IMG/VR virus record: IMGVR_UViG_3300044627_003499
Location: 21,711-85,710 of that record
Source: a virus
Direction: 5' to 3' (one strand)
DNA: 64,000 bases
In this document: positions 1 to 64,000 of the stretch, piece after piece
How the letters are laid out: every line of letters begins with the position of its first letter
Numbering within the stretch: position 1 is the stretch's first letter
Notes under the pieces: model-generated
Database searches by the model: none
What the model was told of the DNA's origin: nothing
What the model saw: only the letters and a program-made list of their open reading frames with translations
Made by a program: the position numbers and the translations under genes

Positions 1-511
1 CAGCCGTAAGTGTCGACTGAATGATTCCAGTGGCAGCCGTAAGTGTCTGGAAATTTCCTGTGGTGACGTTAGCGGTAATACCGGTGACAGTTGTCGCTTG
101 GATGTTATTGCCGGTGATCGTGGCGCCAGATACTCTGTCCGTAAATCGTCCGGACACAAAGTTTGCCATGGAGCCAGTGAAGGTTGTTCCACTGGTAGTG
201 CCGCTGACATTTAAATTGTTCTGGACGATAACACCGCTAAATGTTCCAAGGCCTGAACTTGTGACAGTGCTCAGGCTTGTCGCACCACTAACGGTTAAAC
301 CACCTTGAATTACAACATTGCCGCTGATTGTTTCGCCAGTGACGTTTGCATAGTATTGATCTAGGTAAGTACGGAACTGACTGAAGGTAATTTTTTTGTT
401 GCGCAGTACCGGGTCCACTTCAAAAACGTGGACCAGCGTCATGAGGTCTTCATCAACAATCGCGGTGCCGTCAATCGACGGAAACTCGCTGATCCTTCTA
501 TTGGTGGCCAC
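1..511 (-). CDS. Tail fibre-like protein, N-terminal part (runs off the left edge)
   Basis: The reading frame is open from a GTG at 511 to the window edge. A TAG directly precedes the GTG, so no earlier start exists. The N-terminus contains ISEFPSIDGTAIV and KKITFSQFRTYL, which are typical of phage tail or base-attachment modules. It is followed by glycine, serine and threonine-rich repeats (GNVVIQGGLTVSG style) expected of a beta-helical trimeric fibre shaft. The C-terminal receptor-binding part lies outside. A TATAAT-like box lies about 20 nt upstream on this strand. The protein probably contacts the host cell surface, by family resemblance only. Confidence 0.8.
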   Translation of the reverse strand, partial: MATNRRISEFPSIDGTAIVDEDLMTLVHVFEVDPVLRNKKITFSQFRTYLDQYYANVTGETISGNVVIQGGLTVSGATSLSTVTSSGLGTFSGVIVQNNLNVSGTTSGTTFTGSMANFVSGRFTDRVSGATITGNNIQATTVTGITANVTTGNFQTLTAATGIIQSTLTA

Positions 512-556
512 CTACTTATACTGCGCAGTATTATACCTAATTATAGTTCTCTTTGC

Positions 557-868
557 TCACTTAACCCTTACCTCAATCTTTGGCAGCAGGTTGGAAACAC
601 CGTGCCAAACAAATTGGATTCCTGTTACAATTCCACAAGAAATGAGAAATACAACCAGTAATTCTGCAACGGTAAGGTTGCGCCGAACATACATCACCTG
701 CGGCGGTTGCTGTTGAAAGCTCGCTTGCTGGGCCAAGGCTTGTTGGATGGCTAGTTCTTTTGCCCTTGCTTTCATTGCTGCAAGATTTTCAGGACTGATC
801 TCATTCATGAAATAGTCCTGACCATTGGGTTGACCCGGAAACTGACTAGGGGGAATTTGTTCTTCCAT
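557..868 (-). CDS. Small membrane protein of unknown function
   Basis: This encodes 103 residues. The ATG at 868 is chosen because AAAAGG precedes it by about 10 nt. The N-terminal half is rich in Q, A and P. A single strongly hydrophobic segment near residues 66-85 (LLVVFLISCGIVTGIQFVW) is one transmembrane helix, and the C-terminus is basic. It lies between the tail fibre and a divergent HTH gene. A holin or a virion membrane protein are both possible, and neither is shown by the sequence. Confidence 0.65.
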   Translation of the reverse strand: MEEQIPPSQFPGQPNGQDYFMNEISPENLAAMKARAKELAIQQALAQQASFQQQPPQVMYVRRNLTVAELLVVFLISCGIVTGIQFVWHGVSNLLPKIEVRVK

Positions 869-919
869 GATGCAAAACCTTTTCACACACACTAGCATCT
901 ATAGAGAGGATTTGTCACC

Positions 920-1345
920 ATGAACTACGGCTTACGAAAAGGTTTGGAGGATATTGCCACCGAACTCAAAGGTATTCGCAACATCCTTTCGTCAATGTGG
1001 CACAGTCGTTACGGAGAAGACGAGACAAATATCTTGAATCCCCAGATTTACGCAGATGAATACGTATCAACTGAGGAGTGTGCCAAGCGGTTGGGCGTAT
1101 CCGATCAAACGATCAGAAATTGGATTTCTATTGGGCGTAAGACTCCTGACAAAGGTTGGGTAGAAGGTGTTCACTACGTCAATATTTCGCCAGATCCCAA
1201 TCGTAAAGCGGTTATTCGCATCCCATGGAACCAGATGATCCAAGCATTCTGTAAGAATCGCCAAAGTGATCTTTGGGATTTTATTGGCAATACCGGTGCA
1301 CGGTCGACCAAATATAAAACAACCAACCCCGATCGTCTCGTATAA
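920..1345 (+). CDS. HTH (excisionase/MerR-like) DNA-binding protein
   Basis: This encodes 141 residues with a good GAGAGGA Shine-Dalgarno 10 nt before the ATG. Residues about 50-90 (STEECAKRLGVSDQTIRNWI followed by a short wing ending in GVHYVN) form a winged helix-turn-helix of the MerR/excisionase type. It is the first gene of a plus-strand run and is transcribed divergently from the membrane protein gene. A regulator of the adjacent tail or early genes is plausible. The stop overlaps the next start. Confidence 0.7.
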   Translation: MNYGLRKGLEDIATELKGIRNILSSMWHSRYGEDETNILNPQIYADEYVSTEECAKRLGVSDQTIRNWISIGRKTPDKGWVEGVHYVNISPDPNRKAVIRIPWNQMIQAFCKNRQSDLWDFIGNTGARSTKYKTTNPDRLV

Positions 1346-1812
1346 TGCCGCACAGATTTCACGGGATTAAAACTGAGGTTGTAACCCTGGTCAATTACAG
1401 GGAAGTATTGCCAGCATCACTTGCAGATCAAGTGGAGATGTTCTTGCCACCCGAAGGATCTTTCGATGACGGGTGCCTGCAAAGATACCTGGAAAACTTA
1501 AAAAATTATGAAGAAGAAGATGCGAACTTTGGTATGACACTTGCCAATCGTTTGCGTCTTGCGTTCCAGGACTTAACACCTGATACGATCTGCGGCAAAT
1601 TCCCGCAAGCCGAATTGCCACTTAAACGACGGCTACGTTGTGTGGCAGAATATCTGATCCGTTCAGGAGAATTTGAAAAACTGAAGGACGATACTGGACG
1701 CCTCGTAAAAAAACGCGGTATCCTGGGCAAGATGGTTGTCTTGTACAAACCAACCAATAAACTACTGGAAGCACTAATTAAGCAGGGGTTGATCAAAAAT
1801 GAGCCGTCGTGA
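1345..1812 (+). CDS. Unknown protein, 155 aa
   Basis: I do not recognise this protein. Its start overlaps the stop of the HTH gene (TAATG) and its end overlaps the next gene by 14 nt, so it belongs to the same operon. The middle is acidic (NYEEEDANFG) and the C-terminal third is basic with a helix-turn-helix feel (GILGKMVVLYKPTNKLLEALIKQGL). No transmembrane segment or signal peptide is visible. Confidence 0.65.
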   Translation: MPHRFHGIKTEVVTLVNYREVLPASLADQVEMFLPPEGSFDDGCLQRYLENLKNYEEEDANFGMTLANRLRLAFQDLTPDTICGKFPQAELPLKRRLRCVAEYLIRSGEFEKLKDDTGRLVKKRGILGKMVVLYKPTNKLLEALIKQGLIKNEPS

Positions 1813-2185
1813 AAAATTGATCGCATCGGTGATCGGTCCTGAACTTGATCAAACGAAAGCCAAGATGCTTGATGCAACTATCAAGTTGATCCTTGGTGAC
1901 ATGGGGCAGCATTATTGCAAAATGTGGGAGCATGAAGGTCCAGGGGTGATGGTGTTTCAACCCGACAATTCCGACCGTTCGATGTTCTTCATGACGCTAA
2001 AAGAGATGCACTCAGCGCAAGAGGAGTGTGAACGCGGTAATGATGGTGATTTAGCTGAGACATTCAGGCGTATCCTCAGTGCCGCACAGAAGATTGATCC
2101 AGCGGAAAAAGCTGGTTACATCATCAATGATGCAGCGGGCATGCGTTATTTGGAAATCGACTATACCAAAGTGTCAGAAAACTGA
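1799..2185 (+). CDS. Unknown protein, 128 aa
   Basis: This is an alpha/beta soluble protein without a recognised motif. It starts inside the end of the preceding gene and its TGA overlaps the ATG of the methyltransferase-like gene, so translation is probably coupled. The segment GPGVMVFQPDNSDRSMFFMT reads like a small ligand or nucleic-acid binding fold, but that is only an impression. Confidence 0.65.
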   Translation: MSRREKLIASVIGPELDQTKAKMLDATIKLILGDMGQHYCKMWEHEGPGVMVFQPDNSDRSMFFMTLKEMHSAQEECERGNDGDLAETFRRILSAAQKIDPAEKAGYIINDAAGMRYLEIDYTKVSEN

Positions 2186-2772
2186 TGGCAATTGAAAACA
2201 TCAAGGCTCACGCAGAAGATCGTGAGTTAATCACAAGTTCTGACCTGGTTTCAGCAGCGCACGCCCTGATGGAGGGTATTGATCTTGATGTTGCCAGCTC
2301 GGATTTTGCAAATGAATACGTCGATGCCAAGAAGTATTTCACTCCATCTGACGATGGATTGAACTGCCAAACGTGGTACGGCAAGGTTTACGTCTTTCCT
2401 CCCAGCGGTGCATACTTCTGGGATAAGAAGAATGAACGTTGGAAGATGACACGGTCTTCTTCTCCAACTTTGACATCGTCACATGCGGTGTGGTTCCGAA
2501 AGCTTTACCGCAGCTGGTTAGCGAGAGAAGTAAGTCAGGGCTTGTACTTTACCAACTGCCCGGACATGATTCGTTACGAGTTTAAGATCTTTGATTTTCC
2601 CATCTGCATCTTGCGGACGCCACCGACGTTAACAGTTCGCAAGAGCACAGGTGTTGGCGTGCATAAAACGTGCACCTCACTATTGGTGTACCTGCCCCCC
2701 ATGGAAGATACGGGGAAAGCGATCGAACGTTTTAAGGATATTTACGAGCCAAGGGGGCACATTCTCTGTTAA
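2185..2772 (+). CDS. Phage N6-adenine methyltransferase-like protein with degenerate catalytic motif
   Basis: The 195-residue protein has the layout of the phage Dam-like family (DNA_N6_mtase type): LMEGIDLDVASSDFANEYV and KYFTPSDDGLNCQTWYGKVY, followed by the place where the catalytic (N/D)PP(Y/F) tetrapeptide belongs. Here that place reads FPPSG (VYVFPPSGAYF), so the first and fourth catalytic positions are lost. The rest is conserved, which suggests a maintained but probably non-methylating, DNA- or SAM-binding protein. It lies just upstream of dcd with a 32-nt gap containing AAAAGGA. An active enzyme with an unusual motif is a less likely alternative. Confidence 0.65.
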   Translation: MAIENIKAHAEDRELITSSDLVSAAHALMEGIDLDVASSDFANEYVDAKKYFTPSDDGLNCQTWYGKVYVFPPSGAYFWDKKNERWKMTRSSSPTLTSSHAVWFRKLYRSWLAREVSQGLYFTNCPDMIRYEFKIFDFPICILRTPPTLTVRKSTGVGVHKTCTSLLVYLPPMEDTGKAIERFKDIYEPRGHILC

Positions 2773-2804
2773 TTTCTCTAGAGTGAAAAGGATTAAAAGG
2801 AATT

Positions 2805-3392
2805 ATGAGCATCCTTGCCGACTGGGAAATTCGTGAGCAGGCCCTTGAACATGGGATGATTGATCCATTTGTGGATCATTTGGTAAGCAAGGAGAATGGA
2901 CGGAAGCTTCTCAGTTACGGCCTCAGTTCGTATGGATATGACATTCGCCTGTCACCTAGTCAGTGCCTGATTTTTGGCCGTGTACAAGCTGGGGATTGTG
3001 ACCCCAAGAATTTTGATCCCGACATTTTGAAGCCAGCGGATCTGCGGGAAGACGAACGTGGTCAATACTTCTTGCTGCCGCCGTACGGTTACTGTCTTGG
3101 GGTAGCGCACGAACGTTTGAAGCTCCCTGACAACATCAGTGTTGTAGCTGTTGGTAAATCTACGTATGCGCGGTCAGGGATCATGGTGAACATCACGCCT
3201 GCCGAAGCGGGATGGGAGGGTTACCTCACGCTTGAAATCAGTAACTGCACTGGTTTATTCAATCGCATTTATGCGAATGAGGGAATTACTCAGCTGTTGT
3301 TCCACACTGGCAGCCGTTGTGAAGTTACTTACCAGGACCGGAAAGGTAAGTATCAAGACCAACCAAAAACCGTTGTGTTCTCCCAAGTTTAG
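2805..3392 (+). CDS. dcd: dCTP deaminase (Dcd/Dut superfamily)
   Basis: The enzyme deaminates dCTP to dUTP, feeding dTMP synthesis by the phage ThyX encoded at 50.9 kb. The 195-residue length is normal for Dcd. Characteristic segments are SSYGYDIRLS near residue 43, the signature GKSTYARSGIMVNITP near 125, then AEAGWEGYLTLEISN containing the catalytic glutamate, and ANEGITQ near the C-terminus. Usual members have YARCG or similar, and the serine here is a small variation. AAAAGGA precedes the ATG by about 6 nt. A bifunctional dCTP deaminase/dUTPase cannot be excluded. Confidence 0.9.
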   Translation: MSILADWEIREQALEHGMIDPFVDHLVSKENGRKLLSYGLSSYGYDIRLSPSQCLIFGRVQAGDCDPKNFDPDILKPADLREDERGQYFLLPPYGYCLGVAHERLKLPDNISVVAVGKSTYARSGIMVNITPAEAGWEGYLTLEISNCTGLFNRIYANEGITQLLFHTGSRCEVTYQDRKGKYQDQPKTVVFSQV

Positions 3393-3760
3393 TATTGCTT
3401 ACCAAAGCTTGATCCAGGTTTACGGGCGTAGCCGGTACTTCCGGCTCGTCCGATTGTATCCCCCATACTTGGCAGTGCAACACCGTCCATTGTTGCTTCT
3501 GTTCTTGGTGTTTTACCTCGGATGGTTGGTTCAGCAATACCTGCTCTTTGTCGGTATGCCCCAGCGGTTTTGGCTGCCCTAAAGAACTTACCAACGCGGT
3601 CTTGATTATCGTTTAATGACTCAACAACTTGTCTTTCTTCTGACGGGAAACGACGTAAATCTGTATCGTACGCCTGTTCAGGATTAAGGTCAGTAACCTC
3701 AGCCCCTGACGTACCAGCGTCAGCCGTTGGATCGTAATTGGGGTCAAAGAATTTTGCCAT
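3389..3760 (-). CDS. Unknown protein, probably virion-associated
   Basis: The 123-residue protein begins MAKFFDPNYDPTADAGTSG and is rich in small and charged residues, ending in a low-complexity RKPGSSFGKQY tail. The ATG at 3760 is preferred to an in-frame start nine codons upstream, although no strong Shine-Dalgarno is seen. It converges with dcd, overlapping its last 4 nt. Composition resembles the small virion proteins further along the same strand. Confidence 0.55.
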   Translation of the reverse strand: MAKFFDPNYDPTADAGTSGAEVTDLNPEQAYDTDLRRFPSEERQVVESLNDNQDRVGKFFRAAKTAGAYRQRAGIAEPTIRGKTPRTEATMDGVALPSMGDTIGRAGSTGYARKPGSSFGKQY

Positions 3761-3801
3761 AGTATCATTGTAGAAGCAATAAATCAACCAGGGTATTCGC
3801 C

Positions 3802-4143
3802 ATGCATGGCGTCGCAGGTTTCTTAGATAGCTTCATTCAAGACGAAGTAAAGTGCCGCTGCCTCAGCGAAGAAGATTTTGGTGCACCGCTCGACAATGAA
3901 GCGAATGATGTACCATTAATGGATATGTACAACCGAGGCTTGGTCGCATGTCAACAGGGGCGGGAAAGGAATCCACTGAATCTCGAGGGGCAACGGCCTG
4001 GAACGACGGGGTATATTCCGTCAATGGAGGAGGGCCTGCAGATGGGGGCATCACCGAAACCCAGGGCGTTAGTGCTGGACCTGGAGGGACCCAGCGAGGA
4101 GATGCTGGAGCAGTCACGCAAACGTCGTGGTTTGAGCCGGTAA
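3802..4143 (+). CDS. Unknown protein overlapping the DUF3310 gene
   Basis: The 113-residue frame has an AGGG 9 nt before its ATG and a protein-like N-terminus (GVAGFLDSFIQDEVKCRCLSEE). Its last 65 codons overlap the next gene, which lies in the -1 frame relative to this one. Either both are translated separately or a -1 shift would fuse this N-terminus to the DUF3310 domain. No canonical slippery heptamer is obvious, so separate translation is favoured. Confidence 0.5.
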   Translation: MHGVAGFLDSFIQDEVKCRCLSEEDFGAPLDNEANDVPLMDMYNRGLVACQQGRERNPLNLEGQRPGTTGYIPSMEEGLQMGASPKPRALVLDLEGPSEEMLEQSRKRRGLSR

Positions 4144-4430
4144 CAGACGATTCTGGCTGCAAGGACGGTATTTGTCCTGTGCCCTGGCTAACGAAAGAAA
4201 AAGCTCCGGTGCTCCAGGAGGATGTGGTTAACCATCCTTCTCATTACACCGATGGGGGCATCGAAACAATTGAAGCCATTGAGGCAGCTTTAACCACCGA
4301 AGAATTCCGTGGTTACTGCAAGGGCAACTGCATGAAGTATATCTGGCGTGAGAAGCATAAAGGCGGGACAGAATCACTGAAGAAGGCACAGTGGTACATC
4401 AACCGCCTTATTGATTTGGACGAAGCTTAA
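3948..4430 (+). CDS. DUF3310 protein (SaV-like)
   Basis: The first 65 residues are low-complexity G, T and S-rich sequence. Residues about 92-158 form the DUF3310 domain: VVNHPSHYTDGGIETIEAIE, then GYCKGNCMKYIWREKHKGG and AQWYINRLI. The family is common in phages and has been called nucleotide kinase-like, but its activity is unclear. GAGG lies 9 nt before the ATG. The start is inside the preceding gene, so the true start could be further downstream, nearer the domain. Confidence 0.75.
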   Translation: MSTGAGKESTESRGATAWNDGVYSVNGGGPADGGITETQGVSAGPGGTQRGDAGAVTQTSWFEPVTDDSGCKDGICPVPWLTKEKAPVLQEDVVNHPSHYTDGGIETIEAIEAALTTEEFRGYCKGNCMKYIWREKHKGGTESLKKAQWYINRLIDLDEA

Positions 4431-4732
4431 AACGGTTGAAGCTCATCTTCGTCTTCGTCATCCTCGTCGTCGCCAATGCAAGCGGCGGCGAGTTCTGCTA
4501 ATTCCAAGTCGGTGGGAATGTCGAAGTCAATCGAGATGTTTTCTGCTGCGAGGATATCCTTGATGGCATACCACTCCATCAGGCGCTGGTGGTAGAGGTT
4601 CAGAAGTGCGTACAGCAATTCATCCCATGTCATCTCTTGCGCTGCAAGTTCTGCCTTGCGCATGGAGAACTGCAATTCCAACGGGAGTTCAAATTCCCTG
4701 GGCTCGACTGATCTCTCCATTCCAGCCTTCAT
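4427..4732 (-). CDS. nblA: NblA-like phycobilisome degradation protein
   Basis: Residues about 14-62 (FELPLELQFSMRKAELAAQ, then MTWDELLYALLNLYHQRL) align with the NblA core, which usually reads LxLEQQFS, R, M, LVKLYEQM. NblA recruits Clp protease to phycobiliproteins, and copies are known in freshwater cyanophages. In host cells it dismantles the light-harvesting antenna. Two points are unusual: NblA is normally about 60 residues and here the protein has 101, with an acidic tail (DDEDDEDEDE), and the residues around the second helix diverge. It sits next to the endolysin on the late strand, and the end overlaps the convergent DUF3310 gene by 4 nt. Confidence 0.65.
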   Translation of the reverse strand: MKAGMERSVEPREFELPLELQFSMRKAELAAQEMTWDELLYALLNLYHQRLMEWYAIKDILAAENISIDFDIPTDLELAELAAACIGDDEDDEDEDELQPF

Positions 4733-4756
4733 TTGCGTGTTGCAATTATTCTAATG

Positions 4757-5416
4757 CTAGCTGGCGGACAGAAGATCTGCTTCTTGGTCGTTAAAATCAA
4801 ACCAAAGGTTTTCATCAATTCTGAAGTTGTTTCCAAACTCTGCCAGGATGTATGGACTCATGAGTTCTTCCAAGCGTCGCACTGCTTTCACCTGATGGGG
4901 TGCTGCGGTGTAATTGCGGAATGCCGTCAACAATACTTCGGTAGAGGCCCAGGGATTTGCATCAACTCCTTGGAGGAACAAGTTGATTTCTTCTCGGCGT
5001 CGATCCAGGAGATTACCAACGACTTGATGATCAGCATTGAAGATCCACCGGCCCATTTCTCGCGTGGCACCGCAGTAATCTTCGTGCTCAATGCAATCGA
5101 TAATGGCGCTGTAAAGGAAGGGCTCCCAGCCGATGGAGTGAATAAAAGAAATCAAAGCTTGACGCATGCCGTCATCAAGGCCCAGGTTTTGCTTTAGCAG
5201 CTGGGTGTCAATGATATTTGTTTCGTGAAATAACAGCTCTAGTGCTTTTTGTGAACTGCAACGTTGACCACGTTTGACAGGAGAACCGTCAGGGTAAAAC
5301 TGTGTGCCGTAACCAATGGTGTACGGATCTTTCCCTGTGTGAGGATCTGCGAAAGCTTGTTCGTTAAAACCTTCGTATTTCCTGATCAGATTAAGCGCAG
5401 CAGAAAGATCCGACAT
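4757..5416 (-). CDS. Endolysin, GH24 phage lysozyme
   Basis: The N-terminal half resembles T4-type lysozyme (muramidase). Glu15 in IRKYEGF, Asp24 in AFADPHT and Thr33 in YTIGYGT reproduce the E-D-T triad and its spacing. The enzyme would cleave the peptidoglycan glycan backbone at the end of infection. The C-terminal half (from about residue 110) has no recognised wall-binding motif, and no signal peptide is present, so export would need a holin. The ATG at 5416 follows a perfect hairpin that contains the only Shine-Dalgarno; an in-frame TTG at 5440 is an alternative start. Confidence 0.85.
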   Translation of the reverse strand: MSDLSAALNLIRKYEGFNEQAFADPHTGKDPYTIGYGTQFYPDGSPVKRGQRCSSQKALELLFHETNIIDTQLLKQNLGLDDGMRQALISFIHSIGWEPFLYSAIIDCIEHEDYCGATREMGRWIFNADHQVVGNLLDRRREEINLFLQGVDANPWASTEVLLTAFRNYTAAPHQVKAVRRLEELMSPYILAEFGNNFRIDENLWFDFNDQEADLLSAS

Positions 5417-5417
5417 A

Positions 5418-5437
5418 GGAGTAACATTAGTTACTCC
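5418..5437 (-). promoter_or_regulatory. Hairpin sequestering the endolysin ribosome binding site
   Basis: GGAGTAAC and GTTACTCC form a perfect 8-bp stem with a 4-nt loop. It ends 1 nt before the endolysin AUG, and the 5' arm contains the only GGAG. Folding would block initiation. A protein operator is an alternative explanation for a perfect palindrome. Confidence 0.6.
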
Positions 5438-5451
5438 CAATCATACACAAT

Positions 5452-5577
5452 TTACTTACCTTGGCCGCGTGTTTGTTTGCGTCCGTGATTAGGAAGTGAG
5501 TGTTGCCCCTGTCCTTGACGAGTCTTTTTAGGGCGGGATTCAATCTTGACGACTGAGCTGGACTTGGGTTTGGCCAT
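5452..5577 (-). CDS. Small basic protein, 41 aa
   Basis: The frame starts MAKPKSSSVVKIESRPKKTR and continues QGQGQHSLPNHGRKQTRGQG. The highly basic, G and Q-rich composition with KKTRQGxGxH..PN resembles a tiny conserved protein often seen in cyanophage virion gene clusters (from memory). It lies between the endolysin and the next small gene on the same strand. No clear Shine-Dalgarno is visible. Confidence 0.6.
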   Translation of the reverse strand: MAKPKSSSVVKIESRPKKTRQGQGQHSLPNHGRKQTRGQGK

Positions 5578-5595
5578 GGGAAACCAATGTGGTGC

Positions 5596-5895
5596 TCACC
5601 ATTTTACACGGTGGCTCCAGTAGCGTGCTGACATTTTGTCGGGACTTGAATCTTGTGCATTGTGACGTGCGTAATAAGACTTGCGACGTGCCTTGTCCTT
5701 TTCTGAAGTTGGGTTTTTACCTGCGCCTTCAACTCCTTGCTGTCCAAATCTGATAATTTTTTCTTCACCGTCTTTACATGCTTTTACAACATGAGACTTT
5801 GTGGCATGACCTGGAGTGCGCTGCGGTTTGTTGCAGGCCATTTTATCTTTTGCCAACTTGGCAGCACCAGCGGCTTTCTTGCGTTTGTCAGACAT
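5596..5895 (-). CDS. Conserved small phage protein, 99 aa
   Basis: The protein has KSHVVKACKDGEEKIIRFG near residue 34 and RRKSYYARHNAQ near 70, ending in SARYWSHRVKW. This pattern (DGxEKIIRFGQQGV...RRKSxxARH) is widespread among cyanophages and other environmental phages, without known function. It is basic and may bind nucleic acid or belong to the virion. Its ATG is adjacent to the stop of the large upstream gene. Confidence 0.7.
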   Translation of the reverse strand: MSDKRKKAAGAAKLAKDKMACNKPQRTPGHATKSHVVKACKDGEEKIIRFGQQGVEGAGKNPTSEKDKARRKSYYARHNAQDSSPDKMSARYWSHRVKW

Positions 5896-8612
5896 CAGAA
5901 TCCTTTAAACATTGATGTAAATTCACCCAAGATTTGGCTACCTGTCTTTGATTTGTAGCTTGTTTCTTCATCATCCAATCCTAAGTTAAAGATACTTTTT
6001 TCTTTGGTGGTTGTCTCATCTGTTGTATCGGTGTCCTCATCACCAAAGAAACTTTGGATAGTACCAAGGGATGCGAATGGATCACTTAAGTCAAGTCCTT
6101 TTAACTGAAGGGCGCTGCCTGCGCCCGCCTTGGTGAGAAGCTGTTGCTCACTTCGGTCCGTATCGGGGAACAGATCAGTGTAAAACTCATCTTCTGTGCC
6201 CTTGTAACCAGCTTGTTGAAAGACTCTGTACATTTCTGTTTCTGATTTGATCGAGTCCGTTTTGTAGTCTTCGGGTCTTTCAATGTAATCAACACCCAAA
6301 ATTTTTTGAGTGGGCTTTTTACCTTTTTCATTCAGGTATTTGATCTGCTCTCTGATTTGTTGTGCGGAACCCGTACGTAATGTCTCTGCAACTAAGTCTT
6401 TAAATTCACCCAGGTTCCCCTGGAAATCCTTTAGGCCAACTGCATCTAGCGCTTTTTGCCAAGTAGCCTTATCCGTTGGGTCCAGGCCTTGCAACATCTC
6501 GTCGGCAAATTCTTCTGGCGTGATAAATTGACCAAAGATTGATCCTTGTTTTAATGCTTCTTCCTTAAGAGAAGGCAAGATTTTATTGTAAATTTCATCT
6601 TGTACTTTCCCTGCGTTTAATACGTCTTCCGCCGGGTCGTATCCCAATCCTTTTCCTTTTACCTGGAAATGCATTCGCGCAAATTGTTCTTTGTTATTTG
6701 GATCAATACCAAAGCGATATGCCTGGCTTGCCCAATATTCGTCACCGGCTTTTGCCTTTTCCCAATCATCTGCTACTACCTGGGACTGTTGAGAGTAAGC
6801 ATCAGTCCTAGCCTTGTCTCCAGTGGGATTGAAATAAAAGTCGGCGTTAAAGTAACGGTCGGGAGTATTTTGAACTTGAGCTAAAAACTGATCGGCACGC
6901 AAGTTGGCAACCTGACTAACAGCGTTCAGCATGTCCTGCGTTTGGAACGGGTTTTGCTCTTGTTGCCGAACATCAAGGTACTCCGTGAATTCACTGATTG
7001 AACGAGAGGTGTTAAAACGTGGGATCAAGTACTTGTCCATGAAATCCCTTGCAAACTGCGCTTCAACTTTGATGGTGTCTTTTGCTGCCTCGGTGCTGTA
7101 ACCAAGTTCAACTTCTTGTTCGTACTTCTTCTTTAGCTCCGTATCAAACCATTGTTGCCAGTTGTAGGTGGTGCTGTTGTTGACACCTGTTATGTTTTGA
7201 AGGCTTTTCTCCAGGGAATCCTGGGACGCCTTGCCGGATGTAAAAGAAAGAATGCCACCAACCCCAGAATCACCAAGGATGCTGTTACTGAGTTCTTTGT
7301 TGATGTCCATGATTTCTCCAAAGCCGGAGAAACCTTGCATAAGGCCAAGCATTTGTTCTTTTCCCTTGGCCTTCTTCATTTGCTCAATAGTGTCCTTTAA
7401 CACATTTTGAGTTAACGCACCAAATTTCTTTGCGTCTACTGTTGCCTTTTCACCAACGGCTTGGTTTACTGCATCTTCTAATTCCGTGACGCCATACCCA
7501 GCATTTAAGTTGTAAGCAAAACTTACTTGTTTGTCTTCTGGTCGTTGGGACAAACGGAACAGTGCGGCGAATTCATCAGGTTTCTCTGGGTTTAAGAACT
7601 TCTCTTTGCCCAGTGTTTTCCAGTATTGATCACCTGCTTTTGCTTTATCCCATTCAGCAGAAACCTCAGGTACTGCCAAGAGGCGTTCAGTTTGTGTGTC
7701 AGTATTAAGGCCTAGCTGGAGACTACGGGCAGCCTGAATGTCGGCATCGGTTGGCTTGCGTTCCAGGTATTGGTTTGCTGCTGTTGTTTGTTCTGCGGCA
7801 TTACCTCGCTTCCCAGCTGCTTTCCCTTGGGATGTGTAGTGTTGAAGGTAATAAGAGTTTTCAGAATATCTTTGGGTAATGTCAATATCATCATTAGCAA
7901 CGGCAGCTTTCCACTTTTGTTCTACATCTGGATTGATCGATTTGTAGTACTTTGGATCAAAGTCGCCGTACTGCGGTTTTGCCCCCAGGTTTGCATTCCA
8001 GGTTTGCAACTTTTCAGTTGAATAAAAAGCTTTGAAGTAATCCTCTAATTGCGATTTGGTTACATCACTAATACCCTGGAGCTTTCTAATCTGCTCCCTT
8101 TGTGTAACATAGTCTCCCCCTTGAGTTGAATTAGCGGTTGCAAGGACGGTGTTGTAAGCGTTGTTTTTGTTTGTGTTCTCAGTGTTTAAGGTTGTATTCT
8201 CTTGGTTTCTTTGGGTGTTTAAGTTGTTTGTTTGTTCATTATTTCTGTAAGTCGTTGCTGTACTTGCAGCTTTATCGCGCAATGCTTGAGTTGCTGACAA
8301 ATAAGTAAGACTGTCTAGTCCTCCAAACCTTGAGTTAATTGCTTGTCTAACGCTTTCATCACTAACGTTGTCCCTTGGTACCGACCCTGCGCTAATCCAA
8401 CCTGCCCCTGGCGACGAAGATTGCGCTGCTGTGTCGGCTACGACGGTAGAGTAATAAATTTGTCCCTTAACTGGACGGGGCACAGTTATTGTTTTTACCC
8501 AAAGATTTACCGTGCCCGAGTTCTCTAGGTTAGTTGGAAAATTAGTTTGGTAGTCTGTTTTTTCCTGTGCCAGATTCCACTTTTTATTTGTTGGATCGTA
8601 AGTTAATGCCAT
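5895..8612 (-). CDS. Large virion protein with internal repeats, 905 aa
   Basis: I do not recognise a family. The N-terminus (MALTYDPTNKKWNLAQEK) is followed by a coiled, N, Q and T-rich segment near residues 115-165. Two related modules are visible: AEWDKAKAGDQYWKTLG near residue 330 and DDWEKAKAGDEYWASQAYRF near 625. Each is followed by NPEKPDEFAALF or DPNNKEQFARMHF. The size, position next to lysis and tail genes, and lack of hydrophobic stretches suggest an internal virion or tail-tube protein. It starts at the stop of the HNH gene. Confidence 0.65.
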   Translation of the reverse strand: MALTYDPTNKKWNLAQEKTDYQTNFPTNLENSGTVNLWVKTITVPRPVKGQIYYSTVVADTAAQSSSPGAGWISAGSVPRDNVSDESVRQAINSRFGGLDSLTYLSATQALRDKAASTATTYRNNEQTNNLNTQRNQENTTLNTENTNKNNAYNTVLATANSTQGGDYVTQREQIRKLQGISDVTKSQLEDYFKAFYSTEKLQTWNANLGAKPQYGDFDPKYYKSINPDVEQKWKAAVANDDIDITQRYSENSYYLQHYTSQGKAAGKRGNAAEQTTAANQYLERKPTDADIQAARSLQLGLNTDTQTERLLAVPEVSAEWDKAKAGDQYWKTLGKEKFLNPEKPDEFAALFRLSQRPEDKQVSFAYNLNAGYGVTELEDAVNQAVGEKATVDAKKFGALTQNVLKDTIEQMKKAKGKEQMLGLMQGFSGFGEIMDINKELSNSILGDSGVGGILSFTSGKASQDSLEKSLQNITGVNNSTTYNWQQWFDTELKKKYEQEVELGYSTEAAKDTIKVEAQFARDFMDKYLIPRFNTSRSISEFTEYLDVRQQEQNPFQTQDMLNAVSQVANLRADQFLAQVQNTPDRYFNADFYFNPTGDKARTDAYSQQSQVVADDWEKAKAGDEYWASQAYRFGIDPNNKEQFARMHFQVKGKGLGYDPAEDVLNAGKVQDEIYNKILPSLKEEALKQGSIFGQFITPEEFADEMLQGLDPTDKATWQKALDAVGLKDFQGNLGEFKDLVAETLRTGSAQQIREQIKYLNEKGKKPTQKILGVDYIERPEDYKTDSIKSETEMYRVFQQAGYKGTEDEFYTDLFPDTDRSEQQLLTKAGAGSALQLKGLDLSDPFASLGTIQSFFGDEDTDTTDETTTKEKSIFNLGLDDEETSYKSKTGSQILGEFTSMFKGF

Positions 8613-8983
8613 TATCCAGCAGCAAATGTATCTGGTACCGTCTCAATATTATAAGTAAACAGGTCGATAATTTCTTGGTGTATCCAGGCCTCAATCCTGT
8701 TCATCCTTACTTCGGTGTAGTACGTCTGCTGTGGATACCATTCTTCCATTTTTGAACTGGCTTTGTTTGCATTACATCTTTTGCAGCAAGGCAGAAGGTT
8801 GTTCCGATTACTGGAACCAGAACGAAACCTTGGGACAATGTGATCCAAGGATGTAGCTTGGTCCTCGCAATAACCACACTTGTGATCCCACGCATCGTAT
8901 ATGGATTGACGGTAACGTTTCTTGGCCAATTTAGGAGTTAATTCAAGGAGAAGGGAAAGGGGTTCCTGCTCACAGTTGAACAT
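8612..8983 (-). CDS. HNH endonuclease (CxxC zinc type)
   Basis: The 123-residue protein carries HKCGYCED, then SLDHIVPRFRSGSSNRNNLL, then CCKRCNANKAS, the classical McrA-like HNH fold with two zinc knuckles and the catalytic His in LDH. It is unlike the two other HNH genes of this window in sequence. It lies directly upstream of the 905-residue gene, sharing its last base with the start codon. It is probably a free-standing homing nuclease, although a packaging-associated HNH is a less likely alternative. Confidence 0.85.
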   Translation of the reverse strand: MFNCEQEPLSLLLELTPKLAKKRYRQSIYDAWDHKCGYCEDQATSLDHIVPRFRSGSSNRNNLLPCCKRCNANKASSKMEEWYPQQTYYTEVRMNRIEAWIHQEIIDLFTYNIETVPDTFAAG

Positions 8984-9118
8984 ACTCTTTTATTGCCGTT
9001 ACCTTATTCTAATTTCAGGACATATAGACCACTGTAAACAAAGAGATGAAATCTTACTTAAATCCATTGACAACCTGCTTGAGTCCCATAACGTACAGGG
9101 GCACGCACATGCCTTTTT

Positions 9119-9337
9119 ATGGCTAAGCATCCAGGTTGGGTCACGGTCCAACAAGCCGAAGAACTTCTCGGCATTGATAAAAAGACTCTCTTCAAGTACC
9201 GCGACGACGGCACACTGAAGCTTGGCCCCCACTACGCTGCCTTTTCTGATACACGTTCACGCGACACCTATCGTTGGAACGTAGCAACAGTACGTAAGCA
9301 TCTGAAAAAAATTGAAATGCAAACAGCTGCTGCCTGA
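9119..9337 (+). CDS. Small HTH (excisionase/MerR-like) protein, 72 aa
   Basis: Residues 6-45 (GWVTVQQAEELLGIDKKTLF followed by KYRDDGTLKLGPHYA) form a winged helix-turn-helix. It is an isolated plus-strand gene within the late minus-strand block, ends before a strong terminator, and has a TTGACA at 9067 about 50 nt upstream. No good Shine-Dalgarno is seen. A regulator that acts on flanking genes or on mobility of the HNH neighbour is possible. Confidence 0.7.
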   Translation: MAKHPGWVTVQQAEELLGIDKKTLFKYRDDGTLKLGPHYAAFSDTRSRDTYRWNVATVRKHLKKIEMQTAAA

Positions 9338-9360
9338 AGTTAGACAAACACTGATCAAGT

Positions 9361-9385
9361 GCCCCGTCTTGTACGGGGCTTTTTT
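9361..9385 (+). terminator. Rho-independent terminator
   Basis: GCCCCGT and ACGGGGC pair around CTTGT and are followed by six T residues on the plus strand. It ends the transcript of the small HTH gene before it runs antisense into the late genes. Confidence 0.9.
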
Positions 9386-9387
9386 GT

Positions 9388-9618
9388 CTACTCTTCTGGT
9401 GGAATGCCGTTTACATAACCAGACCAAGCAAGTCCCACGGCTTCAATGGTTGATAGCTCGCCAGATGCAAAAGGTAGGTGAACAACATCCCCGGCGTGAT
9501 AGATAGTAGGTCGTCCGCTTATTTGGAATTCACTAAAACCATACTTGCGAACATCATCTTGTTCTTGCGAGTAAATAAAGTTTGTATCTACGATGTCCCC
9601 AAAGTTTGGTGTCGTCAT
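9388..9618 (-). CDS. Small virion protein, 76 aa
   Basis: The protein is soluble, with MTTPNFGDIVDTNFIYSQEQ at the start and GRPTIYHAGDVVHLPFASGE in the middle. Its start overlaps the stop of the 520-residue gene by 4 nt. It may be a head-tail or tail accessory protein, judged from position only. Confidence 0.6.
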   Translation of the reverse strand: MTTPNFGDIVDTNFIYSQEQDDVRKYGFSEFQISGRPTIYHAGDVVHLPFASGELSTIEAVGLAWSGYVNGIPPEE

Positions 9619-11177
9619 GATGAAGAAGGATTTTGACCTAAAGATGGTTTATAAGCGGTGCCATCTTTGTCATACATTGTAAAACCTCTCATCATCACAA
9701 AGTTGGCGGGAATATTGAACAGCTTTTGCATCATTGGCATCATCATTGGCGATTGACAGTTGTATGGGGGCACATCCATCATTGACAAAGATCTTCTTGA
9801 TAAATTTGCTGCAGTCAACTCCTGTTGATCATTTTCATTTTCGTCGACTAGCTTTTGCTCCCAAGCAACCATGCTTCCTTCTTCCACGGGGAAATCAGAT
9901 GGCTCTGGTGGGAAATTGCCTTCCGCAAACTTCATGGCATAAATGTGTTTACAATAACGCATCTCATCCAGTAAAGGAGTCCAGAAATCTGTGATGGATG
10001 TGATTTGTCCATTTGTTGCAGTGTAATCCTTATAGGAGGGCATACCTTCTGCCCTGGAACCAGGTATAGAGGGGTCCGCTGTACTTCTTAAGTAGGTGGC
10101 GCCAAACTCACGAAACACTCCAGCGAAATCCCTGGTGGCATCTGGATCTACCGTTGAAATTGTATTTACTTCAGGGGGAACCGTGTATTGAGATGTGGGC
10201 GCAATAATATCCATCTTGCGATCAACCGTTGCACTTGTCATTGCATTGTTATTTAGTTTTCCGTTTAATTTTGTTTTTTCATATCGCCCAGGCTTGATAG
10301 AGGCAATGCTTGTTCTTGGGAATATTCTTTTTGTTCCTTCGCTAAGGGTAGTCATAAATGCATAATCTCGATGCGTAAAATCTTGGCAAGAGCAACAGTA
10401 TCTTGCGCCGGTTATAAGGTATCTATTGGGAGTGGGACCCTTGGTTGCGGGTGTAACCAGTGTTGCGTCTGGTGTCGCTTCAACAGAACCCGACTTACGA
10501 AGCTTTAAGATTCCAGTGAATGGATATGTTTCTACAATTACTGCTTGAATGTAGCCGTATCGCTTTTGCGTTGTTGGATTGATTGTTTCCCTTGTAATAG
10601 GCGGCGCCCCAACAGTAATAACACGGTCCTCCAGGATCTCACCATTGATTGCCCTAAGGCCATTAGGAACGCCAGGAAGGGCTACGTAAAACGGTGGGGG
10701 TAGTGGATTGCTGGTACTCCAGTTTCCAGCTAGCTTAACGTACCAGTACGCGGCATCTTCCGTCACCATTTCAATGTAAAGCCTGGTGCCTGTCGTTTTA
10801 TCAACCAAGTTGTCACACCGTAAAGAGCCCGCCAATCTGGCACCGGCCCAGTGCATGCCAAACTCTTTGTTTGTAGTAGGAAACCCAACAAAGGTTCCAG
10901 GGATAGTCGGTTGTACTGCCGCAACAGAAGCAGGTGTTCCCGCTGGTACCGGAATTACATAGCTAAATGGATATTCATAGGAGTTGTCATAAAAAGAAGC
11001 AGTTGCAATTTCATATCCCCTGCGCCAACGAGACCACGCTGACTCTCTGTTTATAGCGCTTAAAGAGTTTGGAACAGAACCGGAAGAGAATTCAGTTGTA
11101 ATAGGTTTTAAACGAAAAGGATCCTTGTCATAAGACTTGACAAAAGACCCAAATTTGTCCCCACCTTTCGGGGCCAT
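9615..11177 (-). CDS. Virion structural protein, 520 aa
   Basis: I do not recognise a family. The sequence is rich in beta-forming residues, and a cysteine cluster (RYCCSCQDFTHRDYA near residue 255) could bind metal. The C-terminus is methionine-rich (YNCQSPMMMPMMQKLFN). A position two genes from a capsid-like protein and 4-nt coupling to the small downstream gene support a structural role such as a tail-tube, sheath or baseplate component. Confidence 0.6.
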   Translation of the reverse strand: MAPKGGDKFGSFVKSYDKDPFRLKPITTEFSSGSVPNSLSAINRESAWSRWRRGYEIATASFYDNSYEYPFSYVIPVPAGTPASVAAVQPTIPGTFVGFPTTNKEFGMHWAGARLAGSLRCDNLVDKTTGTRLYIEMVTEDAAYWYVKLAGNWSTSNPLPPPFYVALPGVPNGLRAINGEILEDRVITVGAPPITRETINPTTQKRYGYIQAVIVETYPFTGILKLRKSGSVEATPDATLVTPATKGPTPNRYLITGARYCCSCQDFTHRDYAFMTTLSEGTKRIFPRTSIASIKPGRYEKTKLNGKLNNNAMTSATVDRKMDIIAPTSQYTVPPEVNTISTVDPDATRDFAGVFREFGATYLRSTADPSIPGSRAEGMPSYKDYTATNGQITSITDFWTPLLDEMRYCKHIYAMKFAEGNFPPEPSDFPVEEGSMVAWEQKLVDENENDQQELTAANLSRRSLSMMDVPPYNCQSPMMMPMMQKLFNIPANFVMMRGFTMYDKDGTAYKPSLGQNPSSS

Positions 11178-11180
11178 GGC

Positions 11181-11966
11181 TTAGAAGAAACCGCCTTGCG
11201 CAGCAACGTGTACACCTGGGATGTAACCAGAACTATTGGGACCATCAGGGAACACGCCAACGTAAACACGGTCGCCACGCTCAAGGTAAATTCCTTTGTT
11301 ACGTAGTGGAGCTGTAGTACCAAGGCCGTTGGTATTACCTGCGCTCACACTGGGAACTGCCAGTTGCGGCATCACATCCGAACAATCAACCACACCGCTG
11401 TTTGCGGGGATTGTTTTGGCGAATAACACTTTGTAGTCACCAGAGCCAGGGATTGGTGTGGTTGTGCCACGTGTCTGGTAAAAGACAAAGGTAGCAGCGG
11501 GTTGATTCCCGTATGCAATACCGTTGTACAAGAAACCAGACGTAGTGCCGCCCGAATAATTCAATGCACTATTGACGCCTGTCAGTGTGCCAGAACCGGT
11601 GTATGTGTAATAGCCGTAACCACTGTATGGTGCGCCAGCACCAGTGAGGGAACCTGTGGCGGATACAAAAACAATCTGTCCGCTAACCAGGGAGACTGGT
11701 GTTCCTGACGTTGTGGAATTTACTGTATAGTCGGGGCCGCGATAAAAATCGTTACGTGTGATCGTGATGGAATCAATGACACCGCCACTGTTATTGTCTT
11801 CGCTCAGTGACGCATCCATGTCCACCAGAATGGAGGGCGCTTGGCCACCTTGTACAAACAAAGTATTACTTGCTGCACTACCAACGGTTTGCGTTGTAAC
11901 ACGCACCGAATCAAATAAGGGCCTATCAACCAACAGTGGCTGCTTGTTTGTAGATGTCGAGCTCAA
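11181..11966 (-). CDS. Virion structural protein, possibly minor tail or decoration protein, 261 aa
   Basis: The protein is rich in G, T, S and V (SGTPVSLVSGQIVFVSATG), with features of a beta-sandwich surface protein. Its composition resembles that of the 269-residue protein next to the capsid gene. It ends 4 nt before the 520-residue gene, so they are co-transcribed. Confidence 0.6.
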   Translation of the reverse strand: MSSTSTNKQPLLVDRPLFDSVRVTTQTVGSAASNTLFVQGGQAPSILVDMDASLSEDNNSGGVIDSITITRNDFYRGPDYTVNSTTSGTPVSLVSGQIVFVSATGSLTGAGAPYSGYGYYTYTGSGTLTGVNSALNYSGGTTSGFLYNGIAYGNQPAATFVFYQTRGTTTPIPGSGDYKVLFAKTIPANSGVVDCSDVMPQLAVPSVSAGNTNGLGTTAPLRNKGIYLERGDRVYVGVFPDGPNSSGYIPGVHVAAQGGFF

Positions 11967-11998
11967 TTTCCCAATGCCGCTTTTTGTTAATTATAACG

Positions 11999-12265
11999 TC
12001 AACCACCCATGCCTGACATCGCCATAAAGGCTTGGAAATTTGCAGGTAATTTCATCTTAGATTCAACCAGGGCATTGGGATTGTTTTGCAATGCAAGGAA
12101 ACGACCGAACAGATTACCGTCTTCCGCTGGTTGAAATTTAAATTTCTTAGCGGCTAGGTAATCTGTTTCGGCTTGTGGCTCTGAGAGGAAGCTATCGCCA
12201 ATCCCAACTTTCAAGGCTTCGCTTGGAAGGTAATCATAGTCAGAGTATTTGTAAAAACGAGACAT
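11999..12265 (-). CDS. Unknown small protein, 88 aa
   Basis: The protein begins MSRFYKYSDYDYLPSEALKV and ends in an alpha-helical M and A-rich tail (FQAFMAMSGMGG). It lies 5 nt downstream of the transglycosylase gene. The role is unknown, but it could be a tail chaperone or internal protein. Confidence 0.6.
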   Translation of the reverse strand: MSRFYKYSDYDYLPSEALKVGIGDSFLSEPQAETDYLAAKKFKFQPAEDGNLFGRFLALQNNPNALVESKMKLPANFQAFMAMSGMGG

Positions 12266-12270
12266 TGTGA

Positions 12271-12933
12271 TTACTGAAGAAAGCCAAAGGGATTAAGCAG
12301 TCCCGACAAATCTGGAAGCAGTGATTTGAGCACTGTTTCTTTCATCGCGTCAGCGATAGAGTTCCTTTTGTTTAACTCTGGTTTTGCCGCTCCCTGTAAA
12401 GCAGAAGACAAAATTTCTTCTACAGAACGTTGGCCGCTAGCCATTTGTTGCGGAGCGGCAACAGGCGCAGGTTGAGTCAGTGGATCTCCCAGGGTTGTTT
12501 GTGCAGCCTTATAGAGGGAACCTCCAGATTTGAATTTAGGGATCGAGGAGGCAACGGAAGTGCCAAACGAATCTTTTGCTGTCAAAGAAACATTTGGATT
12601 GCCGCCAAGAATCGTGGCATACGCACGATCAATACCCATTTTTCCAGGCTGAAAACCACGGTCCCGTAAAAACCGCTCAACTGCAGGCATTTGTTCTGCA
12701 ATTGTGTAGTTACCAAGCTTGGATTTATCTAGGTACTTTGCGCGTTCCGGGCCGCCAAACTGAATTAGTCCGTAGTAATTACCACCGGCACCACCGTAAA
12801 CATTCGGGCGGAATCCAGACTCTTGGTGAATGAGCGCACCAAACTCGTACGGATCCAAGCCAAGCCGTTTTGCCGAAGAGAATACAGCTTGCCTGTCTTC
12901 TGGTTTTAGTGTTCCAACGCGTACTGGTGCCAT
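12271..12933 (-). CDS. Virion-associated lytic transglycosylase-like protein
   Basis: Residues about 10-75 carry the lysozyme-like/SLT signature: LDPYEFGALIHQESGFRPNV with the catalytic Glu in HQESGF, then GGNYYGLIQFGGPERAKYL. The rest is low complexity with a hydrophobic C-terminus (LLPDLSGLLNPFGFLQ), shared in style with the M23 protein whose C-terminus also has NPIGFLDS. It would open peptidoglycan locally during DNA entry. It is not the main endolysin, which lies at 4.8 kb. Confidence 0.75.
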   Translation of the reverse strand: MAPVRVGTLKPEDRQAVFSSAKRLGLDPYEFGALIHQESGFRPNVYGGAGGNYYGLIQFGGPERAKYLDKSKLGNYTIAEQMPAVERFLRDRGFQPGKMGIDRAYATILGGNPNVSLTAKDSFGTSVASSIPKFKSGGSLYKAAQTTLGDPLTQPAPVAAPQQMASGQRSVEEILSSALQGAAKPELNKRNSIADAMKETVLKSLLPDLSGLLNPFGFLQ

Positions 12934-13149
12934 GGCTTTAGGTTTTTCAATCTCCTACCCAATTTGAACTTGCTCTGAGACCAGGGATAAATACTGTTTG
13001 AAGAACCAGTGTTGATGCCAGGTAGGTCAGGGTTCGTTTAACAAATTTTGGGCAGAGAATCATGGGTTTAAAGCAACTACACTGGCCCCCGTGAATCAAA
13101 AGATTCGTGTCCAGTCGGCTGGGCTTACATGCTTTGCAATGCCAGGGTA
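12934..13149. other. Intergenic gap with a hairpin and a doubtful 38-codon frame
   Basis: No convincing gene is present. A stem-loop at 13081-13115 pairs ACTGG with CCAGT and, inside, GAATC with GATTC around AAAA, but no T-run follows on either strand. A 38-codon minus-strand frame (12947-13063) lacks a Shine-Dalgarno and is probably noise. The gap most likely holds the leader of the transglycosylase gene. Confidence 0.5.
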
Positions 13150-14037
13150 TTACTTTTGTGTAGTGAAAATGGAGTCCTTGAACATTTCCAGGAGCCTTTG
13201 GGCCTCTGGCCCCTTAGGGTCAAACTTATCAACAGCGGACCCCATTGGTTGGATACCTGTTGCGCCTGCGTATGAGGCAGTGGGCATTTCTGAGGGGAAG
13301 CCTAGGGGGGCGCTCTGAAGTGTGGGGCCCTGACTGAAACCAGCATAAGGGGCTGCAGAGGCACCAGCGAAGGCATTCCTCGGCACAGTGGAAAGACCTA
13401 ATCCTTGGGCCACCTTGCCAGCATCATAAGAAGCAGGAGAAATAGGGGGCGTAGTTCCAAGGGGGGAGCTGGTGTCAAACGGTAAGTTCAACGGTGAACC
13501 CATCTGACCCGCACCAAGGGTACGTTGGATGACATCGTATCCTGACTGGCCAGGCTTGACTTTAGCTGCAAGTTTTGGATTGGCCTTAGCCCACATCTGC
13601 ATACCCATATCTTCTGCAGATTGTTCGGCAGCAGAACCGGGACCAAATTTAGCAGCTTCTTTGGTTGCAGCTTGATAACGCTGAAGCTCAGGGTCTTGAG
13701 CGGTTAGCTGGGCAACACGAGAAACTTCCTGTCGATAAGCACGTTCTGCTGCGGGAGAAAAAGTCCCCTGCGGAGCGCCAGTAGATGTTGAATAACCTGC
13801 GTTACCACCACTGCCACCACGATTTCCTAATCGTAACTCAGCATCACGATAAGACTCGCCAAATTTATCTTTAGGTGGAATACTGCCAACACGAGTAGTG
13901 CGTCGTGCCGCATCAGCAGTCAAACCAGCTCCGAGAAGAGAACCTAAGCCTGCTGCAAAACGTCCGACTTGAGCTACACCGCCAAGGGCGCGTGCACCTG
14001 CCAAGGCTGGTCCAAGTAATTGAATCATTAGCGCCAA
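13150..14037 (-). CDS. Probable internal virion protein, 295 aa
   Basis: The N-terminus is hydrophobic and glycine/alanine-rich (LLGPALAGARALGGVAQVG), like a glycine-zipper membrane segment. The remainder is A, P and G-rich and polar. Several proteins from 25 to 34 kb have the same style, which suits DNA-ejection proteins that insert in the host envelope. The start overlaps the end of the upstream gene by 10 nt. Confidence 0.55.
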   Translation of the reverse strand: MALMIQLLGPALAGARALGGVAQVGRFAAGLGSLLGAGLTADAARRTTRVGSIPPKDKFGESYRDAELRLGNRGGSGGNAGYSTSTGAPQGTFSPAAERAYRQEVSRVAQLTAQDPELQRYQAATKEAAKFGPGSAAEQSAEDMGMQMWAKANPKLAAKVKPGQSGYDVIQRTLGAGQMGSPLNLPFDTSSPLGTTPPISPASYDAGKVAQGLGLSTVPRNAFAGASAAPYAGFSQGPTLQSAPLGFPSEMPTASYAGATGIQPMGSAVDKFDPKGPEAQRLLEMFKDSIFTTQK

Positions 14038-14489
14038 ACCTCATGTAAATAAATACGGGAACCAACTGCGGTGTCGGCAGGTCCAGGTAATGCCTGGATG
14101 AATTCAGCACCAGAGCGTTCGTAACGGTATCTGGCCTGGAACGGATCCTTGTAGTTTGGAACGTAAAGGATGCCGGCTAAACGGTTTGTTTCGTAGAGAT
14201 AAATCTCATCCCAAACCTTTAAGGCTTCTTTGGCATTGCTGGATCTAATGGTACGATCAACGTCACCAGCAATGCTTTCAAGGCGCGTGGAAGGAGAAGT
14301 AGCAACTTCAGTTTTCTTTTCAGCTGTGTCACAACGGCCCAACTGAATAGCGATCTTGTCGTAGAAATACGAATCCGGCACGGTATTCATTGCTTCTTCC
14401 AGGCGGGCGTAATCGCCAGCCGGAACAGAAACAGTAAAGTAACCGAGGTGGTAACGAACTCTACTTTTGTCGTAGTCGCTTAACTGCAC
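14028..14489 (-). CDS. Unknown protein, 153 aa
   Basis: The sequence (SDYDKSRVRYHLGYFTVSVP at the N-terminus; ALPGPADTAVGSRIYLHEVW at the end) resembles small head-tail connector or completion proteins in length and position. I do not recognise a specific family. It is coupled to the following gene by overlap. Confidence 0.55.
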   Translation of the reverse strand: MQLSDYDKSRVRYHLGYFTVSVPAGDYARLEEAMNTVPDSYFYDKIAIQLGRCDTAEKKTEVATSPSTRLESIAGDVDRTIRSSNAKEALKVWDEIYLYETNRLAGILYVPNYKDPFQARYRYERSGAEFIQALPGPADTAVGSRIYLHEVWR

Positions 14490-14528
14490 TTCTACGTGTC
14501 GTTGTCTTTCAATTATAAAAGCAAGTAA

Positions 14529-15266
14529 TCAACCAAACAGGCCATTAAGGTAATCTGATGTGGCGCTGGATTGACCCATAAGTAACGGATCGTTTGTTCT
14601 GTAAGAATCCAGGAATCCGATGGGGTTGAGTGCTTGTGAAATTAAACCTCCAACCAACTGTTCTTTGAGTGTGTCTTGTATTGTTTTCTTGGGTTTTTCT
14701 GGTTCTTTACCCTGCAACTGAGCACCGTACATAAATGCTTTAATGATGTCTTCAGCGCGAGAATCGGTGCCCCCTTGTGGTTGAGTCGGTGCTGCAGTTG
14801 GTGCAGTTGATGCAATAGCCCCGGCTTTGCCAAGGGATTTCATGTGTCCAAAACCAAGTTCGTATTTGTTATCCCCTGTGGTAAATGCTGCCAGATTGCC
14901 GTAACCACCTTGATTAGCAAGGGGCTTGTATGTACCAGAGCCTTCGAAATAAACCGGAGTTCCTTCTGGAAGAGCCCAATCTTCCCCCCGGTGAAACGAA
15001 CTAGCTCCCTTGGTTGGGGCACTACGCGGACCATACTTGGAAGTCAAGCTGATCCCAGCTTGTGGATTGAAATCGTATTTGCCTTCTTTGTTTTTAATCA
15101 GTGCTGGTACTCTTTGCTCGCCAACGCGAACGCCAGCTAAAGCAGAACGAATAGTAGAAGGGTCAATATACTGTCCAGTCGAAAGATCTTTCACATAAAC
15201 ATGCTTATGTGGGCCGGTTGACACCCCGGTAGAACCCACCTGTCCTAAGTATGTTATGCCTGCCAT
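14529..15266 (-). CDS. M23-type peptidase, virion-associated
   Basis: Residues about 75-145 match the M23/LytM core: SLTSKYGPRSAPTKGASSFH, then HRGEDWA (HxxxD zinc ligands), GTPVYFEGSGT, GGYGNLAAF and ELGFGHM. The second HxH motif is reduced to FGH, so catalysis is uncertain. The N-terminus (THLGQ-style VGSTGVSTGPHKHVYVKD) also looks like part of an M23 fold and may be a degenerate second copy. It would act on peptidoglycan crosslinks during infection. An upstream terminator isolates it from the gene before. Confidence 0.75.
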   Translation of the reverse strand: MAGITYLGQVGSTGVSTGPHKHVYVKDLSTGQYIDPSTIRSALAGVRVGEQRVPALIKNKEGKYDFNPQAGISLTSKYGPRSAPTKGASSFHRGEDWALPEGTPVYFEGSGTYKPLANQGGYGNLAAFTTGDNKYELGFGHMKSLGKAGAIASTAPTAAPTQPQGGTDSRAEDIIKAFMYGAQLQGKEPEKPKKTIQDTLKEQLVGGLISQALNPIGFLDSYRTNDPLLMGQSSATSDYLNGLFG

Positions 15267-15294
15267 GGTATCGTTTTATTCTTCATTGTAAGAT

Positions 15295-15320
15295 TAAAAA
15301 ACCCCTGGTTTCCCAGGGGC
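15295..15320 (-). terminator. Rho-independent terminator on the minus strand
   Basis: CCCCTGG pairs with CCAGGGG and is followed on the minus strand by a T-run. It lies 14 nt beyond the displaced stop codon of the HhH gene, so it was probably the original terminator of that gene before the HNH gene arrived. Confidence 0.85.
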
Positions 15321-15333
15321 TTGGTGGAGATGG

Positions 15334-15384
15334 TTATACGCGAATTAAATCAGCAGCAAGTACGCCAATAAAACGTTTCAGGTG
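15334..15384 (-). pseudogene. Displaced 3' end of the HhH protein gene
   Basis: Read on the minus strand, this fragment encodes HLKRFIGVLAADLIRV and a stop, with an in-frame TAG just before it. The last nine residues, VLAADLIRV, are identical to the C-terminus of the intact HhH gene at 15885. Seven of the nine codons use a different synonymous triplet (for example GTA CTT GCT GCT against GTC CTG GCG GCC). The HNH gene separates the two copies. Confidence 0.85.
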
Positions 15385-15410
15385 CTATAGTTTTATTTTG
15401 CTGCTTTGGA

Positions 15411-15854
15411 ATGAAAAGGATTAATCCGGATACGGGGCAGGCCTTTAAGCACGGGGATCGCCGAGAAGACGGCTTTATGTTCACTGGTTACAATTTTAAA
15501 AAAATAAAACAAGACGGCACTTTCCTGGAAGTATGGACAAGCCCTGAGCAAATAAACCACAAGAAAGCGTATGACAAAAAAAGAAGCCAACGCATTTCCA
15601 TAGAAAACAGAAATTGGATGAACGAGTTAAAGGTGAGCCAAGGTTGCGCCTGCTGCGGATACAAAGATCACCCAGAAGGCCTTGACTTTGATCATCTTTA
15701 TGATAAAAAATTTAACATCGGCAGGGGCGGCACGTTAAGCAAAAAAAGACTGGAGAAAGAAATTCAAAAATGCCAAGTTCTTTGTGGAACTTGTCATCAC
15801 ATAAAGACAAGAAATGAGCAAAAATTTAATGAACTAATGAAAAAGAGGGGTTGA
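15411..15854 (+). CDS. HNH homing endonuclease, paralogue 1
   Basis: The 147-residue protein begins MKRINPDTGQAFKHG, a short conserved N-terminal motif. Its zinc/HNH core is GCACCGYKD (79-86), LDFDHL (91-96) and KCQVLCGTCHHIKT (120-133). It is AT-rich and lies against the direction of its neighbours, between an intact HhH gene and that gene's displaced 3' end. It is clearly related to the HNH at 22.2 kb (same N-terminal motif and core), but not to the one at 8.6 kb. The terminator that ends it overlaps its stop codon. Confidence 0.9.
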   Translation: MKRINPDTGQAFKHGDRREDGFMFTGYNFKKIKQDGTFLEVWTSPEQINHKKAYDKKRSQRISIENRNWMNELKVSQGCACCGYKDHPEGLDFDHLYDKKFNIGRGGTLSKKRLEKEIQKCQVLCGTCHHIKTRNEQKFNELMKKRG

Positions 15855-15864
15855 AACCCCTCTT
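15843..15864. terminator. Bidirectional hairpin terminator between HNH and HhH genes
   Basis: AAGAGGGGTT and AACCCCTCTT form a perfect 10-bp stem with a 2-nt loop. On the minus strand it is followed by a T5 run, giving the HhH gene a new terminator. On the plus strand it ends the HNH message. It probably came with the HNH insertion. Confidence 0.8.
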
Positions 15865-15884
15865 GTTTGAGTTATGCATTTAAA

Positions 15885-16295
15885 TTAAACCCTAATCAAA
15901 TCGGCCGCCAGGACCGCATTCCAATCAACACGCTTGATTTGCTTCAGCTGTTCAAGATTATTGAATCTTTCACCCGACAGAGACATCTGAAGGTCTTTAA
16001 TCTCACGTGCTGTTTTAAGACCAATTCCCTTAATGTGATCCGCAAGCATTTGTGCGGTAGCGGAATTGACATTTAAACGGTGATCTGGGGGAAAATCCCG
16101 TGGGTCCTCTTTGGCTGCTTTATCTTTGACTTGAAGAGTTTTTACCTTTTTGGTAGCTTCTTCATCTGGGATAAGTTCAGAGTTGTAAGCGGTGTAAAGG
16201 CGACCGTCCTGATCTTCGACCATGAACCAATCGCCATTATCAAACTCACTAACAACTTTGACGCGAGCGCCAGTTTTTTTGTGCTGGTAAAGCAT
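15885..16295 (-). CDS. Helix-hairpin-helix protein with recoded C-terminus
   Basis: The 136-residue protein has an SH3-like N-terminal part (MLYQHKKTGARVKVVSEFDN) and a ComEA-type HhH domain from about residue 72: LNVNSATAQMLADHIKGIG, LKTAREIKDLQ. This fold binds DNA non-specifically or mediates virion protein contacts. Its final residues, VLAADLIRV, occur a second time beyond the HNH gene in different codons. It lies downstream of the decoration protein gene on the late strand. Confidence 0.75.
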   Translation of the reverse strand: MLYQHKKTGARVKVVSEFDNGDWFMVEDQDGRLYTAYNSELIPDEEATKKVKTLQVKDKAAKEDPRDFPPDHRLNVNSATAQMLADHIKGIGLKTAREIKDLQMSLSGERFNNLEQLKQIKRVDWNAVLAADLIRV

Positions 16296-16333
16296 GAGGA
16301 CCAGATGTTAATTCTGGTCCTAGTTTAGCTTAT

Positions 16334-17143
16334 TCAGCTGACAGTGCGGCCAAGCAGGTAAGCTTCGATGTCTTCGTAGCCAGGGGCAATGTCAGGCTGG
16401 ACGTAGCAGGTTTCCACAACCAGGTAACCAACACGACCGGCGGCGGCGTCACCGCTGGAGATGTAGAAACCACCGGAAGTTGTGGTGGAGTTTGCAGTTT
16501 CCTTAGCAAACACACGCAACGTGGTCGAGGCAGTAACCGGGTAGTTGACCACAGAACCAGAGACACCAGCGGCGCCAGTAGCGGTCAGGACGGCGTTGGT
16601 ACCATAACCGGCAGTGCCGCCAGCGAAGTAAATTTCGCCAGCTTGGAGACCGGAAACAGTGGAAGTCATGTTGGCTTGAATCACGCCTTCACCAACGCCA
16701 GAAGCGGCGACAGGTGCACCACCGTTGCTACGACCGAACGAAATGACGTTACCGGTAGCGGCATACACACCAGAGGCAACACGGCCATCACCCCAACCAG
16801 AGGCAACCGAAATTGCGGTGCGGTACACGTAAGCAGGCAGTGTGCTGCTACCAGAGATCACCATACCCGTGATGTCGGGACGAGTGTCATCCTGACGATA
16901 GGGCGACGGAACGATCACAGCAGCGGAGTTGACGCTACCAGCACCAGAGGTGGTTGTCACTGCGACATAACCACGCTGCTGGAAATAACGGTAACCAGGC
17001 AGAGCAAGGACCGAGGTGGGGCCACCAAGGGAGCTGTCGAGAGCAGTACCGGCTTCGACAATAGAGTCGATGTTCTTGTACCAGCCGTTCAGGGGTTCTG
17101 CCCAGTTGCCTGGGAAGATTTTTTTAGCGGACAAATAGGTCAT
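16334..17143 (-). CDS. Probable capsid decoration or minor capsid protein, 269 aa
   Basis: The gene directly follows the major capsid gene and, like it, has a strongly biased GC-rich codon set expected of a very highly expressed protein. The sequence is rich in S, G, T and V (SGLQAGEIYFAGGTAGYGTN). TTTTCC-rich leader sequence on the other strand corresponds to AAAAGGAAAAA before the start, a strong Shine-Dalgarno. Function as a decoration protein is inferred from position and expression, not from a domain. Confidence 0.65.
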   Translation of the reverse strand: MTYLSAKKIFPGNWAEPLNGWYKNIDSIVEAGTALDSSLGGPTSVLALPGYRYFQQRGYVAVTTTSGAGSVNSAAVIVPSPYRQDDTRPDITGMVISGSSTLPAYVYRTAISVASGWGDGRVASGVYAATGNVISFGRSNGGAPVAASGVGEGVIQANMTSTVSGLQAGEIYFAGGTAGYGTNAVLTATGAAGVSGSVVNYPVTASTTLRVFAKETANSTTTSGGFYISSGDAAAGRVGYLVVETCYVQPDIAPGYEDIEAYLLGRTVS

Positions 17144-17178
17144 TTATTTTTCCTTTTGTTAGTTGTTTACGTTATTGA

Positions 17179-18342
17179 TCAGATGTTACCGTCATCTTGC
17201 ACGAAGCTGAACGCGGTGGTCACGAAGTCCTTGTTCAGGATTTCAAAACCGGCGTACAGTTGCCAAATAAGAATGATGAAACGGCTGAAATCGTCGTTGT
17301 TGTTGATCAGAACTTGAGCGTTCGGACCACCGATGCCAACACCAATCGCTTGAGGACCGAAGAAGTAACCTTGAGCGGCTTCTTTCACGGCATAGGTAGA
17401 ACCACCGTCAAAGGAAGTGCTGATGCTCTTGATCGGGAAGTTGGTGGATTCGAAGAACTTAACGCCTTCAAACTGCACACCAGTAGGCATGACAGGTTCG
17501 CCAGCCAGGAAGTAGGCTTGACCAGCCTGGGGGCCTTGGTAGAAGCTAGCGTTGTTAGGCAGCATGGGGTTACCCATGTACATGCCTTGACCAGGATTAC
17601 CAGCGTAACGGGCGATCTCACGGAAGTCAGGGTCACGACGCAGGTGCATCATGAACGTGGGATCGCAAATACAACGATACAGACCATCGGCATAGGTCGG
17701 AACGTTGCGCTTGCGCAGGTCCTTAACAACGGTCAGCAGATCGGTACGCACCTGGAACTGCTGCAGGTCAGCGGTGTATTCAGTACCAGTGTAGGAAATA
17801 CGACCGGAAGCATCCTTGACCTTGTTACCAGCGAAGTAGTAACCGCCTTGAGTTGTGGAAGCAAGACCGTTGGCTTCAGCTTTGGACAGTTCATCAATGA
17901 ACACGCGGTCACGCCAGCGGCGATAGTCGTCAAGCAGCGTCAGGCTACCGATCGACTGGTGGAACATATTCAGGTTGCCGGTATCCAGCAGCATGCGCTG
18001 AGCGGTAACCAGAGTTTCGCGAGCAATCTTGAATGTGCTGGGCTGAGTCGGGTCGCCCGGATCCGCAGGACCGGTGTACTCCTTAAGCACCACCAGAACT
18101 TTCTCTTTGGTGATGTTACGGCTGTTAGCGGTACCGATCGTTTGGTCAGCAATACGCTCACGGCTATCCTTAGTACCAGGGGTACCCCAGAACTTGTAGC
18201 GGTCTAACTGAACGGTTTGACCAGGCTGACGTGTGAAGTCGTGGACAACCACGGGCTCCACAGCCATCTCAGCGATGTACGCAGGGTGAGGACGATAAAG
18301 TTCCGCACCTAAAATCTTTGGAAAGTCGTTATCAATAAACAC
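17179..18342 (-). CDS. Major capsid protein
   Basis: The 387-residue length, position after scaffold and portal, and sequence features such as KFWGTPGTKDSRERIADQTI and TADLQQFQVRTDLLTVVKDL fit the HK97-fold capsid proteins of the DUF4043/N4 gp56-like group. The start is GTG with GGAGG 10 nt upstream. The long open frame on the opposite strand is a codon-bias artefact. It forms the head shell; the scaffold is encoded immediately upstream. Confidence 0.85.
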   Translation of the reverse strand: MFIDNDFPKILGAELYRPHPAYIAEMAVEPVVVHDFTRQPGQTVQLDRYKFWGTPGTKDSRERIADQTIGTANSRNITKEKVLVVLKEYTGPADPGDPTQPSTFKIARETLVTAQRMLLDTGNLNMFHQSIGSLTLLDDYRRWRDRVFIDELSKAEANGLASTTQGGYYFAGNKVKDASGRISYTGTEYTADLQQFQVRTDLLTVVKDLRKRNVPTYADGLYRCICDPTFMMHLRRDPDFREIARYAGNPGQGMYMGNPMLPNNASFYQGPQAGQAYFLAGEPVMPTGVQFEGVKFFESTNFPIKSISTSFDGGSTYAVKEAAQGYFFGPQAIGVGIGGPNAQVLINNNDDFSRFIILIWQLYAGFEILNKDFVTTAFSFVQDDGNI

Positions 18343-18430
18343 TTTGTTTTATCCTCCAGTGTCGCAGGAAGTGTGTTGTCAGGTGAAAGATTCAGACATG
18401 ATTATGTCTTATCTAACACAAATTTTAGCA

Positions 18431-18455
18431 GCCGATAATTTATTTAATTACCGGC
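18431..18455 (-). terminator. Hairpin between scaffold and capsid genes, possible attenuator
   Basis: GCCGGTAATT and AATTATCGGC pair with one mismatch around AAATA on the minus strand. No long T-run follows, so it is more likely a partial terminator or a 5' mRNA stabiliser for the capsid message than a full stop. Confidence 0.4.
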
Positions 18456-18461
18456 ATTAAA

Positions 18462-19448
18462 TCATTCCATTACAAATAATTTGTTTGCAACGGTCTGAGG
18501 CTGAGCTTGGTTCAGGACGCGCCAGGCATTCTGAGGATCGCGATTCATCATCTCGCCAAAAGTGCCCCAGAAATTCTCAGGTGCTTGCGGAGCAGCAGCT
18601 GTCGGGGGAGCAGGGAAGTTGCCAGCTTGGAACTGACCAATCGACTGAGTCGGATAACCGCGTGTCTCAAGTTCCTGCTCGTTTTCGTACACAGGGTACG
18701 GACCTTCAGGACCAAAGAACTTAAGCGTGTAATCGCTCAGGACATCGGGATTGGTAAGGATCTCGTTGTAGGCAAGATTCTCTTGGTGCTCGTTAACAGC
18801 GAAATTAGCGTAACCCTTGATGGTATCAGCTGCGCGGTTTCCCCACGCGACGGCGCTGTCCAGCATTTGCTCCAGGTTTAGAGCGTAGTTGTTCAGCACT
18901 GCCGGAGCTTCGATCCCGAACGCGTCCATCACGTACCGACTGTCCTGGCTCATTCCCAGGAGGTCCGCCATTTGAATTGCCGCCTCCTGCAAGGATTGAT
19001 TGGAGGAGGTTGGGGAATAGCTGGGCGAGTATGCCTGGTTGGGAGACCAAGTCTGCGGAGCCGATTGTTGCGTAGCTTGGCTGCTGTACTGTCCGTAATT
19101 GGCCGGGGTATACGCCGTCGTCGGCGGCGATGGTTGACCCTGGAACGGGGATTGGACTGGTGCGCTCAGCAGATTCACCACCTTGTTGAACGCCGATTCC
19201 CAGGGATTCCCCGCCGAGTCCACCGCCGGTTGGGATTGGGGGGCGTACTGAGTAGGGCTGGATTGGTAGCTGGGGGCTGCCTGAGGTACCGCTTGGGGGT
19301 AACTGGTACCCACCTGATACGCCACCGGAGCCGGAGCCTGGTAACTGGCCGGAGCTGCTTGCGGTGCTGCCACCACGTAGCTGCTCGGCGCGACGGCCGC
19401 TGGTGCTTGGCTCGTCTGTGGGATCGATTGGACGGTAGCGTCCTGCAT
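18462..19448 (-). CDS. Scaffold-like protein overlapping the portal gene
   Basis: The 328-residue protein lies between portal and major capsid genes, the usual scaffold position. Its N-terminal 160 residues are P, A, Q, S and Y-rich and disordered (SYQSSPTQYAPQSQPAVDSA). The C-terminal half is helical and charged (LNLEQMLDSAVAWGNRAADT). The start has AAAGGAG 8 nt upstream, which is strong evidence for initiation inside the portal gene. The first 207 codons are read in a different frame from the portal C-terminus. Confidence 0.75.
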   Translation of the reverse strand: MQDATVQSIPQTSQAPAAVAPSSYVVAAPQAAPASYQAPAPVAYQVGTSYPQAVPQAAPSYQSSPTQYAPQSQPAVDSAGNPWESAFNKVVNLLSAPVQSPFQGQPSPPTTAYTPANYGQYSSQATQQSAPQTWSPNQAYSPSYSPTSSNQSLQEAAIQMADLLGMSQDSRYVMDAFGIEAPAVLNNYALNLEQMLDSAVAWGNRAADTIKGYANFAVNEHQENLAYNEILTNPDVLSDYTLKFFGPEGPYPVYENEQELETRGYPTQSIGQFQAGNFPAPPTAAAPQAPENFWGTFGEMMNRDPQNAWRVLNQAQPQTVANKLFVME

Positions 19449-21198
19449 AACTCATCTCCTTTTGTAAAGCTTCTAAAGTGCGATATAGATAGGGTGTTAA
19501 ATCTAATCGCGGGTCCGCAGCCATCGGTAAGTCCGGTGATTGCGGATGGGGAGTTTGCATCATTCCCCCCACAAGGCGAGCAAATTGAGAGTATGCACCC
19601 TGCAATTCATTCACCATTCTGAACGGAAACCCAGATAACATCTCGGCCCGTTCCTCATCCGTCTTGGACGGGAAGAGGTATTTCAGTGCCTCAATGCTAT
19701 CAACACCTAACTCTTGTAAGTTGCGCACCACGATGGAGTTGTTCAGTATGTCTTGAGTGGAATCCTCATACACAGGGCCAAGCCAACGCCACTGCATGGT
19801 CACATCGCCATCTGGAATTAAACCAGAAACACCGGGCGGGATCTGCTGCGTTTGAAGGCAAGCCATCATCAACTGCTTGACCTGATCATCAAATGCACTC
19901 ATGGCATCGTTGTACGCTGCCAAGTCTTCCGCACTAGATTCCTCTGGAAGATCCAGGGGTTTTTCTAATCCTGCAGCAGCGGCAAGCGTTTCTTTGAACA
20001 GACGTTCTTCTTGGTAGATAATTAGCTCAAAACAACGGCAAATGCCGTAAGTGTAAATAGCAATTGCCTTTTTCTTGGACGTGGCAGAAACACGACCAAA
20101 CAATGACTTGTACTCAGTTGCAGTCACGCCTGCAGAAATTGACAGTTCGTCAACGCCGCCCAGGGCAGTGCGAATTTCTTCTCGGTACTGACGTGCGAAA
20201 GAATTCTGGTCGCCAGTGATGGCATCAGGAACAATGTAACCAACACGGTCGTTTGGTTCCAGGTTTGCAATGACGCGTGGAACTCGGATCTGTCCGTCAA
20301 CACCACGGTGAATGGGATCAGCCTTGAAGCGGGATTGACTCAGTCCACTGGGGCCACTAAACCCAGAGTTGGCTGCGATAGAAGGACGCTGGACAACGTT
20401 CTCGCCACCGGCCTCCATCAAGTCAGTCTTAGGCCTAGATGAAAGAAGCGTAGGGTTACCAAAGAACTGCACGTTCTTACGCATGGTGCGAACCATTTCA
20501 TCATGCGTGCAGATGTGATTGGCTAACGCTTCAAATTCACCAACACCTTCAGTAGAGAAACCTTTGACGTTATGGAAAATTTCTACGCAAGGAATAAAGC
20601 CCAGCGTATTTATGAACGTTTTTGTTCTACCGAAATTTGCTTGGTAGTTGCTATCAAACGACAGCTCGCCTTCCGAGTGTGTTTCTTCAATCGTTTTGCG
20701 TTTGATTGAAAGGCGAATGTAACGCTTTGCACCGCCCTGCCCCATGGTGGCCGGACCACTTAAACTTGCGGAATCGATGTCCTGCTGGTAACCAAACCCG
20801 TTCTTGACCTTGTAGCTGTAGATGATTACAACTTCATCAAGCTCGCCATCAATGTTGTAATAGCTACGATATTCATGCTTACGAAAGTAGTAAAGACGAT
20901 AGTTATTCTGAGTTGGACGAATGTAAAAAAGACCTTGTCCATCACAAAGTGAATAATCCCAGATCGAATCGAAGCGGATGTCGAGAGAGTTGTATTTAAT
21001 TACACGATCAATAAAGTCTTTGCGCTGATTGCCAAAGTTATCCTGCACAGGAAAAAACTCGACACCCTGGCGGATGCCGAATAATTTCATCTGCGCTAGG
21101 TGTGAAGCTACGACGCCAGTGTCAATCATTGACCCGCCGTCTTTTTCAAGATACGAGTCAATAATTTCCTTGAGTCTAGACTTAGCGTCGACGGCCAT
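18826..21198 (-). CDS. Portal protein
   Basis: This is a 790-residue protein. Residues 1-580 are protein-like, with KNVQFFGNPTLLSSRPKTDL, GFIPCVEIFHNVKG and RTALGGVDELSISAGVTATE fitting portals of podo- and siphoviruses. The last 207 residues are G, S, P and R-rich and disordered, and they overlap the scaffold gene in another frame. The portal forms the ring at the head vertex through which terminase packs DNA. The start ATG shares an A with the stop of the upstream 48-residue gene. Confidence 0.85.
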   Translation of the reverse strand: MAVDAKSRLKEIIDSYLEKDGGSMIDTGVVASHLAQMKLFGIRQGVEFFPVQDNFGNQRKDFIDRVIKYNSLDIRFDSIWDYSLCDGQGLFYIRPTQNNYRLYYFRKHEYRSYYNIDGELDEVVIIYSYKVKNGFGYQQDIDSASLSGPATMGQGGAKRYIRLSIKRKTIEETHSEGELSFDSNYQANFGRTKTFINTLGFIPCVEIFHNVKGFSTEGVGEFEALANHICTHDEMVRTMRKNVQFFGNPTLLSSRPKTDLMEAGGENVVQRPSIAANSGFSGPSGLSQSRFKADPIHRGVDGQIRVPRVIANLEPNDRVGYIVPDAITGDQNSFARQYREEIRTALGGVDELSISAGVTATEYKSLFGRVSATSKKKAIAIYTYGICRCFELIIYQEERLFKETLAAAAGLEKPLDLPEESSAEDLAAYNDAMSAFDDQVKQLMMACLQTQQIPPGVSGLIPDGDVTMQWRWLGPVYEDSTQDILNNSIVVRNLQELGVDSIEALKYLFPSKTDEERAEMLSGFPFRMVNELQGAYSQFARLVGGMMQTPHPQSPDLPMAADPRLDLTPYLYRTLEALQKEMSYAGRYRPIDPTDEPSTSGRRAEQLRGGSTASSSGQLPGSGSGGVSGGYQLPPSGTSGSPQLPIQPYSVRPPIPTGGGLGGESLGIGVQQGGESAERTSPIPVPGSTIAADDGVYPGQLRTVQQPSYATIGSADLVSQPGILAQLFPNLLQSILAGGGNSNGGPPGNEPGQSVRDGRVRDRSSGSAEQLRSKPGANAGQRRRVGKPRS

Positions 21199-21344
21199 TA
21201 ACTATTTTCCTTTTTCTTTGACTCAATCTTAGCAGCTTTTGCCTGCTTCTTAAGGTCTAACCATTTGCCAAAATACACCAGTTCGGCAGAGGAATAAAGC
21301 TCTGGATGATGCAGCGCTTGCTTTACAAGTTTTTTAGTTTTCAT
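21198..21344 (-). CDS. Small basic protein, 48 aa
   Basis: The frame starts with GAGGAAACGCT and ATG, a strong Shine-Dalgarno, and encodes MKTKKLVKQALHHPELYSSA followed by a lysine-rich helix. Its TAA overlaps the portal ATG, so the two are translationally coupled. Function unknown. Small genes in this position are common in cyanophages. Confidence 0.75.
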   Translation of the reverse strand: MKTKKLVKQALHHPELYSSAELVYFGKWLDLKKQAKAAKIESKKKENS

Positions 21345-21353
21345 AGCGTTTCC

Positions 21354-21677
21354 TCACGAAACAAATTTGGAATTAAACCCAGCTTGGCCGAGCTGATAAG
21401 CGTCGACCATCCCCTGGATATTACCGATAGCGCCAGGTAAATTGCTGGAACCAAACGCCATAGGGAGCTGAGGGCCAGCTCCGGGCTTGATGCCGCGTCT
21501 CATTAGCTCGTCGTTGAGTTGTTGATTTTGTTGTGTACCGCCTTCATATAAACGACGCAGTTGTTCACCCGACCTACCACCCAACGCACCTGGTGTACGC
21601 CTAATATCAAAACTTGGGTTACCAGCAAGTAAATTACCGGGGGCCCCAGGGACGTTAGATTCTCCGCCGTAATACAT
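21354..21677 (-). CDS. Unknown virion protein, 107 aa
   Basis: The protein is rich in G, N, P and L (GNPSFDIRRTPGALGGRSGE) without a domain I recognise. It lies between the AbrB-like gene and the portal gene on the late strand. It may be an internal or head protein. Confidence 0.55.
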   Translation of the reverse strand: MYYGGESNVPGAPGNLLAGNPSFDIRRTPGALGGRSGEQLRRLYEGGTQQNQQLNDELMRRGIKPGAGPQLPMAFGSSNLPGAIGNIQGMVDAYQLGQAGFNSKFVS

Positions 21678-21701
21678 GTGACTATCTGGTTTTCCCTTAT
21701 T

Positions 21702-21884
21702 CTAGTCCTCTAAAACTTCGTAACCTGAAGCGTCATTTACCTTGGAAATTACGATACCTTCGCCGCGTACATCCCAATTTAAAACATCGCCTTCTTGCCA
21801 ACCCAACTCTTCGATCACTTCGTCGGGCAAAATAATGTATTGATCTCCGTTTTCGTCCTCTTGTACTTCAAGAATGTAGCTCAT
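21702..21884 (-). CDS. AbrB/MazE-type swapped-hairpin protein, 60 aa
   Basis: The sequence has QYIILPDEVIEELGWQEGDV followed by LNWDVRGEGIVISK, the SpoVT-AbrB beta fold seen in antitoxins and transition regulators. No toxin gene adjoins it, so a role as a small DNA-binding regulator is more likely than a toxin-antitoxin pair. Its start overlaps the upstream stop by 4 nt. Confidence 0.75.
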   Translation of the reverse strand: MSYILEVQEDENGDQYIILPDEVIEELGWQEGDVLNWDVRGEGIVISKVNDASGYEVLED

Positions 21885-22153
21885 TTGGTCAAAAGCTTTT
21901 CCATCAGTTTATCAAGCTTATTATTGATCTCGCGAAAATTGTTGTGCATTTCTTGAATTTCCCTTAAGAAGTCCACCTTGAGCACGTAGTCCAGTGGCAT
22001 GCGGTTGACCTGGTCTTCCAAGAGGTCCACCCTTCGGTTTTGTGAATTAATTCTTTCGCCCAGGCGACTCATAAGCTTACTCATTACCCAGGAGCCACCT
22101 GTCGCAGCTGAGATCACTGCCGTAAGAGCAATAGCTAAATACTCTGGTCCCAC
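21881..22153 (-). CDS. Membrane-anchored coiled-coil protein, 90 aa
   Basis: A hydrophobic segment at residues 5-27 (YLAIALTAVISAATGGSWVM) is followed by a coiled coil with heptad-like LLEDQV, IQEMHNNFREINNKLDKLM. The layout matches small phage holin-like or spanin-like membrane proteins, but the direction and partners do not settle this. It follows the displaced terminase end. Confidence 0.6.
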   Translation of the reverse strand: MGPEYLAIALTAVISAATGGSWVMSKLMSRLGERINSQNRRVDLLEDQVNRMPLDYVLKVDFLREIQEMHNNFREINNKLDKLMEKLLTK

Positions 22154-22182
22154 GAATCCAAGGTTTTTTAATATTCTAAGAG

Positions 22183-22245
22183 TCAGTAATCGAGGTGAAG
22201 CTGTCCTTTTCTTGCTAATCCGGTAACGAGCCAGACGAGAGCGTT
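22183..22245 (-). pseudogene. Displaced 3' end of the terminase large subunit gene
   Basis: The fragment encodes NALVWLVTGLARKGQLHLDY and a stop. The intact terminase ends DALVWLVTGLARKGQLHLDY, identical but for the first residue. Of these codons only TGG, AAA, CAG and GAT are shared, while 15 others are synonymous variants (for example CTC GTC TGG CTC GTT against TTA GTA TGG TTA GTA). The fragment begins at the stop codon of the HNH gene and has no start of its own. Confidence 0.9.
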
Positions 22246-22699
22246 AAAGATTGTGTTTAATACAGAGCTTATTGAAAGCTTCTATATCATGCGTTTTGAT
22301 GCGATGACAGTTGGCGCATAAAACTTGGCATTTTAAAATTTCTTCTTTTATTGTTTCAATGTTTCTAGACGACATTCTTGAAACACCTTCAACTTTAGAG
22401 CTTGGATCAAGATGATCAAAGTCGAGGGCATAAGCACTTTCTTTGTAACCACAGCAAGCGCAACCTTGTTTTAGTTTTTCTTCATGAATAATTTTTATGT
22501 TTTTGCTATGGTTTTCTCTTACACTTTTTTTGTAGTATTCTTTGCGCTTTTCCCATGACTCTGGGGACAGCCAATTCATTTGATATGTACCATCTTTATT
22601 TATGCGTGATTTTCTTCTATAGGCAAGAAATATCCGGCCATCTGGACCAACTTCGCCATACTTCCAAGGCTCGCCTGTTTCTGGGTTTGTTCGTTCCAT
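22244..22699 (-). CDS. HNH homing endonuclease, paralogue 2
   Basis: The ATG lies 2 nt after the terminase stop; an in-frame TTG six bases upstream is an alternative. The protein begins MERTNPETGEPWKYG, parallel to the HNH at 15.4 kb, and has the same core: GCACCGYKE, LDFDHLD, then KCQVLCANCHRIKT. The gene is AT-rich compared with the terminase. It sits between the intact, recoded terminase 3' end and the displaced original one, the footprint of an insertion that kept the target protein whole. Confidence 0.9.
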   Translation of the reverse strand: MERTNPETGEPWKYGEVGPDGRIFLAYRRKSRINKDGTYQMNWLSPESWEKRKEYYKKSVRENHSKNIKIIHEEKLKQGCACCGYKESAYALDFDHLDPSSKVEGVSRMSSRNIETIKEEILKCQVLCANCHRIKTHDIEAFNKLCIKHNL

Positions 22700-22701
22700 T
22701 T

Positions 22702-24231
22702 TCAATAATCAAGATGTAACTGACCTTTTCGGGCAAGGCCTGTTACTAACCATACTAATGCATCAATACAATCGTCGTGACTACTTACGCCAAAGTTGGT
22801 AAGCTCTTCAAACATATTGGTGAAGTTACGAAAACGATTGAAGATGATCTTGCGGTCCTCAAACATTCCCATAATGCCACGGAAACGAGCCAACTTATCT
22901 GCCCTGAAACCTTTGACGGGATGCCAAATTAAATTGTAGAGGCCTTCATTGTTCAAGCAAACACGCTTGAAGTCTGCCTCCAGAGAAGCCTGATACTGTA
23001 CGGCCTCACTCCAAATATCACACGTTGAATAGCTGGGGTAATACAAACCGCTTTGTTCGTCTTTGGCAATCACTGACCAATCATTCAACAACTCCTTGAG
23101 GGCATCAAGTTTTTCAAGGTTACCCATGACGCGAATACGTCGGTAATCAATGATATGAATGCGGTCGCCAATGCGACCACCGAGAATCATAACTGTGTAA
23201 TCGTTTTTCTCTTTAGTGCCAGCGGAGAGGTCAACCCCAACCCCAAGGGCGTCAAACTCCGTTGCAATTTCCGCTTTTACAATTAACTCCGGAGCCAGCG
23301 AAAGTTCGTTCTGCCGGATGACTTGATTCATGTACTGGAACGAGAAAGCAATTGGTGCCTGCCGTTTTTTCTCCTTCAGGTAATCCAATGACCACATGTC
23401 TGGCCAATACGATTCCTCTTCGCCGGAAATGGGATTGTTTTGAATTGCTGAAAGGATAATCTGTTGCCAGTTGTTTTGTTCATTAAATGTTGTGGAGTGA
23501 ATGTCATCGTGTCTGAAGCGAGTACCAAGGCAGATTGCTCGTGCACCTTCAAACATGGTGGGTGCAATCACAGCATTCCAGTTGTCCTGCATCTGTTTCC
23601 TGATGTCAGGGTTGGCAATATCTGCGGCTGACTTGATGGCGTCATCAATCATGACCAAGTGCGAACGCTTGGAAGTCACCGAACCCTTGAGGCCTGCTGC
23701 GCAAAGCGTAAACTGTTCGTCGCCTGTTACGTCAATGCCAGCAAACTTGTGATCAATTGACCAGTACTCATTACTGGTGGCGTTCTTCAGAAGGCGAACT
23801 TTAGGGAAAACTTCTTGGTATCGTTTGCTTTCAATGATGCGTTTAATGGTGGAAGATTTGGAACGAGCGATGTCAACGGTGTAGGACAGATACAGAATCT
23901 GCAGTGGCAACCCTGCGTGCGTATGGATGCCAATGGCCCACGCCGTAAGCAGACCCAACACTGTGGACTTGGCAGAACCCCTGGGCGCCAGGAGATCCAC
24001 ATTGGGACCAGCGATCTTAATGAGGCAACTGCTGTCCTCCTCTGTGACGAAGTGTCGATGCCAGTTGAGGTGATGAGCAGCCGGTGGTTTATCTGCTACG
24101 TATTCACAGAAGAAGCCAAAATCTTCCTGGGCTTTCTTCAGTGCTTCTGCGTTACGTGGCTTGCGTATTTGCTGTCTGCGTGCGGCGGCTTGAGCATTGC
24201 GGCGGTAAGCAAGATGCGTATAGCTTGGCAC
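22702..24231 (-). CDS. terL: Terminase large subunit
   Basis: The 509-residue motor and nuclease packages DNA into the prohead. The Walker A-like motif is APRGSAKSTV near residue 85, Walker B is LVMIDDA near 195, and the C-terminal RNase H-like nuclease shows LGVGVDLSAG, then SHDDCIDALVW near the end. It adjoins a probable small subunit and is upstream of the portal on the same strand. Its last 19 codons are a synonymous recoding of a displaced copy beyond the adjacent HNH gene. Confidence 0.95.
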   Translation of the reverse strand: MPSYTHLAYRRNAQAAARRQQIRKPRNAEALKKAQEDFGFFCEYVADKPPAAHHLNWHRHFVTEEDSSCLIKIAGPNVDLLAPRGSAKSTVLGLLTAWAIGIHTHAGLPLQILYLSYTVDIARSKSSTIKRIIESKRYQEVFPKVRLLKNATSNEYWSIDHKFAGIDVTGDEQFTLCAAGLKGSVTSKRSHLVMIDDAIKSAADIANPDIRKQMQDNWNAVIAPTMFEGARAICLGTRFRHDDIHSTTFNEQNNWQQIILSAIQNNPISGEEESYWPDMWSLDYLKEKKRQAPIAFSFQYMNQVIRQNELSLAPELIVKAEIATEFDALGVGVDLSAGTKEKNDYTVMILGGRIGDRIHIIDYRRIRVMGNLEKLDALKELLNDWSVIAKDEQSGLYYPSYSTCDIWSEAVQYQASLEADFKRVCLNNEGLYNLIWHPVKGFRADKLARFRGIMGMFEDRKIIFNRFRNFTNMFEELTNFGVSSHDDCIDALVWLVTGLARKGQLHLDY

Positions 24232-24263
24232 AGCAGTAATTCAGAGTATTACTGAATACTACC

Positions 24264-24428
24264 TTACTTTTTGTCTTCTTGTTTTTTGGCCTTTTGCTTT
24301 TGATACTTACGTGCTTTTTCTAAAGCGGCCTTACGCTTTTCCTTGTCCGACATCTCAGTGCCGTCTTCTTTCTTTGCATCTTTTTTCTTAAGGTGCGCAA
24401 GAAACTGCGGAGGAACTTTACCAGCCAT
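24264..24428 (-). CDS. Small lysine-rich protein, 54 aa
   Basis: The frame encodes MAGKVPPQFLAHLKKKDAKK and a long charged helix rich in K, E and A ending KKQEDKK. It lies between the small and large terminase genes. The family is frequent in environmental phages from memory, and the role is unknown. Confidence 0.65.
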   Translation of the reverse strand: MAGKVPPQFLAHLKKKDAKKEDGTEMSDKEKRKAALEKARKYQKQKAKKQEDKK

Positions 24429-24482
24429 TTAAATCAGTTATCTGTTAACAATGTTGTATTGCACTTTAATATTTTAAGGCAG

Positions 24483-25100
24483 TTATTCGTCAAGTTGCAT
24501 TTTTGCCCACACACTCATGGTCGCTTCTTCCAGGGGGATCTCGATGGGATCATCCTTGAAGACGGATAGGAGTTCACGAATGGCACGATCGGCACCAGCC
24601 ATTAACAGACCTTTGCGATCTTTCATGCCAGTGAATCGGTCAATTTGTTCGATGTGACCACGGATTTCTTTTTGCATTGACGCAATGCGGGCAACGCCTG
24701 CATCACGTTTAACATTGCCGTTCTCAACATCTTCACGGAGTTTGCGAACATCCTCCTGCATCTCGTCAATTTCATACAGAAGTTTTTGACGATGATCGGC
24801 CTTAGGGTAATTGTTTTGGACCCAAAGCTCACACGCAGTAATGCTACCTGTATACCGTAGGAACCGGGCATACAAGTAGACTTCGACTACGGAATAGTTG
24901 TTGCTAGCAAAAGAGCAAAATGTTTCCTGAGTTGACGCATCGAGATTGTCAACCCAGGAATCAAATAACTCAATATCGATAAGCTCGTTGGGCCTGCCCG
25001 TAATCCCGCTCTTCGTCGCGTTGCTTGAACTGCTGGCCTTGTTCGGCAGAGCTACGTTGTTCTTCTGCGCCCTTACCGATGGTTTCACGTTCTTGTTCAC
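24483..25100 (-). CDS. Probable terminase small subunit
   Basis: The core from about residue 34 (GRPNELIDIELFDSWVDNLD, ETFCSFASNNYSVVEVYLYA) is helical and is followed by coiled-coil segments (EIDEMQEDVRKLREDVENG). It ends ATMSVWAKMQLDE. Position next to terL supports the small subunit role, which recognises the packaging site. The start is the weak point: no ATG exists before the core. GTG at 25100 has GGAG 7 nt upstream and is chosen here, though it lies inside the preceding gene. Confidence 0.6.
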   Translation of the reverse strand: MNKNVKPSVRAQKNNVALPNKASSSSNATKSGITGRPNELIDIELFDSWVDNLDASTQETFCSFASNNYSVVEVYLYARFLRYTGSITACELWVQNNYPKADHRQKLLYEIDEMQEDVRKLREDVENGNVKRDAGVARIASMQKEIRGHIEQIDRFTGMKDRKGLLMAGADRAIRELLSVFKDDPIEIPLEEATMSVWAKMQLDE

Positions 25101-25218
25101 CAGCAGTCTCCATTTTTTTCTTGGAAAATTCGTAAGCCACACCAGCAGCCTGGCGGTACTTGTCTAGATCAAACCAGTCGTCAACGTCTGTTTGACCAGA
25201 GGGTACACTGCTTGTCAT
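24970..25218 (-). CDS. Unknown charged protein, 82 aa
   Basis: The N-terminus (MTSSVPSGQTDVDDWFDLDK) resembles that of the following 58-residue protein (MSATPTGQDPNDNYFDINK), suggesting a shared origin. The rest is a charged helix rich in E, Q and R. The end overlaps the small terminase gene by 131 nt in another frame. Confidence 0.55.
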   Translation of the reverse strand: MTSSVPSGQTDVDDWFDLDKYRQAAGVAYEFSKKKMETAGEQERETIGKGAEEQRSSAEQGQQFKQRDEERDYGQAQRAYRY

Positions 25219-25243
25219 GGCTTAGATAGTTTACAAGAAAAAA

Positions 25244-25420
25244 TCAGAAATTGGACATCATTGAAGCCAAACCTTGAGCATAAATGTCACGGCGGCTTTC
25301 AAGGGATTTTTGGCGCTGTTGACGACCCTTAGAACCTTCAAGCCGTTCAAGTAACTGCTCAAACTTGTTGATGTCAAAATAGTTGTCGTTAGGATCTTGA
25401 CCAGTAGGAGTGGCAGACAT
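25244..25420 (-). CDS. Small protein, 58 aa
   Basis: The frame encodes MSATPTGQDPNDNYFDINKF and a basic helix (RLEGSKGRQQRQKSLESRRD). It is related at the N-terminus to its neighbour at 25218. No clear Shine-Dalgarno is seen, but the conserved N-terminus and tight placement support it. Confidence 0.6.
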   Translation of the reverse strand: MSATPTGQDPNDNYFDINKFEQLLERLEGSKGRQQRQKSLESRRDIYAQGLASMMSNF

Positions 25421-25476
25421 CTAAATATCTTGCGGACTAAAACGATTATAACAAGGGTAATTTAACTGGAAATAGA

Positions 25477-26370
25477 TTAGCTCCAGAAACCAGAAACAAG
25501 GTTTGATGCCACACTGCCAAAGGAATTAATCTTGGCAACTTCTTTGGAGCCTTCATTTTTCAACTTCTGGGTTTCTTTGTCGATCTCCCCTTGAAGGTTG
25601 GTCAACCCGGCGCTGTAAAGATACTTGCGGGTGTCACGTACGTTTTGTAGGTTCTCTTCAATTTCACTGGGAGTCCCCGTGAAGCTATCAGCAAAGTTTG
25701 GCAGCTGGACCCCAGCCCTTGCTTTGGTTGCGTCTGCGTAAGTAGGAAGAAAATTTTTGTCAAATTTAAAAGTACGTTGTCCTGTTTTCTTGCCAGCAGC
25801 GTCAGTCGCCTGCTTGCCATACATTGTGTCGTAGTAGTTATCAAGATAGCTATTGTTGAACTTATCTTGATACTCAGTACTCTTTGCAAGAGAATCTCGA
25901 AGATCTTGGACGGTACTGTAGTAGCCCTGATTAAAACGTTCCAGTGCTTCTGTTTTTTCTTCTTCTTTAGCCTCTCGACCCAATACTTCTTTATACGCAG
26001 ACGTAATGCCTGTGGCACGCCGACCAGGGAGGAGTTCTTTCGTATAGATATCCGTCAATCCGGCAACGTCTTGCTCCGGTGGAGAAAGATCATATTTGGA
26101 TGCATAATCACGTAATTGTGACGCTGCATCGTTGTACGAAATTAAACCCTGACGAAGTTGAGATTCAATTCCGGAACGCATTCCGGAGTATGCAGCTGCA
26201 CCAGATGATTTACGTGCCTCGGCGGCTGCTTTTTGTTCTGCTTTTTCCGTATCAGCACGCTGCTCTGCACGCGCCTCTCTTTCTTGCTGGTACTTTAAAT
26301 ACTCAGCAAAAGTATTGTCCCTTGGAATTTCAGGGGATTTGTATTCAACCCTAGTGCCGCCGCCACCCAT
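25477..26370 (-). CDS. Probable internal virion protein with a DUF4214-like segment, 297 aa
   Basis: Residues 1-90 form a charged coiled coil (EREARAEQRADTEKAEQKAA). Residues about 120-185 (AYKEVLGREAKEEEKTEALE, then STVQDLRDSLAKSTEYQDKF) resemble DUF4214 repeats. It lies in a row of minus-strand genes that look like internal virion or ejection proteins. Confidence 0.55.
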   Translation of the reverse strand: MGGGGTRVEYKSPEIPRDNTFAEYLKYQQEREARAEQRADTEKAEQKAAAEARKSSGAAAYSGMRSGIESQLRQGLISYNDAASQLRDYASKYDLSPPEQDVAGLTDIYTKELLPGRRATGITSAYKEVLGREAKEEEKTEALERFNQGYYSTVQDLRDSLAKSTEYQDKFNNSYLDNYYDTMYGKQATDAAGKKTGQRTFKFDKNFLPTYADATKARAGVQLPNFADSFTGTPSEIEENLQNVRDTRKYLYSAGLTNLQGEIDKETQKLKNEGSKEVAKINSFGSVASNLVSGFWS

Positions 26371-26380
26371 GATTTAATCC

Positions 26381-26851
26381 TCAAACGAACGTTGTGCTCA
26401 AATTAGGTCTAGCAATGGGACCAAACATGCCAGCCATAACGGCTTCTTTTTCAGCCAGGGAACGATTTAACGCAGCCCTGTTTTCTCTTTGACTTTGCTC
26501 GCGTGCTTCAAGAGAATTTTCAAGGGCAAAACCACGGCGAGCACGATCAGATAAAGTAGCTGATTCCATTTCAGCAAGTGGGCCCCGTTCAAACTTCTTC
26601 GCAAACATCTGCCTGCCAAGTTCCAGGTCTGGCATCCAGGTGCCTTGTGCGGTGCGGCCTGCCATTTCCTGGGCAGCTTGGCCATATCCTTGTTCGCGGC
26701 CAAGCATCACCTGCCATTTGAGCTGGTCGGCCCCAAGCCTCATCTTTGCATTGGCAACTTGTGCTTGCGTATCAGCTGCTCTATTTGCGCCAAATAGAGA
26801 AGCAAGTGCGCTTCCGCCAGCCAAACCTAATGTAATCGGATCAAAAGCCAT
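26381..26851 (-). CDS. Probable internal virion protein, 156 aa
   Basis: The ATG at 26851 has AAAGAGGAAAA directly upstream, a strong Shine-Dalgarno, so a longer in-frame extension is rejected. The N-terminus MAFDPITLGLAGGSALASLF is hydrophobic and glycine-rich, like the beginning of phage ejection proteins. The C-terminal half is an alanine, arginine and glutamate-rich helix. Confidence 0.65.
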   Translation of the reverse strand: MAFDPITLGLAGGSALASLFGANRAADTQAQVANAKMRLGADQLKWQVMLGREQGYGQAAQEMAGRTAQGTWMPDLELGRQMFAKKFERGPLAEMESATLSDRARRGFALENSLEAREQSQRENRAALNRSLAEKEAVMAGMFGPIARPNLSTTFV

Positions 26852-26992
26852 TTTTCCTCTTTTACTTACTCCTTTGCTTAAACTCCCTGTATTTTCACCA
26901 AAAGCAACTGGGGTAAACGAATTAAAGTTTGTGTTGCTAAAAGAAGAAAGATAGTTGGGAAATTCCATTTCTACAGTCTACTGTCATTCACA

Positions 26993-27412
26993 TTAGAAAT
27001 AACGATTCGGACTGAAGTTAAACGAACCGCGTTGATAGTTTGTCAACTGAGGAATGTTTGCAGCACCCTGGGACATCATTTGCGCAATATCAGCTGCACC
27101 TTGGGCTTGAATCCTGGAGGGAACAGAGTATGCGTTGATCAGCGTATTTGGTAAATCAAACAGGGCTTTGTATTTACCAGCTTCCCTCATGCGATCTTTG
27201 TCAAGTTCATTTGCAAGAGTTAAGCGTTTGCTGATTTCTTCTGTACTGTTTAAACGTTCCACTCGCTCCAGCAATCCTCCAAACAGCTCCGAGTCTGGAG
27301 ACCTTTCTGGATATAAACGCTTTAAAACAAAATCTTGCTGCTCAGGAGTTAAACCCTTAAGTTGATCAAGGTCACTTCTAAATTTTGTTAAATCAAAAGG
27401 TGATTGGGTCAT
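26993..27412 (-). CDS. Unknown virion protein, 139 aa
   Basis: The start ATG at 27412 lies 2 nt after the stop of the upstream gene. The N-terminal half is helical and charged (FRSDLDQLKGLTPEQQDFVL) and the C-terminal half has Q and A-rich segments (GAADIAQMMSQGAANIPQL). I do not recognise a family. Confidence 0.6.
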   Translation of the reverse strand: MTQSPFDLTKFRSDLDQLKGLTPEQQDFVLKRLYPERSPDSELFGGLLERVERLNSTEEISKRLTLANELDKDRMREAGKYKALFDLPNTLINAYSVPSRIQAQGAADIAQMMSQGAANIPQLTNYQRGSFNFSPNRYF

Positions 27413-27414
27413 GA

Positions 27415-28431
27415 TCAACCAGCCCTAAAGACGGAAGCAGCATAAGGATTAGAAGAAGCAAGAATATCGCGCACTGTTTGACCAGCCTGTTGCTGTGCAC
27501 CGCCTGCAAGTTGTGCAGCGTACATCTGACGGTTTAATGCGCCAGTGAGTTGACCAAGTTGTTGGTTGAGCTGCATTTGGTTCTGCATGTCAACGCCGCG
27601 ATACTGTTGATAAAGCGGAAGCATTTGTTCAGCAGTTTTGACGTTGCCACTACGAAGTGCTTCAGCTGCTTGAAGATCGCCCGTGGTAAGACCGGGGATG
27701 GCACCACCAAGAATCCCAGATTGTCCTGCTTCACGTTTTGCGCCAGTTACTGCTTCAACAGCTTTGGCAGCACCACCGGCAAGAGCTTTAGTCGCGCCGC
27801 CACCAATTGTGGCACCAATGATGGAACCAACGGGTCCGCCAACAGCACCACCAAGTAAACCACCAGCAACAGTACCGGCCGCACCAAGTACATCACCTTG
27901 TGCAAGAGCAAGGCCACCACCAATCAAGGGGCCGTATTTACCAGCGAGTGCTAATCCTGCACCACGTAAAGTTGTTCTACCGGTGTTCTGTAAAACAGAC
28001 TGACCCAACTGACTTGCCCTTGCTTGATCACGCATCCCGGCAAGGTTAATACCGGGTCCGCTATTTCCGCCAGGGGGGGATGCTGAAACGCCCGCACCTG
28101 TCACAGGAGGGCGTCCACTGCCGCCACCACCAGCTGCACCCATCGGAGGAATAGAAGAGGCGCCTCCTCCCGTCCCTGGGGCTGCATTTGCTCCGGCAGT
28201 TCCAAAAGTAGATCCGGTAACTTGCGCACCGCCACCACCGCCGCCCGTAATAGGAAACCCTTGACGAGTGCTACTTGCCCCACCACCAGTAACTTGAACA
28301 CCCGGCTGGGAAGCACCGCCCCCGCCAAGGTAATTCATGATTTGTTGAAGAAAGCCAGGGTCCTGTTGCATCCGACGTTGCAGGTCCCCTGGATCCATAG
28401 AAGCACCGCCGCTTCCTGTAACGTTTGCCAT
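27415..28431 (-). CDS. Glycine-rich protein with glycine-zipper membrane segment, 338 aa
   Basis: Residues 1-130 are low-complexity G, A, P and S. Residues about 155-220 (LAGKYGPLIGGGLALAQGDV, then AGTVAGGLLGGAVGGPVGSI) are a glycine-zipper type hydrophobic region able to insert in membranes. The C-terminus is Q-rich and helical. This layout suits a DNA-ejection protein that forms a channel in the host envelope, as an inference from composition. Confidence 0.6.
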   Translation of the reverse strand: MANVTGSGGASMDPGDLQRRMQQDPGFLQQIMNYLGGGGASQPGVQVTGGGASSTRQGFPITGGGGGGAQVTGSTFGTAGANAAPGTGGGASSIPPMGAAGGGGSGRPPVTGAGVSASPPGGNSGPGINLAGMRDQARASQLGQSVLQNTGRTTLRGAGLALAGKYGPLIGGGLALAQGDVLGAAGTVAGGLLGGAVGGPVGSIIGATIGGGATKALAGGAAKAVEAVTGAKREAGQSGILGGAIPGLTTGDLQAAEALRSGNVKTAEQMLPLYQQYRGVDMQNQMQLNQQLGQLTGALNRQMYAAQLAGGAQQQAGQTVRDILASSNPYAASVFRAG

Positions 28432-28472
28432 TATTGGAATATTTGTTATTGCTAAATTCTATCACTGCTATT

Positions 28473-29501
28473 TCACTGAGGAGTGTAAGAAGAATACTCA
28501 GAAGTTGTAGGCAGTTGTGGTCGATTGCCTGCAGCAATTGCGGCATTGGTAAGATTGCCTGCCGCAACACCAGCCACTGAGCCACCTGCTGCTGCGGCAA
28601 TGGTTCCCAATAATTTCTTAACTGGTGAAGTACCTGGTCGATTCAAAGCAATAGCCGCCTGCCGTGCAGCAAGAGTACCTGCAGTAAAGCCGCCAACCAT
28701 TGGTAAGGTAACTGGAAATCCAAGCATGCGAACTTCGGGATTACCTTGTAGGTTTTCTGTGGTTCCTTTGATAATACCAAGACCAAGCAGGCCCTTATCG
28801 TTGTACAAGTAATTCATGTAGTTACCGTAACGCTGGGGAGTAAGACTTGGAATGTCTTGTTTTGCTGTTTCATATTTCAACGGATCACCAGTACGCCCTA
28901 AAAAGAAACGTTCAAACATTTCTTGAACAGGTTGTCCGGTTTGACGCCTATCCTCTGCGCCTTTTGGTGAATAAGATTGAGCGTACCCCTCAGGCCGAAA
29001 CTGCTCTTCTGGATTAGTAATGTCAAATGTGCCAGCGGCTGAAATAGCTGGAGCAGCAATTGCAAGTGCAGTGGCAGCACGAATTGTGGGGGAGGGAATT
29101 ACCTTTTCATTAATGCCTAAACCAACACCTGCCTGCGATACGGCAAGCGGGTGATTGTAACGCCACATGTAGGTACGTGTGCCGTCATTAGCGGCGTCCA
29201 CAACGAGACGTGAGGTATAAGCACCTAAGAACTGCGCTGGTGTGCCACGGAGGGTCACACCTTCTGCTGCTAACGATTGTTTAAAACGTGGATCAAGAAT
29301 ACTTTGGCCGTAACCAAGTCCCGATCCAACAGAAGATGCACCGGGTTTATATGCAGCATTTGCACCTCCTGCGCTGGTACCTGGGGCACTTTTTGTGTAC
29401 ACACCTTTTTGGCCAGCTTGAATTACATCGGCTTTACGTGCACCAAGTTTGATGTCTTCCCAGATGCTTCCAAGTTGTTGTACAAGATTTTCTTTCTTCA
29501 T
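28473..29501 (-). CDS. Probable internal virion protein, 342 aa
   Basis: The sequence alternates polar G, A and S-rich parts with hydrophobic stretches (TIRAATALAIAAPAISAAGT near residue 150 and LLGTIAAAAGGSVAGVAAGN near 310). It shares the LGxYGN and glycine-zipper style of its neighbours. Its start overlaps the end of the upstream gene by 1 nt. Confidence 0.55.
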   Translation of the reverse strand: MKKENLVQQLGSIWEDIKLGARKADVIQAGQKGVYTKSAPGTSAGGANAAYKPGASSVGSGLGYGQSILDPRFKQSLAAEGVTLRGTPAQFLGAYTSRLVVDAANDGTRTYMWRYNHPLAVSQAGVGLGINEKVIPSPTIRAATALAIAAPAISAAGTFDITNPEEQFRPEGYAQSYSPKGAEDRRQTGQPVQEMFERFFLGRTGDPLKYETAKQDIPSLTPQRYGNYMNYLYNDKGLLGLGIIKGTTENLQGNPEVRMLGFPVTLPMVGGFTAGTLAARQAAIALNRPGTSPVKKLLGTIAAAAGGSVAGVAAGNLTNAAIAAGNRPQLPTTSEYSSYTPQ

Positions 29502-30112
29502 TACATTGCCCCCCTGGTCAGTGCATATGGATCAATGGCGCCACGGAAAAGACTTGATTCGACGCCTTGCATTTGAAACATCGTCCCAGGTGATAATGCT
29601 TCTTGGCTTCCAGGATTCATTGCTTGGCGCTGCATTAATTGTTGTTCAGCAGTTGCCGTTTGATCCATTACAACTGGTTCTGCAGATAGCTGTTGAAGTT
29701 CCTGTTGAGATAAACCTGCAATTTGACTGGAAGCAAAAATAGGTTCCACAAGCATTGGTGCTGCAATCGATGTACCAATCATCAATGCAGACTGAGGACC
29801 ACTTGGTCGATATTCTTGATGGCTAACCTTGCTACCCGGTGGAGTAACGGTGTAGTATTTACCCGCAAGCTTGGGATTAATTTTACCAAGTTGCTTGGCC
29901 GCACCCGCACTTAACAGGGCATCGGCTGCGCCAACCGCAAGTCCTGCAACCGGATTGCCTGTAAACATTGCAGTGGATGCACCTGACCACAAACCGCCGA
30001 GCGCAGAATGTCCCAACAATTCTTTGCCGCCACCAGCGAGACGTTGCTGGATAACAGGGGCGTTTTTAACACCTTGCAATGCAGCCCCAATTCTTCCAGC
30101 TAGTCCCAACAT
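29501..30112 (-). CDS. Probable internal virion protein, 203 aa
   Basis: An N-terminal amphipathic segment (MLGLAGRIGAALQGVKNAPV) is followed by glycine/alanine-rich segments (AMFTGNPVAGLAVGAADALL) and a Q and M-rich tail. Position and composition place it with the ejection-type proteins around it. Confidence 0.55.
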   Translation of the reverse strand: MLGLAGRIGAALQGVKNAPVIQQRLAGGGKELLGHSALGGLWSGASTAMFTGNPVAGLAVGAADALLSAGAAKQLGKINPKLAGKYYTVTPPGSKVSHQEYRPSGPQSALMIGTSIAAPMLVEPIFASSQIAGLSQQELQQLSAEPVVMDQTATAEQQLMQRQAMNPGSQEALSPGTMFQMQGVESSLFRGAIDPYALTRGAM

Positions 30113-30146
30113 TTTTATACTTCTTATTTGCTTATTTTACGATCAG

Positions 30147-30800
30147 TTATTTAAGTGTTTTGCCGGGGGAGGTATTTGTTTCAACTGATTCTTCGTCGAC
30201 AGTGTCCTCGCCTTCTTTTTCTTCTTCCTTGACCGGCATTGATTTCATGACGCCTTTACGATCAAGAAGTTGAGCAATTGACGGTTTATCCTTAACCTCG
30301 TTCTCCGCACGTTTTTCTGCCATTGCCATTAAGTATCCATTAGGATCCGGATTACGCATCCGTGGCATTGGATTCTTAGCGACCTTACTTGGATTTAGTG
30401 TTGGACTAAGTTTGTATGCTTCAATCCATTGAGGATTGAAGTCAGGTTGGTCCTGGGGGCGCTGCGCAGTTTTTGGTCGACCTTCTTCAAAATCGTAAGC
30501 AGTAGGACGATCAAACGTCCCTAGGCCAAACATGTCATATGCTTCGGTTACTTTGCTGTTGTCATCAAAGAATGGTGTATTACCAACAAAGTCAAGATCC
30601 GGGTTTAAGGTGATCTTACGCGTCATGGCACGACGCATTAAATCTTGTTGACCAAACCTTGATGGGTTCCAGGGATACTGGCCGGTTTCCGCTTCGGAGC
30701 GAAACAAGTCGTCAAAATCTAATCGTTTGGCAATTTCACCACGGCGATTAAATGGGTTTTGAATGTAACGACCTAGATCAAGCCTGTCATCTTTTGCCAT
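30147..30800 (-). CDS. Unknown charged virion protein, 217 aa
   Basis: A soluble protein beginning MAKDDRLDLGRYIQNPFNRR, ending with an acidic tail (EEEKEGEDTVDEESVETNTS). No domain recognised. It overlaps the upstream gene by 1 nt. Confidence 0.6.
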   Translation of the reverse strand: MAKDDRLDLGRYIQNPFNRRGEIAKRLDFDDLFRSEAETGQYPWNPSRFGQQDLMRRAMTRKITLNPDLDFVGNTPFFDDNSKVTEAYDMFGLGTFDRPTAYDFEEGRPKTAQRPQDQPDFNPQWIEAYKLSPTLNPSKVAKNPMPRMRNPDPNGYLMAMAEKRAENEVKDKPSIAQLLDRKGVMKSMPVKEEEKEGEDTVDEESVETNTSPGKTLK

Positions 30801-31024
30801 CAGCCTTCAGATTTCTTCTGGTCTTTTTTCTTCTTTAATCCTACCAACGTTTGGCGAAGCCGTGCTTGCTTCACCGTTTTTTCGTCGTACTTATCCGGAT
30901 TGGAAAGAACATTCTCCTGGAGCTGGGCAGAAGTAATGCCTTTCTTTTTGGCTTTAGCTGTAAAGGCGCCTTCTTTGATGTCAGCGCCTTGGATCCACTT
31001 TTTGTTTTTCTTTTTTTCAGCCAT
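30800..31024 (-). CDS. Small lysine-rich protein, 74 aa
   Basis: The protein (MAEKKKNKKWIQGADIKEGA, then FTAKAKKKGITSAQLQENVL) resembles a short helical DNA-binding type common in phages with a KKWIQ..IKKGALR pattern. It is highly basic and may bind packaged DNA. Confidence 0.65.
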   Translation of the reverse strand: MAEKKKNKKWIQGADIKEGAFTAKAKKKGITSAQLQENVLSNPDKYDEKTVKQARLRQTLVGLKKKKDQKKSEG

Positions 31025-31056
31025 TGTTTTAAGAGATTGTTTTAACTTTACCGAAA

Positions 31057-34000
31057 TTATCCTTGGTAAGTGCGAATTGGTCCACCGCGCCTATACGCAG
31101 ATCGCATAAGGTCATTCCTCCAATCTTCAGCACCAGGATCAATGCCATACGGTGGGATGTTGGTAACTTTACCACCACGGAAGCCTTCTGCTGTAACAAG
31201 TTTATCCATCCGTGGATAAGCAATGTTTTGTCCTTGAGTAGTAGTTTGAATAACCGGCTGTAAACCAGCGCCCATTACTACTTGTTCTGTCCAACCGCCA
31301 ATACGAGACAAACCTGGGGACTGCGTTAATGGACCAATTGGGGCAGGCTCTAATCCAGTCACAAAAAATTCTTGTGGCTCATTGCTGTAATAACGAGCTT
31401 TCTCGCCACGGCGAGTTAAATTCAAACTTTCAGAAGGGGCTCCAATGTCACGGCGGACACCAGGGGTAACACTTGTTGTTGGTTGAACAACCACGGTGCC
31501 GCCGGGCATATCACCAATGAACGGGCTTAAAGGAGTTAACGCACTACGCCCCGGTTGATATTGCGCATAAAGGGTACGTTTGCTGGGATCTTGACCAGGG
31601 AGGCCGAGCGTTGACTTAAGACGTAACGGAGACCTGCGCGATACTTGGGCTGATTCACCAGGATCAGGTAAAAGTTCTAATTGCCTTAATGGCGTTCTTG
31701 TTGGAGTTACAAACCTTTCCGGAGATGCAATAACTTTTGCTTGAAGACCGCCCGTCAAAGCGTCTGCCAAGAAAGCCTGGGCATTTGCTTCGACTTGAGT
31801 TGAAATTGCACGGTTTGCTCGAGTACCTGCAACGTTGTAAACAGTACCCAAGACATCGGGATTGTCTTGAGTTAAATAACGACCTGTTGGCGTTTTAATG
31901 GCGCCAGTAATGCGTGGTTGACGAATGACGCTATTTGCTTTGCTTTTGCCTGTAAAAATTACAGGGCCAGCAGCTTCGGCGGCAGCTCCTGTATAAACAT
32001 CAGCAGCTCCCAGGATTGGGCCAAGGTCTTCGTCAGTGGTATACCCAGTTCTAAGTTGAGTGACACTCGGAAGCACGGGGAGTGGCTCAGAAGGATCAAC
32101 AATCATTCCGCGCCTTAACGTTTCCATTGAACGAGCTACGTCTTGTGCAGGTCCAGAGGGAACCGTTGGGCGCAGATTACGAGCTTGCTGCAATACCTCT
32201 TGCGAGGCAGCAACAGCAGCCCTGGAGCGATCCAAAGCATCTAACTGTAAAGACGTAGGTTCTGCTCTTTTGGATGCCCTAGTACGCAAAACTTCAGACG
32301 CCATTCTGGCAAGTTCTTCATCAAATGCACTACCAAAAGTTTTTTCAGGATCAACAGATTGAACAGGCAAGTTTAATTGTTGAGTTGCGCCATATTTTGT
32401 ATATTTAGATGTTACAAGATTTTTTAGATATTGATTCATTGAGGCCTGCTGGCCCATTGTAATCAATTCCGTTAGGTCTTCATCGGAAGCTCTATTAAGT
32501 TCATTTAAAAGTTGTGCTTTTATTTTATATTCCGTACCTTGTTTTAACCTGGTTTTTAACCCTGTATCGGCAGAAACAAACTCACCAGCCGCATCTTGAT
32601 AAACAACATCGCCAGTAACACCAGGTTTACCACCACGCAAAGCTTTGCCGCGCATGGTGGTTTCAATTGGAACAGCGCCACCTGTCAATAAAGAATCAAT
32701 GTCTTCACCTAAATTTGTAGTTGGCGCATCGCGTAATTCAGCGCGTTGGCGAGCATTGTCAACAAGTTGTAATTGATCGTTTAATTCTTCTCTGTAAGTT
32801 TTGTTAAATTCTGCGGCAAATTGTTCGGGTGACAATTGCTCGCGTGGCAGTTGATTTTCATTCCTGATGTCAGCAAGAATTTGTTCGGCTTGCGCTTGAA
32901 GAGTTCTTGCTTTTTCTACACGATCTTGAACTTGTGCTGCTTGAATTTTATTCTCCGCAGAGTAATCAAAATCTGTATCAATTTCTTTTGCACGTAAATA
33001 TTGACGCGCTTGTTGTGCCAGGGGATCACCAATTTCTTCTTGGCTTAAAGCCCTGGGGGAAATACGAAAAGATTGTTTGTTTTGAAGATCAAGTACGTTT
33101 AATCCCCAATCTTCTGCCTGATCAACAGGAAGACCATCTGGAAGTTGTGCAGCAACTCGATTAATTGGAGCATCTGCTTCATATCCAATCATTTCAGATG
33201 GAGTTGCATTTTGAATCATGGCTTGACGGTCAGCTTCTGCCATGTCCTCCAGAAGGTCAACCCTGGACAGGTCAACATCCTCATTACGTTGAAGTTGTTG
33301 TTTTACTCGCCCTGTTTGTTGATCTTCTGCAGAGTAAACGGCATTAACTGATTGATCGGAAATTACCGCAGCAGTTGATTGTTGTTTTTCAACTTGCGTG
33401 GGAACATATCCAGATTGTTCCAGGCGTTCTTGTAGGAAGTTTTTAGGTGTAGCACGGAGTGGCTCTAAAACTTTTTCTTCTGCTGTATCACGAATTAAGT
33501 TACGGTACTCAGCTTGAGCTTTTGCCTGCATACTGCGGGCTTCTGACAGCTCTTCTGCTTTTTGTTGACGAACAAGCGACAATAACTCTGGATCTTGTGA
33601 CAAACGCTCTGCTGCATTGACACCAGTAATTTCACGTTGTGCAGAAGTGATGTCTGCAAAAGAACCTGGTTGACGACTGTAGTAAGTAGACGGTAATTCA
33701 GTTGCTTGACCTTGTAAACGTGACAAATCAGTCACAATCGGTCCGGTGACTGGGCGTACGGGTGTGGCACTGACGGGTACAGCGCTTAATGACGGGGAAG
33801 GAGCACCGGTTTGTGCAACTAATGAGGCAAGGTCGGTCTGAATTACCCCGGGCATCCGCTCAGCACGGGCTTCACGGGTGATTTGCTCCATGCGACGCAC
33901 TCGGTCGGCAGTGGAGCCAGGGGATGGTGGTGTTTGTGACCTTGTTACCTTTGGGTTCTCCGGCATTTGAGTTGCAGCCGCACGCCGCACCGCCTCATAG

Positions 34001-34191
34001 TTGGGTGCGCCAGGGCGTTTAGCTTCACGCGGAGGGGCCTGCTGGGCCATACGACCCCTTAAGTAGCGTGTTCCAGCAATACCGCCGGCTACAGCACCTG
34101 CTGCAAGGGCGGCTTTACCCAAAAAGTCAAGCAATCCACCTTCTTCTTGCTGCTGAGGTTGTTGATAGTACGCGTATTGCTCAGGAGTCAT
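31057..34191 (-). CDS. Very large virion protein, 1044 aa, probable ejection protein
   Basis: This is the first gene of the minus-strand late block. The N-terminus has a short hydrophobic glycine-rich segment (LLDFLGKAALAAGAVAGGIA, residues 18-37). The following 1000 residues are soluble and rich in Q, E, R and A with coiled-coil-like stretches, and without a recognised enzyme motif. The length and position suggest an internal core protein or a tape-measure-like protein, but the long tail hydrophobic segments of a classical tape measure are absent. Confidence 0.6.
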   Translation of the reverse strand: MTPEQYAYYQQPQQQEEGGLLDFLGKAALAAGAVAGGIAGTRYLRGRMAQQAPPREAKRPGAPNYEAVRRAAATQMPENPKVTRSQTPPSPGSTADRVRRMEQITREARAERMPGVIQTDLASLVAQTGAPSPSLSAVPVSATPVRPVTGPIVTDLSRLQGQATELPSTYYSRQPGSFADITSAQREITGVNAAERLSQDPELLSLVRQQKAEELSEARSMQAKAQAEYRNLIRDTAEEKVLEPLRATPKNFLQERLEQSGYVPTQVEKQQSTAAVISDQSVNAVYSAEDQQTGRVKQQLQRNEDVDLSRVDLLEDMAEADRQAMIQNATPSEMIGYEADAPINRVAAQLPDGLPVDQAEDWGLNVLDLQNKQSFRISPRALSQEEIGDPLAQQARQYLRAKEIDTDFDYSAENKIQAAQVQDRVEKARTLQAQAEQILADIRNENQLPREQLSPEQFAAEFNKTYREELNDQLQLVDNARQRAELRDAPTTNLGEDIDSLLTGGAVPIETTMRGKALRGGKPGVTGDVVYQDAAGEFVSADTGLKTRLKQGTEYKIKAQLLNELNRASDEDLTELITMGQQASMNQYLKNLVTSKYTKYGATQQLNLPVQSVDPEKTFGSAFDEELARMASEVLRTRASKRAEPTSLQLDALDRSRAAVAASQEVLQQARNLRPTVPSGPAQDVARSMETLRRGMIVDPSEPLPVLPSVTQLRTGYTTDEDLGPILGAADVYTGAAAEAAGPVIFTGKSKANSVIRQPRITGAIKTPTGRYLTQDNPDVLGTVYNVAGTRANRAISTQVEANAQAFLADALTGGLQAKVIASPERFVTPTRTPLRQLELLPDPGESAQVSRRSPLRLKSTLGLPGQDPSKRTLYAQYQPGRSALTPLSPFIGDMPGGTVVVQPTTSVTPGVRRDIGAPSESLNLTRRGEKARYYSNEPQEFFVTGLEPAPIGPLTQSPGLSRIGGWTEQVVMGAGLQPVIQTTTQGQNIAYPRMDKLVTAEGFRGGKVTNIPPYGIDPGAEDWRNDLMRSAYRRGGPIRTYQG

Positions 34192-34224
34192 GTAATTAAA
34201 GGTTTATTGCCTGATTATTTGATA

Positions 34225-34246
34225 TGTCAACATTCTATTGTTGACA
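34225..34246. promoter_or_regulatory. Operator-like inverted repeat with divergent -35 boxes
   Basis: TGTCAACA and TGTTGACA form a perfect 8-bp inverted repeat separated by 6 nt. Each arm contains TTGACA reading outward, so the palindrome overlaps the -35 of a plus-strand promoter (TTGACA at 34241, TATAGT at 34267) and of a weaker minus-strand promoter toward the late genes. A dimeric repressor could control both directions. Confidence 0.6.
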
Positions 34247-34299
34247 AATCTAGAAAACATGGGCGCTATAGTGAAACAATAACGTATTTGATTCCAGGG

Positions 34300-34512
34300 A
34301 TGGACGCCGGTACACGCCAAAAACGGGTCGAAGCTCTTGAAGCAATTAAAGATAGGGCTCTTGGGATGGCTGAAAAGAATACTGATCCGTTTGAAGTGCG
34401 TGATTTTGTGACTTCAGCCAAAAAAGAACTGGCATATGAGTTGCCAGACGAAGAAGCATTCAAAAAAGCAATGAACGCAACCCTCGCGTACAAGCGTAAA
34501 AAGGAATCTTAG
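34300..34512 (+). CDS. Small helical protein, 70 aa
   Basis: The protein (MDAGTRQKRVEALEAIKDRA, then PFEVRDFVTSAKKELAYELP) is all helical and charged, with no recognised domain. It is the lone plus-strand gene between the late operon and the terminator at 34537. Expression from the operator-linked promoter upstream makes a regulatory role plausible. A CAGGGA sequence precedes the ATG closely. Confidence 0.65.
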   Translation: MDAGTRQKRVEALEAIKDRALGMAEKNTDPFEVRDFVTSAKKELAYELPDEEAFKKAMNATLAYKRKKES

Positions 34513-34536
34513 AAATATAAGGACTTTTAAATATCG

Positions 34537-34563
34537 GCCGGGGTAAATGACCCCGGCTTTTTT
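34537..34563 (+). terminator. Rho-independent terminator
   Basis: GCCGGGG and CCCCGGC pair around TAAATGA and are followed by six T residues. It ends the single-gene transcript of the 70-residue protein. Confidence 0.9.
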
Positions 34564-34887
34564 GTCTAAAAATTTGGGATAAACCTTGTTTTACATGACA
34601 CAATCGCACTTTTACTTAAAAGAGGGGCCGTATAGACCCCAAAAAGGGACTAGATTTTCCTGACGCTTCTCCACCCACCCACCCGAATGCGATCACGGGG
34701 AGAAAAAAAAGAATGGCGGCGGTGGCAGTGAGAGTAGGAGGGGGTGCGGTGGCACCAATAATCCCCTAACTACGTTATAACGATAGTGTTATACCCGCTC
34801 ACTTCGTTCGCTAGTGCGACGAGCGGGCAAATATATACTGTCGTCCCTATCAAGCCTCAACCAACAGTAAGAACTAAGACATTCAGC
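34564..34887. other. Noncoding region before the plus-strand early block, origin candidate
   Basis: No gene is seen in about 460 nt up to 35030. The stretch contains strand-asymmetric runs (CCACCCACCCACCC near 34670 and GGCGGCGGTGGCAG near 34713), a TATAAC/GTTATA hairpin at 34776-34793 and a large stem-loop at 34794-34827 (CCCGCTC with GAGCGGG). The mix of secondary structure, skewed runs and a strong promoter is what a replication origin or early control region would show, but no iterons are visible. Confidence 0.4.
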
Positions 34888-34915
34888 TGATATAATCCCG
34901 TATCGCGCTGCGATA
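34888..34915 (+). promoter_or_regulatory. Extended -10 promoter with operator palindrome at the start site
   Basis: TGATATAAT at 34888-34896 is an extended -10 box. The expected transcription start falls at the palindrome TATCGC-GCT-GCGATA (34901-34915), a possible repressor site. No good -35 is present, which an extended -10 can tolerate. The first downstream gene starts at 35030. Confidence 0.55.
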
Positions 34916-35029
34916 TGCTTAGCTACACTCTCCTCCTGTTTTCAGGAAGAACTGTTGTCAATACTGGGTTTTCGGGGGTTGCGCATCCGTACAACGCAGA
35001 CATTCCATTGCAAACTTGAGGTCAACTCA

Positions 35030-35335
35030 ATGCTAACCAAAGAGATTCGCCGCGTCCGCTTGTCGGGTCGCGAATATCACGGCGTCACTTGCAACAAGCT
35101 TGCAGAGAAAGCCGCACAAGAAGCAAGGGCTAAAGGATGGCAGACCTGGACAATGTACAACCAATCAGACGTTTTGGACTGGGCTACCACGGTGGCACAG
35201 AAACCTGGAACCAACTGGTACATCATCGGTCAATGGATCGAGGATGACGAAGTTGTATACAAGGTCCAAGGCAAACGGCAGGACGTACTGAAACAGTGGC
35301 TCTGCTACACCAACGCCCTTGAACCAAACTACTGA
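35030..35335 (+). CDS. Unknown protein, 101 aa, first gene of the plus-strand block
   Basis: The ATG at 35030 has GAGG 8 nt upstream. The protein (MLTKEIRRVRLSGREYHGVT, then TNWYIIGQWIEDDEVVYKVQ) looks like a small alpha/beta protein of unknown function. Its last codons and stop are part of the first T-loop RNA element. Confidence 0.65.
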   Translation: MLTKEIRRVRLSGREYHGVTCNKLAEKAAQEARAKGWQTWTMYNQSDVLDWATTVAQKPGTNWYIIGQWIEDDEVVYKVQGKRQDVLKQWLCYTNALEPNY

Positions 35336-35377
35336 TCCGTACAAGCGGGTCCAGGGGTGCAAACCCCCTGGTAGTTA
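35327..35377 (+). ncRNA. T-loop three-way-junction RNA element 1
   Basis: Closing stem AACTA/TAGTT (35327-31 with 35372-76), hairpin ATCCG-TACAAG-CGGGT (35335-50), then a 7-bp arm CCAGGGG/CCCCTGG with the loop TGCAAAC (35351-71), and an A at 35377. The loop keeps C, purine and A at the positions of tRNA 56-58, and arm plus closing stem give 12 stacked base pairs. The stop codon of the preceding gene lies inside the element. Confidence 0.65.
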
Positions 35378-35379
35378 TT

Positions 35380-35398
35380 GCCACACACTGAGTGTGGC
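35380..35398 (+). promoter_or_regulatory. Leader hairpin GCCACAC type, copy 1
   Basis: GCCACAC and GTGTGGC form a 7-bp stem with loop ACTGA. It starts 3 nt after the A that ends RNA element 1 and precedes the next gene's start codon. If the element is cleaved, this hairpin would be the 5' end of the next mRNA. Confidence 0.6.
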
Positions 35399-35409
35399 TT
35401 CAGAGGACC

Positions 35410-35610
35410 ATGGGACTTCGCTCTTCACTCGGCAAAGCTGTAAGCGCTGGTTGGACTGTGTTCAACCATGAGATGGCTGCAGGTTTGGCCGAACATCAGA
35501 TCAATGCTGCTGCTGCTGCTGTTCAACGCAGAAACAAGCATATTGACAGCTTGATCACTGGTGACTACGGACGCTCAACTTCGAGCGGTCGAAAGATCAC
35601 CTTTAGCTAA
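35410..35610 (+). CDS. Small protein, 66 aa
   Basis: The protein (MGLRSSLGKAVSAGWTVFNH) has an alanine run INAAAAAVQRRNK and resembles short cyanophage proteins of unknown role. AGAGGA lies a little close to the ATG. An in-frame GTG at 35392 inside the leader hairpin is an alternative start. Confidence 0.6.
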   Translation: MGLRSSLGKAVSAGWTVFNHEMAAGLAEHQINAAAAAVQRRNKHIDSLITGDYGRSTSSGRKITFS

Positions 35611-35650
35611 CCCTGGTGGGTCAAGGGAGGTTCGATTCCTCCCTTAGTTA
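35605..35650 (+). ncRNA. T-loop three-way-junction RNA element 2
   Basis: Closing stem AGCTA/TAGTT (with one G-U), hairpin ACCC-TGGT-GGGT (35610-21), then AGGGAGG/CCTCCCT with the classical T-loop TTCGATT (35631-37), then A at 35650. The preceding TAA stop lies in the closing stem. Confidence 0.65.
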
Positions 35651-35652
35651 TT

Positions 35653-35676
35653 GCCTCCAGCGGAGATAGGCACCGC
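35653..35676 (+). promoter_or_regulatory. Leader motif CAGCGGAGAT, possible pseudoknot, copy 1
   Basis: GCCT (35653-56) can pair with AGGC (35668-71), and GCGG (35660-63) with CCGC (35673-76), an H-type pseudoknot arrangement. The core CCAGCGGAGAT is repeated in two other leaders. Confidence 0.5.
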
Positions 35677-35680
35677 ACAA

Positions 35681-35693
35681 CAGGAGATTCCTG
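35681..35693 (+). promoter_or_regulatory. Mini hairpin over Shine-Dalgarno and start codon
   Basis: CAGGA-GAT-TCCTG pairs the AGGAG Shine-Dalgarno with the bases before the GTG start at 35693. A covarying version (ATGGA-GTTA-TCCAT) covers the start at 36220. Confidence 0.5.
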
Positions 35694-35893
35694 TGGCCAA
35701 GCGCGCAATTATTGTTCAATTTCAGGAAGATCATCCCGGCAATCCGGGGTGGTGGAGGTACAGCCGACCTGTGCTTCGGCACGTAACACAAGTACCAAAC
35801 AGCTCCACTATTAGGTGGCGATCATGCGGTTCACAGCCTTGCTTTGAGTGCCGTCAGGCACAAAAAGAGTGGGATCTGAAGTACAGCAGCTGA
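35693..35893 (+). CDS. Small protein, 66 aa, GTG start
   Basis: AGGAG lies 6 nt before GTG. The protein (MAKRAIIVQFQEDHPGNPGW) contains a CFEC pair near residue 52 that could bind metal. Function unknown. Confidence 0.6.
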   Translation: MAKRAIIVQFQEDHPGNPGWWRYSRPVLRHVTQVPNSSTIRWRSCGSQPCFECRQAQKEWDLKYSS

Positions 35894-35935
35894 TCCGTTA
35901 AAGCGGGTTGGGAGGTGCAAACCCTCCCACAGTTA
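35888..35935 (+). ncRNA. T-loop three-way-junction RNA element 3
   Basis: AGCTG/CAGTT closing stem, hairpin ATCCG-TTAAAG-CGGGT (35893-908) and TGGGAGG/CCTCCCA arm with TGCAAAC loop (35909-29), with no unpaired base at the junction, then A at 35935. Compared with element 1 the arm sequence changes on both strands while the loop is constant. Confidence 0.7.
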
Positions 35936-35937
35936 TT

Positions 35938-35961
35938 ACCCCCAGCGGAGATGGGTACCGC
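35938..35961 (+). promoter_or_regulatory. Leader motif CAGCGGAGAT, possible pseudoknot, copy 2
   Basis: ACCC (35938-41) pairs with GGGT (35953-56), and GCGG (35945-48) with CCGC (35958-61). Relative to copy 1 the first helix has changed from GCCT/AGGC to ACCC/GGGT on both strands, with identical spacing. Confidence 0.55.
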
Positions 35962-35977
35962 ATGTTTTATCGTCATC

Positions 35978-36133
35978 ATGACAACTACATACCAGCAACT
36001 CCGTCAGTATTTTACTGAACAAGAGTTAGACAACGCAACAATTATTACGCGCCATATTCAACATAATTTTCCGCACATGACATATGCAGAAATCTACATC
36101 AATCTTCTGGTTCAGATGATTGCCGAACGTTAA
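35978..36133 (+). CDS. Small protein, 51 aa
   Basis: The protein (MTTTYQQLRQYFTEQELDNA) is helical. The ATG at 35978 is chosen as the first downstream of the structured leader; the Shine-Dalgarno is poor. Its TAA stop lies in the closing stem of RNA element 4. Confidence 0.55.
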   Translation: MTTTYQQLRQYFTEQELDNATIITRHIQHNFPHMTYAEIYINLLVQMIAER

Positions 36134-36176
36134 GTACCGGGCGTGATGCCGGGGGATCGAATCCCCCCACTTAACA
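36129..36176 (+). ncRNA. T-loop RNA element 4
   Basis: A perfect 7-bp closing stem GTTAAGT/ACTTAAC encloses a short hairpin GGC-GTGAT-GCC and a GGGGG/CCCCC arm with loop ATCGAAT (36156-62), then A at 36176. The loop again has C, G, A at the T-loop positions. Confidence 0.6.
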
Positions 36177-36179
36177 CTT

Positions 36180-36203
36180 GCCTTCAGCGGAGATAGGCAC
36201 CGC
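36180..36203 (+). promoter_or_regulatory. Leader motif CAGCGGAGAT, possible pseudoknot, copy 3
   Basis: GCCT (36180-83) pairs with AGGC (36195-98), and GCGG (36187-90) with CCGC (36200-03). Spacing is the same as in the other two copies. Confidence 0.5.
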
Positions 36204-36219
36204 ACACATGGAGTTATCC

Positions 36220-36510
36220 ATGGATCTGACTACAGGTTGGAAACAACATACCAACGTACCTGGTGGTTATCACCTGGTTTACGTTGATGCTTTGGTTGGT
36301 GAGATATCCATTGTTACCGGACCGCAAGGTTCAGGACTAATGGCGTCTAACAATCCAGGGCAAGAACCCACGTATGAAGTGTGGTTTCCAGGTATGCGCA
36401 ATCCAACCGGCCATTTAACACTTGATGAGATTAAAGGAATCATCAAGTACATGCGCCAATGTGAAGAAGAACGCATATGGACAGCGTGTAGTGAATACGA
36501 GAACGATTGA
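36220..36510 (+). CDS. Unknown protein, 96 aa
   Basis: GGAG lies 6 nt before the ATG at 36220, inside a small hairpin (36208-21). The protein (MDLTTGWKQHTNVPGGYHLV) has a beta-rich N-terminal half and TGHLTLDEIKGIIKYM near the end. Function unknown. Confidence 0.6.
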   Translation: MDLTTGWKQHTNVPGGYHLVYVDALVGEISIVTGPQGSGLMASNNPGQEPTYEVWFPGMRNPTGHLTLDEIKGIIKYMRQCEEERIWTACSEYEND

Positions 36511-36552
36511 TCCGTAAAAGCGGGAGGCAGGGTGCAAACCCCTGCCCAGTTA
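36505..36552 (+). ncRNA. T-loop three-way-junction RNA element 5
   Basis: GATTG/CAGTT closing stem with two G-U pairs, hairpin TCCG-TAAAAG-CGGG, then GGCAGGG/CCCTGCC arm with loop TGCAAAC (36526-46), then A at 36552. It repeats the layout of elements 1 and 3 with a third, independently compensated arm. Confidence 0.7.
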
Positions 36553-36554
36553 TT

Positions 36555-36573
36555 GCCACACACTAAGTGTGGC
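36555..36573 (+). promoter_or_regulatory. Leader hairpin GCCACAC type, copy 2
   Basis: GCCACAC-ACTAA-GTGTGGC, 3 nt after the A of element 5, precedes the next gene at the same distance as copy 1. Confidence 0.6.
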
Positions 36574-36588
36574 TCAACTTAACGCAAC

Positions 36589-36777
36589 ATGAGCCCAACT
36601 AAATTTATCGTAATCAGCGTATCCATCTGGATGGTAAGCATGGGTGCTATCAGCCCCATCATTATTCATCAGTTGGATAAAGCAACTGCCAAACAGTGTT
36701 TGACACATGATTGGCCCAAGACTGCACATCAGCTCCATATGGACTGGTGCGCCGCTAACAACTATCCCACTCACTGA
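36589..36777 (+). CDS. Small membrane protein, 62 aa
   Basis: The N-terminus (MSPTKFIVISVSIWMVSMGA, then ISPIIIH) is one hydrophobic segment that could be a signal anchor. There is no Shine-Dalgarno; the leader is CTCAACTTAACGCAAC. Function unknown. Confidence 0.6.
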   Translation: MSPTKFIVISVSIWMVSMGAISPIIIHQLDKATAKQCLTHDWPKTAHQLHMDWCAANNYPTH

Positions 36778-36778
36778 C

Positions 36779-36976
36779 ATGTATTTCATCACACTTGACG
36801 GTAAACAGTACCGTCAGTACTCAGCCAACGAGTACGTCGATGCATTGGAAGATGCCGCACAATTGGACCACATCTACAACTCACCAGAGTTGAATGATGG
36901 CGTCCAGGGTACCCATGACATCAGACTTCTCATCCTTCCTGAGATGATGATGTCCGATGTTGAGATGGTCATCTGA
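36779..36976 (+). CDS. Small acidic protein, 65 aa
   Basis: The ATG follows the upstream TGA by one base, so translation is probably by reinitiation. The protein (MYFITLDGKQYRQYSANEYV) is acidic with a methionine-rich end (LPEMMMSDVEMVI). Confidence 0.6.
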   Translation: MYFITLDGKQYRQYSANEYVDALEDAAQLDHIYNSPELNDGVQGTHDIRLLILPEMMMSDVEMVI

Positions 36977-37015
36977 CCAGGCGTGATGTCGGGGGATCAA
37001 ATCCCCCACTCAACA
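36959..37015 (+). ncRNA. T-loop RNA element 6
   Basis: GTTGAG/CTCAAC closes a region holding three hairpins: GGTC-ATCT-GACC, GGC-GTGAT-GTC and GGGGG/CCCCC with loop ATCAAAT (36996-37002), then A at 37015. The three hairpins on a closing stem make it the most cloverleaf-like of the six. Confidence 0.6.
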
Positions 37016-37018
37016 ATT

Positions 37019-37037
37019 GCCACCCACTGAAGGTGGC
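37019..37037 (+). promoter_or_regulatory. Leader hairpin GCCACC type, copy 3
   Basis: GCCACC-CACTGAA-GGTGGC, 3 to 4 nt after the A of element 6. The stem differs from copies 1 and 2 on both strands. Confidence 0.55.
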
Positions 37038-37054
37038 TTACAACTCAACTCAAC

Positions 37055-37243
37055 ATGACTGCACTCAACCTGCGTAAGAACACTGCTGAGCTTCTAAAGC
37101 TCTCTGCTAAAGCTATCGAGAATGCCAAGGCACCTAACATGTCTATTGTTGGTGCCAAGCTGATCGAGTATCGTATCCGTGCGGCGGCACTCATGATGCC
37201 GAACGACATGGCATTCGTTATCACACCTAAGGCTGACGCATGA
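37055..37243 (+). CDS. Small basic helical protein, 62 aa
   Basis: The protein (MTALNLRKNTAELLKLSAKA) is a helical basic polypeptide. The leader is CAACTCAACTCAAC directly before ATG, without Shine-Dalgarno. Its TGA overlaps the next ATG. Confidence 0.6.
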   Translation: MTALNLRKNTAELLKLSAKAIENAKAPNMSIVGAKLIEYRIRAAALMMPNDMAFVITPKADA

Positions 37244-37374
37244 CTAACAATCAACTTGCACAGCTAATGTCTTTAACAACCGACATGGCTGACTTAGTAC
37301 GTACTACAGGTGATGAAGATCTCTCTGAGATTTTCGATCAACTACTTGTGTACATCAATAAGTTAGAAGACTGA
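37240..37374 (+). CDS. Small acidic helical protein, 44 aa
   Basis: The ATG overlaps the previous stop (ATGA). The frame encodes MTNNQLAQLMSLTTDMADLV and ends INKLED. The tight coupling to a basic helical partner suggests the two proteins may interact, as an inference. Confidence 0.55.
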   Translation: MTNNQLAQLMSLTTDMADLVRTTGDEDLSEIFDQLLVYINKLED

Positions 37375-37391
37375 CTTTTGACGTTTGCACT

Positions 37392-37411
37392 AAGGGGTTA
37401 CGGCCCTTTTC
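37392..37411 (+). terminator. Terminator-like hairpin 1
   Basis: AAGGG-GTTACGG-CCCTT followed by TTCT. It is short, so read-through is likely. A second hairpin follows immediately. Confidence 0.6.
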
Positions 37412-37412
37412 T

Positions 37413-37430
37413 GCAGACCTCATTGTCTGC
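37413..37430 (+). promoter_or_regulatory. Leader hairpin with CTCA loop, copy 1
   Basis: GCAGAC-CTCATT-GTCTGC directly follows the terminator-like hairpin. Copies 2 and 3 (37749, 38221) keep the CTCA loop start and change the stem on both sides. Confidence 0.6.
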
Positions 37431-37456
37431 ATTCAATTCACACCACTTGGATTCAC

Positions 37457-37696
37457 ATGACTCCTAAAGCTGTTGAACATTTACTCACGCAGGACGCTCG
37501 CCTGCTTGCCAGGAGAGATGCACCTGTCATTGACCAAGATCTTGAGCAGCAGCGTCAAGCTGCACTCGAAATCTTTTTCAAATGGCAGGATCATGCCTGT
37601 CAATTTGAAGACGTCATACCATTCTGCGTGGTACTCCAACGCCAGGTGAATCTCAACCGAGATTTGCTACGTTGGGAACGCCAAAACGCAGACTGA
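37457..37696 (+). CDS. Unknown protein, 79 aa
   Basis: A helical protein (MTPKAVEHLLTQDARLLARR) rich in Q, R and L. The leader has no Shine-Dalgarno. Function unknown. Confidence 0.6.
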   Translation: MTPKAVEHLLTQDARLLARRDAPVIDQDLEQQRQAALEIFFKWQDHACQFEDVIPFCVVLQRQVNLNRDLLRWERQNAD

Positions 37697-37707
37697 CTTC
37701 TGTACTT

Positions 37708-37748
37708 AACCTTCCGTTGATACGAATTCGTATCGGCGGTAGGTTTTC
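37708..37748 (+). terminator. Terminator-like hairpin 2
   Basis: AACCT pairs with AGGTT and inside it GATACGAATTCGTATC is a perfect palindrome; TTTTC follows. The stem has a mismatched middle part. Confidence 0.6.
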
Positions 37749-37769
37749 TACAGGACTCAACATCCTGTA
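37749..37769 (+). promoter_or_regulatory. Leader hairpin with CTCA loop, copy 2
   Basis: TACAGGA-CTCAACA-TCCTGTA follows the terminator-like hairpin at once. Confidence 0.6.
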
Positions 37770-37790
37770 TCCCATTGTCAATTCAATTCC

Positions 37791-38171
37791 ATGCTGAGCA
37801 ACACCATCATTGGCAACATCACTTACATGGAGAAAGTTCTGCACGAGGGTCGCGAGTTCCTTGCGATCACCATGGCAGTTAACGACATGTACGACGGTGC
37901 TTGCAGAGTCCGGTTCAACAATTCCAACGGGTTGTTGACTGCATACAACAATGGCACACTCGTTGTTGGACACCAGCTCATCCTCAGTCAGTACGACGTG
38001 CGCATTAGCAGCATTCGTACGCACTACCTGAAGGATGGACTGATGCATCAACTCAAGTACCCTGAGCTTGCACTCACTCGAGTGAGGGCTATTATCGGTG
38101 CTGCACCCAGGCCTAAACCTGAGGTTGTGGCACCAACTATCGAACCAACTCTTGAAGAGATTGCGTTCTGA
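37791..38171 (+). CDS. Unknown beta-rich protein, 126 aa
   Basis: The first 75 residues (TIIGNITYMEKVLHEGREFL, then MYDGACRVRFNN and GHQLILSQYDVRISSI) have an OB-fold-like strand pattern. The rest is a proline-rich acidic tail ending EPTLEEIAF, which recalls an SSB tail. A small single-strand binding protein is possible but unproven. Confidence 0.55.
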   Translation: MLSNTIIGNITYMEKVLHEGREFLAITMAVNDMYDGACRVRFNNSNGLLTAYNNGTLVVGHQLILSQYDVRISSIRTHYLKDGLMHQLKYPELALTRVRAIIGAAPRPKPEVVAPTIEPTLEEIAF

Positions 38172-38195
38172 CTCCTGCTGACTCCTGCATCAAGG

Positions 38196-38217
38196 GCCTT
38201 GGGTTACCAGGGCTTTT
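38196..38217 (+). terminator. Rho-independent terminator 3
   Basis: GCCTTGG-GTTA-CCAGGGC followed by TTTT. It is the strongest of the three in this stretch. Confidence 0.75.
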
Positions 38218-38220
38218 CTT

Positions 38221-38239
38221 GCAGGACTCAACATCCTGC
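38221..38239 (+). promoter_or_regulatory. Leader hairpin with CTCA loop, copy 3
   Basis: GCAGGA-CTCAACA-TCCTGC, again within 4 nt of a terminator. Confidence 0.6.
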
Positions 38240-38266
38240 TCAACATTTGCCCAACATCTTAATCAC

Positions 38267-38524
38267 ATGCCAATTACTATTGACAACCAAGAAATCCAGG
38301 ATGCACTGGAAGAGTTTGACATCCGTCCGACAGATTATTATCTGTCGTTTGACACCAATGTTGTTTACCTCGTTTGGTGTACGAACGGCATTAGAGCCAG
38401 TCGTCTCGTACACAACAACGGATGTATAGACATTGAAATCAAAGGAGTATGGCATGACGAAGTGCCGGAAGGTTTCATCCTTCCTGAATACGTATGTATT
38501 CGGTACATCCTTGCAACTAACTGA
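38267..38524 (+). CDS. Unknown protein, 85 aa
   Basis: An acidic alpha/beta protein (MPITIDNQEIQDALEEFDIR). No Shine-Dalgarno is present. Function unknown. Confidence 0.6.
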   Translation: MPITIDNQEIQDALEEFDIRPTDYYLSFDTNVVYLVWCTNGIRASRLVHNNGCIDIEIKGVWHDEVPEGFILPEYVCIRYILATN

Positions 38525-38525
38525 C

Positions 38526-38732
38526 ATGAAGCAAATTATCTCTCTCGGCAAAGGCCGATTTGTCCACGTTGATTCTTACGGTGCGTCTCATGAGACACGC
38601 CGTGGATCAATCATTGTGGCAGCCTTTGCCATGATCATCTCTGCACTCACTGTCGGTGCCGTACTTGGCATCGACATTACCTCACCCAACACCACCACAC
38701 AACATGGCTATACACATCGCACTGATCGTTGA
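38526..38732 (+). CDS. Small membrane protein, 68 aa
   Basis: The start lies 1 nt after the previous stop. A transmembrane helix spans about residues 28-50 (SIIVAAFAMIISALTVGAVL). The short tail is polar (TQHGYTHRTDR). It overlaps the next gene by 29 nt. Confidence 0.6.
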   Translation: MKQIISLGKGRFVHVDSYGASHETRRGSIIVAAFAMIISALTVGAVLGIDITSPNTTTQHGYTHRTDR

Positions 38733-38928
38733 TCGCAGCGGTCGCTATGCCCACGTTTGGGGCGAAGCTCCAAGCTGGAGTAAGTTTTCCGACCAGCTCG
38801 AAGACCTTGGCGCAGAGGTGGTAGAAGAACAAACAGACGACTGGGAAGGCAGTACCAAAGATAAGATCGCTGAAGATTGCGTGGCAATCAACCAGCTTCT
38901 CAGCGGTACGGATTTCCTGCCCCTCTGA
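38704..38928 (+). CDS. Unknown protein, 74 aa
   Basis: The protein (MAIHIALIVDRSGRYAHVWG) begins with a beta strand and ends LLSGTDFLPL. Function unknown. Confidence 0.6.
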   Translation: MAIHIALIVDRSGRYAHVWGEAPSWSKFSDQLEDLGAEVVEEQTDDWEGSTKDKIAEDCVAINQLLSGTDFLPL

Positions 38929-38955
38929 TAGCGTCAACAGAACAGACCACACCAC

Positions 38956-38987
38956 ACCTGGTACTTGTCATGTGATAGGTACCAGGT
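38956..38987 (+). promoter_or_regulatory. Leader stem-loop ACCTGGTAC
   Basis: ACCTGGTAC and GTACCAGGT form a perfect 9-bp stem with a 14-nt loop, 27 nt before the ATG of the HTH gene. It precedes a CAACTCAAAC leader. Confidence 0.6.
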
Positions 38988-39014
38988 ACTCTATGCAAGC
39001 AACCAACTCAAACC

Positions 39015-39467
39015 ATGGAAGCACTCAGCCAACTTGACGTTCAAGCCCCTGATCACGTCAGTGTGATTACAAGGGAAGGCAAGGTCACCATCTCCGTTGT
39101 CAAAGACGGAACATCAGTGACTCTTGGATTCCCCATTAAAACTGCAGGGCTTGATACAACCCCCAGACCCCCGCTTCAGCCGCCAGCACCAAAGGTAATG
39201 GCTGTTAAGGAGACCCAGCATTCCACTGCAGTGCAGTTGGAAACATCTTATCTTTCTTTGAAAGGTAAGCACTCTCCCGTTGGCAACTGTAAGTTGACAC
39301 CACAGCAGGTACGTCAAATCAAACTGATACTGACGGATGAACGGTTCATGAAAGCATTTGGTTCTAGGCAACAAGCTTACGAAGCAATTGCCGCTAAGTT
39401 CAACGTCAGTTGCCACACGATCTCCAACATCCACAAAGGACTTGCTTGGAGGAACGTAAGTATCTAA
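39015..39467 (+). CDS. HTH DNA-binding protein, 150 aa
   Basis: Residues about 92-145 (KLTPQQVRQIKLILTDERFM, then EAIAAKFNVSCHTISNIHKG) form a homeodomain-like helix-turn-helix of the kind often seen in phage regulators and homing-endonuclease tails. The first 60 residues are beta-rich and the linker is proline-rich. It is likely to be a regulator of phage genes. Confidence 0.65.
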   Translation: MEALSQLDVQAPDHVSVITREGKVTISVVKDGTSVTLGFPIKTAGLDTTPRPPLQPPAPKVMAVKETQHSTAVQLETSYLSLKGKHSPVGNCKLTPQQVRQIKLILTDERFMKAFGSRQQAYEAIAAKFNVSCHTISNIHKGLAWRNVSI

Positions 39468-39612
39468 CACCGCAATAGTATATTTGTACTACGAATGGAC
39501 CTGAGTACACGAAGTGTAGCGACACAATGTGTTCCTTTGTTTTCAATGGAATGCATTGTGTTACCACCTTCGGTGTCCTTAAACTGCTCAACACACCACT
39601 GCAATTCACACG
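39468..39612 (+). other. Structured intergenic leader
   Basis: ACACAATG and CATTGTGT form a long-loop stem, followed by a CACC-TTCG-GTG hairpin and the sequence CCTTAAACTGCTC, whose TTAAACTGCT also ends the pseudoknot leaders elsewhere. No gene is seen. Confidence 0.5.
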
Positions 39613-39816
39613 ATGAGAGACCCTGACTTCATTGATGAACAACGCAATGCTGATGCCCTTGACGCAATGGCTGATCGTGCATACGAATTGGAAGAAGCCA
39701 TGCGTGAAGCAGAACAAGATGGTTGGACAGGTGTTTTCAATGATGAGATATCAAATGAAGAACGTTACGCATGTGACCATTACAACGAGAGGTATGTAAT
39801 CAATGACTACCACTAA
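39613..39816 (+). CDS. Small acidic protein, 67 aa
   Basis: A charged helical protein (MRDPDFIDEQRNADALDAMA) rich in D, E, A and Y. Function unknown. Its end overlaps a short hydrophobic reading frame. Confidence 0.6.
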   Translation: MRDPDFIDEQRNADALDAMADRAYELEEAMREAEQDGWTGVFNDEISNEERYACDHYNERYVINDYH

Positions 39817-40282
39817 ACAAATCTGGGATGAAAGCCCAGTGCTACTAGGTATTGTCCTGGTATCAATCACAGTCACACTCATTGGAGATTTCATTAAATG
39901 CCTACTGCAAATCCATTTGCCAAGACAGAATCAGCTCGTCGTTGGATCAGTAGTTACAACTGGACAACCGAGCTTGAAGACAAAGAACCAACTACGATCA
40001 CACTCCACGAATGCACCATGCATTACGGTGGACCAGAAGAAGGAGGATGGTATTGGGAATCAGGTTGGCCCATCAAAACAATCTGTGTCTTCTCCAAGAA
40101 GCAAGCCATCCGCGAAGCAATCGAACTCGAAGAGTACGCACTCGAAACCATTGGTGACAAGAAGGACAACCTTGGATGGCCCCAATGGTGTGTTAGTTTC
40201 TCCAACGAGTACGCCAAAGCGTACCCCGAAGAACGTCCGTACTACTGCTGATGTCAAATCAACTGGACCTGCCCAGGCTTGA
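39803..40282 (+). CDS. Doubtful frame with an N-terminal membrane segment
   Basis: The first 32 codons encode a convincing membrane helix (SPVLLGIVLVSITVTLIGDF), but the frame then runs through the next gene as an S, T and K-rich sequence. The second part is probably an overlap artefact, or the gene lost its stop. The short hydrophobic part before 39898 may be real. Confidence 0.3.
   Translation: MTTTKQIWDESPVLLGIVLVSITVTLIGDFIKCLLQIHLPRQNQLVVGSVVTTGQPSLKTKNQLRSHSTNAPCITVDQKKEDGIGNQVGPSKQSVSSPRSKPSAKQSNSKSTHSKPLVTRRTTLDGPNGVLVSPTSTPKRTPKNVRTTADVKSTGPAQA
39898..40251 (+). CDS. Unknown protein, 117 aa
   Basis: The protein (MPTANPFAKTESARRWISSY) is rich in W, Y, E and G, with HYGGPEEGGWYWESGWPIKT in the middle. 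The aromatic and acidic composition is protein-like. Function unknown. Its stop overlaps the next start. Confidence 0.65.
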   Translation: MPTANPFAKTESARRWISSYNWTTELEDKEPTTITLHECTMHYGGPEEGGWYWESGWPIKTICVFSKKQAIREAIELEEYALETIGDKKDNLGWPQWCVSFSNEYAKAYPEERPYYC

Positions 40283-40505
40283 TCCCAAGATCAGGCTGAC
40301 AATCAACCAACGCAACATCTGGTTTTACTTTCTGAATCACAGGAAGAAGTACAAGAACTTACCTTGTTATGTACCAAAGCTTCCGATGCAGGAGACCAGG
40401 CGTCAAGACTATTACACAGCCTTGGAAAGGTTGGAGCAATACGGATTGATACGCGTGGACAGAACCAGTCGTAACTACACGGGCTGGATCATGCTTGATC
40501 CCTGA
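40251..40505 (+). CDS. Winged-helix-like protein, 84 aa
   Basis: The C-terminal half (RRQDYYTALERLEQYGLIRV, then DRTSRNYTGWIML) has the recognition helix and wing pattern of a winged helix. The N-terminal part is also helical. It probably binds nucleic acid. Confidence 0.55.
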   Translation: MSNQLDLPRLDPKIRLTINQRNIWFYFLNHRKKYKNLPCYVPKLPMQETRRQDYYTALERLEQYGLIRVDRTSRNYTGWIMLDP

Positions 40506-40681
40506 CCAATATATAAGTTTTGCTTATATCTCATTCGCTATTTGCGAATAGCGAACAAAGGGTATTGCCAGATAACTACTGGCCTACCCCCCGAACCCCC
40601 CGCTGTTCAGTACCAGGGGGGATCCTTAGATGTACATACGTTATATCCATTTACTCCCACCATTCACTCATCAACTCAATC
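40506..40681 (+). other. Structured intergenic region
   Basis: No gene is seen. ATATAAG-TTTTG-CTTATAT and TTCGCTAT-TTGCGA-ATAGCGAA are two strong hairpins. They are followed by GGGTATT and the hairpin GCCAG-ATAACTA-CTGGC, which is the ATT-GCC junction seen after the T-loop elements. CCCT at the previous stop can pair with AGGG after the hairpins. Confidence 0.5.
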
Positions 40682-41014
40682 ATGGCTAGAACCAAGTCTT
40701 CACTTAGCAAAGGACAACCATCACCAGACTATCCCCAAGGTAAACACACAGTTACATTCACTGACCTTGAAGAAGATGACTGGTGGCTAATCACCAACAT
40801 GTTCAAAGGTCGTATTGAAATGATGTCCCATCGTTTGCTTGAGATTGAACGATCGAATGATCCTGATGTCATTCATAACACAGCTCCTTGGTACGAAGAA
40901 ACAATTGCAAGATTGATCACAAGACTTGAAGAGTTTGAAGACCAGATTAGTCCTGTGTATTTCAAACGTAAACGAGCAGAGCATGCTGCTCGTAACAAAC
41001 AACCTAACAAGTAA
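40682..41014 (+). CDS. Unknown protein, 110 aa
   Basis: A charged helical protein (MARTKSSLSKGQPSPDYPQG) with basic tail (FKRKRAEHAARNKQPNK). The leader is CATCAACTCAATC before ATG without Shine-Dalgarno. Function unknown. Confidence 0.6.
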   Translation: MARTKSSLSKGQPSPDYPQGKHTVTFTDLEEDDWWLITNMFKGRIEMMSHRLLEIERSNDPDVIHNTAPWYEETIARLITRLEEFEDQISPVYFKRKRAEHAARNKQPNK

Positions 41015-41015
41015 T

Positions 41016-41047
41016 ACCTGGGCATCCGTAAGGTATAAGTCCCAGGT
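41016..41047 (+). promoter_or_regulatory. Leader stem-loop CTGGGCATC type, copy 1
   Basis: ACCTGGG and CCCAGGT form a 7-bp stem around CATCCGTAAGGTATAAGT. A second copy at 42175 keeps the CATC and TAAGT parts and changes the closing pairs. Confidence 0.55.
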
Positions 41048-41076
41048 GTACACTCCATTCATTCATCAACTCAACC

Positions 41077-41376
41077 ATGGAACAATCACAGAAGTATCCA
41101 ACGATTGATTGGACTAAGAACGAATATTACCAAGTGCAACGTGCATTGGAGATCCTCCAACATGTTGTTGATCGTGAATCAAAACGTCACGAGATGAATC
41201 AACATCTCACACACAGCATGCTCAGCATGTTGGAAGATGAGATCATCCCAATGCTCAGTAACGAACTTGACTGTGACGGTGGACCAAGCGATGACGAAAT
41301 CTGCGGTGAACCACCGATGACGGCAGACGAAATGTACACTGCTGCATTGCTTCAGCACCAGGAGCTTCACTCCTAA
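41077..41376 (+). CDS. Unknown protein, 99 aa
   Basis: An acidic helical protein (MEQSQKYPTIDWTKNEYYQV). The leader is CATCAACTCAACC before ATG. Function unknown. Confidence 0.6.
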   Translation: MEQSQKYPTIDWTKNEYYQVQRALEILQHVVDRESKRHEMNQHLTHSMLSMLEDEIIPMLSNELDCDGGPSDDEICGEPPMTADEMYTAALLQHQELHS

Positions 41377-41467
41377 CCAAACATTAAGAGAATCTGTAAG
41401 TCTGCCTTGGATTTTACATTCAGGGTAGACTGACCCTGCTTAACTCATTCCGCAAAACACACATCAG

Positions 41468-41671
41468 ATGTCCGACAAACCACGCATTCCCGACGCACTT
41501 GACATGCAACGTCTGCATGCCATGCAGCTCGTCGCCAAGATGAAAGAAGCTGCTGATAAACAAGGTGTCCAATTCATCGGGGGTTTTGTCACCCCCGATG
41601 GAGAAAAATTTGTAATGACCAATATGGATGAAGATGATCAACGTATGCTCATGCCTGAGGAACTCAAGTGA
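41468..41671 (+). CDS. Small protein, 67 aa
   Basis: The protein (MSDKPRIPDALDMQRLHAMQ) is helical, followed by a beta-like GVQFIGGFVTPDGEKFVMTN. Its TGA overlaps the next ATG. Function unknown. Confidence 0.6.
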   Translation: MSDKPRIPDALDMQRLHAMQLVAKMKEAADKQGVQFIGGFVTPDGEKFVMTNMDEDDQRMLMPEELK

Positions 41672-41979
41672 CTAACCAACACCTAATCATCCCACCGCGG
41701 GAGCTACTGGATAAGTGGTTCAACTTACCGATGAGTACTCAGGAAATCTTCGTGGTTGCCGCCCAATGGGGCGCCGACCAGGAGCTAAAGGCGTGCGTCG
41801 GATGGCTTGACCGAAATGGTTACTTCGATTCTGCGCATGACCTCGGCGCCGCCCGCCGCTCTAAGCCGCCGAGCTTAAAGGAGCAAGGGTTGACAGCACT
41901 GAAACTACTGAAGCAACGAACTACAGATCCAAACATTATCGAACCGCTTAGCCAAGCAGTGGAGCAACTCGATGACTAA
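41668..41979 (+). CDS. QWGADQEL family small protein, copy 1
   Basis: The core AAQWGADQELKACVGWLDR, then LGAARRSKPPSLKEQGL, is a module repeated in the proteins at 47802 and 52025. Similar short proteins occur in Synechococcus-type genomes and their phages (from memory). Function unknown. This copy is the most divergent of the three. Confidence 0.65.
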   Translation: MTNQHLIIPPRELLDKWFNLPMSTQEIFVVAAQWGADQELKACVGWLDRNGYFDSAHDLGAARRSKPPSLKEQGLTALKLLKQRTTDPNIIEPLSQAVEQLDD

Positions 41980-42172
41980 AGACAAATCACCAATCAACTT
42001 TGACAAGACAATTGCTGGCTTTAACATAACTGAGCACGGCGTTAAGTCTTATACCAAGTCAATTAAACTTGGTCCGTTCCAGGTTACACTCAACGCTCGT
42101 GGCTCTGGTGTCAGAGGATCTATCAGTATCCCTGGCACAGGCATAAGCAAACGTAACATCCAACTGTTCTAA
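41972..42172 (+). CDS. DUF4236-like small protein, 66 aa
   Basis: SIKLGPFQVTLNARGSGVRG followed by SISIPGTGISKRN matches the DUF4236 repeat (FKLGP, NVSKSGVG, VGVPGTGLS). The family is small and of unknown function. The start overlaps the preceding gene by 8 nt. Confidence 0.65.
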   Translation: MTKDKSPINFDKTIAGFNITEHGVKSYTKSIKLGPFQVTLNARGSGVRGSISIPGTGISKRNIQLF

Positions 42173-42174
42173 TA

Positions 42175-42209
42175 GCTGGGCATCACCACTACGGTGTGTA
42201 AGTCCCAGC
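42175..42209 (+). promoter_or_regulatory. Leader stem-loop CTGGGCATC type, copy 2
   Basis: GCTGGG and CCCAGC form a 6-bp stem around CATC, an inner ACC-ACTAC-GGT hairpin and TAAGT. Confidence 0.55.
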
Positions 42210-42232
42210 ATTTACCTTACGCTCAACTCAAC

Positions 42233-42406
42233 ATGGATTCACTCACACTATTTGATCGCATCAATCTTGCAAAGTGTGCACAGTTGCGGGCAGAAGCTCG
42301 CGTCTGTGACAACGACGGATTCCTTGCGGAGTATACCACTGCACGCATGTGGACTAAGTACCGATGCTACATCACCAAAACATATTCATTCGTGGAGTCT
42401 GACTGA
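42233..42406 (+). CDS. Small protein, 57 aa
   Basis: The protein (MDSLTLFDRINLAKCAQLRA) has a leader CTCAACTCAAC before ATG. The stop overlaps the next start. Function unknown. Confidence 0.55.
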   Translation: MDSLTLFDRINLAKCAQLRAEARVCDNDGFLAEYTTARMWTKYRCYITKTYSFVESD

Positions 42407-42654
42407 TGTCTGTCCTTGCAATCGAATCAACCATTATCGATGATGACTATGTCACAGTTGAAGCAATTGTCGATGACATGCGTTGCATCTATGCAGCGAC
42501 TTACTCAAGCCCTGCTGAGTACGCTCCGGCACTTTGCCGAGCTAGTTTCTTCTTGGGTGATGACACCATCCCTACTGATGAAGATGGCTTTTGCCGTTAT
42601 CTTGACGCATGCCAGCTTGAGTGGGAACCCATTGATCTAGGTAACGACGAATGA
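42406..42654 (+). CDS. Unknown acidic protein, 82 aa
   Basis: An acidic protein (MSVLAIESTIIDDDYVTVEA) ending EWEPIDLGNDE. Its stop overlaps the next ATG. Confidence 0.6.
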   Translation: MSVLAIESTIIDDDYVTVEAIVDDMRCIYAATYSSPAEYAPALCRASFFLGDDTIPTDEDGFCRYLDACQLEWEPIDLGNDE

Positions 42655-42824
42655 TTGGATTCTCCATCGAATTTAAACGCTGGTACATCACAGTGCGTGG
42701 TCCCATGGGCAGGGTATATCTCTGCACTGGGTTTGCCAAACGCCTGCCAGTGTTTTTCTCACCACAACAATCAATTGCATTTGATGACTACATCAATGAT
42801 GATGAAGACTATGGTGTAAGGTAA
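42651..42824 (+). CDS. Small protein, 57 aa
   Basis: The ATG overlaps the previous TGA. The frame encodes MIGFSIEFKRWYITVRGPMG and ends DDEDYGVR. It is short but well coupled and protein-like. Confidence 0.55.
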   Translation: MIGFSIEFKRWYITVRGPMGRVYLCTGFAKRLPVFFSPQQSIAFDDYINDDEDYGVR

Positions 42825-42829
42825 CACCA

Positions 42830-42855
42830 CGTCCTAGGCATGACGTTAAACTGCT
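42830..42855 (+). promoter_or_regulatory. CGTC pseudoknot leader, copy 1
   Basis: CGTC/GACG stem with loop CTAGGCAT, then TTAAAC and TGCT. GGCA in the loop pairs with TGCT downstream, giving a compact H-type pseudoknot five bases after the previous stop codon. Confidence 0.65.
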
Positions 42856-42881
42856 CATCATTTTAATTCAATTGCACACCC

Positions 42882-43754
42882 ATGGACTTTAAAAGTATTA
42901 ATGCTGCTTTTGATATTGATAAAGTGAGGCACCGCGCTGCCATGCATTATCAAAAGTACAAGTCACCTTCAGGTTACCCAAACTGGTTAAAGATACTTGA
43001 CAAAGTTGACATAGCTCATAACGTAATTCATGAAGTCCAAAAGGAAATTGGTAGCTTTGGATTGACACGAGAGTTATCTCAAGAAGAGAATGCTGCCTTG
43101 GTTGTTACAGGCGCTATTGCATCATTGTCTCCACCTATTTGCGTGCATGAAAACATAATAGAAGCGCTTGCAAATACAGATGTTAAGCCAATGGAAACAC
43201 CTGAATATGCATTGCCGTTCTTTATATTTCTTTTGCCAAAAGATTTCAAGTTTACAACTAAACTACCTGACTACCAAGGTTTTGATTTAAATTTTTATGT
43301 AGCATTTGCTGCATGTATTCCTGACTGTGTGAAAGTAACTTACATAAGTGAAACTACTGTTTGTTATGGTTCATACCAATGGACTGAAATTATTACAGAA
43401 AAAGATGGAGCCAAGGAAGAAGATTACATCCTGGAAAAGTTCATGAAAAATCTGATACTTATGTATATGTATGAGCCCAAGTATTTGACAGAAGAAACCA
43501 TTAAGCTACCCACAAAGGGCAAAGGCTTTGGTTCTAGTGAAAAAGATAAGCCATTCCAAATGCGTTGGCTAGGTAAAAACTATAAGCAAGTACGACAAAC
43601 AATTGTATACAAAGACAATACTGTTGATCCAGATAACAAACGATCTGTCCGAGCACATTGGCGTCGTGGACATTGGCACACAGTATGCCATGGCCCCAAA
43701 CACAAACAACGCAAGCAACAGTGGTTTAAACCTGTGTTTGTTAATCAGGATTAA
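42882..43754 (+). CDS. Unknown protein with HWRRGHWH C-terminal motif, 290 aa
   Basis: The C-terminal 40 residues (SVRAHWRRGHWHTVCHGPKH, then KQQWFKPVFVN) match a domain end seen in many plasmid and phage hypothetical proteins, where it usually reads RxGHWRxQxxG...RxxWIxP. The rest is alpha/beta with cysteines. The gene is AT-rich compared with its neighbours. Function unknown. Confidence 0.6.
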   Translation: MDFKSINAAFDIDKVRHRAAMHYQKYKSPSGYPNWLKILDKVDIAHNVIHEVQKEIGSFGLTRELSQEENAALVVTGAIASLSPPICVHENIIEALANTDVKPMETPEYALPFFIFLLPKDFKFTTKLPDYQGFDLNFYVAFAACIPDCVKVTYISETTVCYGSYQWTEIITEKDGAKEEDYILEKFMKNLILMYMYEPKYLTEETIKLPTKGKGFGSSEKDKPFQMRWLGKNYKQVRQTIVYKDNTVDPDNKRSVRAHWRRGHWHTVCHGPKHKQRKQQWFKPVFVNQD

Positions 43755-43759
43755 CACCA

Positions 43760-43786
43760 CGTCCCAAGCATGACGTTAAACTGCTT
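43760..43786 (+). promoter_or_regulatory. CGTC pseudoknot leader, copy 2
   Basis: CGTC/GACG stem, loop CCAAGCAT, TTAAAC, then TGCTT. AAGCA pairs with TGCTT over 5 bp. Confidence 0.7.
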
Positions 43787-43821
43787 ACACTTTACACTAC
43801 GAACTCAACCCTGAATTCACC

Positions 43822-45564
43822 ATGGAATTTCGTCTTCCGACCAATCTTCAGAACGAACTTATCCCTTACGATCCAACGCTCAAGAAGTTGGTACGTACTG
43901 AGAAGCAAGCCAAAACAACTACCAAGAAATCTAAATATCCACTTGGTAATCCACCACAGTTAATGCCATTGGATATTGTAAGAGAATCGTTGCAGCAAGA
44001 AGCAGTTGATACTATTAATGCATCAGCTGCTCCTGATAGGCACCATGAATTCAGGTTGCCTGTCGGTAACATTCCCAACGTAGAGTACGTTGTCCATGCA
44101 GTGATGTACCACTACGAAGGCGTATGGGTAGCAGCATGGCTGCCACCTAAAGGCAAGGAGAATGACTATGTATACGGCTACACTTACTGCTTTAAGGACA
44201 CAGCCGCTACCCGTAAGATGCTCGATTACCAGGTTAAAAATCACCTGGAACAATACACTATATCAGAAATTGGTCGCTCTAATTATTACTACAAGACCGA
44301 ATTAGTTACCAAGCAAAACATCATTGATGGTAATGATATAACCCGTTGGATGTATAGCGTTGGTAGCTGGAACGCAAAGGGTAGGAACATTGCATCAATG
44401 CTTGGGCGTTTTAGGGATGCACTTAAGAAAACAATTCCAACCTGGTCAGACGGTCGCGGTATCTTTGATCGCATTAAAACTTCTCGTAACCTATACAGCT
44501 TGCTTAGTGAAGATCGTAACTTGAATTGTAACTATTGGATCAAATATGAAAAAGATTTCGGGCAGACTAAAGAACAATGGTCTGCATCAGTTGCATCTTT
44601 GTTCCACATGATTGATTACTATGTAAATGTGCCTCACTATAATCCGCTCAGCGAATTTGTACGCGTTCGTCATATCCTTGATAAACCATTCTTCCGCAAG
44701 TGGATCCAAGATAAATGTAATGAGATTAATACAAAGTACCAAGATGAATCAGTAGATAGTATGGCTACAATCCGCAAGCCTTGGTTGTTAATCAAAGAGC
44801 TTGTCAAGGGTATTCATTATGTCCATTCAATCTGGGGTGATGCAGTTCCACTGGATTACTACCAGTCAAACATTGATAACTTGATGGGCATTGAATCTTG
44901 GAACGCTGTACCAACAATTGTTATTACGTGGCTAGCTAAACATATGCCAGTTGCTTCATTCTTCCAAATGCGTTGTAAGTATTACTTGGAACAGAAGGCT
45001 GCTCCACAACGTAGTTACGACTATGAGCATCAGCTTGGCATATATCAGTACCGATTCCGTGAATGGGAAGATACATGCAGCATGCTTAATCAAATCCTCA
45101 GCAACGACAAAACAATTGATCCGCCTAAGCGTTGGCGCATCACTGAATTCCATGACCATGTGCAAGCAGAAGCATGGAAGATTCAAAATCCCAATCACAA
45201 ACTTCCACAAGATCTATTCCCTGCACCAATCAAGGTGCAGCACGCTGATCAGAACTGGTCATTCTTCCAGCCATTTGACACCCATCAATTGGCACAGTGG
45301 GGCCAGGCCGTACGTAACTGCGTGGGTAATGCCAGCAGTTATGCCGAAAATGTACGCAAGAAACAACACTTCATTGTGTTGTGTATGGTCGATGGTGCAC
45401 CACGCTTTACCATCCAACTCGAAGTCAACATGGGACTTATGAGTGTCAAACAGATTGTTGGGATGCACAACTCCAGGCTGACGGAAGCAGACCGTGATCT
45501 GTACTCAGCAGCTTTCCGTCAGGCCTTGCAATCCCGCGAGAAACAGCTAAGCTCTAATAGCTGA
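43822..45564 (+). CDS. PcfJ-like protein, 580 aa
   Basis: The C-terminal 120 residues (WGQAVRNCVGNASSYAENVR, then FIVLCMVDGAPRFTIQLEVN and VKQIVGMHNSRL) have the PcfJ-like pattern of CVG, ...PxxTxE and QxxGxxN. PcfJ was named from a plasmid transfer operon, but its function is unknown and phage members are frequent. The N-terminal two thirds is unrecognised. A pseudoknot leader and a CAACCCTGAATTCACC sequence precede it. Confidence 0.65.
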   Translation: MEFRLPTNLQNELIPYDPTLKKLVRTEKQAKTTTKKSKYPLGNPPQLMPLDIVRESLQQEAVDTINASAAPDRHHEFRLPVGNIPNVEYVVHAVMYHYEGVWVAAWLPPKGKENDYVYGYTYCFKDTAATRKMLDYQVKNHLEQYTISEIGRSNYYYKTELVTKQNIIDGNDITRWMYSVGSWNAKGRNIASMLGRFRDALKKTIPTWSDGRGIFDRIKTSRNLYSLLSEDRNLNCNYWIKYEKDFGQTKEQWSASVASLFHMIDYYVNVPHYNPLSEFVRVRHILDKPFFRKWIQDKCNEINTKYQDESVDSMATIRKPWLLIKELVKGIHYVHSIWGDAVPLDYYQSNIDNLMGIESWNAVPTIVITWLAKHMPVASFFQMRCKYYLEQKAAPQRSYDYEHQLGIYQYRFREWEDTCSMLNQILSNDKTIDPPKRWRITEFHDHVQAEAWKIQNPNHKLPQDLFPAPIKVQHADQNWSFFQPFDTHQLAQWGQAVRNCVGNASSYAENVRKKQHFIVLCMVDGAPRFTIQLEVNMGLMSVKQIVGMHNSRLTEADRDLYSAAFRQALQSREKQLSSNS

Positions 45565-45573
45565 AGCCACAGC

Positions 45574-45610
45574 AGGGCCATCGTATTCTCGTTATAGGTG
45601 GCCCTTTCTC
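45574..45610 (+). terminator. Terminator-like hairpin
   Basis: AGGGCCA pairs with TGGCCCT and is followed by TTCTC. The loop is 18 nt. It lies between the PcfJ-like gene and the gene before the tRNA. Confidence 0.55.
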
Positions 45611-45612
45611 TA

Positions 45613-45840
45613 ATGCCTGATTACACTGACGATCAACTACTTGCCATGGCAATGGCAAACCTTGGTGAGTACATTCATGACAACTCACCGCATTACATTC
45701 TGATTGAAGAAGATCCTCGCAATGAGGATGACTACGACACGTGGGACTATGGCACTGAGCCATTACCACATGATCACACTTGGCAACACACATCAATTGA
45801 TGTGAGTGTAAGCCCAAGTGAGGGGGACATGGCGGAATAG
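45613..45840 (+). CDS. Small acidic protein, 75 aa, ending inside the tRNA gene
   Basis: A D, E, Y and H-rich protein (MPDYTDDQLLAMAMANLGEY). The last six codons, including the TAG stop, lie within the tRNA-Leu gene. The ATG at 45613 is preferred over an in-frame GTG at 45598. Confidence 0.55.
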   Translation: MPDYTDDQLLAMAMANLGEYIHDNSPHYILIEEDPRNEDDYDTWDYGTEPLPHDHTWQHTSIDVSVSPSEGDMAE

Positions 45841-45908
45841 GTAGACGCAACGGACTTAAAATCCGTAGGCCATTGGCTGTGAGAGTTCAAGTCTCTCTGT
45901 CCCTACCA
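45823..45908 (+). tRNA. tRNA-Leu (anticodon UAA)
   Basis: Acceptor GGGGACA pairs with TGTCCCT (one G-U), the D-arm starts GCGG, the anticodon arm is ACGGA-CTTAAAA-TCCGT with UAA, a long class II variable arm follows, and the T-arm is GAGAG-TTCAAGT-CTCTC. The discriminator A is followed by an encoded CCA. The upstream gene ends inside it and the next gene starts 22 nt after it, the same placement as the T-loop elements. Confidence 0.95.
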
Positions 45909-45930
45909 ACCCACACAAGAGCTCAACACC

Positions 45931-46293
45931 ATGTCAATTTTTGCTTGCTTTAAGTACATCATCCCTGAGTTCCATGCATTCAGTGATGATGACAATCGTT
46001 ACAACCTTGGTGCAACATGGACTGCACAAGATGGACTTAAGGATTATCACAACCTTGAACTAAGGTATGTTCACAACTCAGAGCGGCTTGCGCTCCAGGG
46101 GGATCCACAGCCTGATGGATCATGGCGTTACGTGGAAGCCAACGGTTCCGTTCATACCATCTCACCTGAACGTGCCAAGCATTTCATGGAACAGACTCAT
46201 CAGCATGCCACGATCATGTGTGCCATGCTCGACAAGCTTAAAGAGTCAGGGGTTATGAACGAACCACTGGACACCCAAGCCAGCCCAGCTTAA
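45931..46293 (+). CDS. Unknown protein, 120 aa
   Basis: The first 80 residues (MSIFACFKYIIPEFHAFSDD) are beta-rich and the C-terminal part is helical (ERAKHFMEQTHQHATIMCAM). The leader is GAGCTCAACACC. Function unknown. Confidence 0.6.
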   Translation: MSIFACFKYIIPEFHAFSDDDNRYNLGATWTAQDGLKDYHNLELRYVHNSERLALQGDPQPDGSWRYVEANGSVHTISPERAKHFMEQTHQHATIMCAMLDKLKESGVMNEPLDTQASPA

Positions 46294-46343
46294 ACTCAGT
46301 ACCTACTCACTACCCTCCGTTACTAACAGCGGAAAGTTTACTC

Positions 46344-46688
46344 ATGGACACACAACCTTCAAATGATTACATTGACCTTGACCTTGTTGACAAGGTGCTT
46401 GCATTAGTACCAGAGCAGGCATGGTCTTTAGTATTGACCGCTATTGTTAGCGGCATTGTTGATGAGATGCCATCGACTGTGCTCCAGGAATTGACTGGAG
46501 ATGTAGAAAGATTTGACCGTGCTGAAGAAATCTTAACTTCGTATTACAGTGGCACAGATCAACGCAATGCTTTAATCCAAGATGCATTCAAACTTATTGG
46601 TACAGAAAACACATTGCATCTTTTAGATGCAATGCAATTAAACAAGTATGTTGAATCTCTTGAACTTAACACTGAAACCAATGACTGA
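46344..46688 (+). CDS. Unknown helical protein, 114 aa
   Basis: An acidic all-helical protein (MDTQPSNDYIDLDLVDKVLA). Its end overlaps the first cassette gene. It precedes the GC-rich cassette region. Confidence 0.6.
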   Translation: MDTQPSNDYIDLDLVDKVLALVPEQAWSLVLTAIVSGIVDEMPSTVLQELTGDVERFDRAEEILTSYYSGTDQRNALIQDAFKLIGTENTLHLLDAMQLNKYVESLELNTETND

Positions 46689-46905
46689 CCAACCGATATC
46701 CCCCGCCGCTCAGGCGGTTTACAGCGCAGTGCTTGAAATTTGCCCTGCGCCTGCCGATGAGATTGCCGCCGCCGCCCTGCGAGCTGCTGCTGATCAGGTG
46801 GTGCCGCTTCATATCTGTGGCACTAACGCGACCCGTGCTCAAACCCGCCTTGGAATACGCCACAAACTGCTCGCTCTCGCCGCCGAACTGGAGGGTACCA
46901 AATGA
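46681..46905 (+). CDS. SPAAQAV family cassette protein, copy 1
   Basis: The protein (MTDQPISPAAQAVYSAVLEI) has the core ALRAAADQVVP and the end LLALAAELEG. Related copies lie at 48315, 48840 and 52342. Similar proteins occur in Synechococcus-type genomes from memory. The role is unknown. It overlaps the next gene by 4 nt (ATGA). Confidence 0.65.
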   Translation: MTDQPISPAAQAVYSAVLEICPAPADEIAAAALRAAADQVVPLHICGTNATRAQTRLGIRHKLLALAAELEGTK

Positions 46906-47385
46906 CTGACGCCATCATGCTTACCAAGAACACAGACCAACTTCGCCAACAAGTAGCAGCTCACGTCGCTGCTGACTCCATCACTCAAGGCGTTTACTGG
47001 GACGAAAGCAACAAACGCGGTTGCTTTATTGGGTGCTTGGCGCACTCTGAAGATCCAGGGATTAACGAGCAAACCTATGGCTTGCCTGTAATGGTGCAGC
47101 GTATTGCTGAGTCGATCTTTGAAGCGTTGTCTGACGATGAAGCCAAAGCATTTTTTGCTGCATTGCCTGATGCAGTGAGCTGCGATGGCAAAGACTTAAT
47201 CAAAGTCGGCTGGCAGTTCTTGGCTGCTGAGCTGCGGGCATTGCCTGAGCAACCTGCCGAGGTTCAGGTAGTTATTGATCCTGTTATTGCAGGTATAGAT
47301 CTGCTTGCCAGTGGTCAGGAATGGGCTGTTGCTGATGCTGCTGCTGTTGCTGATGCTGCTGCTGATGCTGATGCTGCTGCTTGGG
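46858..47385 (+). repeat. Direct repeat, copy A (about 528 nt)
   Basis: By eye this stretch is identical to 49116-49643, offset by 2258 nt. It covers the end of the SPAAQAV gene and most of the alanine-repeat protein gene. Identity of this length implies recent duplication or gene conversion. Confidence 0.85.
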
Positions 47386-47603
47386 CTGCTGATGCTGCTG
47401 CTAATGCTGCTCGTGCTGCTGCTGCTGCTGCTGCTGCTCGTGCTGATTGGGCTGCTGATGCTGCTGCTTGGGCTGCTGATGCTGCTGCTGCTGCTAATGG
47501 TGCTGTTTGGACTGCTGCTGCTGATGCTGCTCGTCGTCGGCAACGTGACACTCTGCTGGCTCTGATTAGCCAAGCGCCAGTGCTGGAGGTAAGTAATGAC
47601 TGA
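46902..47603 (+). CDS. Alanine-repeat protein, copy 1, 233 aa
   Basis: The first 135 residues are a regular domain (MTDAIMLTKNTDQLRQQVAA, DESNKRGCFIGCLAHSEDPG). Residues about 143-215 are degenerate alanine repeats (ADAAAWAADAAANAA), then a conserved end RRRQRDTLLALISQAPV. The repeat is coded by GCTGCTGAT-like units and differs in number from copy 2. The domain is common in Synechococcus and other phage and bacterial genomes, with unknown function. Confidence 0.7.
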   Translation: MTDAIMLTKNTDQLRQQVAAHVAADSITQGVYWDESNKRGCFIGCLAHSEDPGINEQTYGLPVMVQRIAESIFEALSDDEAKAFFAALPDAVSCDGKDLIKVGWQFLAAELRALPEQPAEVQVVIDPVIAGIDLLASGQEWAVADAAAVADAAADADAAAWAADAAANAARAAAAAAAARADWAADAAAWAADAAAAANGAVWTAAADAARRRQRDTLLALISQAPVLEVSND

Positions 47604-47805
47604 CCAAGAACTGATAGAGCTTATGCCCGAGACCATGCGAGACGAGTTCAGCTATGCCGCCAGTGTTTGCAGCGATGCGACTGGCGGTAAAGTCAAGCCC
47701 GGCATCTTCCGTGTGGCGCTTAACACCGCTGCACTGGAGTATGCCCGTGCTGTGCTAAGCTCTGCCACTAAGCCGTCGCTACTGGAGCGGGAGGCTGCGC
47801 GATGA
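47596..47805 (+). CDS. Small cassette protein, 69 aa
   Basis: The protein (MTDQELIELMPETMRDEFSY) starts within the previous gene and overlaps the next by 4 nt. Its first residues parallel those of the gene at 49827 (MTDRELIERL). Confidence 0.6.
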   Translation: MTDQELIELMPETMRDEFSYAASVCSDATGGKVKPGIFRVALNTAALEYARAVLSSATKPSLLEREAAR

Positions 47806-48140
47806 ACACCATCACCCCACCGCCGGAGCTGGTGCAGCAGTGGATCAAGGAGTGTGACCGGCCAGACGATCCATGCTGGCAGGAGTATGAGCAAGACATC
47901 GCCATCCGCGCCGCCCAATGGGGTGCCGACCAGGAGCTGGAGGCGTGTTGTGAGTGGACCCAGGGGTATGCCGAATGTGGCGACTCACTTCGCGCCGCCC
48001 GCCGCCCCAAGCCCCCGAGCTTGAAGAAGCAGGCGCTTAAAGCAGTTAACGAAATGTCTGACTGCATGAGCGCAGGATTTGTACCGAAACGCAGCGATCT
48101 TGACGCTATCCGCCGCGCCCTGGAGGCGCTACCTGAATGA
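47802..48140 (+). CDS. QWGADQEL family cassette protein, copy 2
   Basis: The core AAQWGADQELEACCEWTQGY, then LRAARRPKPPSLKKQALKA, closely matches copy 3 at 52025. The start is MNTITPPPELVQQWIKECDR. Coupled to both neighbours by ATGA overlaps. Confidence 0.7.
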   Translation: MNTITPPPELVQQWIKECDRPDDPCWQEYEQDIAIRAAQWGADQELEACCEWTQGYAECGDSLRAARRPKPPSLKKQALKAVNEMSDCMSAGFVPKRSDLDAIRRALEALPE

Positions 48141-48322
48141 AGCCAGAGCATAAACGGGCTCTCCGTTGCTTTCTTCTTGAGAAACTCCGCGAGGCGACGT
48201 ATCTCCAGTTAAGCGAACTAGCCGAAACTCATGATTGCCAGCCGTTTGATATGGCTGTACAATTTGAGATTGAGGTTGGACGTATTGAAAAATTCTTTTG
48301 TTACCCGCACTACGATGACTGA
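48137..48322 (+). CDS. Small cassette protein, 61 aa
   Basis: The protein (MKPEHKRALRCFLLEKLREA) has a helix-turn-helix-like pattern (LQLSELAETHDCQPFDMAVQ). It starts in the preceding gene's stop and overlaps the following gene. Confidence 0.6.
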   Translation: MKPEHKRALRCFLLEKLREATYLQLSELAETHDCQPFDMAVQFEIEVGRIEKFFCYPHYDD

Positions 48323-48536
48323 ACCTCTCTCCCCCGCTGCGCAATCAGTCCTAGATGCCTATTGGAAGAGTTCATGGGATCTTCCCTTGCAGCACGAAGA
48401 CCGTTACGCCATAGCCGCCGTCCTGCGAGCTGCTGCAAAACAAAGTACCTTTGCCGACGTAGCGGTAAATAAAACGATTGAGGTAGTCCCTGTTGACATT
48501 CTCCTCGCCATCGCCGCCGAGCTGGAGGGCCAATGA
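48315..48536 (+). CDS. SPAAQAV family cassette protein, copy 2
   Basis: Core LSPAAQSVLDAYW, then AVLRAAAKQSTFADVAVNKT, shared almost exactly with the copy at 52342 (AKQSIFADVAINKT). It ends LLAIAAELEG. Confidence 0.65.
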   Translation: MTEPLSPAAQSVLDAYWKSSWDLPLQHEDRYAIAAVLRAAAKQSTFADVAVNKTIEVVPVDILLAIAAELEGQ

Positions 48537-48847
48537 AACTCGAAATTAAACTCACCGACGAGCGCTACAGCCAGGGATCCGTTGACGAACCCGGCGAAAT
48601 GACCACCACCTGGGAGGCCGACATGGACGACTGTTCAGTTCATGCTTGGTTCAAGGTCTTTGAGAGCGTCCTTGGAGCCGCCGGCATGACCGAAAAGCTC
48701 ATCATGCGGGGCGCCTGTCAGCTTGCCTTCAATGAATACCGTGCAATCGAGGACATGGTGAAGCTAAGCAAGGACTACGACCTGGACTTTGCTGCCGAGC
48801 GGGAGGGTACCAGTTGTTCCACTTATCTAACAGATCCCAATGACTGA
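48533..48847 (+). CDS. Unknown cassette protein, 104 aa
   Basis: The protein (MKLEIKLTDERYSQGSVDEP) is beta-rich at first then helical. It overlaps the preceding and following genes by 4 and 8 nt. Confidence 0.6.
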   Translation: MKLEIKLTDERYSQGSVDEPGEMTTTWEADMDDCSVHAWFKVFESVLGAAGMTEKLIMRGACQLAFNEYRAIEDMVKLSKDYDLDFAAEREGTSCSTYLTDPND

Positions 48848-49163
48848 CATCACCCCAAACGACCTCAGCCACCTCAGCGATGAGGCCTTCGAGGCCCTCT
48901 GCCCGCAGGGTTATCACGCCCCAGGACCGGAGCCATTATCACCCGCTGCTCAGGCGGTGCTGGATGCTATTAACAAAGAACTTGACGAAGCCCCTTGGGA
49001 TGTGAGTTTTTTGGCAGGTGTTAGTGCATCCGCCGCCCTGCGAGCTGCTGCTGATCAGGTGGTGCCAGCCACGGAGTACAAATCTTATCAAGTGCGCATG
49101 ATCGCTATGAATGTTCGCCACAAACTGCTCGCTCTCGCCGCCGAACTGGAGGGTACCAAATGA
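48840..49163 (+). CDS. SPAAQAV family cassette protein, copy 3
   Basis: It has an extra N-terminal part (MTDITPNDLSHLSDEAFEAL) before LSPAAQAVLDAINKELDEAP and AALRAAADQVVPAT. The end is identical in DNA to that of copy 1, because it lies in the direct repeat. Confidence 0.65.
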   Translation: MTDITPNDLSHLSDEAFEALCPQGYHAPGPEPLSPAAQAVLDAINKELDEAPWDVSFLAGVSASAALRAAADQVVPATEYKSYQVRMIAMNVRHKLLALAAELEGTK

Positions 49164-49643
49164 CTGACGCCATCATGCTTACCAAGAACACAGACCAACT
49201 TCGCCAACAAGTAGCAGCTCACGTCGCTGCTGACTCCATCACTCAAGGCGTTTACTGGGACGAAAGCAACAAACGCGGTTGCTTTATTGGGTGCTTGGCG
49301 CACTCTGAAGATCCAGGGATTAACGAGCAAACCTATGGCTTGCCTGTAATGGTGCAGCGTATTGCTGAGTCGATCTTTGAAGCGTTGTCTGACGATGAAG
49401 CCAAAGCATTTTTTGCTGCATTGCCTGATGCAGTGAGCTGCGATGGCAAAGACTTAATCAAAGTCGGCTGGCAGTTCTTGGCTGCTGAGCTGCGGGCATT
49501 GCCTGAGCAACCTGCCGAGGTTCAGGTAGTTATTGATCCTGTTATTGCAGGTATAGATCTGCTTGCCAGTGGTCAGGAATGGGCTGTTGCTGATGCTGCT
49601 GCTGTTGCTGATGCTGCTGCTGATGCTGATGCTGCTGCTTGGG
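49116..49643 (+). repeat. Direct repeat, copy B (about 528 nt)
   Basis: This is the second copy of the repeat at 46858-47385. After 49643 the two copies differ by insertions of alanine repeat units, then become similar again at the conserved gene end. Confidence 0.85.
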
Positions 49644-49834
49644 TTGCTGATGCTGCTGCTTGGGCTGCTGATGCTGCTGCTAATGCTGCTCGTGCTGATT
49701 GGGCTGCTGCTGCTGCTCGTGCTGCTTGGGCTGCTGATGCTGCTGCTGCTGATGCTGATGCTCGTCGTCGGCAACGTGACACTCTGCTGGCTCTGATTAG
49801 CCAAACGCCAGTGCTGGAGGGTGGCAATGACTGA
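49160..49834 (+). CDS. Alanine-repeat protein, copy 2, 224 aa
   Basis: The first 165 residues match copy 1 residue for residue. The repeat region then differs (AWVADAAAWAADAAANAARA) and the end is RRRQRDTLLALISQTPV. The start overlaps the previous stop. Confidence 0.7.
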   Translation: MTDAIMLTKNTDQLRQQVAAHVAADSITQGVYWDESNKRGCFIGCLAHSEDPGINEQTYGLPVMVQRIAESIFEALSDDEAKAFFAALPDAVSCDGKDLIKVGWQFLAAELRALPEQPAEVQVVIDPVIAGIDLLASGQEWAVADAAAVADAAADADAAAWVADAAAWAADAAANAARADWAAAAARAAWAADAAAADADARRRQRDTLLALISQTPVLEGGND

Positions 49835-50282
49835 CCGCGAACTGATCGAACGCCTGCTGTTCCTCGCTGAAACGGCTGAGGACTACTTCATCTACTGCGA
49901 ACTGCGGGAGCTGGCTGCCGCCCTGGAGGCCCAGCCCGACCCGCAGGGGCTAATGCCCGAAGTAGATGACATTCTGCGTTTGGCTGAAATCATCCGTAGG
50001 GTTGACGGCAACCACGACAAAGGCGCTGCTGCGTTGGCGGAGGCAATACTGTCACACCCTGACTGCAGCTATGACAGCCCCGCCATTGAGCCCGAGCCGC
50101 AGGGGCCGAGCCTCGCCCATGAGGCATACGTCGCTTTTGTTCAAATCTGCAAGGGCAATTCGGATGACGCCGGCACCTATGAGGCTGACGAAGAACTTGT
50201 CAGACGCGCTCTTAAGCGGCTCAGTGATCTGGAGGTGGGCCGCCCCGCCATCGAGCCAGTGCCTGGGGCAAAAGGTGAATAA
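49827..50282 (+). CDS. Unknown cassette protein, 151 aa
   Basis: The protein (MTDRELIERLLFLAETAEDY) is acidic and helical with two P and E-rich linkers (IEPEPQGPS). The ATG at 49827 overlaps the previous gene. Function unknown. Confidence 0.6.
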   Translation: MTDRELIERLLFLAETAEDYFIYCELRELAAALEAQPDPQGLMPEVDDILRLAEIIRRVDGNHDKGAAALAEAILSHPDCSYDSPAIEPEPQGPSLAHEAYVAFVQICKGNSDDAGTYEADEELVRRALKRLSDLEVGRPAIEPVPGAKGE

Positions 50283-50629
50283 TGAAGTGTCGCAAATGCA
50301 ATAGCAAGAACACACGTGTTATTTGCACTGATCACTTTGATACATTCACTAAGCGTTACTGCCGATGTTTTAATTGCAATTCAAAGTTTCGAACTGTTGA
50401 ATACTATGAAGAACGGAAGCCTGGCCCCCCGCCTGGCACACCAAGAACACGTAACATAACGCGTGGTGAGTCCCATGGTTCTGCAGTATTTCAAGAGAAG
50501 GACATCCGCATGATGCGCACTCTCTATCAACAAGGCACAACCTTGGTATCCATCGCAACTAAATACGGGACAAGTTCTTCTTACGTGTCACGCATTGTTA
50601 ACTACAAATCATGGAGCCACATTAAATGA
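50282..50629 (+). CDS. Zinc ribbon plus HTH protein, 115 aa
   Basis: The N-terminus (MKCRKCNSKNTRVI, then YCRCFNCNSKFRTVEYYE) is a four-cysteine ribbon like that of NrdR. The C-terminal 50 residues (DIRMMRTLYQQGTTLVSIAT, then YGTSSSYVSRIVNYKSWSHI) form a helix-turn-helix. It is probably a transcription factor. It marks the return to lower GC after the cassette region. Confidence 0.7.
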   Translation: MKCRKCNSKNTRVICTDHFDTFTKRYCRCFNCNSKFRTVEYYEERKPGPPPGTPRTRNITRGESHGSAVFQEKDIRMMRTLYQQGTTLVSIATKYGTSSSYVSRIVNYKSWSHIK

Positions 50630-50922
50630 CCGCTGCTAAGTACGACTTCAACATTGGTGATCGTGTTGCCGAGCGTCCCAAGTCACATGGGTTGTTTGCT
50701 GTAAGTAAAGAGGCTGAAGAGATTGTTAAACGCAATAGGTCTCAAAGGTATGGCACCATCGTTGGCTATGACACACAGCTAAACAAAAGTGGTAAACGCA
50801 TGAATATGTTGCTTGTGCAATGGGATCACCTCAAGTCCCCAATGAAACATGCAAGGTGCAGGATCTGTCCCATTGATCAGCTTGCTACATTGACAAAACA
50901 AATCATTGTCCCAGGGGAATGA
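50626..50922 (+). CDS. Unknown basic protein, 98 aa
   Basis: The sequence (MTAAKYDFNIGDRVAERPKS, then RYGTIVGYDTQLN, VQWDHLKSP) has a KOW/Tudor-like beta pattern around GDRV and GTIVG. It could bind RNA or protein. Coupled by overlap to both neighbours. Confidence 0.6.
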   Translation: MTAAKYDFNIGDRVAERPKSHGLFAVSKEAEEIVKRNRSQRYGTIVGYDTQLNKSGKRMNMLLVQWDHLKSPMKHARCRICPIDQLATLTKQIIVPGE

Positions 50923-50924
50923 CC

Positions 50925-51575
50925 ATGGATGTATCACTTGTTTGGGTCACGCCTCAAGCTGAAGAGTTGATCACACGCATGGCTCGGGTGTCAGCTCCAA
51001 AAAATCAAGGGAATATGGAGACTGCCCCTAAGTTGTTGCGTTATTTGATTACGCACCAGCATTGGAGCCCGTACGAAATGGCTAACATGTGCGTTGAAAT
51101 CAACACAACACGTGCAATATCTGCACAAGTTATTCGCCATCGTTCGTTTAGCTTTCAAGAATTTAGTCAGCGCTACGCAGATATCAATGAGCTTGGCTCA
51201 GCTGTTATCCCACACCTGCGTCGTCAAGACCACAGCAATAGACAAAACAGTATCGACGACTTGACATCGGAAGATGTTGCCAACTTCTATCGGCGCATTA
51301 GTCAACTCTTTGAGGATACTGAGCATCTCTATCGTGAGATGGTAAGTCATGGCATTGCCAAAGAGTGCGCCAGGAACATCTTGCCGATGGGTACGCAGAC
51401 TAAGATTTACATGAACGGTTCGCTCCGTTCGTGGATACATTACCTGCAGCTAAGAACTTCCAATGGGACCCAAGCAGAACACAAACAAATCGCAGAAGAA
51501 ATCAAACGAATCTTCTGTGCACAATTCCCAGTCATTGGAGAAGCTGTGTTCTCAGAAGATCCAGGGATTGCCTGA
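50925..51575 (+). CDS. thyX: Flavin-dependent thymidylate synthase
   Basis: ThyX makes dTMP from dUMP with methylene-tetrahydrofolate and NADPH. The signature RHRSFSFQEFSQRY lies at residues 71-84, followed by TSNGTQAEHKQIAEEI with the conserved arginine region before it (GSLRSWIHYLQLR). With the phage dCTP deaminase it covers the dCTP to dTMP route. The ATG at 50925 is favoured because GGGGA lies 7 nt upstream, and another ATG at 50919 overlaps the previous stop. It ends before a strong terminator. Confidence 0.95.
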   Translation: MDVSLVWVTPQAEELITRMARVSAPKNQGNMETAPKLLRYLITHQHWSPYEMANMCVEINTTRAISAQVIRHRSFSFQEFSQRYADINELGSAVIPHLRRQDHSNRQNSIDDLTSEDVANFYRRISQLFEDTEHLYREMVSHGIAKECARNILPMGTQTKIYMNGSLRSWIHYLQLRTSNGTQAEHKQIAEEIKRIFCAQFPVIGEAVFSEDPGIA

Positions 51576-51591
51576 GGTTTCTTCTGGTAAG

Positions 51592-51631
51592 CCTGTTGAA
51601 TCAGACAACAACTTCAGCAGGTTGCTTTTTT
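51592..51631 (+). terminator. Rho-independent terminator after thyX
   Basis: CCTGTTGAA pairs with TTCAGCAGG (9 bp, one G-U) and the stem is followed by TTGC and six T residues. Confidence 0.85.
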
Positions 51632-51720
51632 AATTCCTTGATGGCACGCTTGGACTCTACATCCTTGCGTATTTGTTTTTTCTTTTGGTTTGCCAGGTAC
51701 ACAAGCAGTGCTTGATCCAT
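51601..51720 (-). CDS. Possible small minus-strand protein, 39 aa
   Basis: The frame encodes MDQALLVYLANQKKKQIRKD and a basic helix ending KKQPAEVVV. It lies opposite the thyX terminator. The helical, charged composition is protein-like, but there is no Shine-Dalgarno, so it remains doubtful. Confidence 0.35.
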   Translation of the reverse strand: MDQALLVYLANQKKKQIRKDVESKRAIKELKKQPAEVVV

Positions 51721-51791
51721 TATTCTGTATCTGTTGTTACTGAAAGTTTACTCCAATTGATGTACACCATGTCGTTCACTGTGTAACACAA

Positions 51792-52028
51792 ATGACACCA
51801 AGCGAATACCACCGCCTCGCACGTTTTAATTGTTTGCAAGAGTATGATTGCTGCGCTAAACCAGATGACTTTATTGAAGTAACCGAATGGTACAACGGTG
51901 AAGGTTTTGATGTACACCTTAGTACCAGTGCTGGTGAACAGCGTATGTCACTTAGCTGGGGTGAGTACCAAGCATTGAAAACAACCCTTGGTGACTGGGC
52001 TGAAAACAATCTGGAGGATGAAAAATGA
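51792..52028 (+). CDS. Unknown protein, 78 aa
   Basis: An acidic protein (MTPSEYHRLARFNCLQEYDC) with beta-rich middle (GFDVHLSTSAGEQRMSLSWG). It overlaps the next gene by 4 nt. Confidence 0.6.
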   Translation: MTPSEYHRLARFNCLQEYDCCAKPDDFIEVTEWYNGEGFDVHLSTSAGEQRMSLSWGEYQALKTTLGDWAENNLEDEK

Positions 52029-52345
52029 CTAATCAACACCCCATCACCTTACCGCCAGCAATTCTGCAAAAATTACGCAGCACAACTCCAACTTCAGGTT
52101 GGCATCTTGATGCTTGGATTGCTGAGCAAGCCGCCCAATGGGGTGCCGACCAGGAGCTGGAGGCGTGTTGTGAGTGGGTCCAAGGTTATGCCGAATATGG
52201 CGACTCACTTCGCGCCGCCCGCCGCCCCAAGCCCCCGAGCTTGAAGGAACAGGCGCTTGAGGTATTTGAAGCCTTGATCCATGGCGATGCAAGTGGGCTT
52301 GACGTTGGAGTAATCCGCCGCGCCCTGGAGGCGCTACCTGAATGA
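52025..52345 (+). CDS. QWGADQEL family cassette protein, copy 3
   Basis: The core AAQWGADQELEACCEWVQGY is shared with copy 2 at 47802, also at DNA level. The end VIRRALEALPE matches too. It is separated from the main cassette region by thyX and its neighbours, which suggests a cassette moved or was split. Confidence 0.7.
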   Translation: MTNQHPITLPPAILQKLRSTTPTSGWHLDAWIAEQAAQWGADQELEACCEWVQGYAEYGDSLRAARRPKPPSLKEQALEVFEALIHGDASGLDVGVIRRALEALPE

Positions 52346-52554
52346 CTGAACTATCACCACAAGCGCAGGCGGTACTATATGGATTTCGTGCTGTGCCAAA
52401 TCTCATGGATGGGCCGTCTATTGCCGGTGCCCTGCGAGCTGCTGCAAAACAAAGTATCTTTGCCGACGTAGCGATAAATAAAACGATTGAGGTAGTCCCT
52501 GTTGACATCCTCCTCGCCATAGCCGTCGAGCTGGAGGGTGTGACCTCACGGTGA
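52342..52554 (+). CDS. SPAAQAV family cassette protein, copy 4
   Basis: The protein (MTELSPQAQAVLYGFRAVPN) has GALRAAAKQSIFADVAINKT and LLAIAVELEGV. The last 45 residues are nearly the same as in the copy at 48315. Confidence 0.65.
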   Translation: MTELSPQAQAVLYGFRAVPNLMDGPSIAGALRAAAKQSIFADVAINKTIEVVPVDILLAIAVELEGVTSR

Positions 52555-52590
52555 TCAAGCCGCAAGGTCATTCGTTTACCAGCCAGGGGA

Positions 52591-52629
52591 AGCAGCAGAA
52601 ACCCTGACTCCCTCGGGGTTGACGCTGCT
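52591..52629 (+). other. Stem-loop before the GP88-like gene
   Basis: AGCAGC pairs with GCTGCT and AACCC with GGGTT inside. It lies upstream of and partly overlaps the -35 of the promoter, so it could end upstream transcription or control the promoter. Confidence 0.45.
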
Positions 52630-52648
52630 CTGCTACACCCCATATAAT
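52619..52648 (+). promoter_or_regulatory. Sigma-70-type promoter
   Basis: TTGACG and TATAAT (perfect -10) are 18 nt apart. The expected start is at about 52654, one base before the pseudoknot, so the message would begin with that structure. Confidence 0.75.
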
Positions 52649-52654
52649 CATACA

Positions 52655-52680
52655 CGTCCTAAGCATGACGTTAAACTGCT
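52655..52680 (+). promoter_or_regulatory. CGTC pseudoknot leader, copy 3
   Basis: CGTC/GACG stem, loop CTAAGCAT, TTAAAC, TGCT. AGCA pairs with TGCT. A promoter predicts it at the very 5' end of the mRNA. Confidence 0.7.
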
Positions 52681-52701
52681 AGTCAACTCAACTCAACTAC
52701 C

Positions 52702-53469
52702 ATGAAACTTCTTAAGTTTTCTACCGGCAACGGCAAGCTCAAGAATCGTTTGATCTTCTCGCTGCCAGCGGGATACGCCTGCCCTCACGCAGGTGTGTGT
52801 AAGACCATGGCCGATCGTGCCACTGGTGCCATCATTGATCTGCCACAACACAACGGCACAACAGCAGATGAGTTCCGCTGCTTTGCTGCCATGGCAGAAG
52901 TCAGGCCAAACGTACGGGAGGCACGCTGGCACAACTGGGATCTGTTGCGTGGTGTTATGTATGGCAATGGAAACCAAGCGTTGTTGTTGCGTGATCTAAT
53001 TGACATGTCGCTTAGCATGCAACCACCAAAAGAACTGGTGCGTGTCCACGAGTCAGGAGATTTCTGGACTGAGAACTATCTCAAGGCATGGCTGATGGTT
53101 GCCAAGCAACGACCCAAGCAAAAGTTCTACGCTTATACCAAGTCCCTTGGGATGTGGTACAACCTTAAAGATTTGATACCATCCAACTTTTATCTCACCG
53201 CATCTTACGGTGGTACGTTGGATTACATGCTGCCCAAGTATCCAGACGTTTACACACGCATTGCGTATGTGGTGTACACGGAAGAGGAAGCAGCAGAGCG
53301 TGGACTTGAGATCGACCATGACGATAGCCACTGCCTTGGTGACAAGTCATTCGCACTCTTGGTTCACGGGTCCCAGAGGGCAGGTACTCCTGCATCTCAA
53401 GCGTTGTCTCAACGCAAGAAGGATGGGAAGTTTGTTGGGTACGGTAAATCAATGCAGAAAACATCCTGA
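52702..53469 (+). CDS. GP88-like conserved phage protein, 255 aa
   Basis: The protein has SLPAGYACPHAGVCKT near residue 20, FRCFAAMAEVRPNVREARWH near 58, then RVHESGDFW near 113 and KFYAYTKSLGMW near 140. These match a conserved mycobacteriophage Gp88-type family with cysteines in the N-terminal part, of unknown activity. The arrangement of Cys residues could bind metal. It has its own promoter and pseudoknot leader, and the leader CAACTCAACTCAACTACC precedes ATG. Confidence 0.6.
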   Translation: MKLLKFSTGNGKLKNRLIFSLPAGYACPHAGVCKTMADRATGAIIDLPQHNGTTADEFRCFAAMAEVRPNVREARWHNWDLLRGVMYGNGNQALLLRDLIDMSLSMQPPKELVRVHESGDFWTENYLKAWLMVAKQRPKQKFYAYTKSLGMWYNLKDLIPSNFYLTASYGGTLDYMLPKYPDVYTRIAYVVYTEEEAAERGLEIDHDDSHCLGDKSFALLVHGSQRAGTPASQALSQRKKDGKFVGYGKSMQKTS

Positions 53470-53525
53470 ATATCTTGCATTGACAAATAGGTCTGATAAC
53501 ATCTGACAGTTATCTTCTTGTTCAG

Positions 53526-53759
53526 ATGAGCTACGTCATTGTCTCCTGGAAATCAGGGGCACCGCATGCGGTACATGCATGCAGCAAAACTAATTCTTTC
53601 CAGTTGGTTCCATTAGACTCTGACGTAGCTCTTACCAAGATTTTTTCGCATCCGTATCGTGCGGGTGCGCAACAAATTTTAAATTGGATTAACAAGAATG
53701 ATGACCAGCTCGCCCGTCAAGAACTCGATGTTTACGATGAAGCCCAGTTCCGCAAGTGA
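53526..53759 (+). CDS. Unknown protein, 77 aa
   Basis: The protein (MSYVIVSWKSGAPHAVHACS) is beta-rich then helical. Its last 62 nt overlap the start of the polymerase gene. Function unknown. Confidence 0.55.
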   Translation: MSYVIVSWKSGAPHAVHACSKTNSFQLVPLDSDVALTKIFSHPYRAGAQQILNWINKNDDQLARQELDVYDEAQFRK

Positions 53760-55563
53760 TACTTGGCTCGTATTCGATTGTGAAACGGACGGGTTGTACG
53801 ATCAGGCCACAGTTGTTCATTGCATTGTTATATATGACATCAATAGAAAACAAACTTTTACTTACGGGCCTGATCGTATTACTGATGCTCTTGCTCATTT
53901 GGCAACCGCTGATGTACTCCTTGGTCACAATGTAATCTTCTATGACATCCCTGTACTAACAAAGCTTTATCCTTCTTTTACGCACAATGCCAGGGTCATC
54001 GACACACTTGTGTGCACTCGATTGATCTGGCCAAAAGAATTACTCAATGATCTTGACACAGAACAATATCCGCAGGTTCCATCGAAACTGCGGGGATCAG
54101 CTTCTCTTAAGGCCTGGGGATGGCGCCTGGCCGATAACAAAATCAACTTCAAAGACTTCTCGCAATACTCTGAGGAAATGTTGGAGTACTGCGTCCAAGA
54201 CGTTGTCATTACTACCAGGCTTTGGCAAAAGATCGCAGACGAATACTATCCGCAATCAGCGCTCAAACTTGAGCATGACTTTGCTATCGCGATTAACCGA
54301 CAAATTAGATCAGGTATTCCTTTTGATGTTGATGCATCTCTTGATCTTGTGGATGAACTACGCACAAAGCAACAAGACATCGAGGCAAAGCTAAAAGAAA
54401 TCTTTCCGCCAATCAAACATGAAACAGTATTCATTCCAAAGGTCAACAACAAAGCCAGGGGTTATATCAAAGGTGAACCATTTGTCAAGGTTCATTATGA
54501 AGAATTTAATCCTGGCTCTCGTCAACAAATTGTTGATCGTCTACAAGAAAAGTACGGATGGGCTCCTGAAAAAACAACTGAGAAAGGCAATCCAATTCTT
54601 GATGACGATGTACTTGAATCACTTCCATATTCAGAGGCCCAGGTACTAGCTCAATACATGCTGGTCAAAAAACGTCTGGGACAAATCGTAGATGGCAACA
54701 ACGCTTGGAACAAGTTGGTTAATAACGACACTGGTCGCATGCACGGTGATGTTGTTACTAATGGTTGTATCACTGGCCGCTGCGCTCATCGCAACCCAAA
54801 CATGGGTCAAGTCCCTGCTGGTTACTCACCTTACGGTAAAGAATGCCGTTCTTTTTTTCATGCTCCTATGGGTTGGCAGCTACTTGGTATCGATGCCAAA
54901 GCGTTAGAGCTGCGTTGTCTTGCTGGATATCTAGCCATTTGGGATGGCGGTGAGTACGCCAAGCTTGTTGTTAATCCTGAATCAGATATCCATACAATCA
55001 ACCAGGAACTATTTGGCGTAGCTACCAGGGATATTTCCAAGCGTTTGCTTTATGGATTGTTGTATGGAGCTGGTGCACTAAAGGCTGGTACGATTGTGGA
55101 TCCGAATGAAAAAGATGAAACAGTTCTGCGTCAACTAGGAAGAACTGCAATCAATTCATTCATGAAAGGTGTACCTGCATTGCGTCACCTCAAAGAACAA
55201 ATTGAGAATACACTTGCAGAACGTACGTATTTGATTGGGCTCGACGGTCGTCATTTGTATTGTCGCTCAGCGTTTAAAGGATTGAATGTGCTGTTGCAAT
55301 CAGCAGGCGCAATCCTTATGAAGCAAGTTGTTATTACAATTCAAAACAACATTACCAATAACCTGGGCCTAGTGTATGGAGAAGACTGGGAACAAATGCT
55401 GATGATCCATGATGAAGTTCAGTTGGCTGCCAAGCCGGAACACATCTTAAAAATCCAGGAGCAAGCAATGGCTGCGTTCCCACAAGCACAGGAATTCTTT
55501 GGGTTCAGGTGTTTGATTGAAGGCGACTCTCGTGTAGGATCCAACTGGTCTGAGACGCATTAA
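53698..55563 (+). CDS. Family A DNA polymerase with 3'-5' exonuclease
   Basis: The 621-residue protein has an exonuclease domain with LVFDCETDGL (Exo I) near residue 25, GHNVIFYDIPVL (Exo II) near 77 and YCVQDVVITTRLW (Exo III) near 162. The palm motifs are GIDAKALELRCLAG (motif A; the usual DYSQIELR is varied) near 395, RDISKRLLYGLLYGAG (motif B) near 443 and MIHDEVQ (motif C) near 570. There is no 5' nuclease domain, as in T7-type polymerases. It replicates the phage genome. Downstream in-frame ATGs at 53728 and 53737 are alternative starts. Confidence 0.95.
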   Translation: MMTSSPVKNSMFTMKPSSASDTWLVFDCETDGLYDQATVVHCIVIYDINRKQTFTYGPDRITDALAHLATADVLLGHNVIFYDIPVLTKLYPSFTHNARVIDTLVCTRLIWPKELLNDLDTEQYPQVPSKLRGSASLKAWGWRLADNKINFKDFSQYSEEMLEYCVQDVVITTRLWQKIADEYYPQSALKLEHDFAIAINRQIRSGIPFDVDASLDLVDELRTKQQDIEAKLKEIFPPIKHETVFIPKVNNKARGYIKGEPFVKVHYEEFNPGSRQQIVDRLQEKYGWAPEKTTEKGNPILDDDVLESLPYSEAQVLAQYMLVKKRLGQIVDGNNAWNKLVNNDTGRMHGDVVTNGCITGRCAHRNPNMGQVPAGYSPYGKECRSFFHAPMGWQLLGIDAKALELRCLAGYLAIWDGGEYAKLVVNPESDIHTINQELFGVATRDISKRLLYGLLYGAGALKAGTIVDPNEKDETVLRQLGRTAINSFMKGVPALRHLKEQIENTLAERTYLIGLDGRHLYCRSAFKGLNVLLQSAGAILMKQVVITIQNNITNNLGLVYGEDWEQMLMIHDEVQLAAKPEHILKIQEQAMAAFPQAQEFFGFRCLIEGDSRVGSNWSETH

Positions 55564-55584
55564 CCATTCATAAGAATGGGTGTC

Positions 55585-55610
55585 CGTCCTAGGCATGACG
55601 TTAAACTGCT
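55585..55610 (+). promoter_or_regulatory. CGTC pseudoknot leader, copy 4
   Basis: CGTC/GACG stem, loop CTAGGCAT, TTAAAC, TGCT, as in copy 1. A CATTC-ATAA-GAATG hairpin lies just before it. Confidence 0.65.
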
Positions 55611-55632
55611 GTAACACTATCCTTTTGATCCC

Positions 55633-56448
55633 ATGAACTTTTGTTGCATCTGCGCACAGCTGGGTGAAAACCCACGCGAAGTTTTTACCAGCGCATCCTC
55701 AACTGCAATTCGTTGCTCCGTCATCCTTCCTCCAGTTGGAAACAAAGCACCTACCACAATTGAATACAACATCTACGGAAAACAATCCGAGCGTTTCCAG
55801 CGACTGCATAAAGGAAACCTCGTCTACATTCACGGCGCCAAGCTACGTTATGATCTCGAATCCAAAACGTATTCGCTACATGGAGGAGTTGTTGCAGAGG
55901 TTACGGATACATTCCCAATCCTCAACTCAATCGTATTGACTGGTCGTTGTGTTAAAGACATTGATCAGTCTGATGCACGTGCATTTAAAACAATGGATGA
56001 TGGCTTGATGCTTGCTCATCAAAGCATCTCAGTTAATACAGGTAAAGGCCAAGCGGATCTGTTTAATTTCTATGCAATCAACAACGCAACAGACAAGTTT
56101 AATCAGGCAGAACTGCTGGTAAATTTCACCAGGAAAGGCACGGGCATTACAATCCACGGGCGGTTGATTACCGATCGTTTCAAAGATAAGAACACTCATG
56201 AGATTCGTAACATCTCCAAGATTCAGTTAATCAATATGACCTTGGCTCCCAAAGGGGCAGATGGTAGTGCGCCTAAGCCTGTAGCACCGCAAACAACTGT
56301 GGCATCGGCAGGTGAGGTAACATCCCTCTGGGGTGGCCGCACTGCTGAGGAGAACAATGATCCTTGGAACCAAGCATCAGGTGGCGGTCTGCCTGAAATC
56401 CCTGGTCAATACGGACAAGCCCCCAACCTCGACGAGATTCCTTTCTGA
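55633..56448 (+). CDS. ssb: Single-stranded DNA-binding protein with two OB-like halves
   Basis: The 271-residue protein has two OB-like halves: residues 1-100 (TAIRCSVILPPVGN, then YNIYGKQSERFQRLHKGNLV) and 100-210 (NSIVLTGRCVKDIDQSDARA, then FNFYAINNATDKFNQAELL). The C-terminus is low complexity and ends NLDEIPF, the acidic tip that SSB proteins use to bind partners. A tandem arrangement in one chain is unusual for phage SSB. It lies after the polymerase gene behind its own pseudoknot leader. Confidence 0.75.
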   Translation: MNFCCICAQLGENPREVFTSASSTAIRCSVILPPVGNKAPTTIEYNIYGKQSERFQRLHKGNLVYIHGAKLRYDLESKTYSLHGGVVAEVTDTFPILNSIVLTGRCVKDIDQSDARAFKTMDDGLMLAHQSISVNTGKGQADLFNFYAINNATDKFNQAELLVNFTRKGTGITIHGRLITDRFKDKNTHEIRNISKIQLINMTLAPKGADGSAPKPVAPQTTVASAGEVTSLWGGRTAEENNDPWNQASGGGLPEIPGQYGQAPNLDEIPF

Positions 56449-56672
56449 TGGCGATTCGGTTTTCCTACTCGGATGAAGATCTAAGTATTTCATTTGAGTC
56501 CCAAGCTGTTACTACGGATGAGGTGGTGTCTCACTTCATCCAGTTTCTTTCAGCAATGGGGTATGCCCGTGAAAGTATTCATGAGGCCATGCAAGAAATC
56601 GTTGATGAACACGACGATTACTTGAAGAATCTTGACAAAGAAAAAGCTCGGCTGCCTTTTGATGTAGACTGA
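56448..56672 (+). CDS. Small acidic protein, 74 aa
   Basis: The start shares a base with the SSB stop. The protein (MAIRFSYSDEDLSISFESQA) is acidic and helical at the end (HDDYLKNLDKEKARLPFDVD). It may act with SSB, as an inference from coupling. Confidence 0.65.
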   Translation: MAIRFSYSDEDLSISFESQAVTTDEVVSHFIQFLSAMGYARESIHEAMQEIVDEHDDYLKNLDKEKARLPFDVD

Positions 56673-56676
56673 GTCA

Positions 56677-56703
56677 CGCCTTGGGATGGCGCTAAAAGCA
56701 TCC
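56677..56703 (+). promoter_or_regulatory. CGTC-type pseudoknot leader, copy 5 (compensated)
   Basis: CGCC/GGCG replaces CGTC/GACG, and GGAT in the loop pairs with ATCC downstream instead of AGCA/TGCT. Both helices are kept with different sequence. Confidence 0.6.
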
Positions 56704-56726
56704 ATCGTTCTACTACGAACTGAACT

Positions 56727-57833
56727 GTGACCCAAACACCGCTTGACATGATGAGTGAAGAATGGATGGATAACATCCAGGCTGAAGCTCAAACCGAACC
56801 ACCTTCTCTAAAAACTCTCAACAAAATGACTGTGAAAAAAACTTCTGCTCTTGCTACACGCGGTCTGGAATCTTTCAAGATGTTCCAGTCCAAAGAATTT
56901 GTATCGGGTTACCAGAACCTGGTCACTATCCAACCACTGAACAAGTCCAAGACTCGTGGTTGGTTTGTGCGTAAGTCTGATCTGGATACCTGCGGTTGGA
57001 CCGCAACTGAAGATCAGTTTGCCAAGGGTTCAGTTATTTGGAACTACAAGCAAACTTTTGGTATGGCTCCCAACACTTCAATTGAAGAAGGGTTGAATTT
57101 TGTTGAGCCTCGCCTTCAAGTGCTGTTGCGTTCTCCCCTGATGGTTGAAGAAACCTCTGGAATGCGCCAAGTGATTGGTTCGTTTGACAATCCGAATGTC
57201 AAAGAATTGTTTGAGGCTGACAAGATTGCATCCGATCTTGCCAACAGCAAAGGTGAAATGTACAAGCGCAAGTACAGCGTGCGTACCAAATACCTGGTGT
57301 ATGTACTGACCCAGGACAACAAGCGTGCCCATAAGATTCCTATGGTGCTGACGTTGAAAGGCCTGAATGGTACAGACGTTTCTGAAAAGATTCGTCTGTA
57401 TGAAAAGGAAATGTCCAAGTGCCTGAGCAAAGCACTGGACTCTGAAGTGCCCCTGGCATTCAATGAAAAGTTCTATGCCACTACGGTGTTCTGCCCTGTG
57501 CTGGCAAATGAAATGCGCGGTGCCAACAACGTTGAGATCTGCGCCATTGAATCCTTTGACATCCCTGATTACAGCTCCCAGGAAGATGCAGTCGAATCTT
57601 TGAATCGTCTGTCAATTCCTGATGAAGATCGGGAGTCAACCTGGAAGTATCAAGAGATGTTTCAGGACTACATCAACGTCCATGCCAAGCAGGACTCAGA
57701 CAAACTCGGTGGTGCCTATGGCATCAAGGAAGGTGTTGAGATTTTGCCTGTGTCCCGCACCATGGATCCAGTGGATGTCAAAGCTCTACCTTCTCGCGAT
57801 GAAATCACTGGTGAGGACAGCAGCCTTAGCTGA
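56727..57833 (+). CDS. DUF5895-like protein, 368 aa
   Basis: The protein has SKTRGWFVRKSDLDTCGWTA near residue 75, FVEPRLQVLLRSPLMVEETS near 120 and FYATTVFCPVLANEMRGANN near 250. This resembles the DUF5895 family of cyanobacteria and their phages. The GTG at 56727 or ATG at 56748 could be the start, and neither has a Shine-Dalgarno. Position after SSB suggests a replication or recombination function. Confidence 0.65.
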   Translation: MTQTPLDMMSEEWMDNIQAEAQTEPPSLKTLNKMTVKKTSALATRGLESFKMFQSKEFVSGYQNLVTIQPLNKSKTRGWFVRKSDLDTCGWTATEDQFAKGSVIWNYKQTFGMAPNTSIEEGLNFVEPRLQVLLRSPLMVEETSGMRQVIGSFDNPNVKELFEADKIASDLANSKGEMYKRKYSVRTKYLVYVLTQDNKRAHKIPMVLTLKGLNGTDVSEKIRLYEKEMSKCLSKALDSEVPLAFNEKFYATTVFCPVLANEMRGANNVEICAIESFDIPDYSSQEDAVESLNRLSIPDEDRESTWKYQEMFQDYINVHAKQDSDKLGGAYGIKEGVEILPVSRTMDPVDVKALPSRDEITGEDSSLS

Positions 57834-58053
57834 TGGAATCAGTGGTGTCCTTGATCTTGCTTGAGTAATTCTCCTGCATTAGATCAAGGGCATCATTAAC
57901 TAAACCTTTGATAGCTATCTGCCGTGTTGTTGCAATCTTAGTTAACAGCACGGCAATTTCTTTTAACTCACTAAGTGATGTGCATTCATTTATTGTTCTA
58001 AACATTTTTTCTTGCCAAAACAAATCTTCTGCAGATGATTCGAATTTCAACAT
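57826..58053 (-). CDS. Minus-strand small protein, 75 aa
   Basis: A convincing helical protein (MLKFESSAEDLFWQEKMFRT, then ELKEIAVLLTKIATTRQIAI). It is AT-rich and convergent with the DUF5895 gene, overlapping it by 8 nt. It is one of the few minus-strand genes in this block. Function unknown. Confidence 0.6.
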   Translation of the reverse strand: MLKFESSAEDLFWQEKMFRTINECTSLSELKEIAVLLTKIATTRQIAIKGLVNDALDLMQENYSSKIKDTTDSIS

Positions 58054-58134
58054 GCGATTAAATCGTTTAGTTTTATTTTAACCATGTTATTTAAACTTAT
58101 TTGAAACCAATGGATTGTATTAAGGATTACCGCC

Positions 58135-58332
58135 ATGAAGCCTGAACACAAAGCTGTTCTAAAAGTCGGAGGTTCTTTTGGTCTACTTGGCGCAGTTTAT
58201 CTTGCTTTTGCGGGCACTCCTGTGTCATGGGCTGTCCTTGCTTACGGAACGTACCGTGTATCGCGGGCAGCGTACCAGGATGCCAAAGGCCGTGCTACCA
58301 TCCGGGAAGACGACAGCTGCTGGCACGTCTGA
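58135..58332 (+). CDS. Small membrane protein, 65 aa
   Basis: AAGGA lies 8 nt before the ATG. A hydrophobic segment spans about residues 11-36 (VGGSFGLLGAVYLAFAGTPV). A short basic tail follows. Function unknown. Confidence 0.65.
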   Translation: MKPEHKAVLKVGGSFGLLGAVYLAFAGTPVSWAVLAYGTYRVSRAAYQDAKGRATIREDDSCWHV

Positions 58333-58356
58333 TCTAACTCAACCCTCAACTCAATC

Positions 58357-59304
58357 ATGACTACTCAAACTGTTCTTGAACTCAACGCTGCACAAGCCAG
58401 CATCTACACTCGTACTAACATTCGTCGTGCGTACCAGGATTTTGATGACTCCGAGATTGCTGGCATTGGTGTGCGAGGCGACAATTGTATTGTTGTGCGT
58501 CGCGATGGTAGTGAGCAGACTTATGACAGGCAGTTGATTAAGACTGCGTTTAACTCCTATACTCACCGTTTAAAAGATTTCTTCTCGTACCTTGGCCCTC
58601 ATTACCGTGGCCCTAGTGTATGGCGTAACAATGCTTACGTATTGTTTAAAGGATGGACCTACACTCATGCCCTTGGACACACAACATCCCATGCAAAACT
58701 CCAAGCCCACTGGGCAGACAAATTTATACACCTATCCGACCCCGTCAAACTCACCACGCTTCTCCAGTCGGACCAAACGGATCTGGGACATCTGGTTGCG
58801 CCGGATGGGATTTGGAATCCGTCTGGGCCAATTGACATGGAGTCTGACCTGGAGGAAAACGCCTCAAGCGTTCCGTCCAGCACTCGTGAACCTTACTGCT
58901 CATGTGGGTCCTTTCAGCGTCAACTTCTTAATGTTTCATTATTCCAGGAGGAAATACAGGGATTCAAACCCTGGTGCATTCATTTGACTTGGTTCCAGAA
59001 ATATAGGGAACTGCTTTGCAAACGTACTGAGATTCGTAATGCTGCACATAGTGGTGTGTCTGACAAGTGCGTGGCTTGGTGGTACGCACCTCCTGTTGAC
59101 TCCAACAGTGACGGACGTTTCGTATTGCTTCACACCAAGTCAGGTGCGCAAGCACCGCTTAGCCATTGGCGTACTTACAAACCACAGGAGGTCCTGACAC
59201 AGAACGATGCATGGGACCTGTTCTTCAATATGATGGAGGCGGGCTACATTCCATTCCCTGGAACCTCACTACCACAACTCAAGGAGGCCGTCAAGAAATC
59301 ATGA
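58357..59304 (+). CDS. SWIM zinc-finger protein, 315 aa
   Basis: Residues about 182-210 (YCSCGSFQRQLLNVS, then GFKPWCIHLTWF) form a CxC...CxH SWIM finger, a module that binds DNA or proteins. The rest is unrecognised. The leader is CCTCAACTCAATC before ATG, without Shine-Dalgarno. It overlaps the next gene by 4 nt. Confidence 0.7.
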   Translation: MTTQTVLELNAAQASIYTRTNIRRAYQDFDDSEIAGIGVRGDNCIVVRRDGSEQTYDRQLIKTAFNSYTHRLKDFFSYLGPHYRGPSVWRNNAYVLFKGWTYTHALGHTTSHAKLQAHWADKFIHLSDPVKLTTLLQSDQTDLGHLVAPDGIWNPSGPIDMESDLEENASSVPSSTREPYCSCGSFQRQLLNVSLFQEEIQGFKPWCIHLTWFQKYRELLCKRTEIRNAAHSGVSDKCVAWWYAPPVDSNSDGRFVLLHTKSGAQAPLSHWRTYKPQEVLTQNDAWDLFFNMMEAGYIPFPGTSLPQLKEAVKKS

Positions 59305-59495
59305 ACTGGGTCAACAACCTACAAATTGAATACGTAGAAGAGCCTGATGGTTCCGGTACAATTGTTATTGAGTGGGATGAGAACGACTGCTCACTGGAAC
59401 AATGGATGTCATGGGGTGAAGAAAAACAAAAACAATTTATTCTTGATGCGCTTACTTTTGCTGTATCTGACGCACTAAACAACAATGAAACTTGA
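59301..59495 (+). CDS. Small acidic protein, 64 aa
   Basis: The protein (MNWVNNLQIEYVEEPDGSGT, then EWDENDCSLEQWMSWGEE) is acidic, with a beta-strand start. It is coupled to the genes on either side by overlaps. Function unknown. Confidence 0.6.
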   Translation: MNWVNNLQIEYVEEPDGSGTIVIEWDENDCSLEQWMSWGEEKQKQFILDALTFAVSDALNNNET

Positions 59496-59814
59496 TTCAT
59501 GCGGGTTACCAGAAGATCAATTCATTGAGATCTTTCAGAAGAAAGCCCAGTTCTTAGGCAAACTATTAACAACATTTCATCCAGGGACGCAGACCATCAT
59601 GGATGAGAAGATTGCCTGGGAGATGTTCCAGGAATGTGTCTATGCCGCTGAAGCAGAGGCACGGGACATTGTTGATCCTGAAGGCAAAGATGATCCTTAT
59701 GGTCCCAAGATGTTTATCTCCCGTGAGGATATGATGCTTGAGATTAAGTCTGTCAATGCCAAGGTTGAGTCATTAACTGATTACATTTCTATTCTGCTTA
59801 AAGCAGAGAAATGA
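59485..59814 (+). CDS. Unknown helical protein, 109 aa
   Basis: An acidic helical protein (MKLDSCGLPEDQFIEIFQKK) ending in a coiled-coil-like MLEIKSVNAKVESLTDYISI. Function unknown. Confidence 0.6.
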   Translation: MKLDSCGLPEDQFIEIFQKKAQFLGKLLTTFHPGTQTIMDEKIAWEMFQECVYAAEAEARDIVDPEGKDDPYGPKMFISREDMMLEIKSVNAKVESLTDYISILLKAEK

Positions 59815-59819
59815 CGATG

Positions 59820-59846
59820 CGTCCTGGTCATGACGTTAAACTGACC
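59820..59846 (+). promoter_or_regulatory. CGTC pseudoknot leader, copy 6 (compensated)
   Basis: CGTC/GACG stem, loop CTGGTCAT, TTAAAC, TGACC. GGTCA pairs with TGACC over 5 bp, replacing the AGCA/TGCT of the other copies. Confidence 0.7.
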
Positions 59847-59870
59847 TTAACCAAATCCATCAATCAACTC

Positions 59871-59990
59871 ATGTTTGAATCCATCCTTGGCATTGTTCTT
59901 CCCGTCATTAAAGATTTGTTGTGGGCAGCGGCAAGCATGGCGCTGATTTATTTAATCAACAAGATTCAATCCAACTTCCAACACATTTGA
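59871..59990 (+). CDS. Small membrane protein, 39 aa
   Basis: The frame encodes MFESILGIVLPVIKDLLWAA and continues hydrophobic to LIYLIN, a single transmembrane helix. The leader is CATCAATCAACTC before ATG. It ends 3 nt before the next gene. Confidence 0.6.
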   Translation: MFESILGIVLPVIKDLLWAAASMALIYLINKIQSNFQHI

Positions 59991-59993
59991 ATT

Positions 59994-60695
59994 ATGACTC
60001 AAATCACATCAACTAAACTCAACGAGCTTAGTGTCATCAAACTTTACGAGCACTACAATGCTCTTGAAAAATCACTGCCTTTACTTACTCCTGAGTCCCA
60101 GGACTTGGCAAAAGCAGAGCTTGAGAGTTGCGCCAACCTACGGTCTGAAAAAATTGATCGTATCTATTACGCCATGGCGGCGCATGACGACGCCTTGGAA
60201 CGCATCAAGAAAGAAACTGAACTCATTACGCAAGCCAAGCGTCACCACGAATCCCAATTGCGGTCCCTCAAGGGGTTGTTAAACTGGCTGAAGCGGTCAC
60301 TGCCATTTGATACCAACAAAATCACTGGCCGCAACTATCAGTTTACACTTGTAAAGAAGAGGGAGTTAACGGTTGAAGTCTCGTCGGATCCAGACGTTTG
60401 GAGTTCTGAACACAGGCAGCTCTACTGCGTTGAAGAACAAGTCACCACAACTAAAGAAATTGTGCTACGTTCAATGTCAGGAGAAGTTCTTTCCACAAGA
60501 ACAGAACCTGTCACCAAAACTAAAGTACTCCCAAACCTCGATGCCATCCGCGACGCCTACCAAGCCGGACAACTTTTACCAAGTGGGGTCAAGGTCTGTC
60601 AAGAGTACAGCATCCGTTCTAAGCGAATCTATGTCGAGCCCCACGTGGAACTACAAGCATCCGAGTATCCAGGACAATTTCTACCTGAAGATTGA
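59994..60695 (+). CDS. Siphovirus Gp157-like protein, 233 aa
   Basis: A long N-terminal coiled coil (ERIKKETELITQAKRHHESQ, then LRSLKGLLNWLKRSLPF) followed by NYQFTLVKKRELTVEV and a tail of beta strands matches the Gp157 family, found near phage replication and recombination genes. The activity is unknown, although some members have been linked to phage resistance. Its end overlaps the next gene by 65 nt. Confidence 0.7.
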   Translation: MTQITSTKLNELSVIKLYEHYNALEKSLPLLTPESQDLAKAELESCANLRSEKIDRIYYAMAAHDDALERIKKETELITQAKRHHESQLRSLKGLLNWLKRSLPFDTNKITGRNYQFTLVKKRELTVEVSSDPDVWSSEHRQLYCVEEQVTTTKEIVLRSMSGEVLSTRTEPVTKTKVLPNLDAIRDAYQAGQLLPSGVKVCQEYSIRSKRIYVEPHVELQASEYPGQFLPED

Positions 60696-60948
60696 AGCGC
60701 CATCCAATGTGGATGATGCCAAGATCAAAATGAACTGCCATCAACACGCAGTAAAAGACTTTGATCTTCAGCTAGAAATGAATGATCTTGAGATCGATAT
60801 GCTCAAAGATCAGGATCAGGTACTGCCGTACAACGAAACGCGTGCGGATGAATTAGATCAAAAGAAACTTAAGTTGCTCCTCGGTAAGAGGTTTCATCAA
60901 AATGCTATGAATGCTTATTGGTATTACTTGGCTAAGATGGGTAAATAA
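60631..60948 (+). CDS. Unknown protein, 105 aa
   Basis: The protein (MSSPTWNYKHPSIQDNFYLK) is helical and charged with basic end. The ATG at 60631 is chosen because the longer frame upstream is a shadow of the Gp157-like gene. Confidence 0.6.
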   Translation: MSSPTWNYKHPSIQDNFYLKIEAPSNVDDAKIKMNCHQHAVKDFDLQLEMNDLEIDMLKDQDQVLPYNETRADELDQKKLKLLLGKRFHQNAMNAYWYYLAKMGK

Positions 60949-60971
60949 CTTAAGGCTATACGGGGTGTTCC

Positions 60972-61235
60972 ATGGGGGGAGATTCAGTTCTCAATAGTTT
61001 GATTGCTGGTTTTACTCAGGATGGGACACCTCTTTCTGCGTTGATTGGTTCCAAGCAGGAGTTTGGAGTTGTCATCCTTACTGCCGCCATGCTTGCAAAT
61101 GAAAACCTTGCAGGCCAAATGACGGCAGAAGAAATGGTAGATGGTGCTATCAATTACTACAACGTAATCCAAGAACGTCTTGGTTACTACCAGCAACATC
61201 AAGCCCATTCACTGGAACGACTCATGAATAACTGA
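60972..61235 (+). CDS. Unknown helical protein, 87 aa
   Basis: The protein (MGGDSVLNSLIAGFTQDGTP) is helical with a Y and Q-rich end. GGGGTG lies in the leader. Function unknown. Confidence 0.6.
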   Translation: MGGDSVLNSLIAGFTQDGTPLSALIGSKQEFGVVILTAAMLANENLAGQMTAEEMVDGAINYYNVIQERLGYYQQHQAHSLERLMNN

Positions 61236-61263
61236 TATAGTGACTGGGTCCTTCCAGTTATTG

Positions 61264-61461
61264 ATGGAACCAGTTACTGTGCCAAAACTAACGGTGTCAT
61301 TTGCAATTGACATTGAAGTGGAGTATGACTCTTTCGGTGGTAAAACGCCGCAGGATATTGCAATTGCGCTCCAGGATGAGATTGATGATCTCCTCTACGA
61401 AGCAAGCCCCACTGTGTCTTCTGTATTCACTTCTATTACCGCACTGGATTCCAATGACTGA
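61264..61461 (+). CDS. Unknown protein, 65 aa
   Basis: The protein (MEPVTVPKLTVSFAIDIEVE) is beta then helical. An in-frame GTG at 61240 is an alternative start. It overlaps the next gene by 8 nt. Confidence 0.55.
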   Translation: MEPVTVPKLTVSFAIDIEVEYDSFGGKTPQDIAIALQDEIDDLLYEASPTVSSVFTSITALDSND

Positions 61462-61780
61462 CGACCTCGCAATCAAACTTAAAACTGCTGGGGCTTTTGA
61501 TACGCCTTGGCTCAAAGAACAACTCCGCAACTGGAATGTTATTGCTGAGCAAAAGAAAGCGGACTTTACTGAGCACATGTATGAGTGCTCTGGACGCCAG
61601 CACCCACAGCATCCCATGCACGGCCTCTACACCGGTCTGTGGGAAGCCTTCTGCTTGAATGAGGCAGGTCCGTACTGCCGGGAAAAGTACTTCCAGATGG
61701 TGGAAGCAGTGCGTCAATACGAAGCTGGTTTGCTGCCAGCGGTTGCGCTTGACACAGAACCCATGGTAGTTATATCTTAA
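61454..61780 (+). CDS. Unknown protein, 108 aa
   Basis: The protein (MTDDLAIKLKTAGAFDTPWL) has conserved-looking MYECSGRQHPQHPMHGLYTG near residue 45 with two His-Pro pairs and a Cys, which may bind metal. Function unknown. Confidence 0.6.
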   Translation: MTDDLAIKLKTAGAFDTPWLKEQLRNWNVIAEQKKADFTEHMYECSGRQHPQHPMHGLYTGLWEAFCLNEAGPYCREKYFQMVEAVRQYEAGLLPAVALDTEPMVVIS

Positions 61781-61805
61781 GCTTTATATTGAACACAGCT
61801 GTTTC

Positions 61806-61840
61806 AAAGCACATCACAATGCGGGTGTGCTTTTTCTTTT
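61806..61840 (+). terminator. Terminator directly abutting a start codon
   Basis: AAAGCACA pairs with TGTGCTTT and is followed by TTCTTTT. The ATG of the next gene is the very next base, so that gene has no room for a ribosome binding site. Confidence 0.7.
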
Positions 61841-62254
61841 ATGGACCATCCCCACGAACCCATCAATGCCATCAAAGAATGGCAAGAGTGGTACCGCACT
61901 CACGCCGTTGTCGCTTCCATGGATGAACCTTTAATGTCTAAAGACTCGCGTGAAAATTTGCACGACACCTCCAAGGCTACGTATGAGATGCCAGACTGGC
62001 GGTCGTTCTACAAAGAACTTGCCGAAGTTAATATTGAACCTGCCGAGGTAGATAACAACATTTATCTACAGAAAGCAATCGAACACTTCAGTGACACTCT
62101 TTGTGAATTTATGTATGAATTAACTGGTGAACAGTTCTACAAAGCATTTTTGATTGCAGCTACAAATGTAGCCAAGAGTGCACAAGATGATTACCTCAAA
62201 TGCAAAACATTAGTTGATCTTATTGAAGGCAATGAAAAAACAAAAGCGAGTTGA
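61841..62254 (+). CDS. Unknown protein, 137 aa
   Basis: The protein (MDHPHEPINAIKEWQEWYRT) is acidic and helical. The ATG at 61841 follows the terminator immediately; later in-frame ATGs exist at codons 28 and 33. Function unknown. Confidence 0.55.
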   Translation: MDHPHEPINAIKEWQEWYRTHAVVASMDEPLMSKDSRENLHDTSKATYEMPDWRSFYKELAEVNIEPAEVDNNIYLQKAIEHFSDTLCEFMYELTGEQFYKAFLIAATNVAKSAQDDYLKCKTLVDLIEGNEKTKAS

Positions 62255-62453
62255 TTATCCAGCTTGGATATGCCACACGTGTGGCGTAAAGTATGGCGCC
62301 TGGTACAAGAACGGAACTTATATTGGGCCGGAGAATTGTTCTACACACCACATGGGAACTTGTGGTGTGTGTAATGAAGCCAATGTAAGTGTCACTGAGC
62401 CACGAGACTACGGCCACTTACGTGCTGAGTGGAGGCAAGAAAAATCAAATTAA
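62232..62453 (+). CDS. Zinc-ribbon protein, 73 aa
   Basis: CHTCGVKYG and CGVCNEANVSV with THHMG between form a four-ligand zinc site. The end is WRQEKSN. It overlaps the preceding gene by 23 nt and is the last plus-strand gene before the tail region. Confidence 0.65.
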   Translation: MKKQKRVDYPAWICHTCGVKYGAWYKNGTYIGPENCSTHHMGTCGVCNEANVSVTEPRDYGHLRAEWRQEKSN

Positions 62454-62484
62454 AAATCAAACAGCACGTAACTTTAAACAATAA

Positions 62485-62784
62485 TTATGTTGCAAACACC
62501 CTTGCCGGCTGTTCAGGCGAGACGACGTAGGCGTCCCACCCTTCAGGCAGCTCACCGACGTAGTTGACGTGCCAGCCGTCAAGCAGTACAGGCGGGGTGA
62601 TCACCTTGCCGGTCTCGGGGTCGTAGGTGCCGCCTTTGTAGATGGGGCCGATCACATCCAGGGCGTGCGTGTGGCTGGCGGTGAGCATCACGGTGTCGCC
62701 GTCTTCATTGGTGGTGGTAAGGCCAGCAGCATCCAGCGCAGCCATGCCGGTGGATTCGTCGGGGAAGCGGATGTAGTGCGTCAT
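62485..62784 (-). CDS. Tail fibre accessory or chaperone protein, 99 aa
   Basis: The protein (MTHYIRFPDESTGMAALDAA) contains YVGELPEGWDAYVVSP and ends PARVFAT. This pattern is common for short genes after tail fibres in phages. Its start overlaps the stop of the fibre gene by 4 nt. The codon use is GC-rich, unlike the plus-strand genes. Confidence 0.7.
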   Translation of the reverse strand: MTHYIRFPDESTGMAALDAAGLTTTNEDGDTVMLTASHTHALDVIGPIYKGGTYDPETGKVITPPVLLDGWHVNYVGELPEGWDAYVVSPEQPARVFAT

Positions 62785-64000
62785 TGCGTGATCGCCTGCA
62801 AAGTGCTGTTGGCAAGGCGTTGGGGCCAGAAGGTGATGCGTTTTATGGTGCCGTTGAAGTATGAGCTGGATACAGTTTCAAAACCAATCCGAGCCGTAGT
62901 TACCAAAGGCATGGATCCAGTAGCACTGGTTGCAACCGTTGATCCTGCAAGAACCACCCCAAAATCATTTGCCTTGAATGCTGCGGCAGTTTTTCCTGAT
63001 TGGCCGGGGGTGTAAGCATTTGTTGTAGTTGAAACTGATGAAACGCCACCGCTAACAACGTTCAGTCGGATTGTCTTTGCGCCTGGCAGCCTGTACTGCA
63101 AACCGATGTAGTTGTTATTTGTGCCGTCGTCAAAGTACGCGGGATTGGGCCAATGGCTTCCTGTGCTTGGATCACACTTCCACTCCGCAAACACCGTCCC
63201 CTCATCCTGCCGGTACCAGGAGCTGAAGTTTGCCCCCGTGATGCTGGCAACGTCCGCGTTGCGGGTGGCTGCGGCGGTGGTGGTGGGGATGTAGCTGGTG
63301 GCAAAGGCGCCGGCTTCTAGTTGGGCGCCCCAGAGGTGAACAGTAGTGCCGTAAGTGGCTGGACTAAATCTATAAGGATAGGGGCGAACAAGAACACAGC
63401 CAACTGGTGTCGTGAATGTATATGTTACCCTTCGCCATTCCGTTGTTACCGGCGTAATGCTAGGCGCAATGTCTGCTGCAATAAATGCCCCGTTTGTATC
63501 ATCTCTTACGGCAAACCTAAAATCAGCCGCTGCCATTGTTCCTAGCTTGACGTAAAAGCTCCATGTGTAAGCAGTGGAAGCTAGGCAGGCTACTGCTTGG
63601 AAGATTGCAGGGGTGCCAGATACAGTCGTAAAAGTATCTGCCGTAAGAGTTCCATTTGGAGCAATTTGTGCATTAGGAGTGACCGTAGCGATTGAAGGGG
63701 CTGGTGGATTCCAAGTCGCATTATCAAACTCCTCACTCCGCAGCAGCAGGTTCGTCCTCTGCTCCTCCACCAGCAGGCCCAGGCTTTCGCCGGTCGTGGG
63801 GTTGTGGTCGAAGCGCGGGGCCGAGTTGGTTGCGCTGGTGGTGGGGATGTATTCACCCACGGTGGAGGCTTGCTCTAGTTGGGCGCCCCAGAGGAAGATG
63901 GTGCCTGTGCCGTTACCTTGATAGAAGCTGGAGGAAGCGGTTGCTGTTCTGATTTGAACTGTATTGCTGGCAGTCGCCGTAGCTGTCGCTGTCGCTGAAC
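62781..64000 (-). CDS. Tail fibre/spike protein, C-terminal part (runs off the right edge)
   Basis: The frame is open to the window edge. Repeated modules are visible: LWGAQLEQASTVGEYIPTTS, then LWGAQLEAGAFATSYIPTTT, each part of a carbohydrate-binding, jelly-roll-like domain of phage spikes. The C-terminus (VFAEWKCDPS to YFNGTIKRITFWPQRL) resembles a LamG/concanavalin-like sheet. It is likely to bind the host surface. The N-terminal part lies outside. Confidence 0.8.
   Translation of the reverse strand, partial: SATATATATASNTVQIRTATASSSFYQGNGTGTIFLWGAQLEQASTVGEYIPTTSATNSAPRFDHNPTTGESLGLLVEEQRTNLLLRSEEFDNATWNPPAPSIATVTPNAQIAPNGTLTADTFTTVSGTPAIFQAVACLASTAYTWSFYVKLGTMAAADFRFAVRDDTNGAFIAADIAPSITPVTTEWRRVTYTFTTPVGCVLVRPYPYRFSPATYGTTVHLWGAQLEAGAFATSYIPTTTAAATRNADVASITGANFSSWYRQDEGTVFAEWKCDPSTGSHWPNPAYFDDGTNNNYIGLQYRLPGAKTIRLNVVSGGVSSVSTTTNAYTPGQSGKTAAAFKANDFGVVLAGSTVATSATGSMPLVTTARIGFETVSSSYFNGTIKRITFWPQRLANSTLQAITQ

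Follow-up and report, generated by a model that had tools for sequence, protein, structure and literature searches.

The locus lies in IMGVR_UViG_3300044627_003499, an 85.7-kb IMG/VR record whose positions 21,711-85,710 make up the 64,000-nt stretch analysed here, which we call the window. Profile searches across the whole 85.7-kb record found exactly three genes of the QWGADQEL family (QW) and four of the SPAAQAV family (SP), and the window also holds two Ala-repeat genes, at 46902 and 49160 (Table 1). Every copy named in an earlier sequence-only reading is thus present: QW at 41668, 47802, and 52025, SP at 46681, 48315, 48840, and 52342, and more than one Ala-repeat gene. That reading described the genes as an accessory island. 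Their content does vary between relatives, but the genes are not contiguous and instead occupy three slots, A (~41.67-41.98 kb), B (~46.68-50.28 kb), and C (~52.03-52.55 kb), in a conserved backbone in which relatives are 93-97% identical. The slots are also occupied by the Ala-repeat gene and a DFRALCxEL set. GC content is above that of the neighbours, as had been reported, at 0.53-0.57 in most 1-kb bins of 47-53 kb against 0.39-0.49 in the flanks (39-46 kb and 53-62 kb). The elevation resides mostly in constant framework blocks, which have a GC of 64-66%, compared with 45-49% in the phage core genes.

Table 1. Coordinates of slot genes, frameworks, and the long duplicate in the window
Feature	Position	Strand	Remarks
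QW gene 1, slot A	41668..41979	+	Starts GTGACTAA; next gene starts ATGACTAA at 41972
QW gene 1 frameworks	41686-41718, 41764-41799, 41845-41892, 41944-41970	+	
SP gene 1, left border of slot B	46681..46905	+	Also present in L019, from another sample
SP gene 1 frameworks	46696-46728, 46771-46797, 46867-46893	+	
528-bp perfect duplicate, first copy	46858..47385	+	Second copy 49116-49643; starts just before SP F3, ends within Ala repeats
Ala-repeat gene copy 1	46902..47603	+	Ala-rich repeats variable; N-terminal part and C-terminus (PVLEVSND) constant
69-aa gene	47596..47805	+	Starts ATGACTGA; overlaps Ala-repeat gene by 8 nt
QW gene 2	47802..48140	+	V1 common to L009; V2 common to QW 52025 and others
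QW gene 2 frameworks	47811-47843, 47916-47951, 47991-48038, 48105-48131	+	
61-aa gene	48137..48322	+	Matches in L027 and L039 only
SP gene 2	48315..48536	+	V2 common to SP gene 4; V1 different
104-aa gene	48533..48847	+	Weak phrog_6458 match
SP gene 3	48840..49163	+	N-terminus extended; LSPAAQAV framework at 48936; F3 plus downstream Ala gene identical to first copy
Ala-repeat gene copy 2	49160..49834	+	First 484 nt as copy 1; repeat region differs
DFRALCxEL-module gene	49827..50282	+	Module QGLMPEVDDILRLA..IIRRVDGNHDKGAAALAEAILSHPD common to DFRALCxEL protein in L122
QW gene 3, slot C	52025..52345	+	V2 as in QW gene 2
QW gene 3 frameworks	52043-52075, 52136-52171, 52211-52258, 52310-52336	+	
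SP gene 4, slot C	52342..52554	+	F3 begins 52510

We compared frameworks and segments across 245 loci (numbered L). In both QW and SP proteins, constant framework blocks of 27-48 nt (F) alternate with variable segments of 8-38 residues (V), three in QW and two in SP, and the same variable segments recur in different combinations. The gene at 49827, for which an ATG start there is more likely than the listed GTG at 49821, and the DFRALCxEL protein of L122 form a third mosaic set. Within the window, two QW genes share 138 bp at 92% identity, and the SP genes at 48315 and 52342 share 119 bp at 92%. The latter pair has V2 in common and not V1, bearing out the proposal that gene segments are exchanged and that two SP genes carry the same end. 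These 138-bp and 119-bp repeats and the 528-bp duplicate are beyond chance. The interior of slot B (47.4-50.28 kb) rests on one assembly, which the 528-bp duplicate could have confused.

Sharing is almost always partial. A common segment was found in 326 of 14,535 QW pairs (exactly one in 315, all three in 1), and 281 SP pairs had one or both segments in common (both in 5); such pairs are statistically non-independent, which a cluster-level test mitigates. In the framework thirds adjoining a shared segment, DNA identity was 0.11-0.22 above background on nine of ten sides (Wilcoxon over segment clusters, P = 3 × 10−5 to 2 × 10−2; the right side of SP V1 was not significant). This raised identity mostly faded with distance from the shared segment, and the crossovers therefore lie inside the frameworks. 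Synonymous conservation of the frameworks as DNA elements was considered separately; their excess of identical codons over random was barely above that of core genes and was therefore dropped as evidence.

Breakpoints of the window against its close relatives fall on QW F1, F2, or F3, on SP F1 or F3, or on the start octamer described below, with the single exception of TAATG at 50280. QW gene 1 is wholly absent from L029, and L028 has breakpoints there at 41705 and 41757. In SP gene 1, L029 diverges from 46688 and L028 from 46718. Around QW gene 3, the breakpoints of L027, L028, L031, and L032 lie near 52036 and that of L029 near 52259, and identity to nine relatives resumes at 52510, where F3 of SP gene 4 begins. 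Each variable segment is inherited without regard to the others, and it is by crossovers within framework DNA that segments are exchanged. Fragments are also shared between otherwise dissimilar proteins, as in QW pairs, in the module of the 49827 gene, and in the isolate S-H1, where the QW leader (F1) sits on an unrelated gene. Gene order is not conserved in all relatives, and the differing slot content of close relatives strongly supports the active shuffling that had been suggested. With pN/pS of 0.14-0.23, the variable segments evolve under purifying selection.

The slots also share a distinctive gene junction. The 4-nt ATGA overlaps noted from sequence do exist, but not all joins are of that kind: those at 46681, 47596, 48315, 48840, and 49827 are 8-nt overlaps through ATGACTGA, which at SP gene 1 doubles as the end of the preceding gene. 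Start/stop overlaps in slot B leave no intergenic space. The junction, ATGACTRA, with which many cassettes begin, comprises a start codon and a stop in each other frame (offsets 1 and 5), so that the preceding gene stops within it, at an overlap of 4 or 8 nt. Of the non-redundant octamers, 446 join two ORFs; the overlap is 8 nt in 274 of them (178 distinct upstream ends) and 4 nt in 172 (122 distinct upstream ends, 300 in all). ATGACTRR has 646 non-redundant occurrences, compared with 178-249 for each other Thr codon, an enrichment that is in part common descent of N-termini within families. Of the 203 genes in which ACT as Thr codon 2 yields the second stop, 191 use it, as against 28% elsewhere in them. 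An SD-like motif lies at −16 to −4 in 57.5% of 494 junctions and in 3-10% of control intervals; it is commonly CTGGAG, encoding a C-terminal "LE," and often falls inside the end of the upstream gene. The Ala-repeat gene starts ATGACTGAC in nine of nine copies examined, and all eight complete copies end at AATGACTGA, followed by varying downstream genes.

From the SD motif and the frame logic of the octamer, we infer termination and translational coupling. ATGACTRA would terminate a preceding reading frame whichever of the two other phases it is in, and coupling would allow expression of a newly arrived neighbour. Gene pairs overlapping by 1 nt or by the 4-nt ATGA use termination-reinitiation, and SD use for reinitiation is ample in Cyanobacteria (PMC6728339). 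The junctions here appear to be alike in their stop/start overlap, SD within the upstream 3′ part, and coupling, and differ in that a single octamer accommodates both upstream phases (overlaps of 4 and 8 nt) and ends many different genes in variable slots.

Searches with the QW, SP, and Ala genes returned no Pfam, NCBIfam, PADLOC, or informative PHROG match; the gene at 49821/49827 gave the single marginal PADLOC match (E = 0.045). The QW model (pTM 0.53) and the SP model had no PDB match by fold. In a viral fold library, QW had two significant matches, an uncharacterized uncultured-phage protein and an unnamed entry that is 52% identical to QW and therefore probably a QW relative. PDB sequence searches gave none for QW and weak matches to the glycerol dehydratase gamma subunit for SP (E about 0.012-0.014). 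Rfam isrG hits at 47334 and 49601 were rejected, as they lie within GCT repeats and score below gathering. Elsewhere, gene 59994 matched Gp157 below threshold, and gene 56727 matched DUF5895. We found no description of such a system in the open-access literature.

We conclude with good confidence that this region of a cyanophage group consists of modular gene cassettes in combinatorial arrangement. Its engine is likely ordinary homologous recombination by a phage or host recombinase during co-infection, for which frameworks and junctions would serve as short homologies. RecT, ERF, and Rad52 had no match in the record, where a diverged one could be missed and which may be incomplete, and a search of it for PF12684, an exonuclease candidate, was negative. 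Specialized machineries were rejected. Against a diversity-generating retroelement, RVT_1 is absent from the 85.7-kb, possibly incomplete record (control genomes match), and the differences between variable segments span whole sequences and lengths instead of being confined to adenines in template/variable repeat pairs, the segments being reused as blocks. Against an integron or tyrosine-recombinase shufflon, PF00589 is absent from the same record, again possibly incomplete, while 14 of 14 controls match. In T4-type phages, PeSL cassettes (Arbiol 2010; Comeau 2014; both cited in PMC4503421) likewise have a short border repeat promoting the shuffling of small accessory genes. However, PeSL is, by the titles of those papers, a promoter-terminator motif, whereas the repeat here is a translational start/stop junction and exchange is also intragenic; the overlaps in slot B leave no room for an intergenic promoter and stem-loop.

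As to function, QW and SP may be small proteins, helical, in which variable loops are set on a constant scaffold. Our tentative guess is that they serve as early accessory proteins whose target, in the host or a rival phage, is itself variable, and a role in early host takeover or counter-defence is plausible. It is possible, if somewhat doubtful, that the region is a selected system of combinatorial diversification, in which scaffold and exchangeable loops supply the phage population with diverse inhibitors for targets that vary in hosts or rivals. Conserved framework DNA would then keep the genes recombinable, and the universal SD plus ATGACTGA junction would keep them expressible in any order and frame.

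The opposite reading, which we regard as improbable, is that the mosaics are drifting, non-functional filler, produced by random duplication and recombination of dispensable DNA, with no selected role for proteins or junction. The searches assigned the family no function, slots vary even among close relatives, and cyanophage S-PM2, by the account in PMC4503421, became fitter when passaging removed an ORFan region that it could do without. However, filler would not be expected to show the low pN/pS of the variable segments, a codon-2 choice and SD placement specific to junctions, or the wide retention seen in viral contigs, where at least 558 stretches match.

It is more improbable still that assemblers joined unrelated segments at short frameworks, making the combinations artefactual. 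The loci are mostly metagenomic contigs, and L019 terminates at the 528-bp duplicate of the window, where an assembler would be expected to stop. However, the k-mers usual late in assembly exceed the 27-48 nt of the frameworks. Identical genes were found in independent metagenomes, with at least 19 QW cores identical across different metagenome IDs, among them the mosaics L035/L036/L037, L054/L056, and L064/L068. The isolates S-CBS2, S-RIP1, and S-H1 also carry the family; in S-CBS2, QW V2 is common to L087 at 86% while V1 and V3 are not shared, and an SP gene follows the QW gene with an 8-nt octamer overlap.

Repeated acquisition of host genes, in keeping with the "host-type" label given from sequence and with framework GC above that of phage core genes, is hardly credible, as the QW profile matched one of 300 Cyanobiaceae genomes (on a small MAG contig) and scanning 84,980 species genomes with a pattern yielded three loci, every one on a MAG contig of 4.5-13.9 kb, against the viral stretches counted above. 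This distribution indicates that QW and SP are phage genes.

The modular cassette region has partial parallels. Smug et al. (2023) described ongoing recombination of fragments between phage proteins, mostly receptor-binding proteins, endolysins, and polymerases, and expected more in proteins of uncharacterized function (PMC10684548). Fragment recombination between phage proteins is common to both, but here the exchanged units measure 8-38 residues and belong to small accessory proteins, the crossovers map to frameworks, and the genes have a junction in common. Ea22 of lambdoid phages is early and accessory, with strong sequence diversity and considerable C-terminal dissimilarity (PMC7093339, PMC10834534); a prolysogenic function has been shown for Ea22, whereas QW and SP are known here from sequence, and the Pfam/NCBIfam family search of QW, SP, and the Ala gene gave no sequence relation. 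The S-PM2 ORFan region likewise packs small accessory cyanophage genes densely, and their synteny is poorly conserved, but these are ORFans of a T4-like myovirus, for which the account in PMC4503421 describes no framework/segment structure.

Phage mosaicism is usually described for genes or large domains; here it reaches down to segments of 8-38 residues, and crossover positions are legible from the sequence. An octamer working in both upstream frames would explain how cassettes can be inserted without operon disruption. The explanation makes testable predictions on gene order, C-termini (ND/DD), and codon choice. It points to abundant unannotated small phage proteins in aquatic cyanophages. 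By swapping segments at frameworks and joining genes through the octamer, this group of viruses of aquatic cyanobacteria can assemble new small-protein combinations.

The copies of the QW (QWGADQEL), SP (SPAAQAV) and Ala-repeat genes named in the sequence-only reading were all present in the window. Profile searches of the 85.7-kb virus record, of which the window covers bases 21711–85710, found exactly three QW and exactly four SP genes, all within the early/replication part. The largest repeat was a 528-bp perfect duplicate running from SP framework F3 into the Ala repeats, while 138 bp at 92% were common to two QW genes and 119 bp at 92% to two SP genes. The two otherwise near-identical Ala-repeat genes differ in their GCT-based Ala-rich repeats, consistent with slippage.

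Both families alternate frameworks (F1–F4 in QW, F1–F3 in SP) with variable segments (V1–V3 and V1–V2). Across 71 QW and 66 SP distinct proteins, mean identity was 72–81% in frameworks and 20–25% in variable segments. In a larger set (171 QW, 180 SP; segments counted as shared at 75% identity), 326 QW pairs had at least one common segment (one in 315, two in 10, all three in 1) and 281 SP pairs had one or both (both in 5). Under tree-like descent, segments would be expected to move as a set. In pairs with one common segment, DNA identity of the neighbouring framework rose beside the segment and mostly fell towards background at the far end; the rise was significant for 9 of 10 framework sides, tested per segment cluster. 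Between contigs, about one in four to one in two clusters had a best shared segment above 95% DNA identity, and pN/pS was 0.14–0.23 in segments picked by DNA identity. Gene order was directional, with QW preceding SP 129 times vs 17 for the reverse, in partly overlapping loci.

We collected 80 related viral contigs using the GP88 gene as anchor; L027–L031 matched most of the aligned backbone at 93–97% identity and L032–L043 mostly at ~70–80%. At the DNA level, the nearest cultured relatives were weak (S-CBS2, and thyX of several cyanophages). The backbone was collinear with the 93–97% relatives, and content varied in three slots: at A, L029 lacked the QW gene and L028 carried ~1.4 kb extra; B spanned 3.6 kb in the window vs 0.8 kb in L028; and at C, all nine relatives compared realigned with the window from about 52510, where SP F3 begins. 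Breakpoints lay at QW F1, F2-region start or F3, at SP F1 or F3, or at the start octamer (L029, 41675 and 46688), the sole exception being the right edge of slot B (TAATG, 50280).

This octamer, ATGACTRA, begins many cassettes and closes both other frames (TGA at offset 1; TGA, TAA or TAG at offset 5). Among the octamer junctions of the window's cassettes, five are in the 8-nt phase, three in the 4-nt one. Of the 646 non-redundant ATGACTRR octamers across the full set of loci, 446 linked two ORFs, with an 8-nt overlap at 274 and a 4-nt overlap at 172; octamers with other Thr codons numbered 178–249 each, with 10–37 joins each. Both phases occurred with QW, SP and other upstream genes. A protein encoded upstream of an 8-nt junction must end in ND, DD, HD or YD, which accounts for these endings on many of the cassette proteins. 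An SD-like motif at −16 to −4 accompanied 57.5% of junctions vs 3–10% elsewhere. Where ACT at position 2 creates the second stop, 191 of 203 genes use it; of the 51 other QW genes whose second residue is Thr, 9 do, and elsewhere in these genes ACT makes up 28% of Thr codons. This bias stems partly from common ancestry of N-termini, but since the octamer also occurs on Ala-repeat and other genes, ancestry is unlikely to explain all of it. The Ala-repeat gene started with ATGACTGAC in nine copies and ended at AATGACTGA in eight complete copies.

The cassettes had been read as host-type genes, which is not supported: matches came from 1 of 300 Cyanobiaceae and 3 of 84,980 species genomes, all small MAG contigs, vs at least 558 viral stretches. 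As an artefact control, at least 19 QW cores were identical between contigs with different metagenome IDs, and the isolates S-CBS2, S-RIP1 and S-H1 carry QW genes. The S-CBS2 gene has only V2 in common with L087; in S-H1, the QW leader MTEQHPITPPPEL is fused to an unrelated protein.

Features of the window and of related contigs
Feature	Position	Remark
thyX	50919	core gene near cassettes
GP88-family gene	52702	PF17338; core gene near cassettes
polA-like gene	53698	core gene near cassettes
SSB gene	55633	core gene near cassettes
tRNA-Leu(taa)	45823–45908	between PcfJ-like gene and slot B
Zn-ribbon (NrdR-like) + HTH protein	50282–50629	PHROG hits weak, of endonuclease type; other contigs carry similar genes close to QW and SP genes
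GCT-based repeats	47324–47560; 49585–49790	Ala-repeat genes
CATGACGTTAAACTGC	42839, 43769, 52664, 55594; 59829 (one mismatch)	intergenic, a short distance before backbone genes 42882, 43822, 52702, 55633
Endonuclease_7 gene	L030 1117–1635	PF02945; free-standing, before thyX
Insertion	L031 near 817–1421	
Insertions at polA start (~470–500 bp vs window)	L029 11058–11524; L034 11070–11572	L029: no Rfam match
QW leader fusion, S-H1	L248 3738–3989	directly upstream of full QW gene

The CATGACGTTAAACTGC repeat (5 matches vs 0.66 expected), with a TTGACG..TATAAT pair just upstream of the 52664 copy, is perhaps a promoter or operator element. The thyX of L030 has a different N-terminal part, which together with the adjacent endonuclease gene looks like homing with co-conversion.

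AlphaFold2 models from alignments were all-helical for QW (pLDDT 85, pTM 0.53) and three-helix for SP (pLDDT 79, pTM 0.67), with variable segments predicted largely in or beside loops between helices; neither had a fold match in PDB. From position and diversity, our guess is that the proteins act in early host takeover or counter-defence.

Shuffling of cassettes and segments is well supported. Searches of the record detected neither a reverse transcriptase nor a tyrosine recombinase nor any known annealing protein; we therefore assume that exchange would proceed by homologous recombination through a diverged phage enzyme or a host enzyme. Relaxed-homology recombination is established in lambdoid phages (PMC3945230). 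The cassettes represent a form of phage modular shuffling at sub-gene scale, with a frame-neutral junction.
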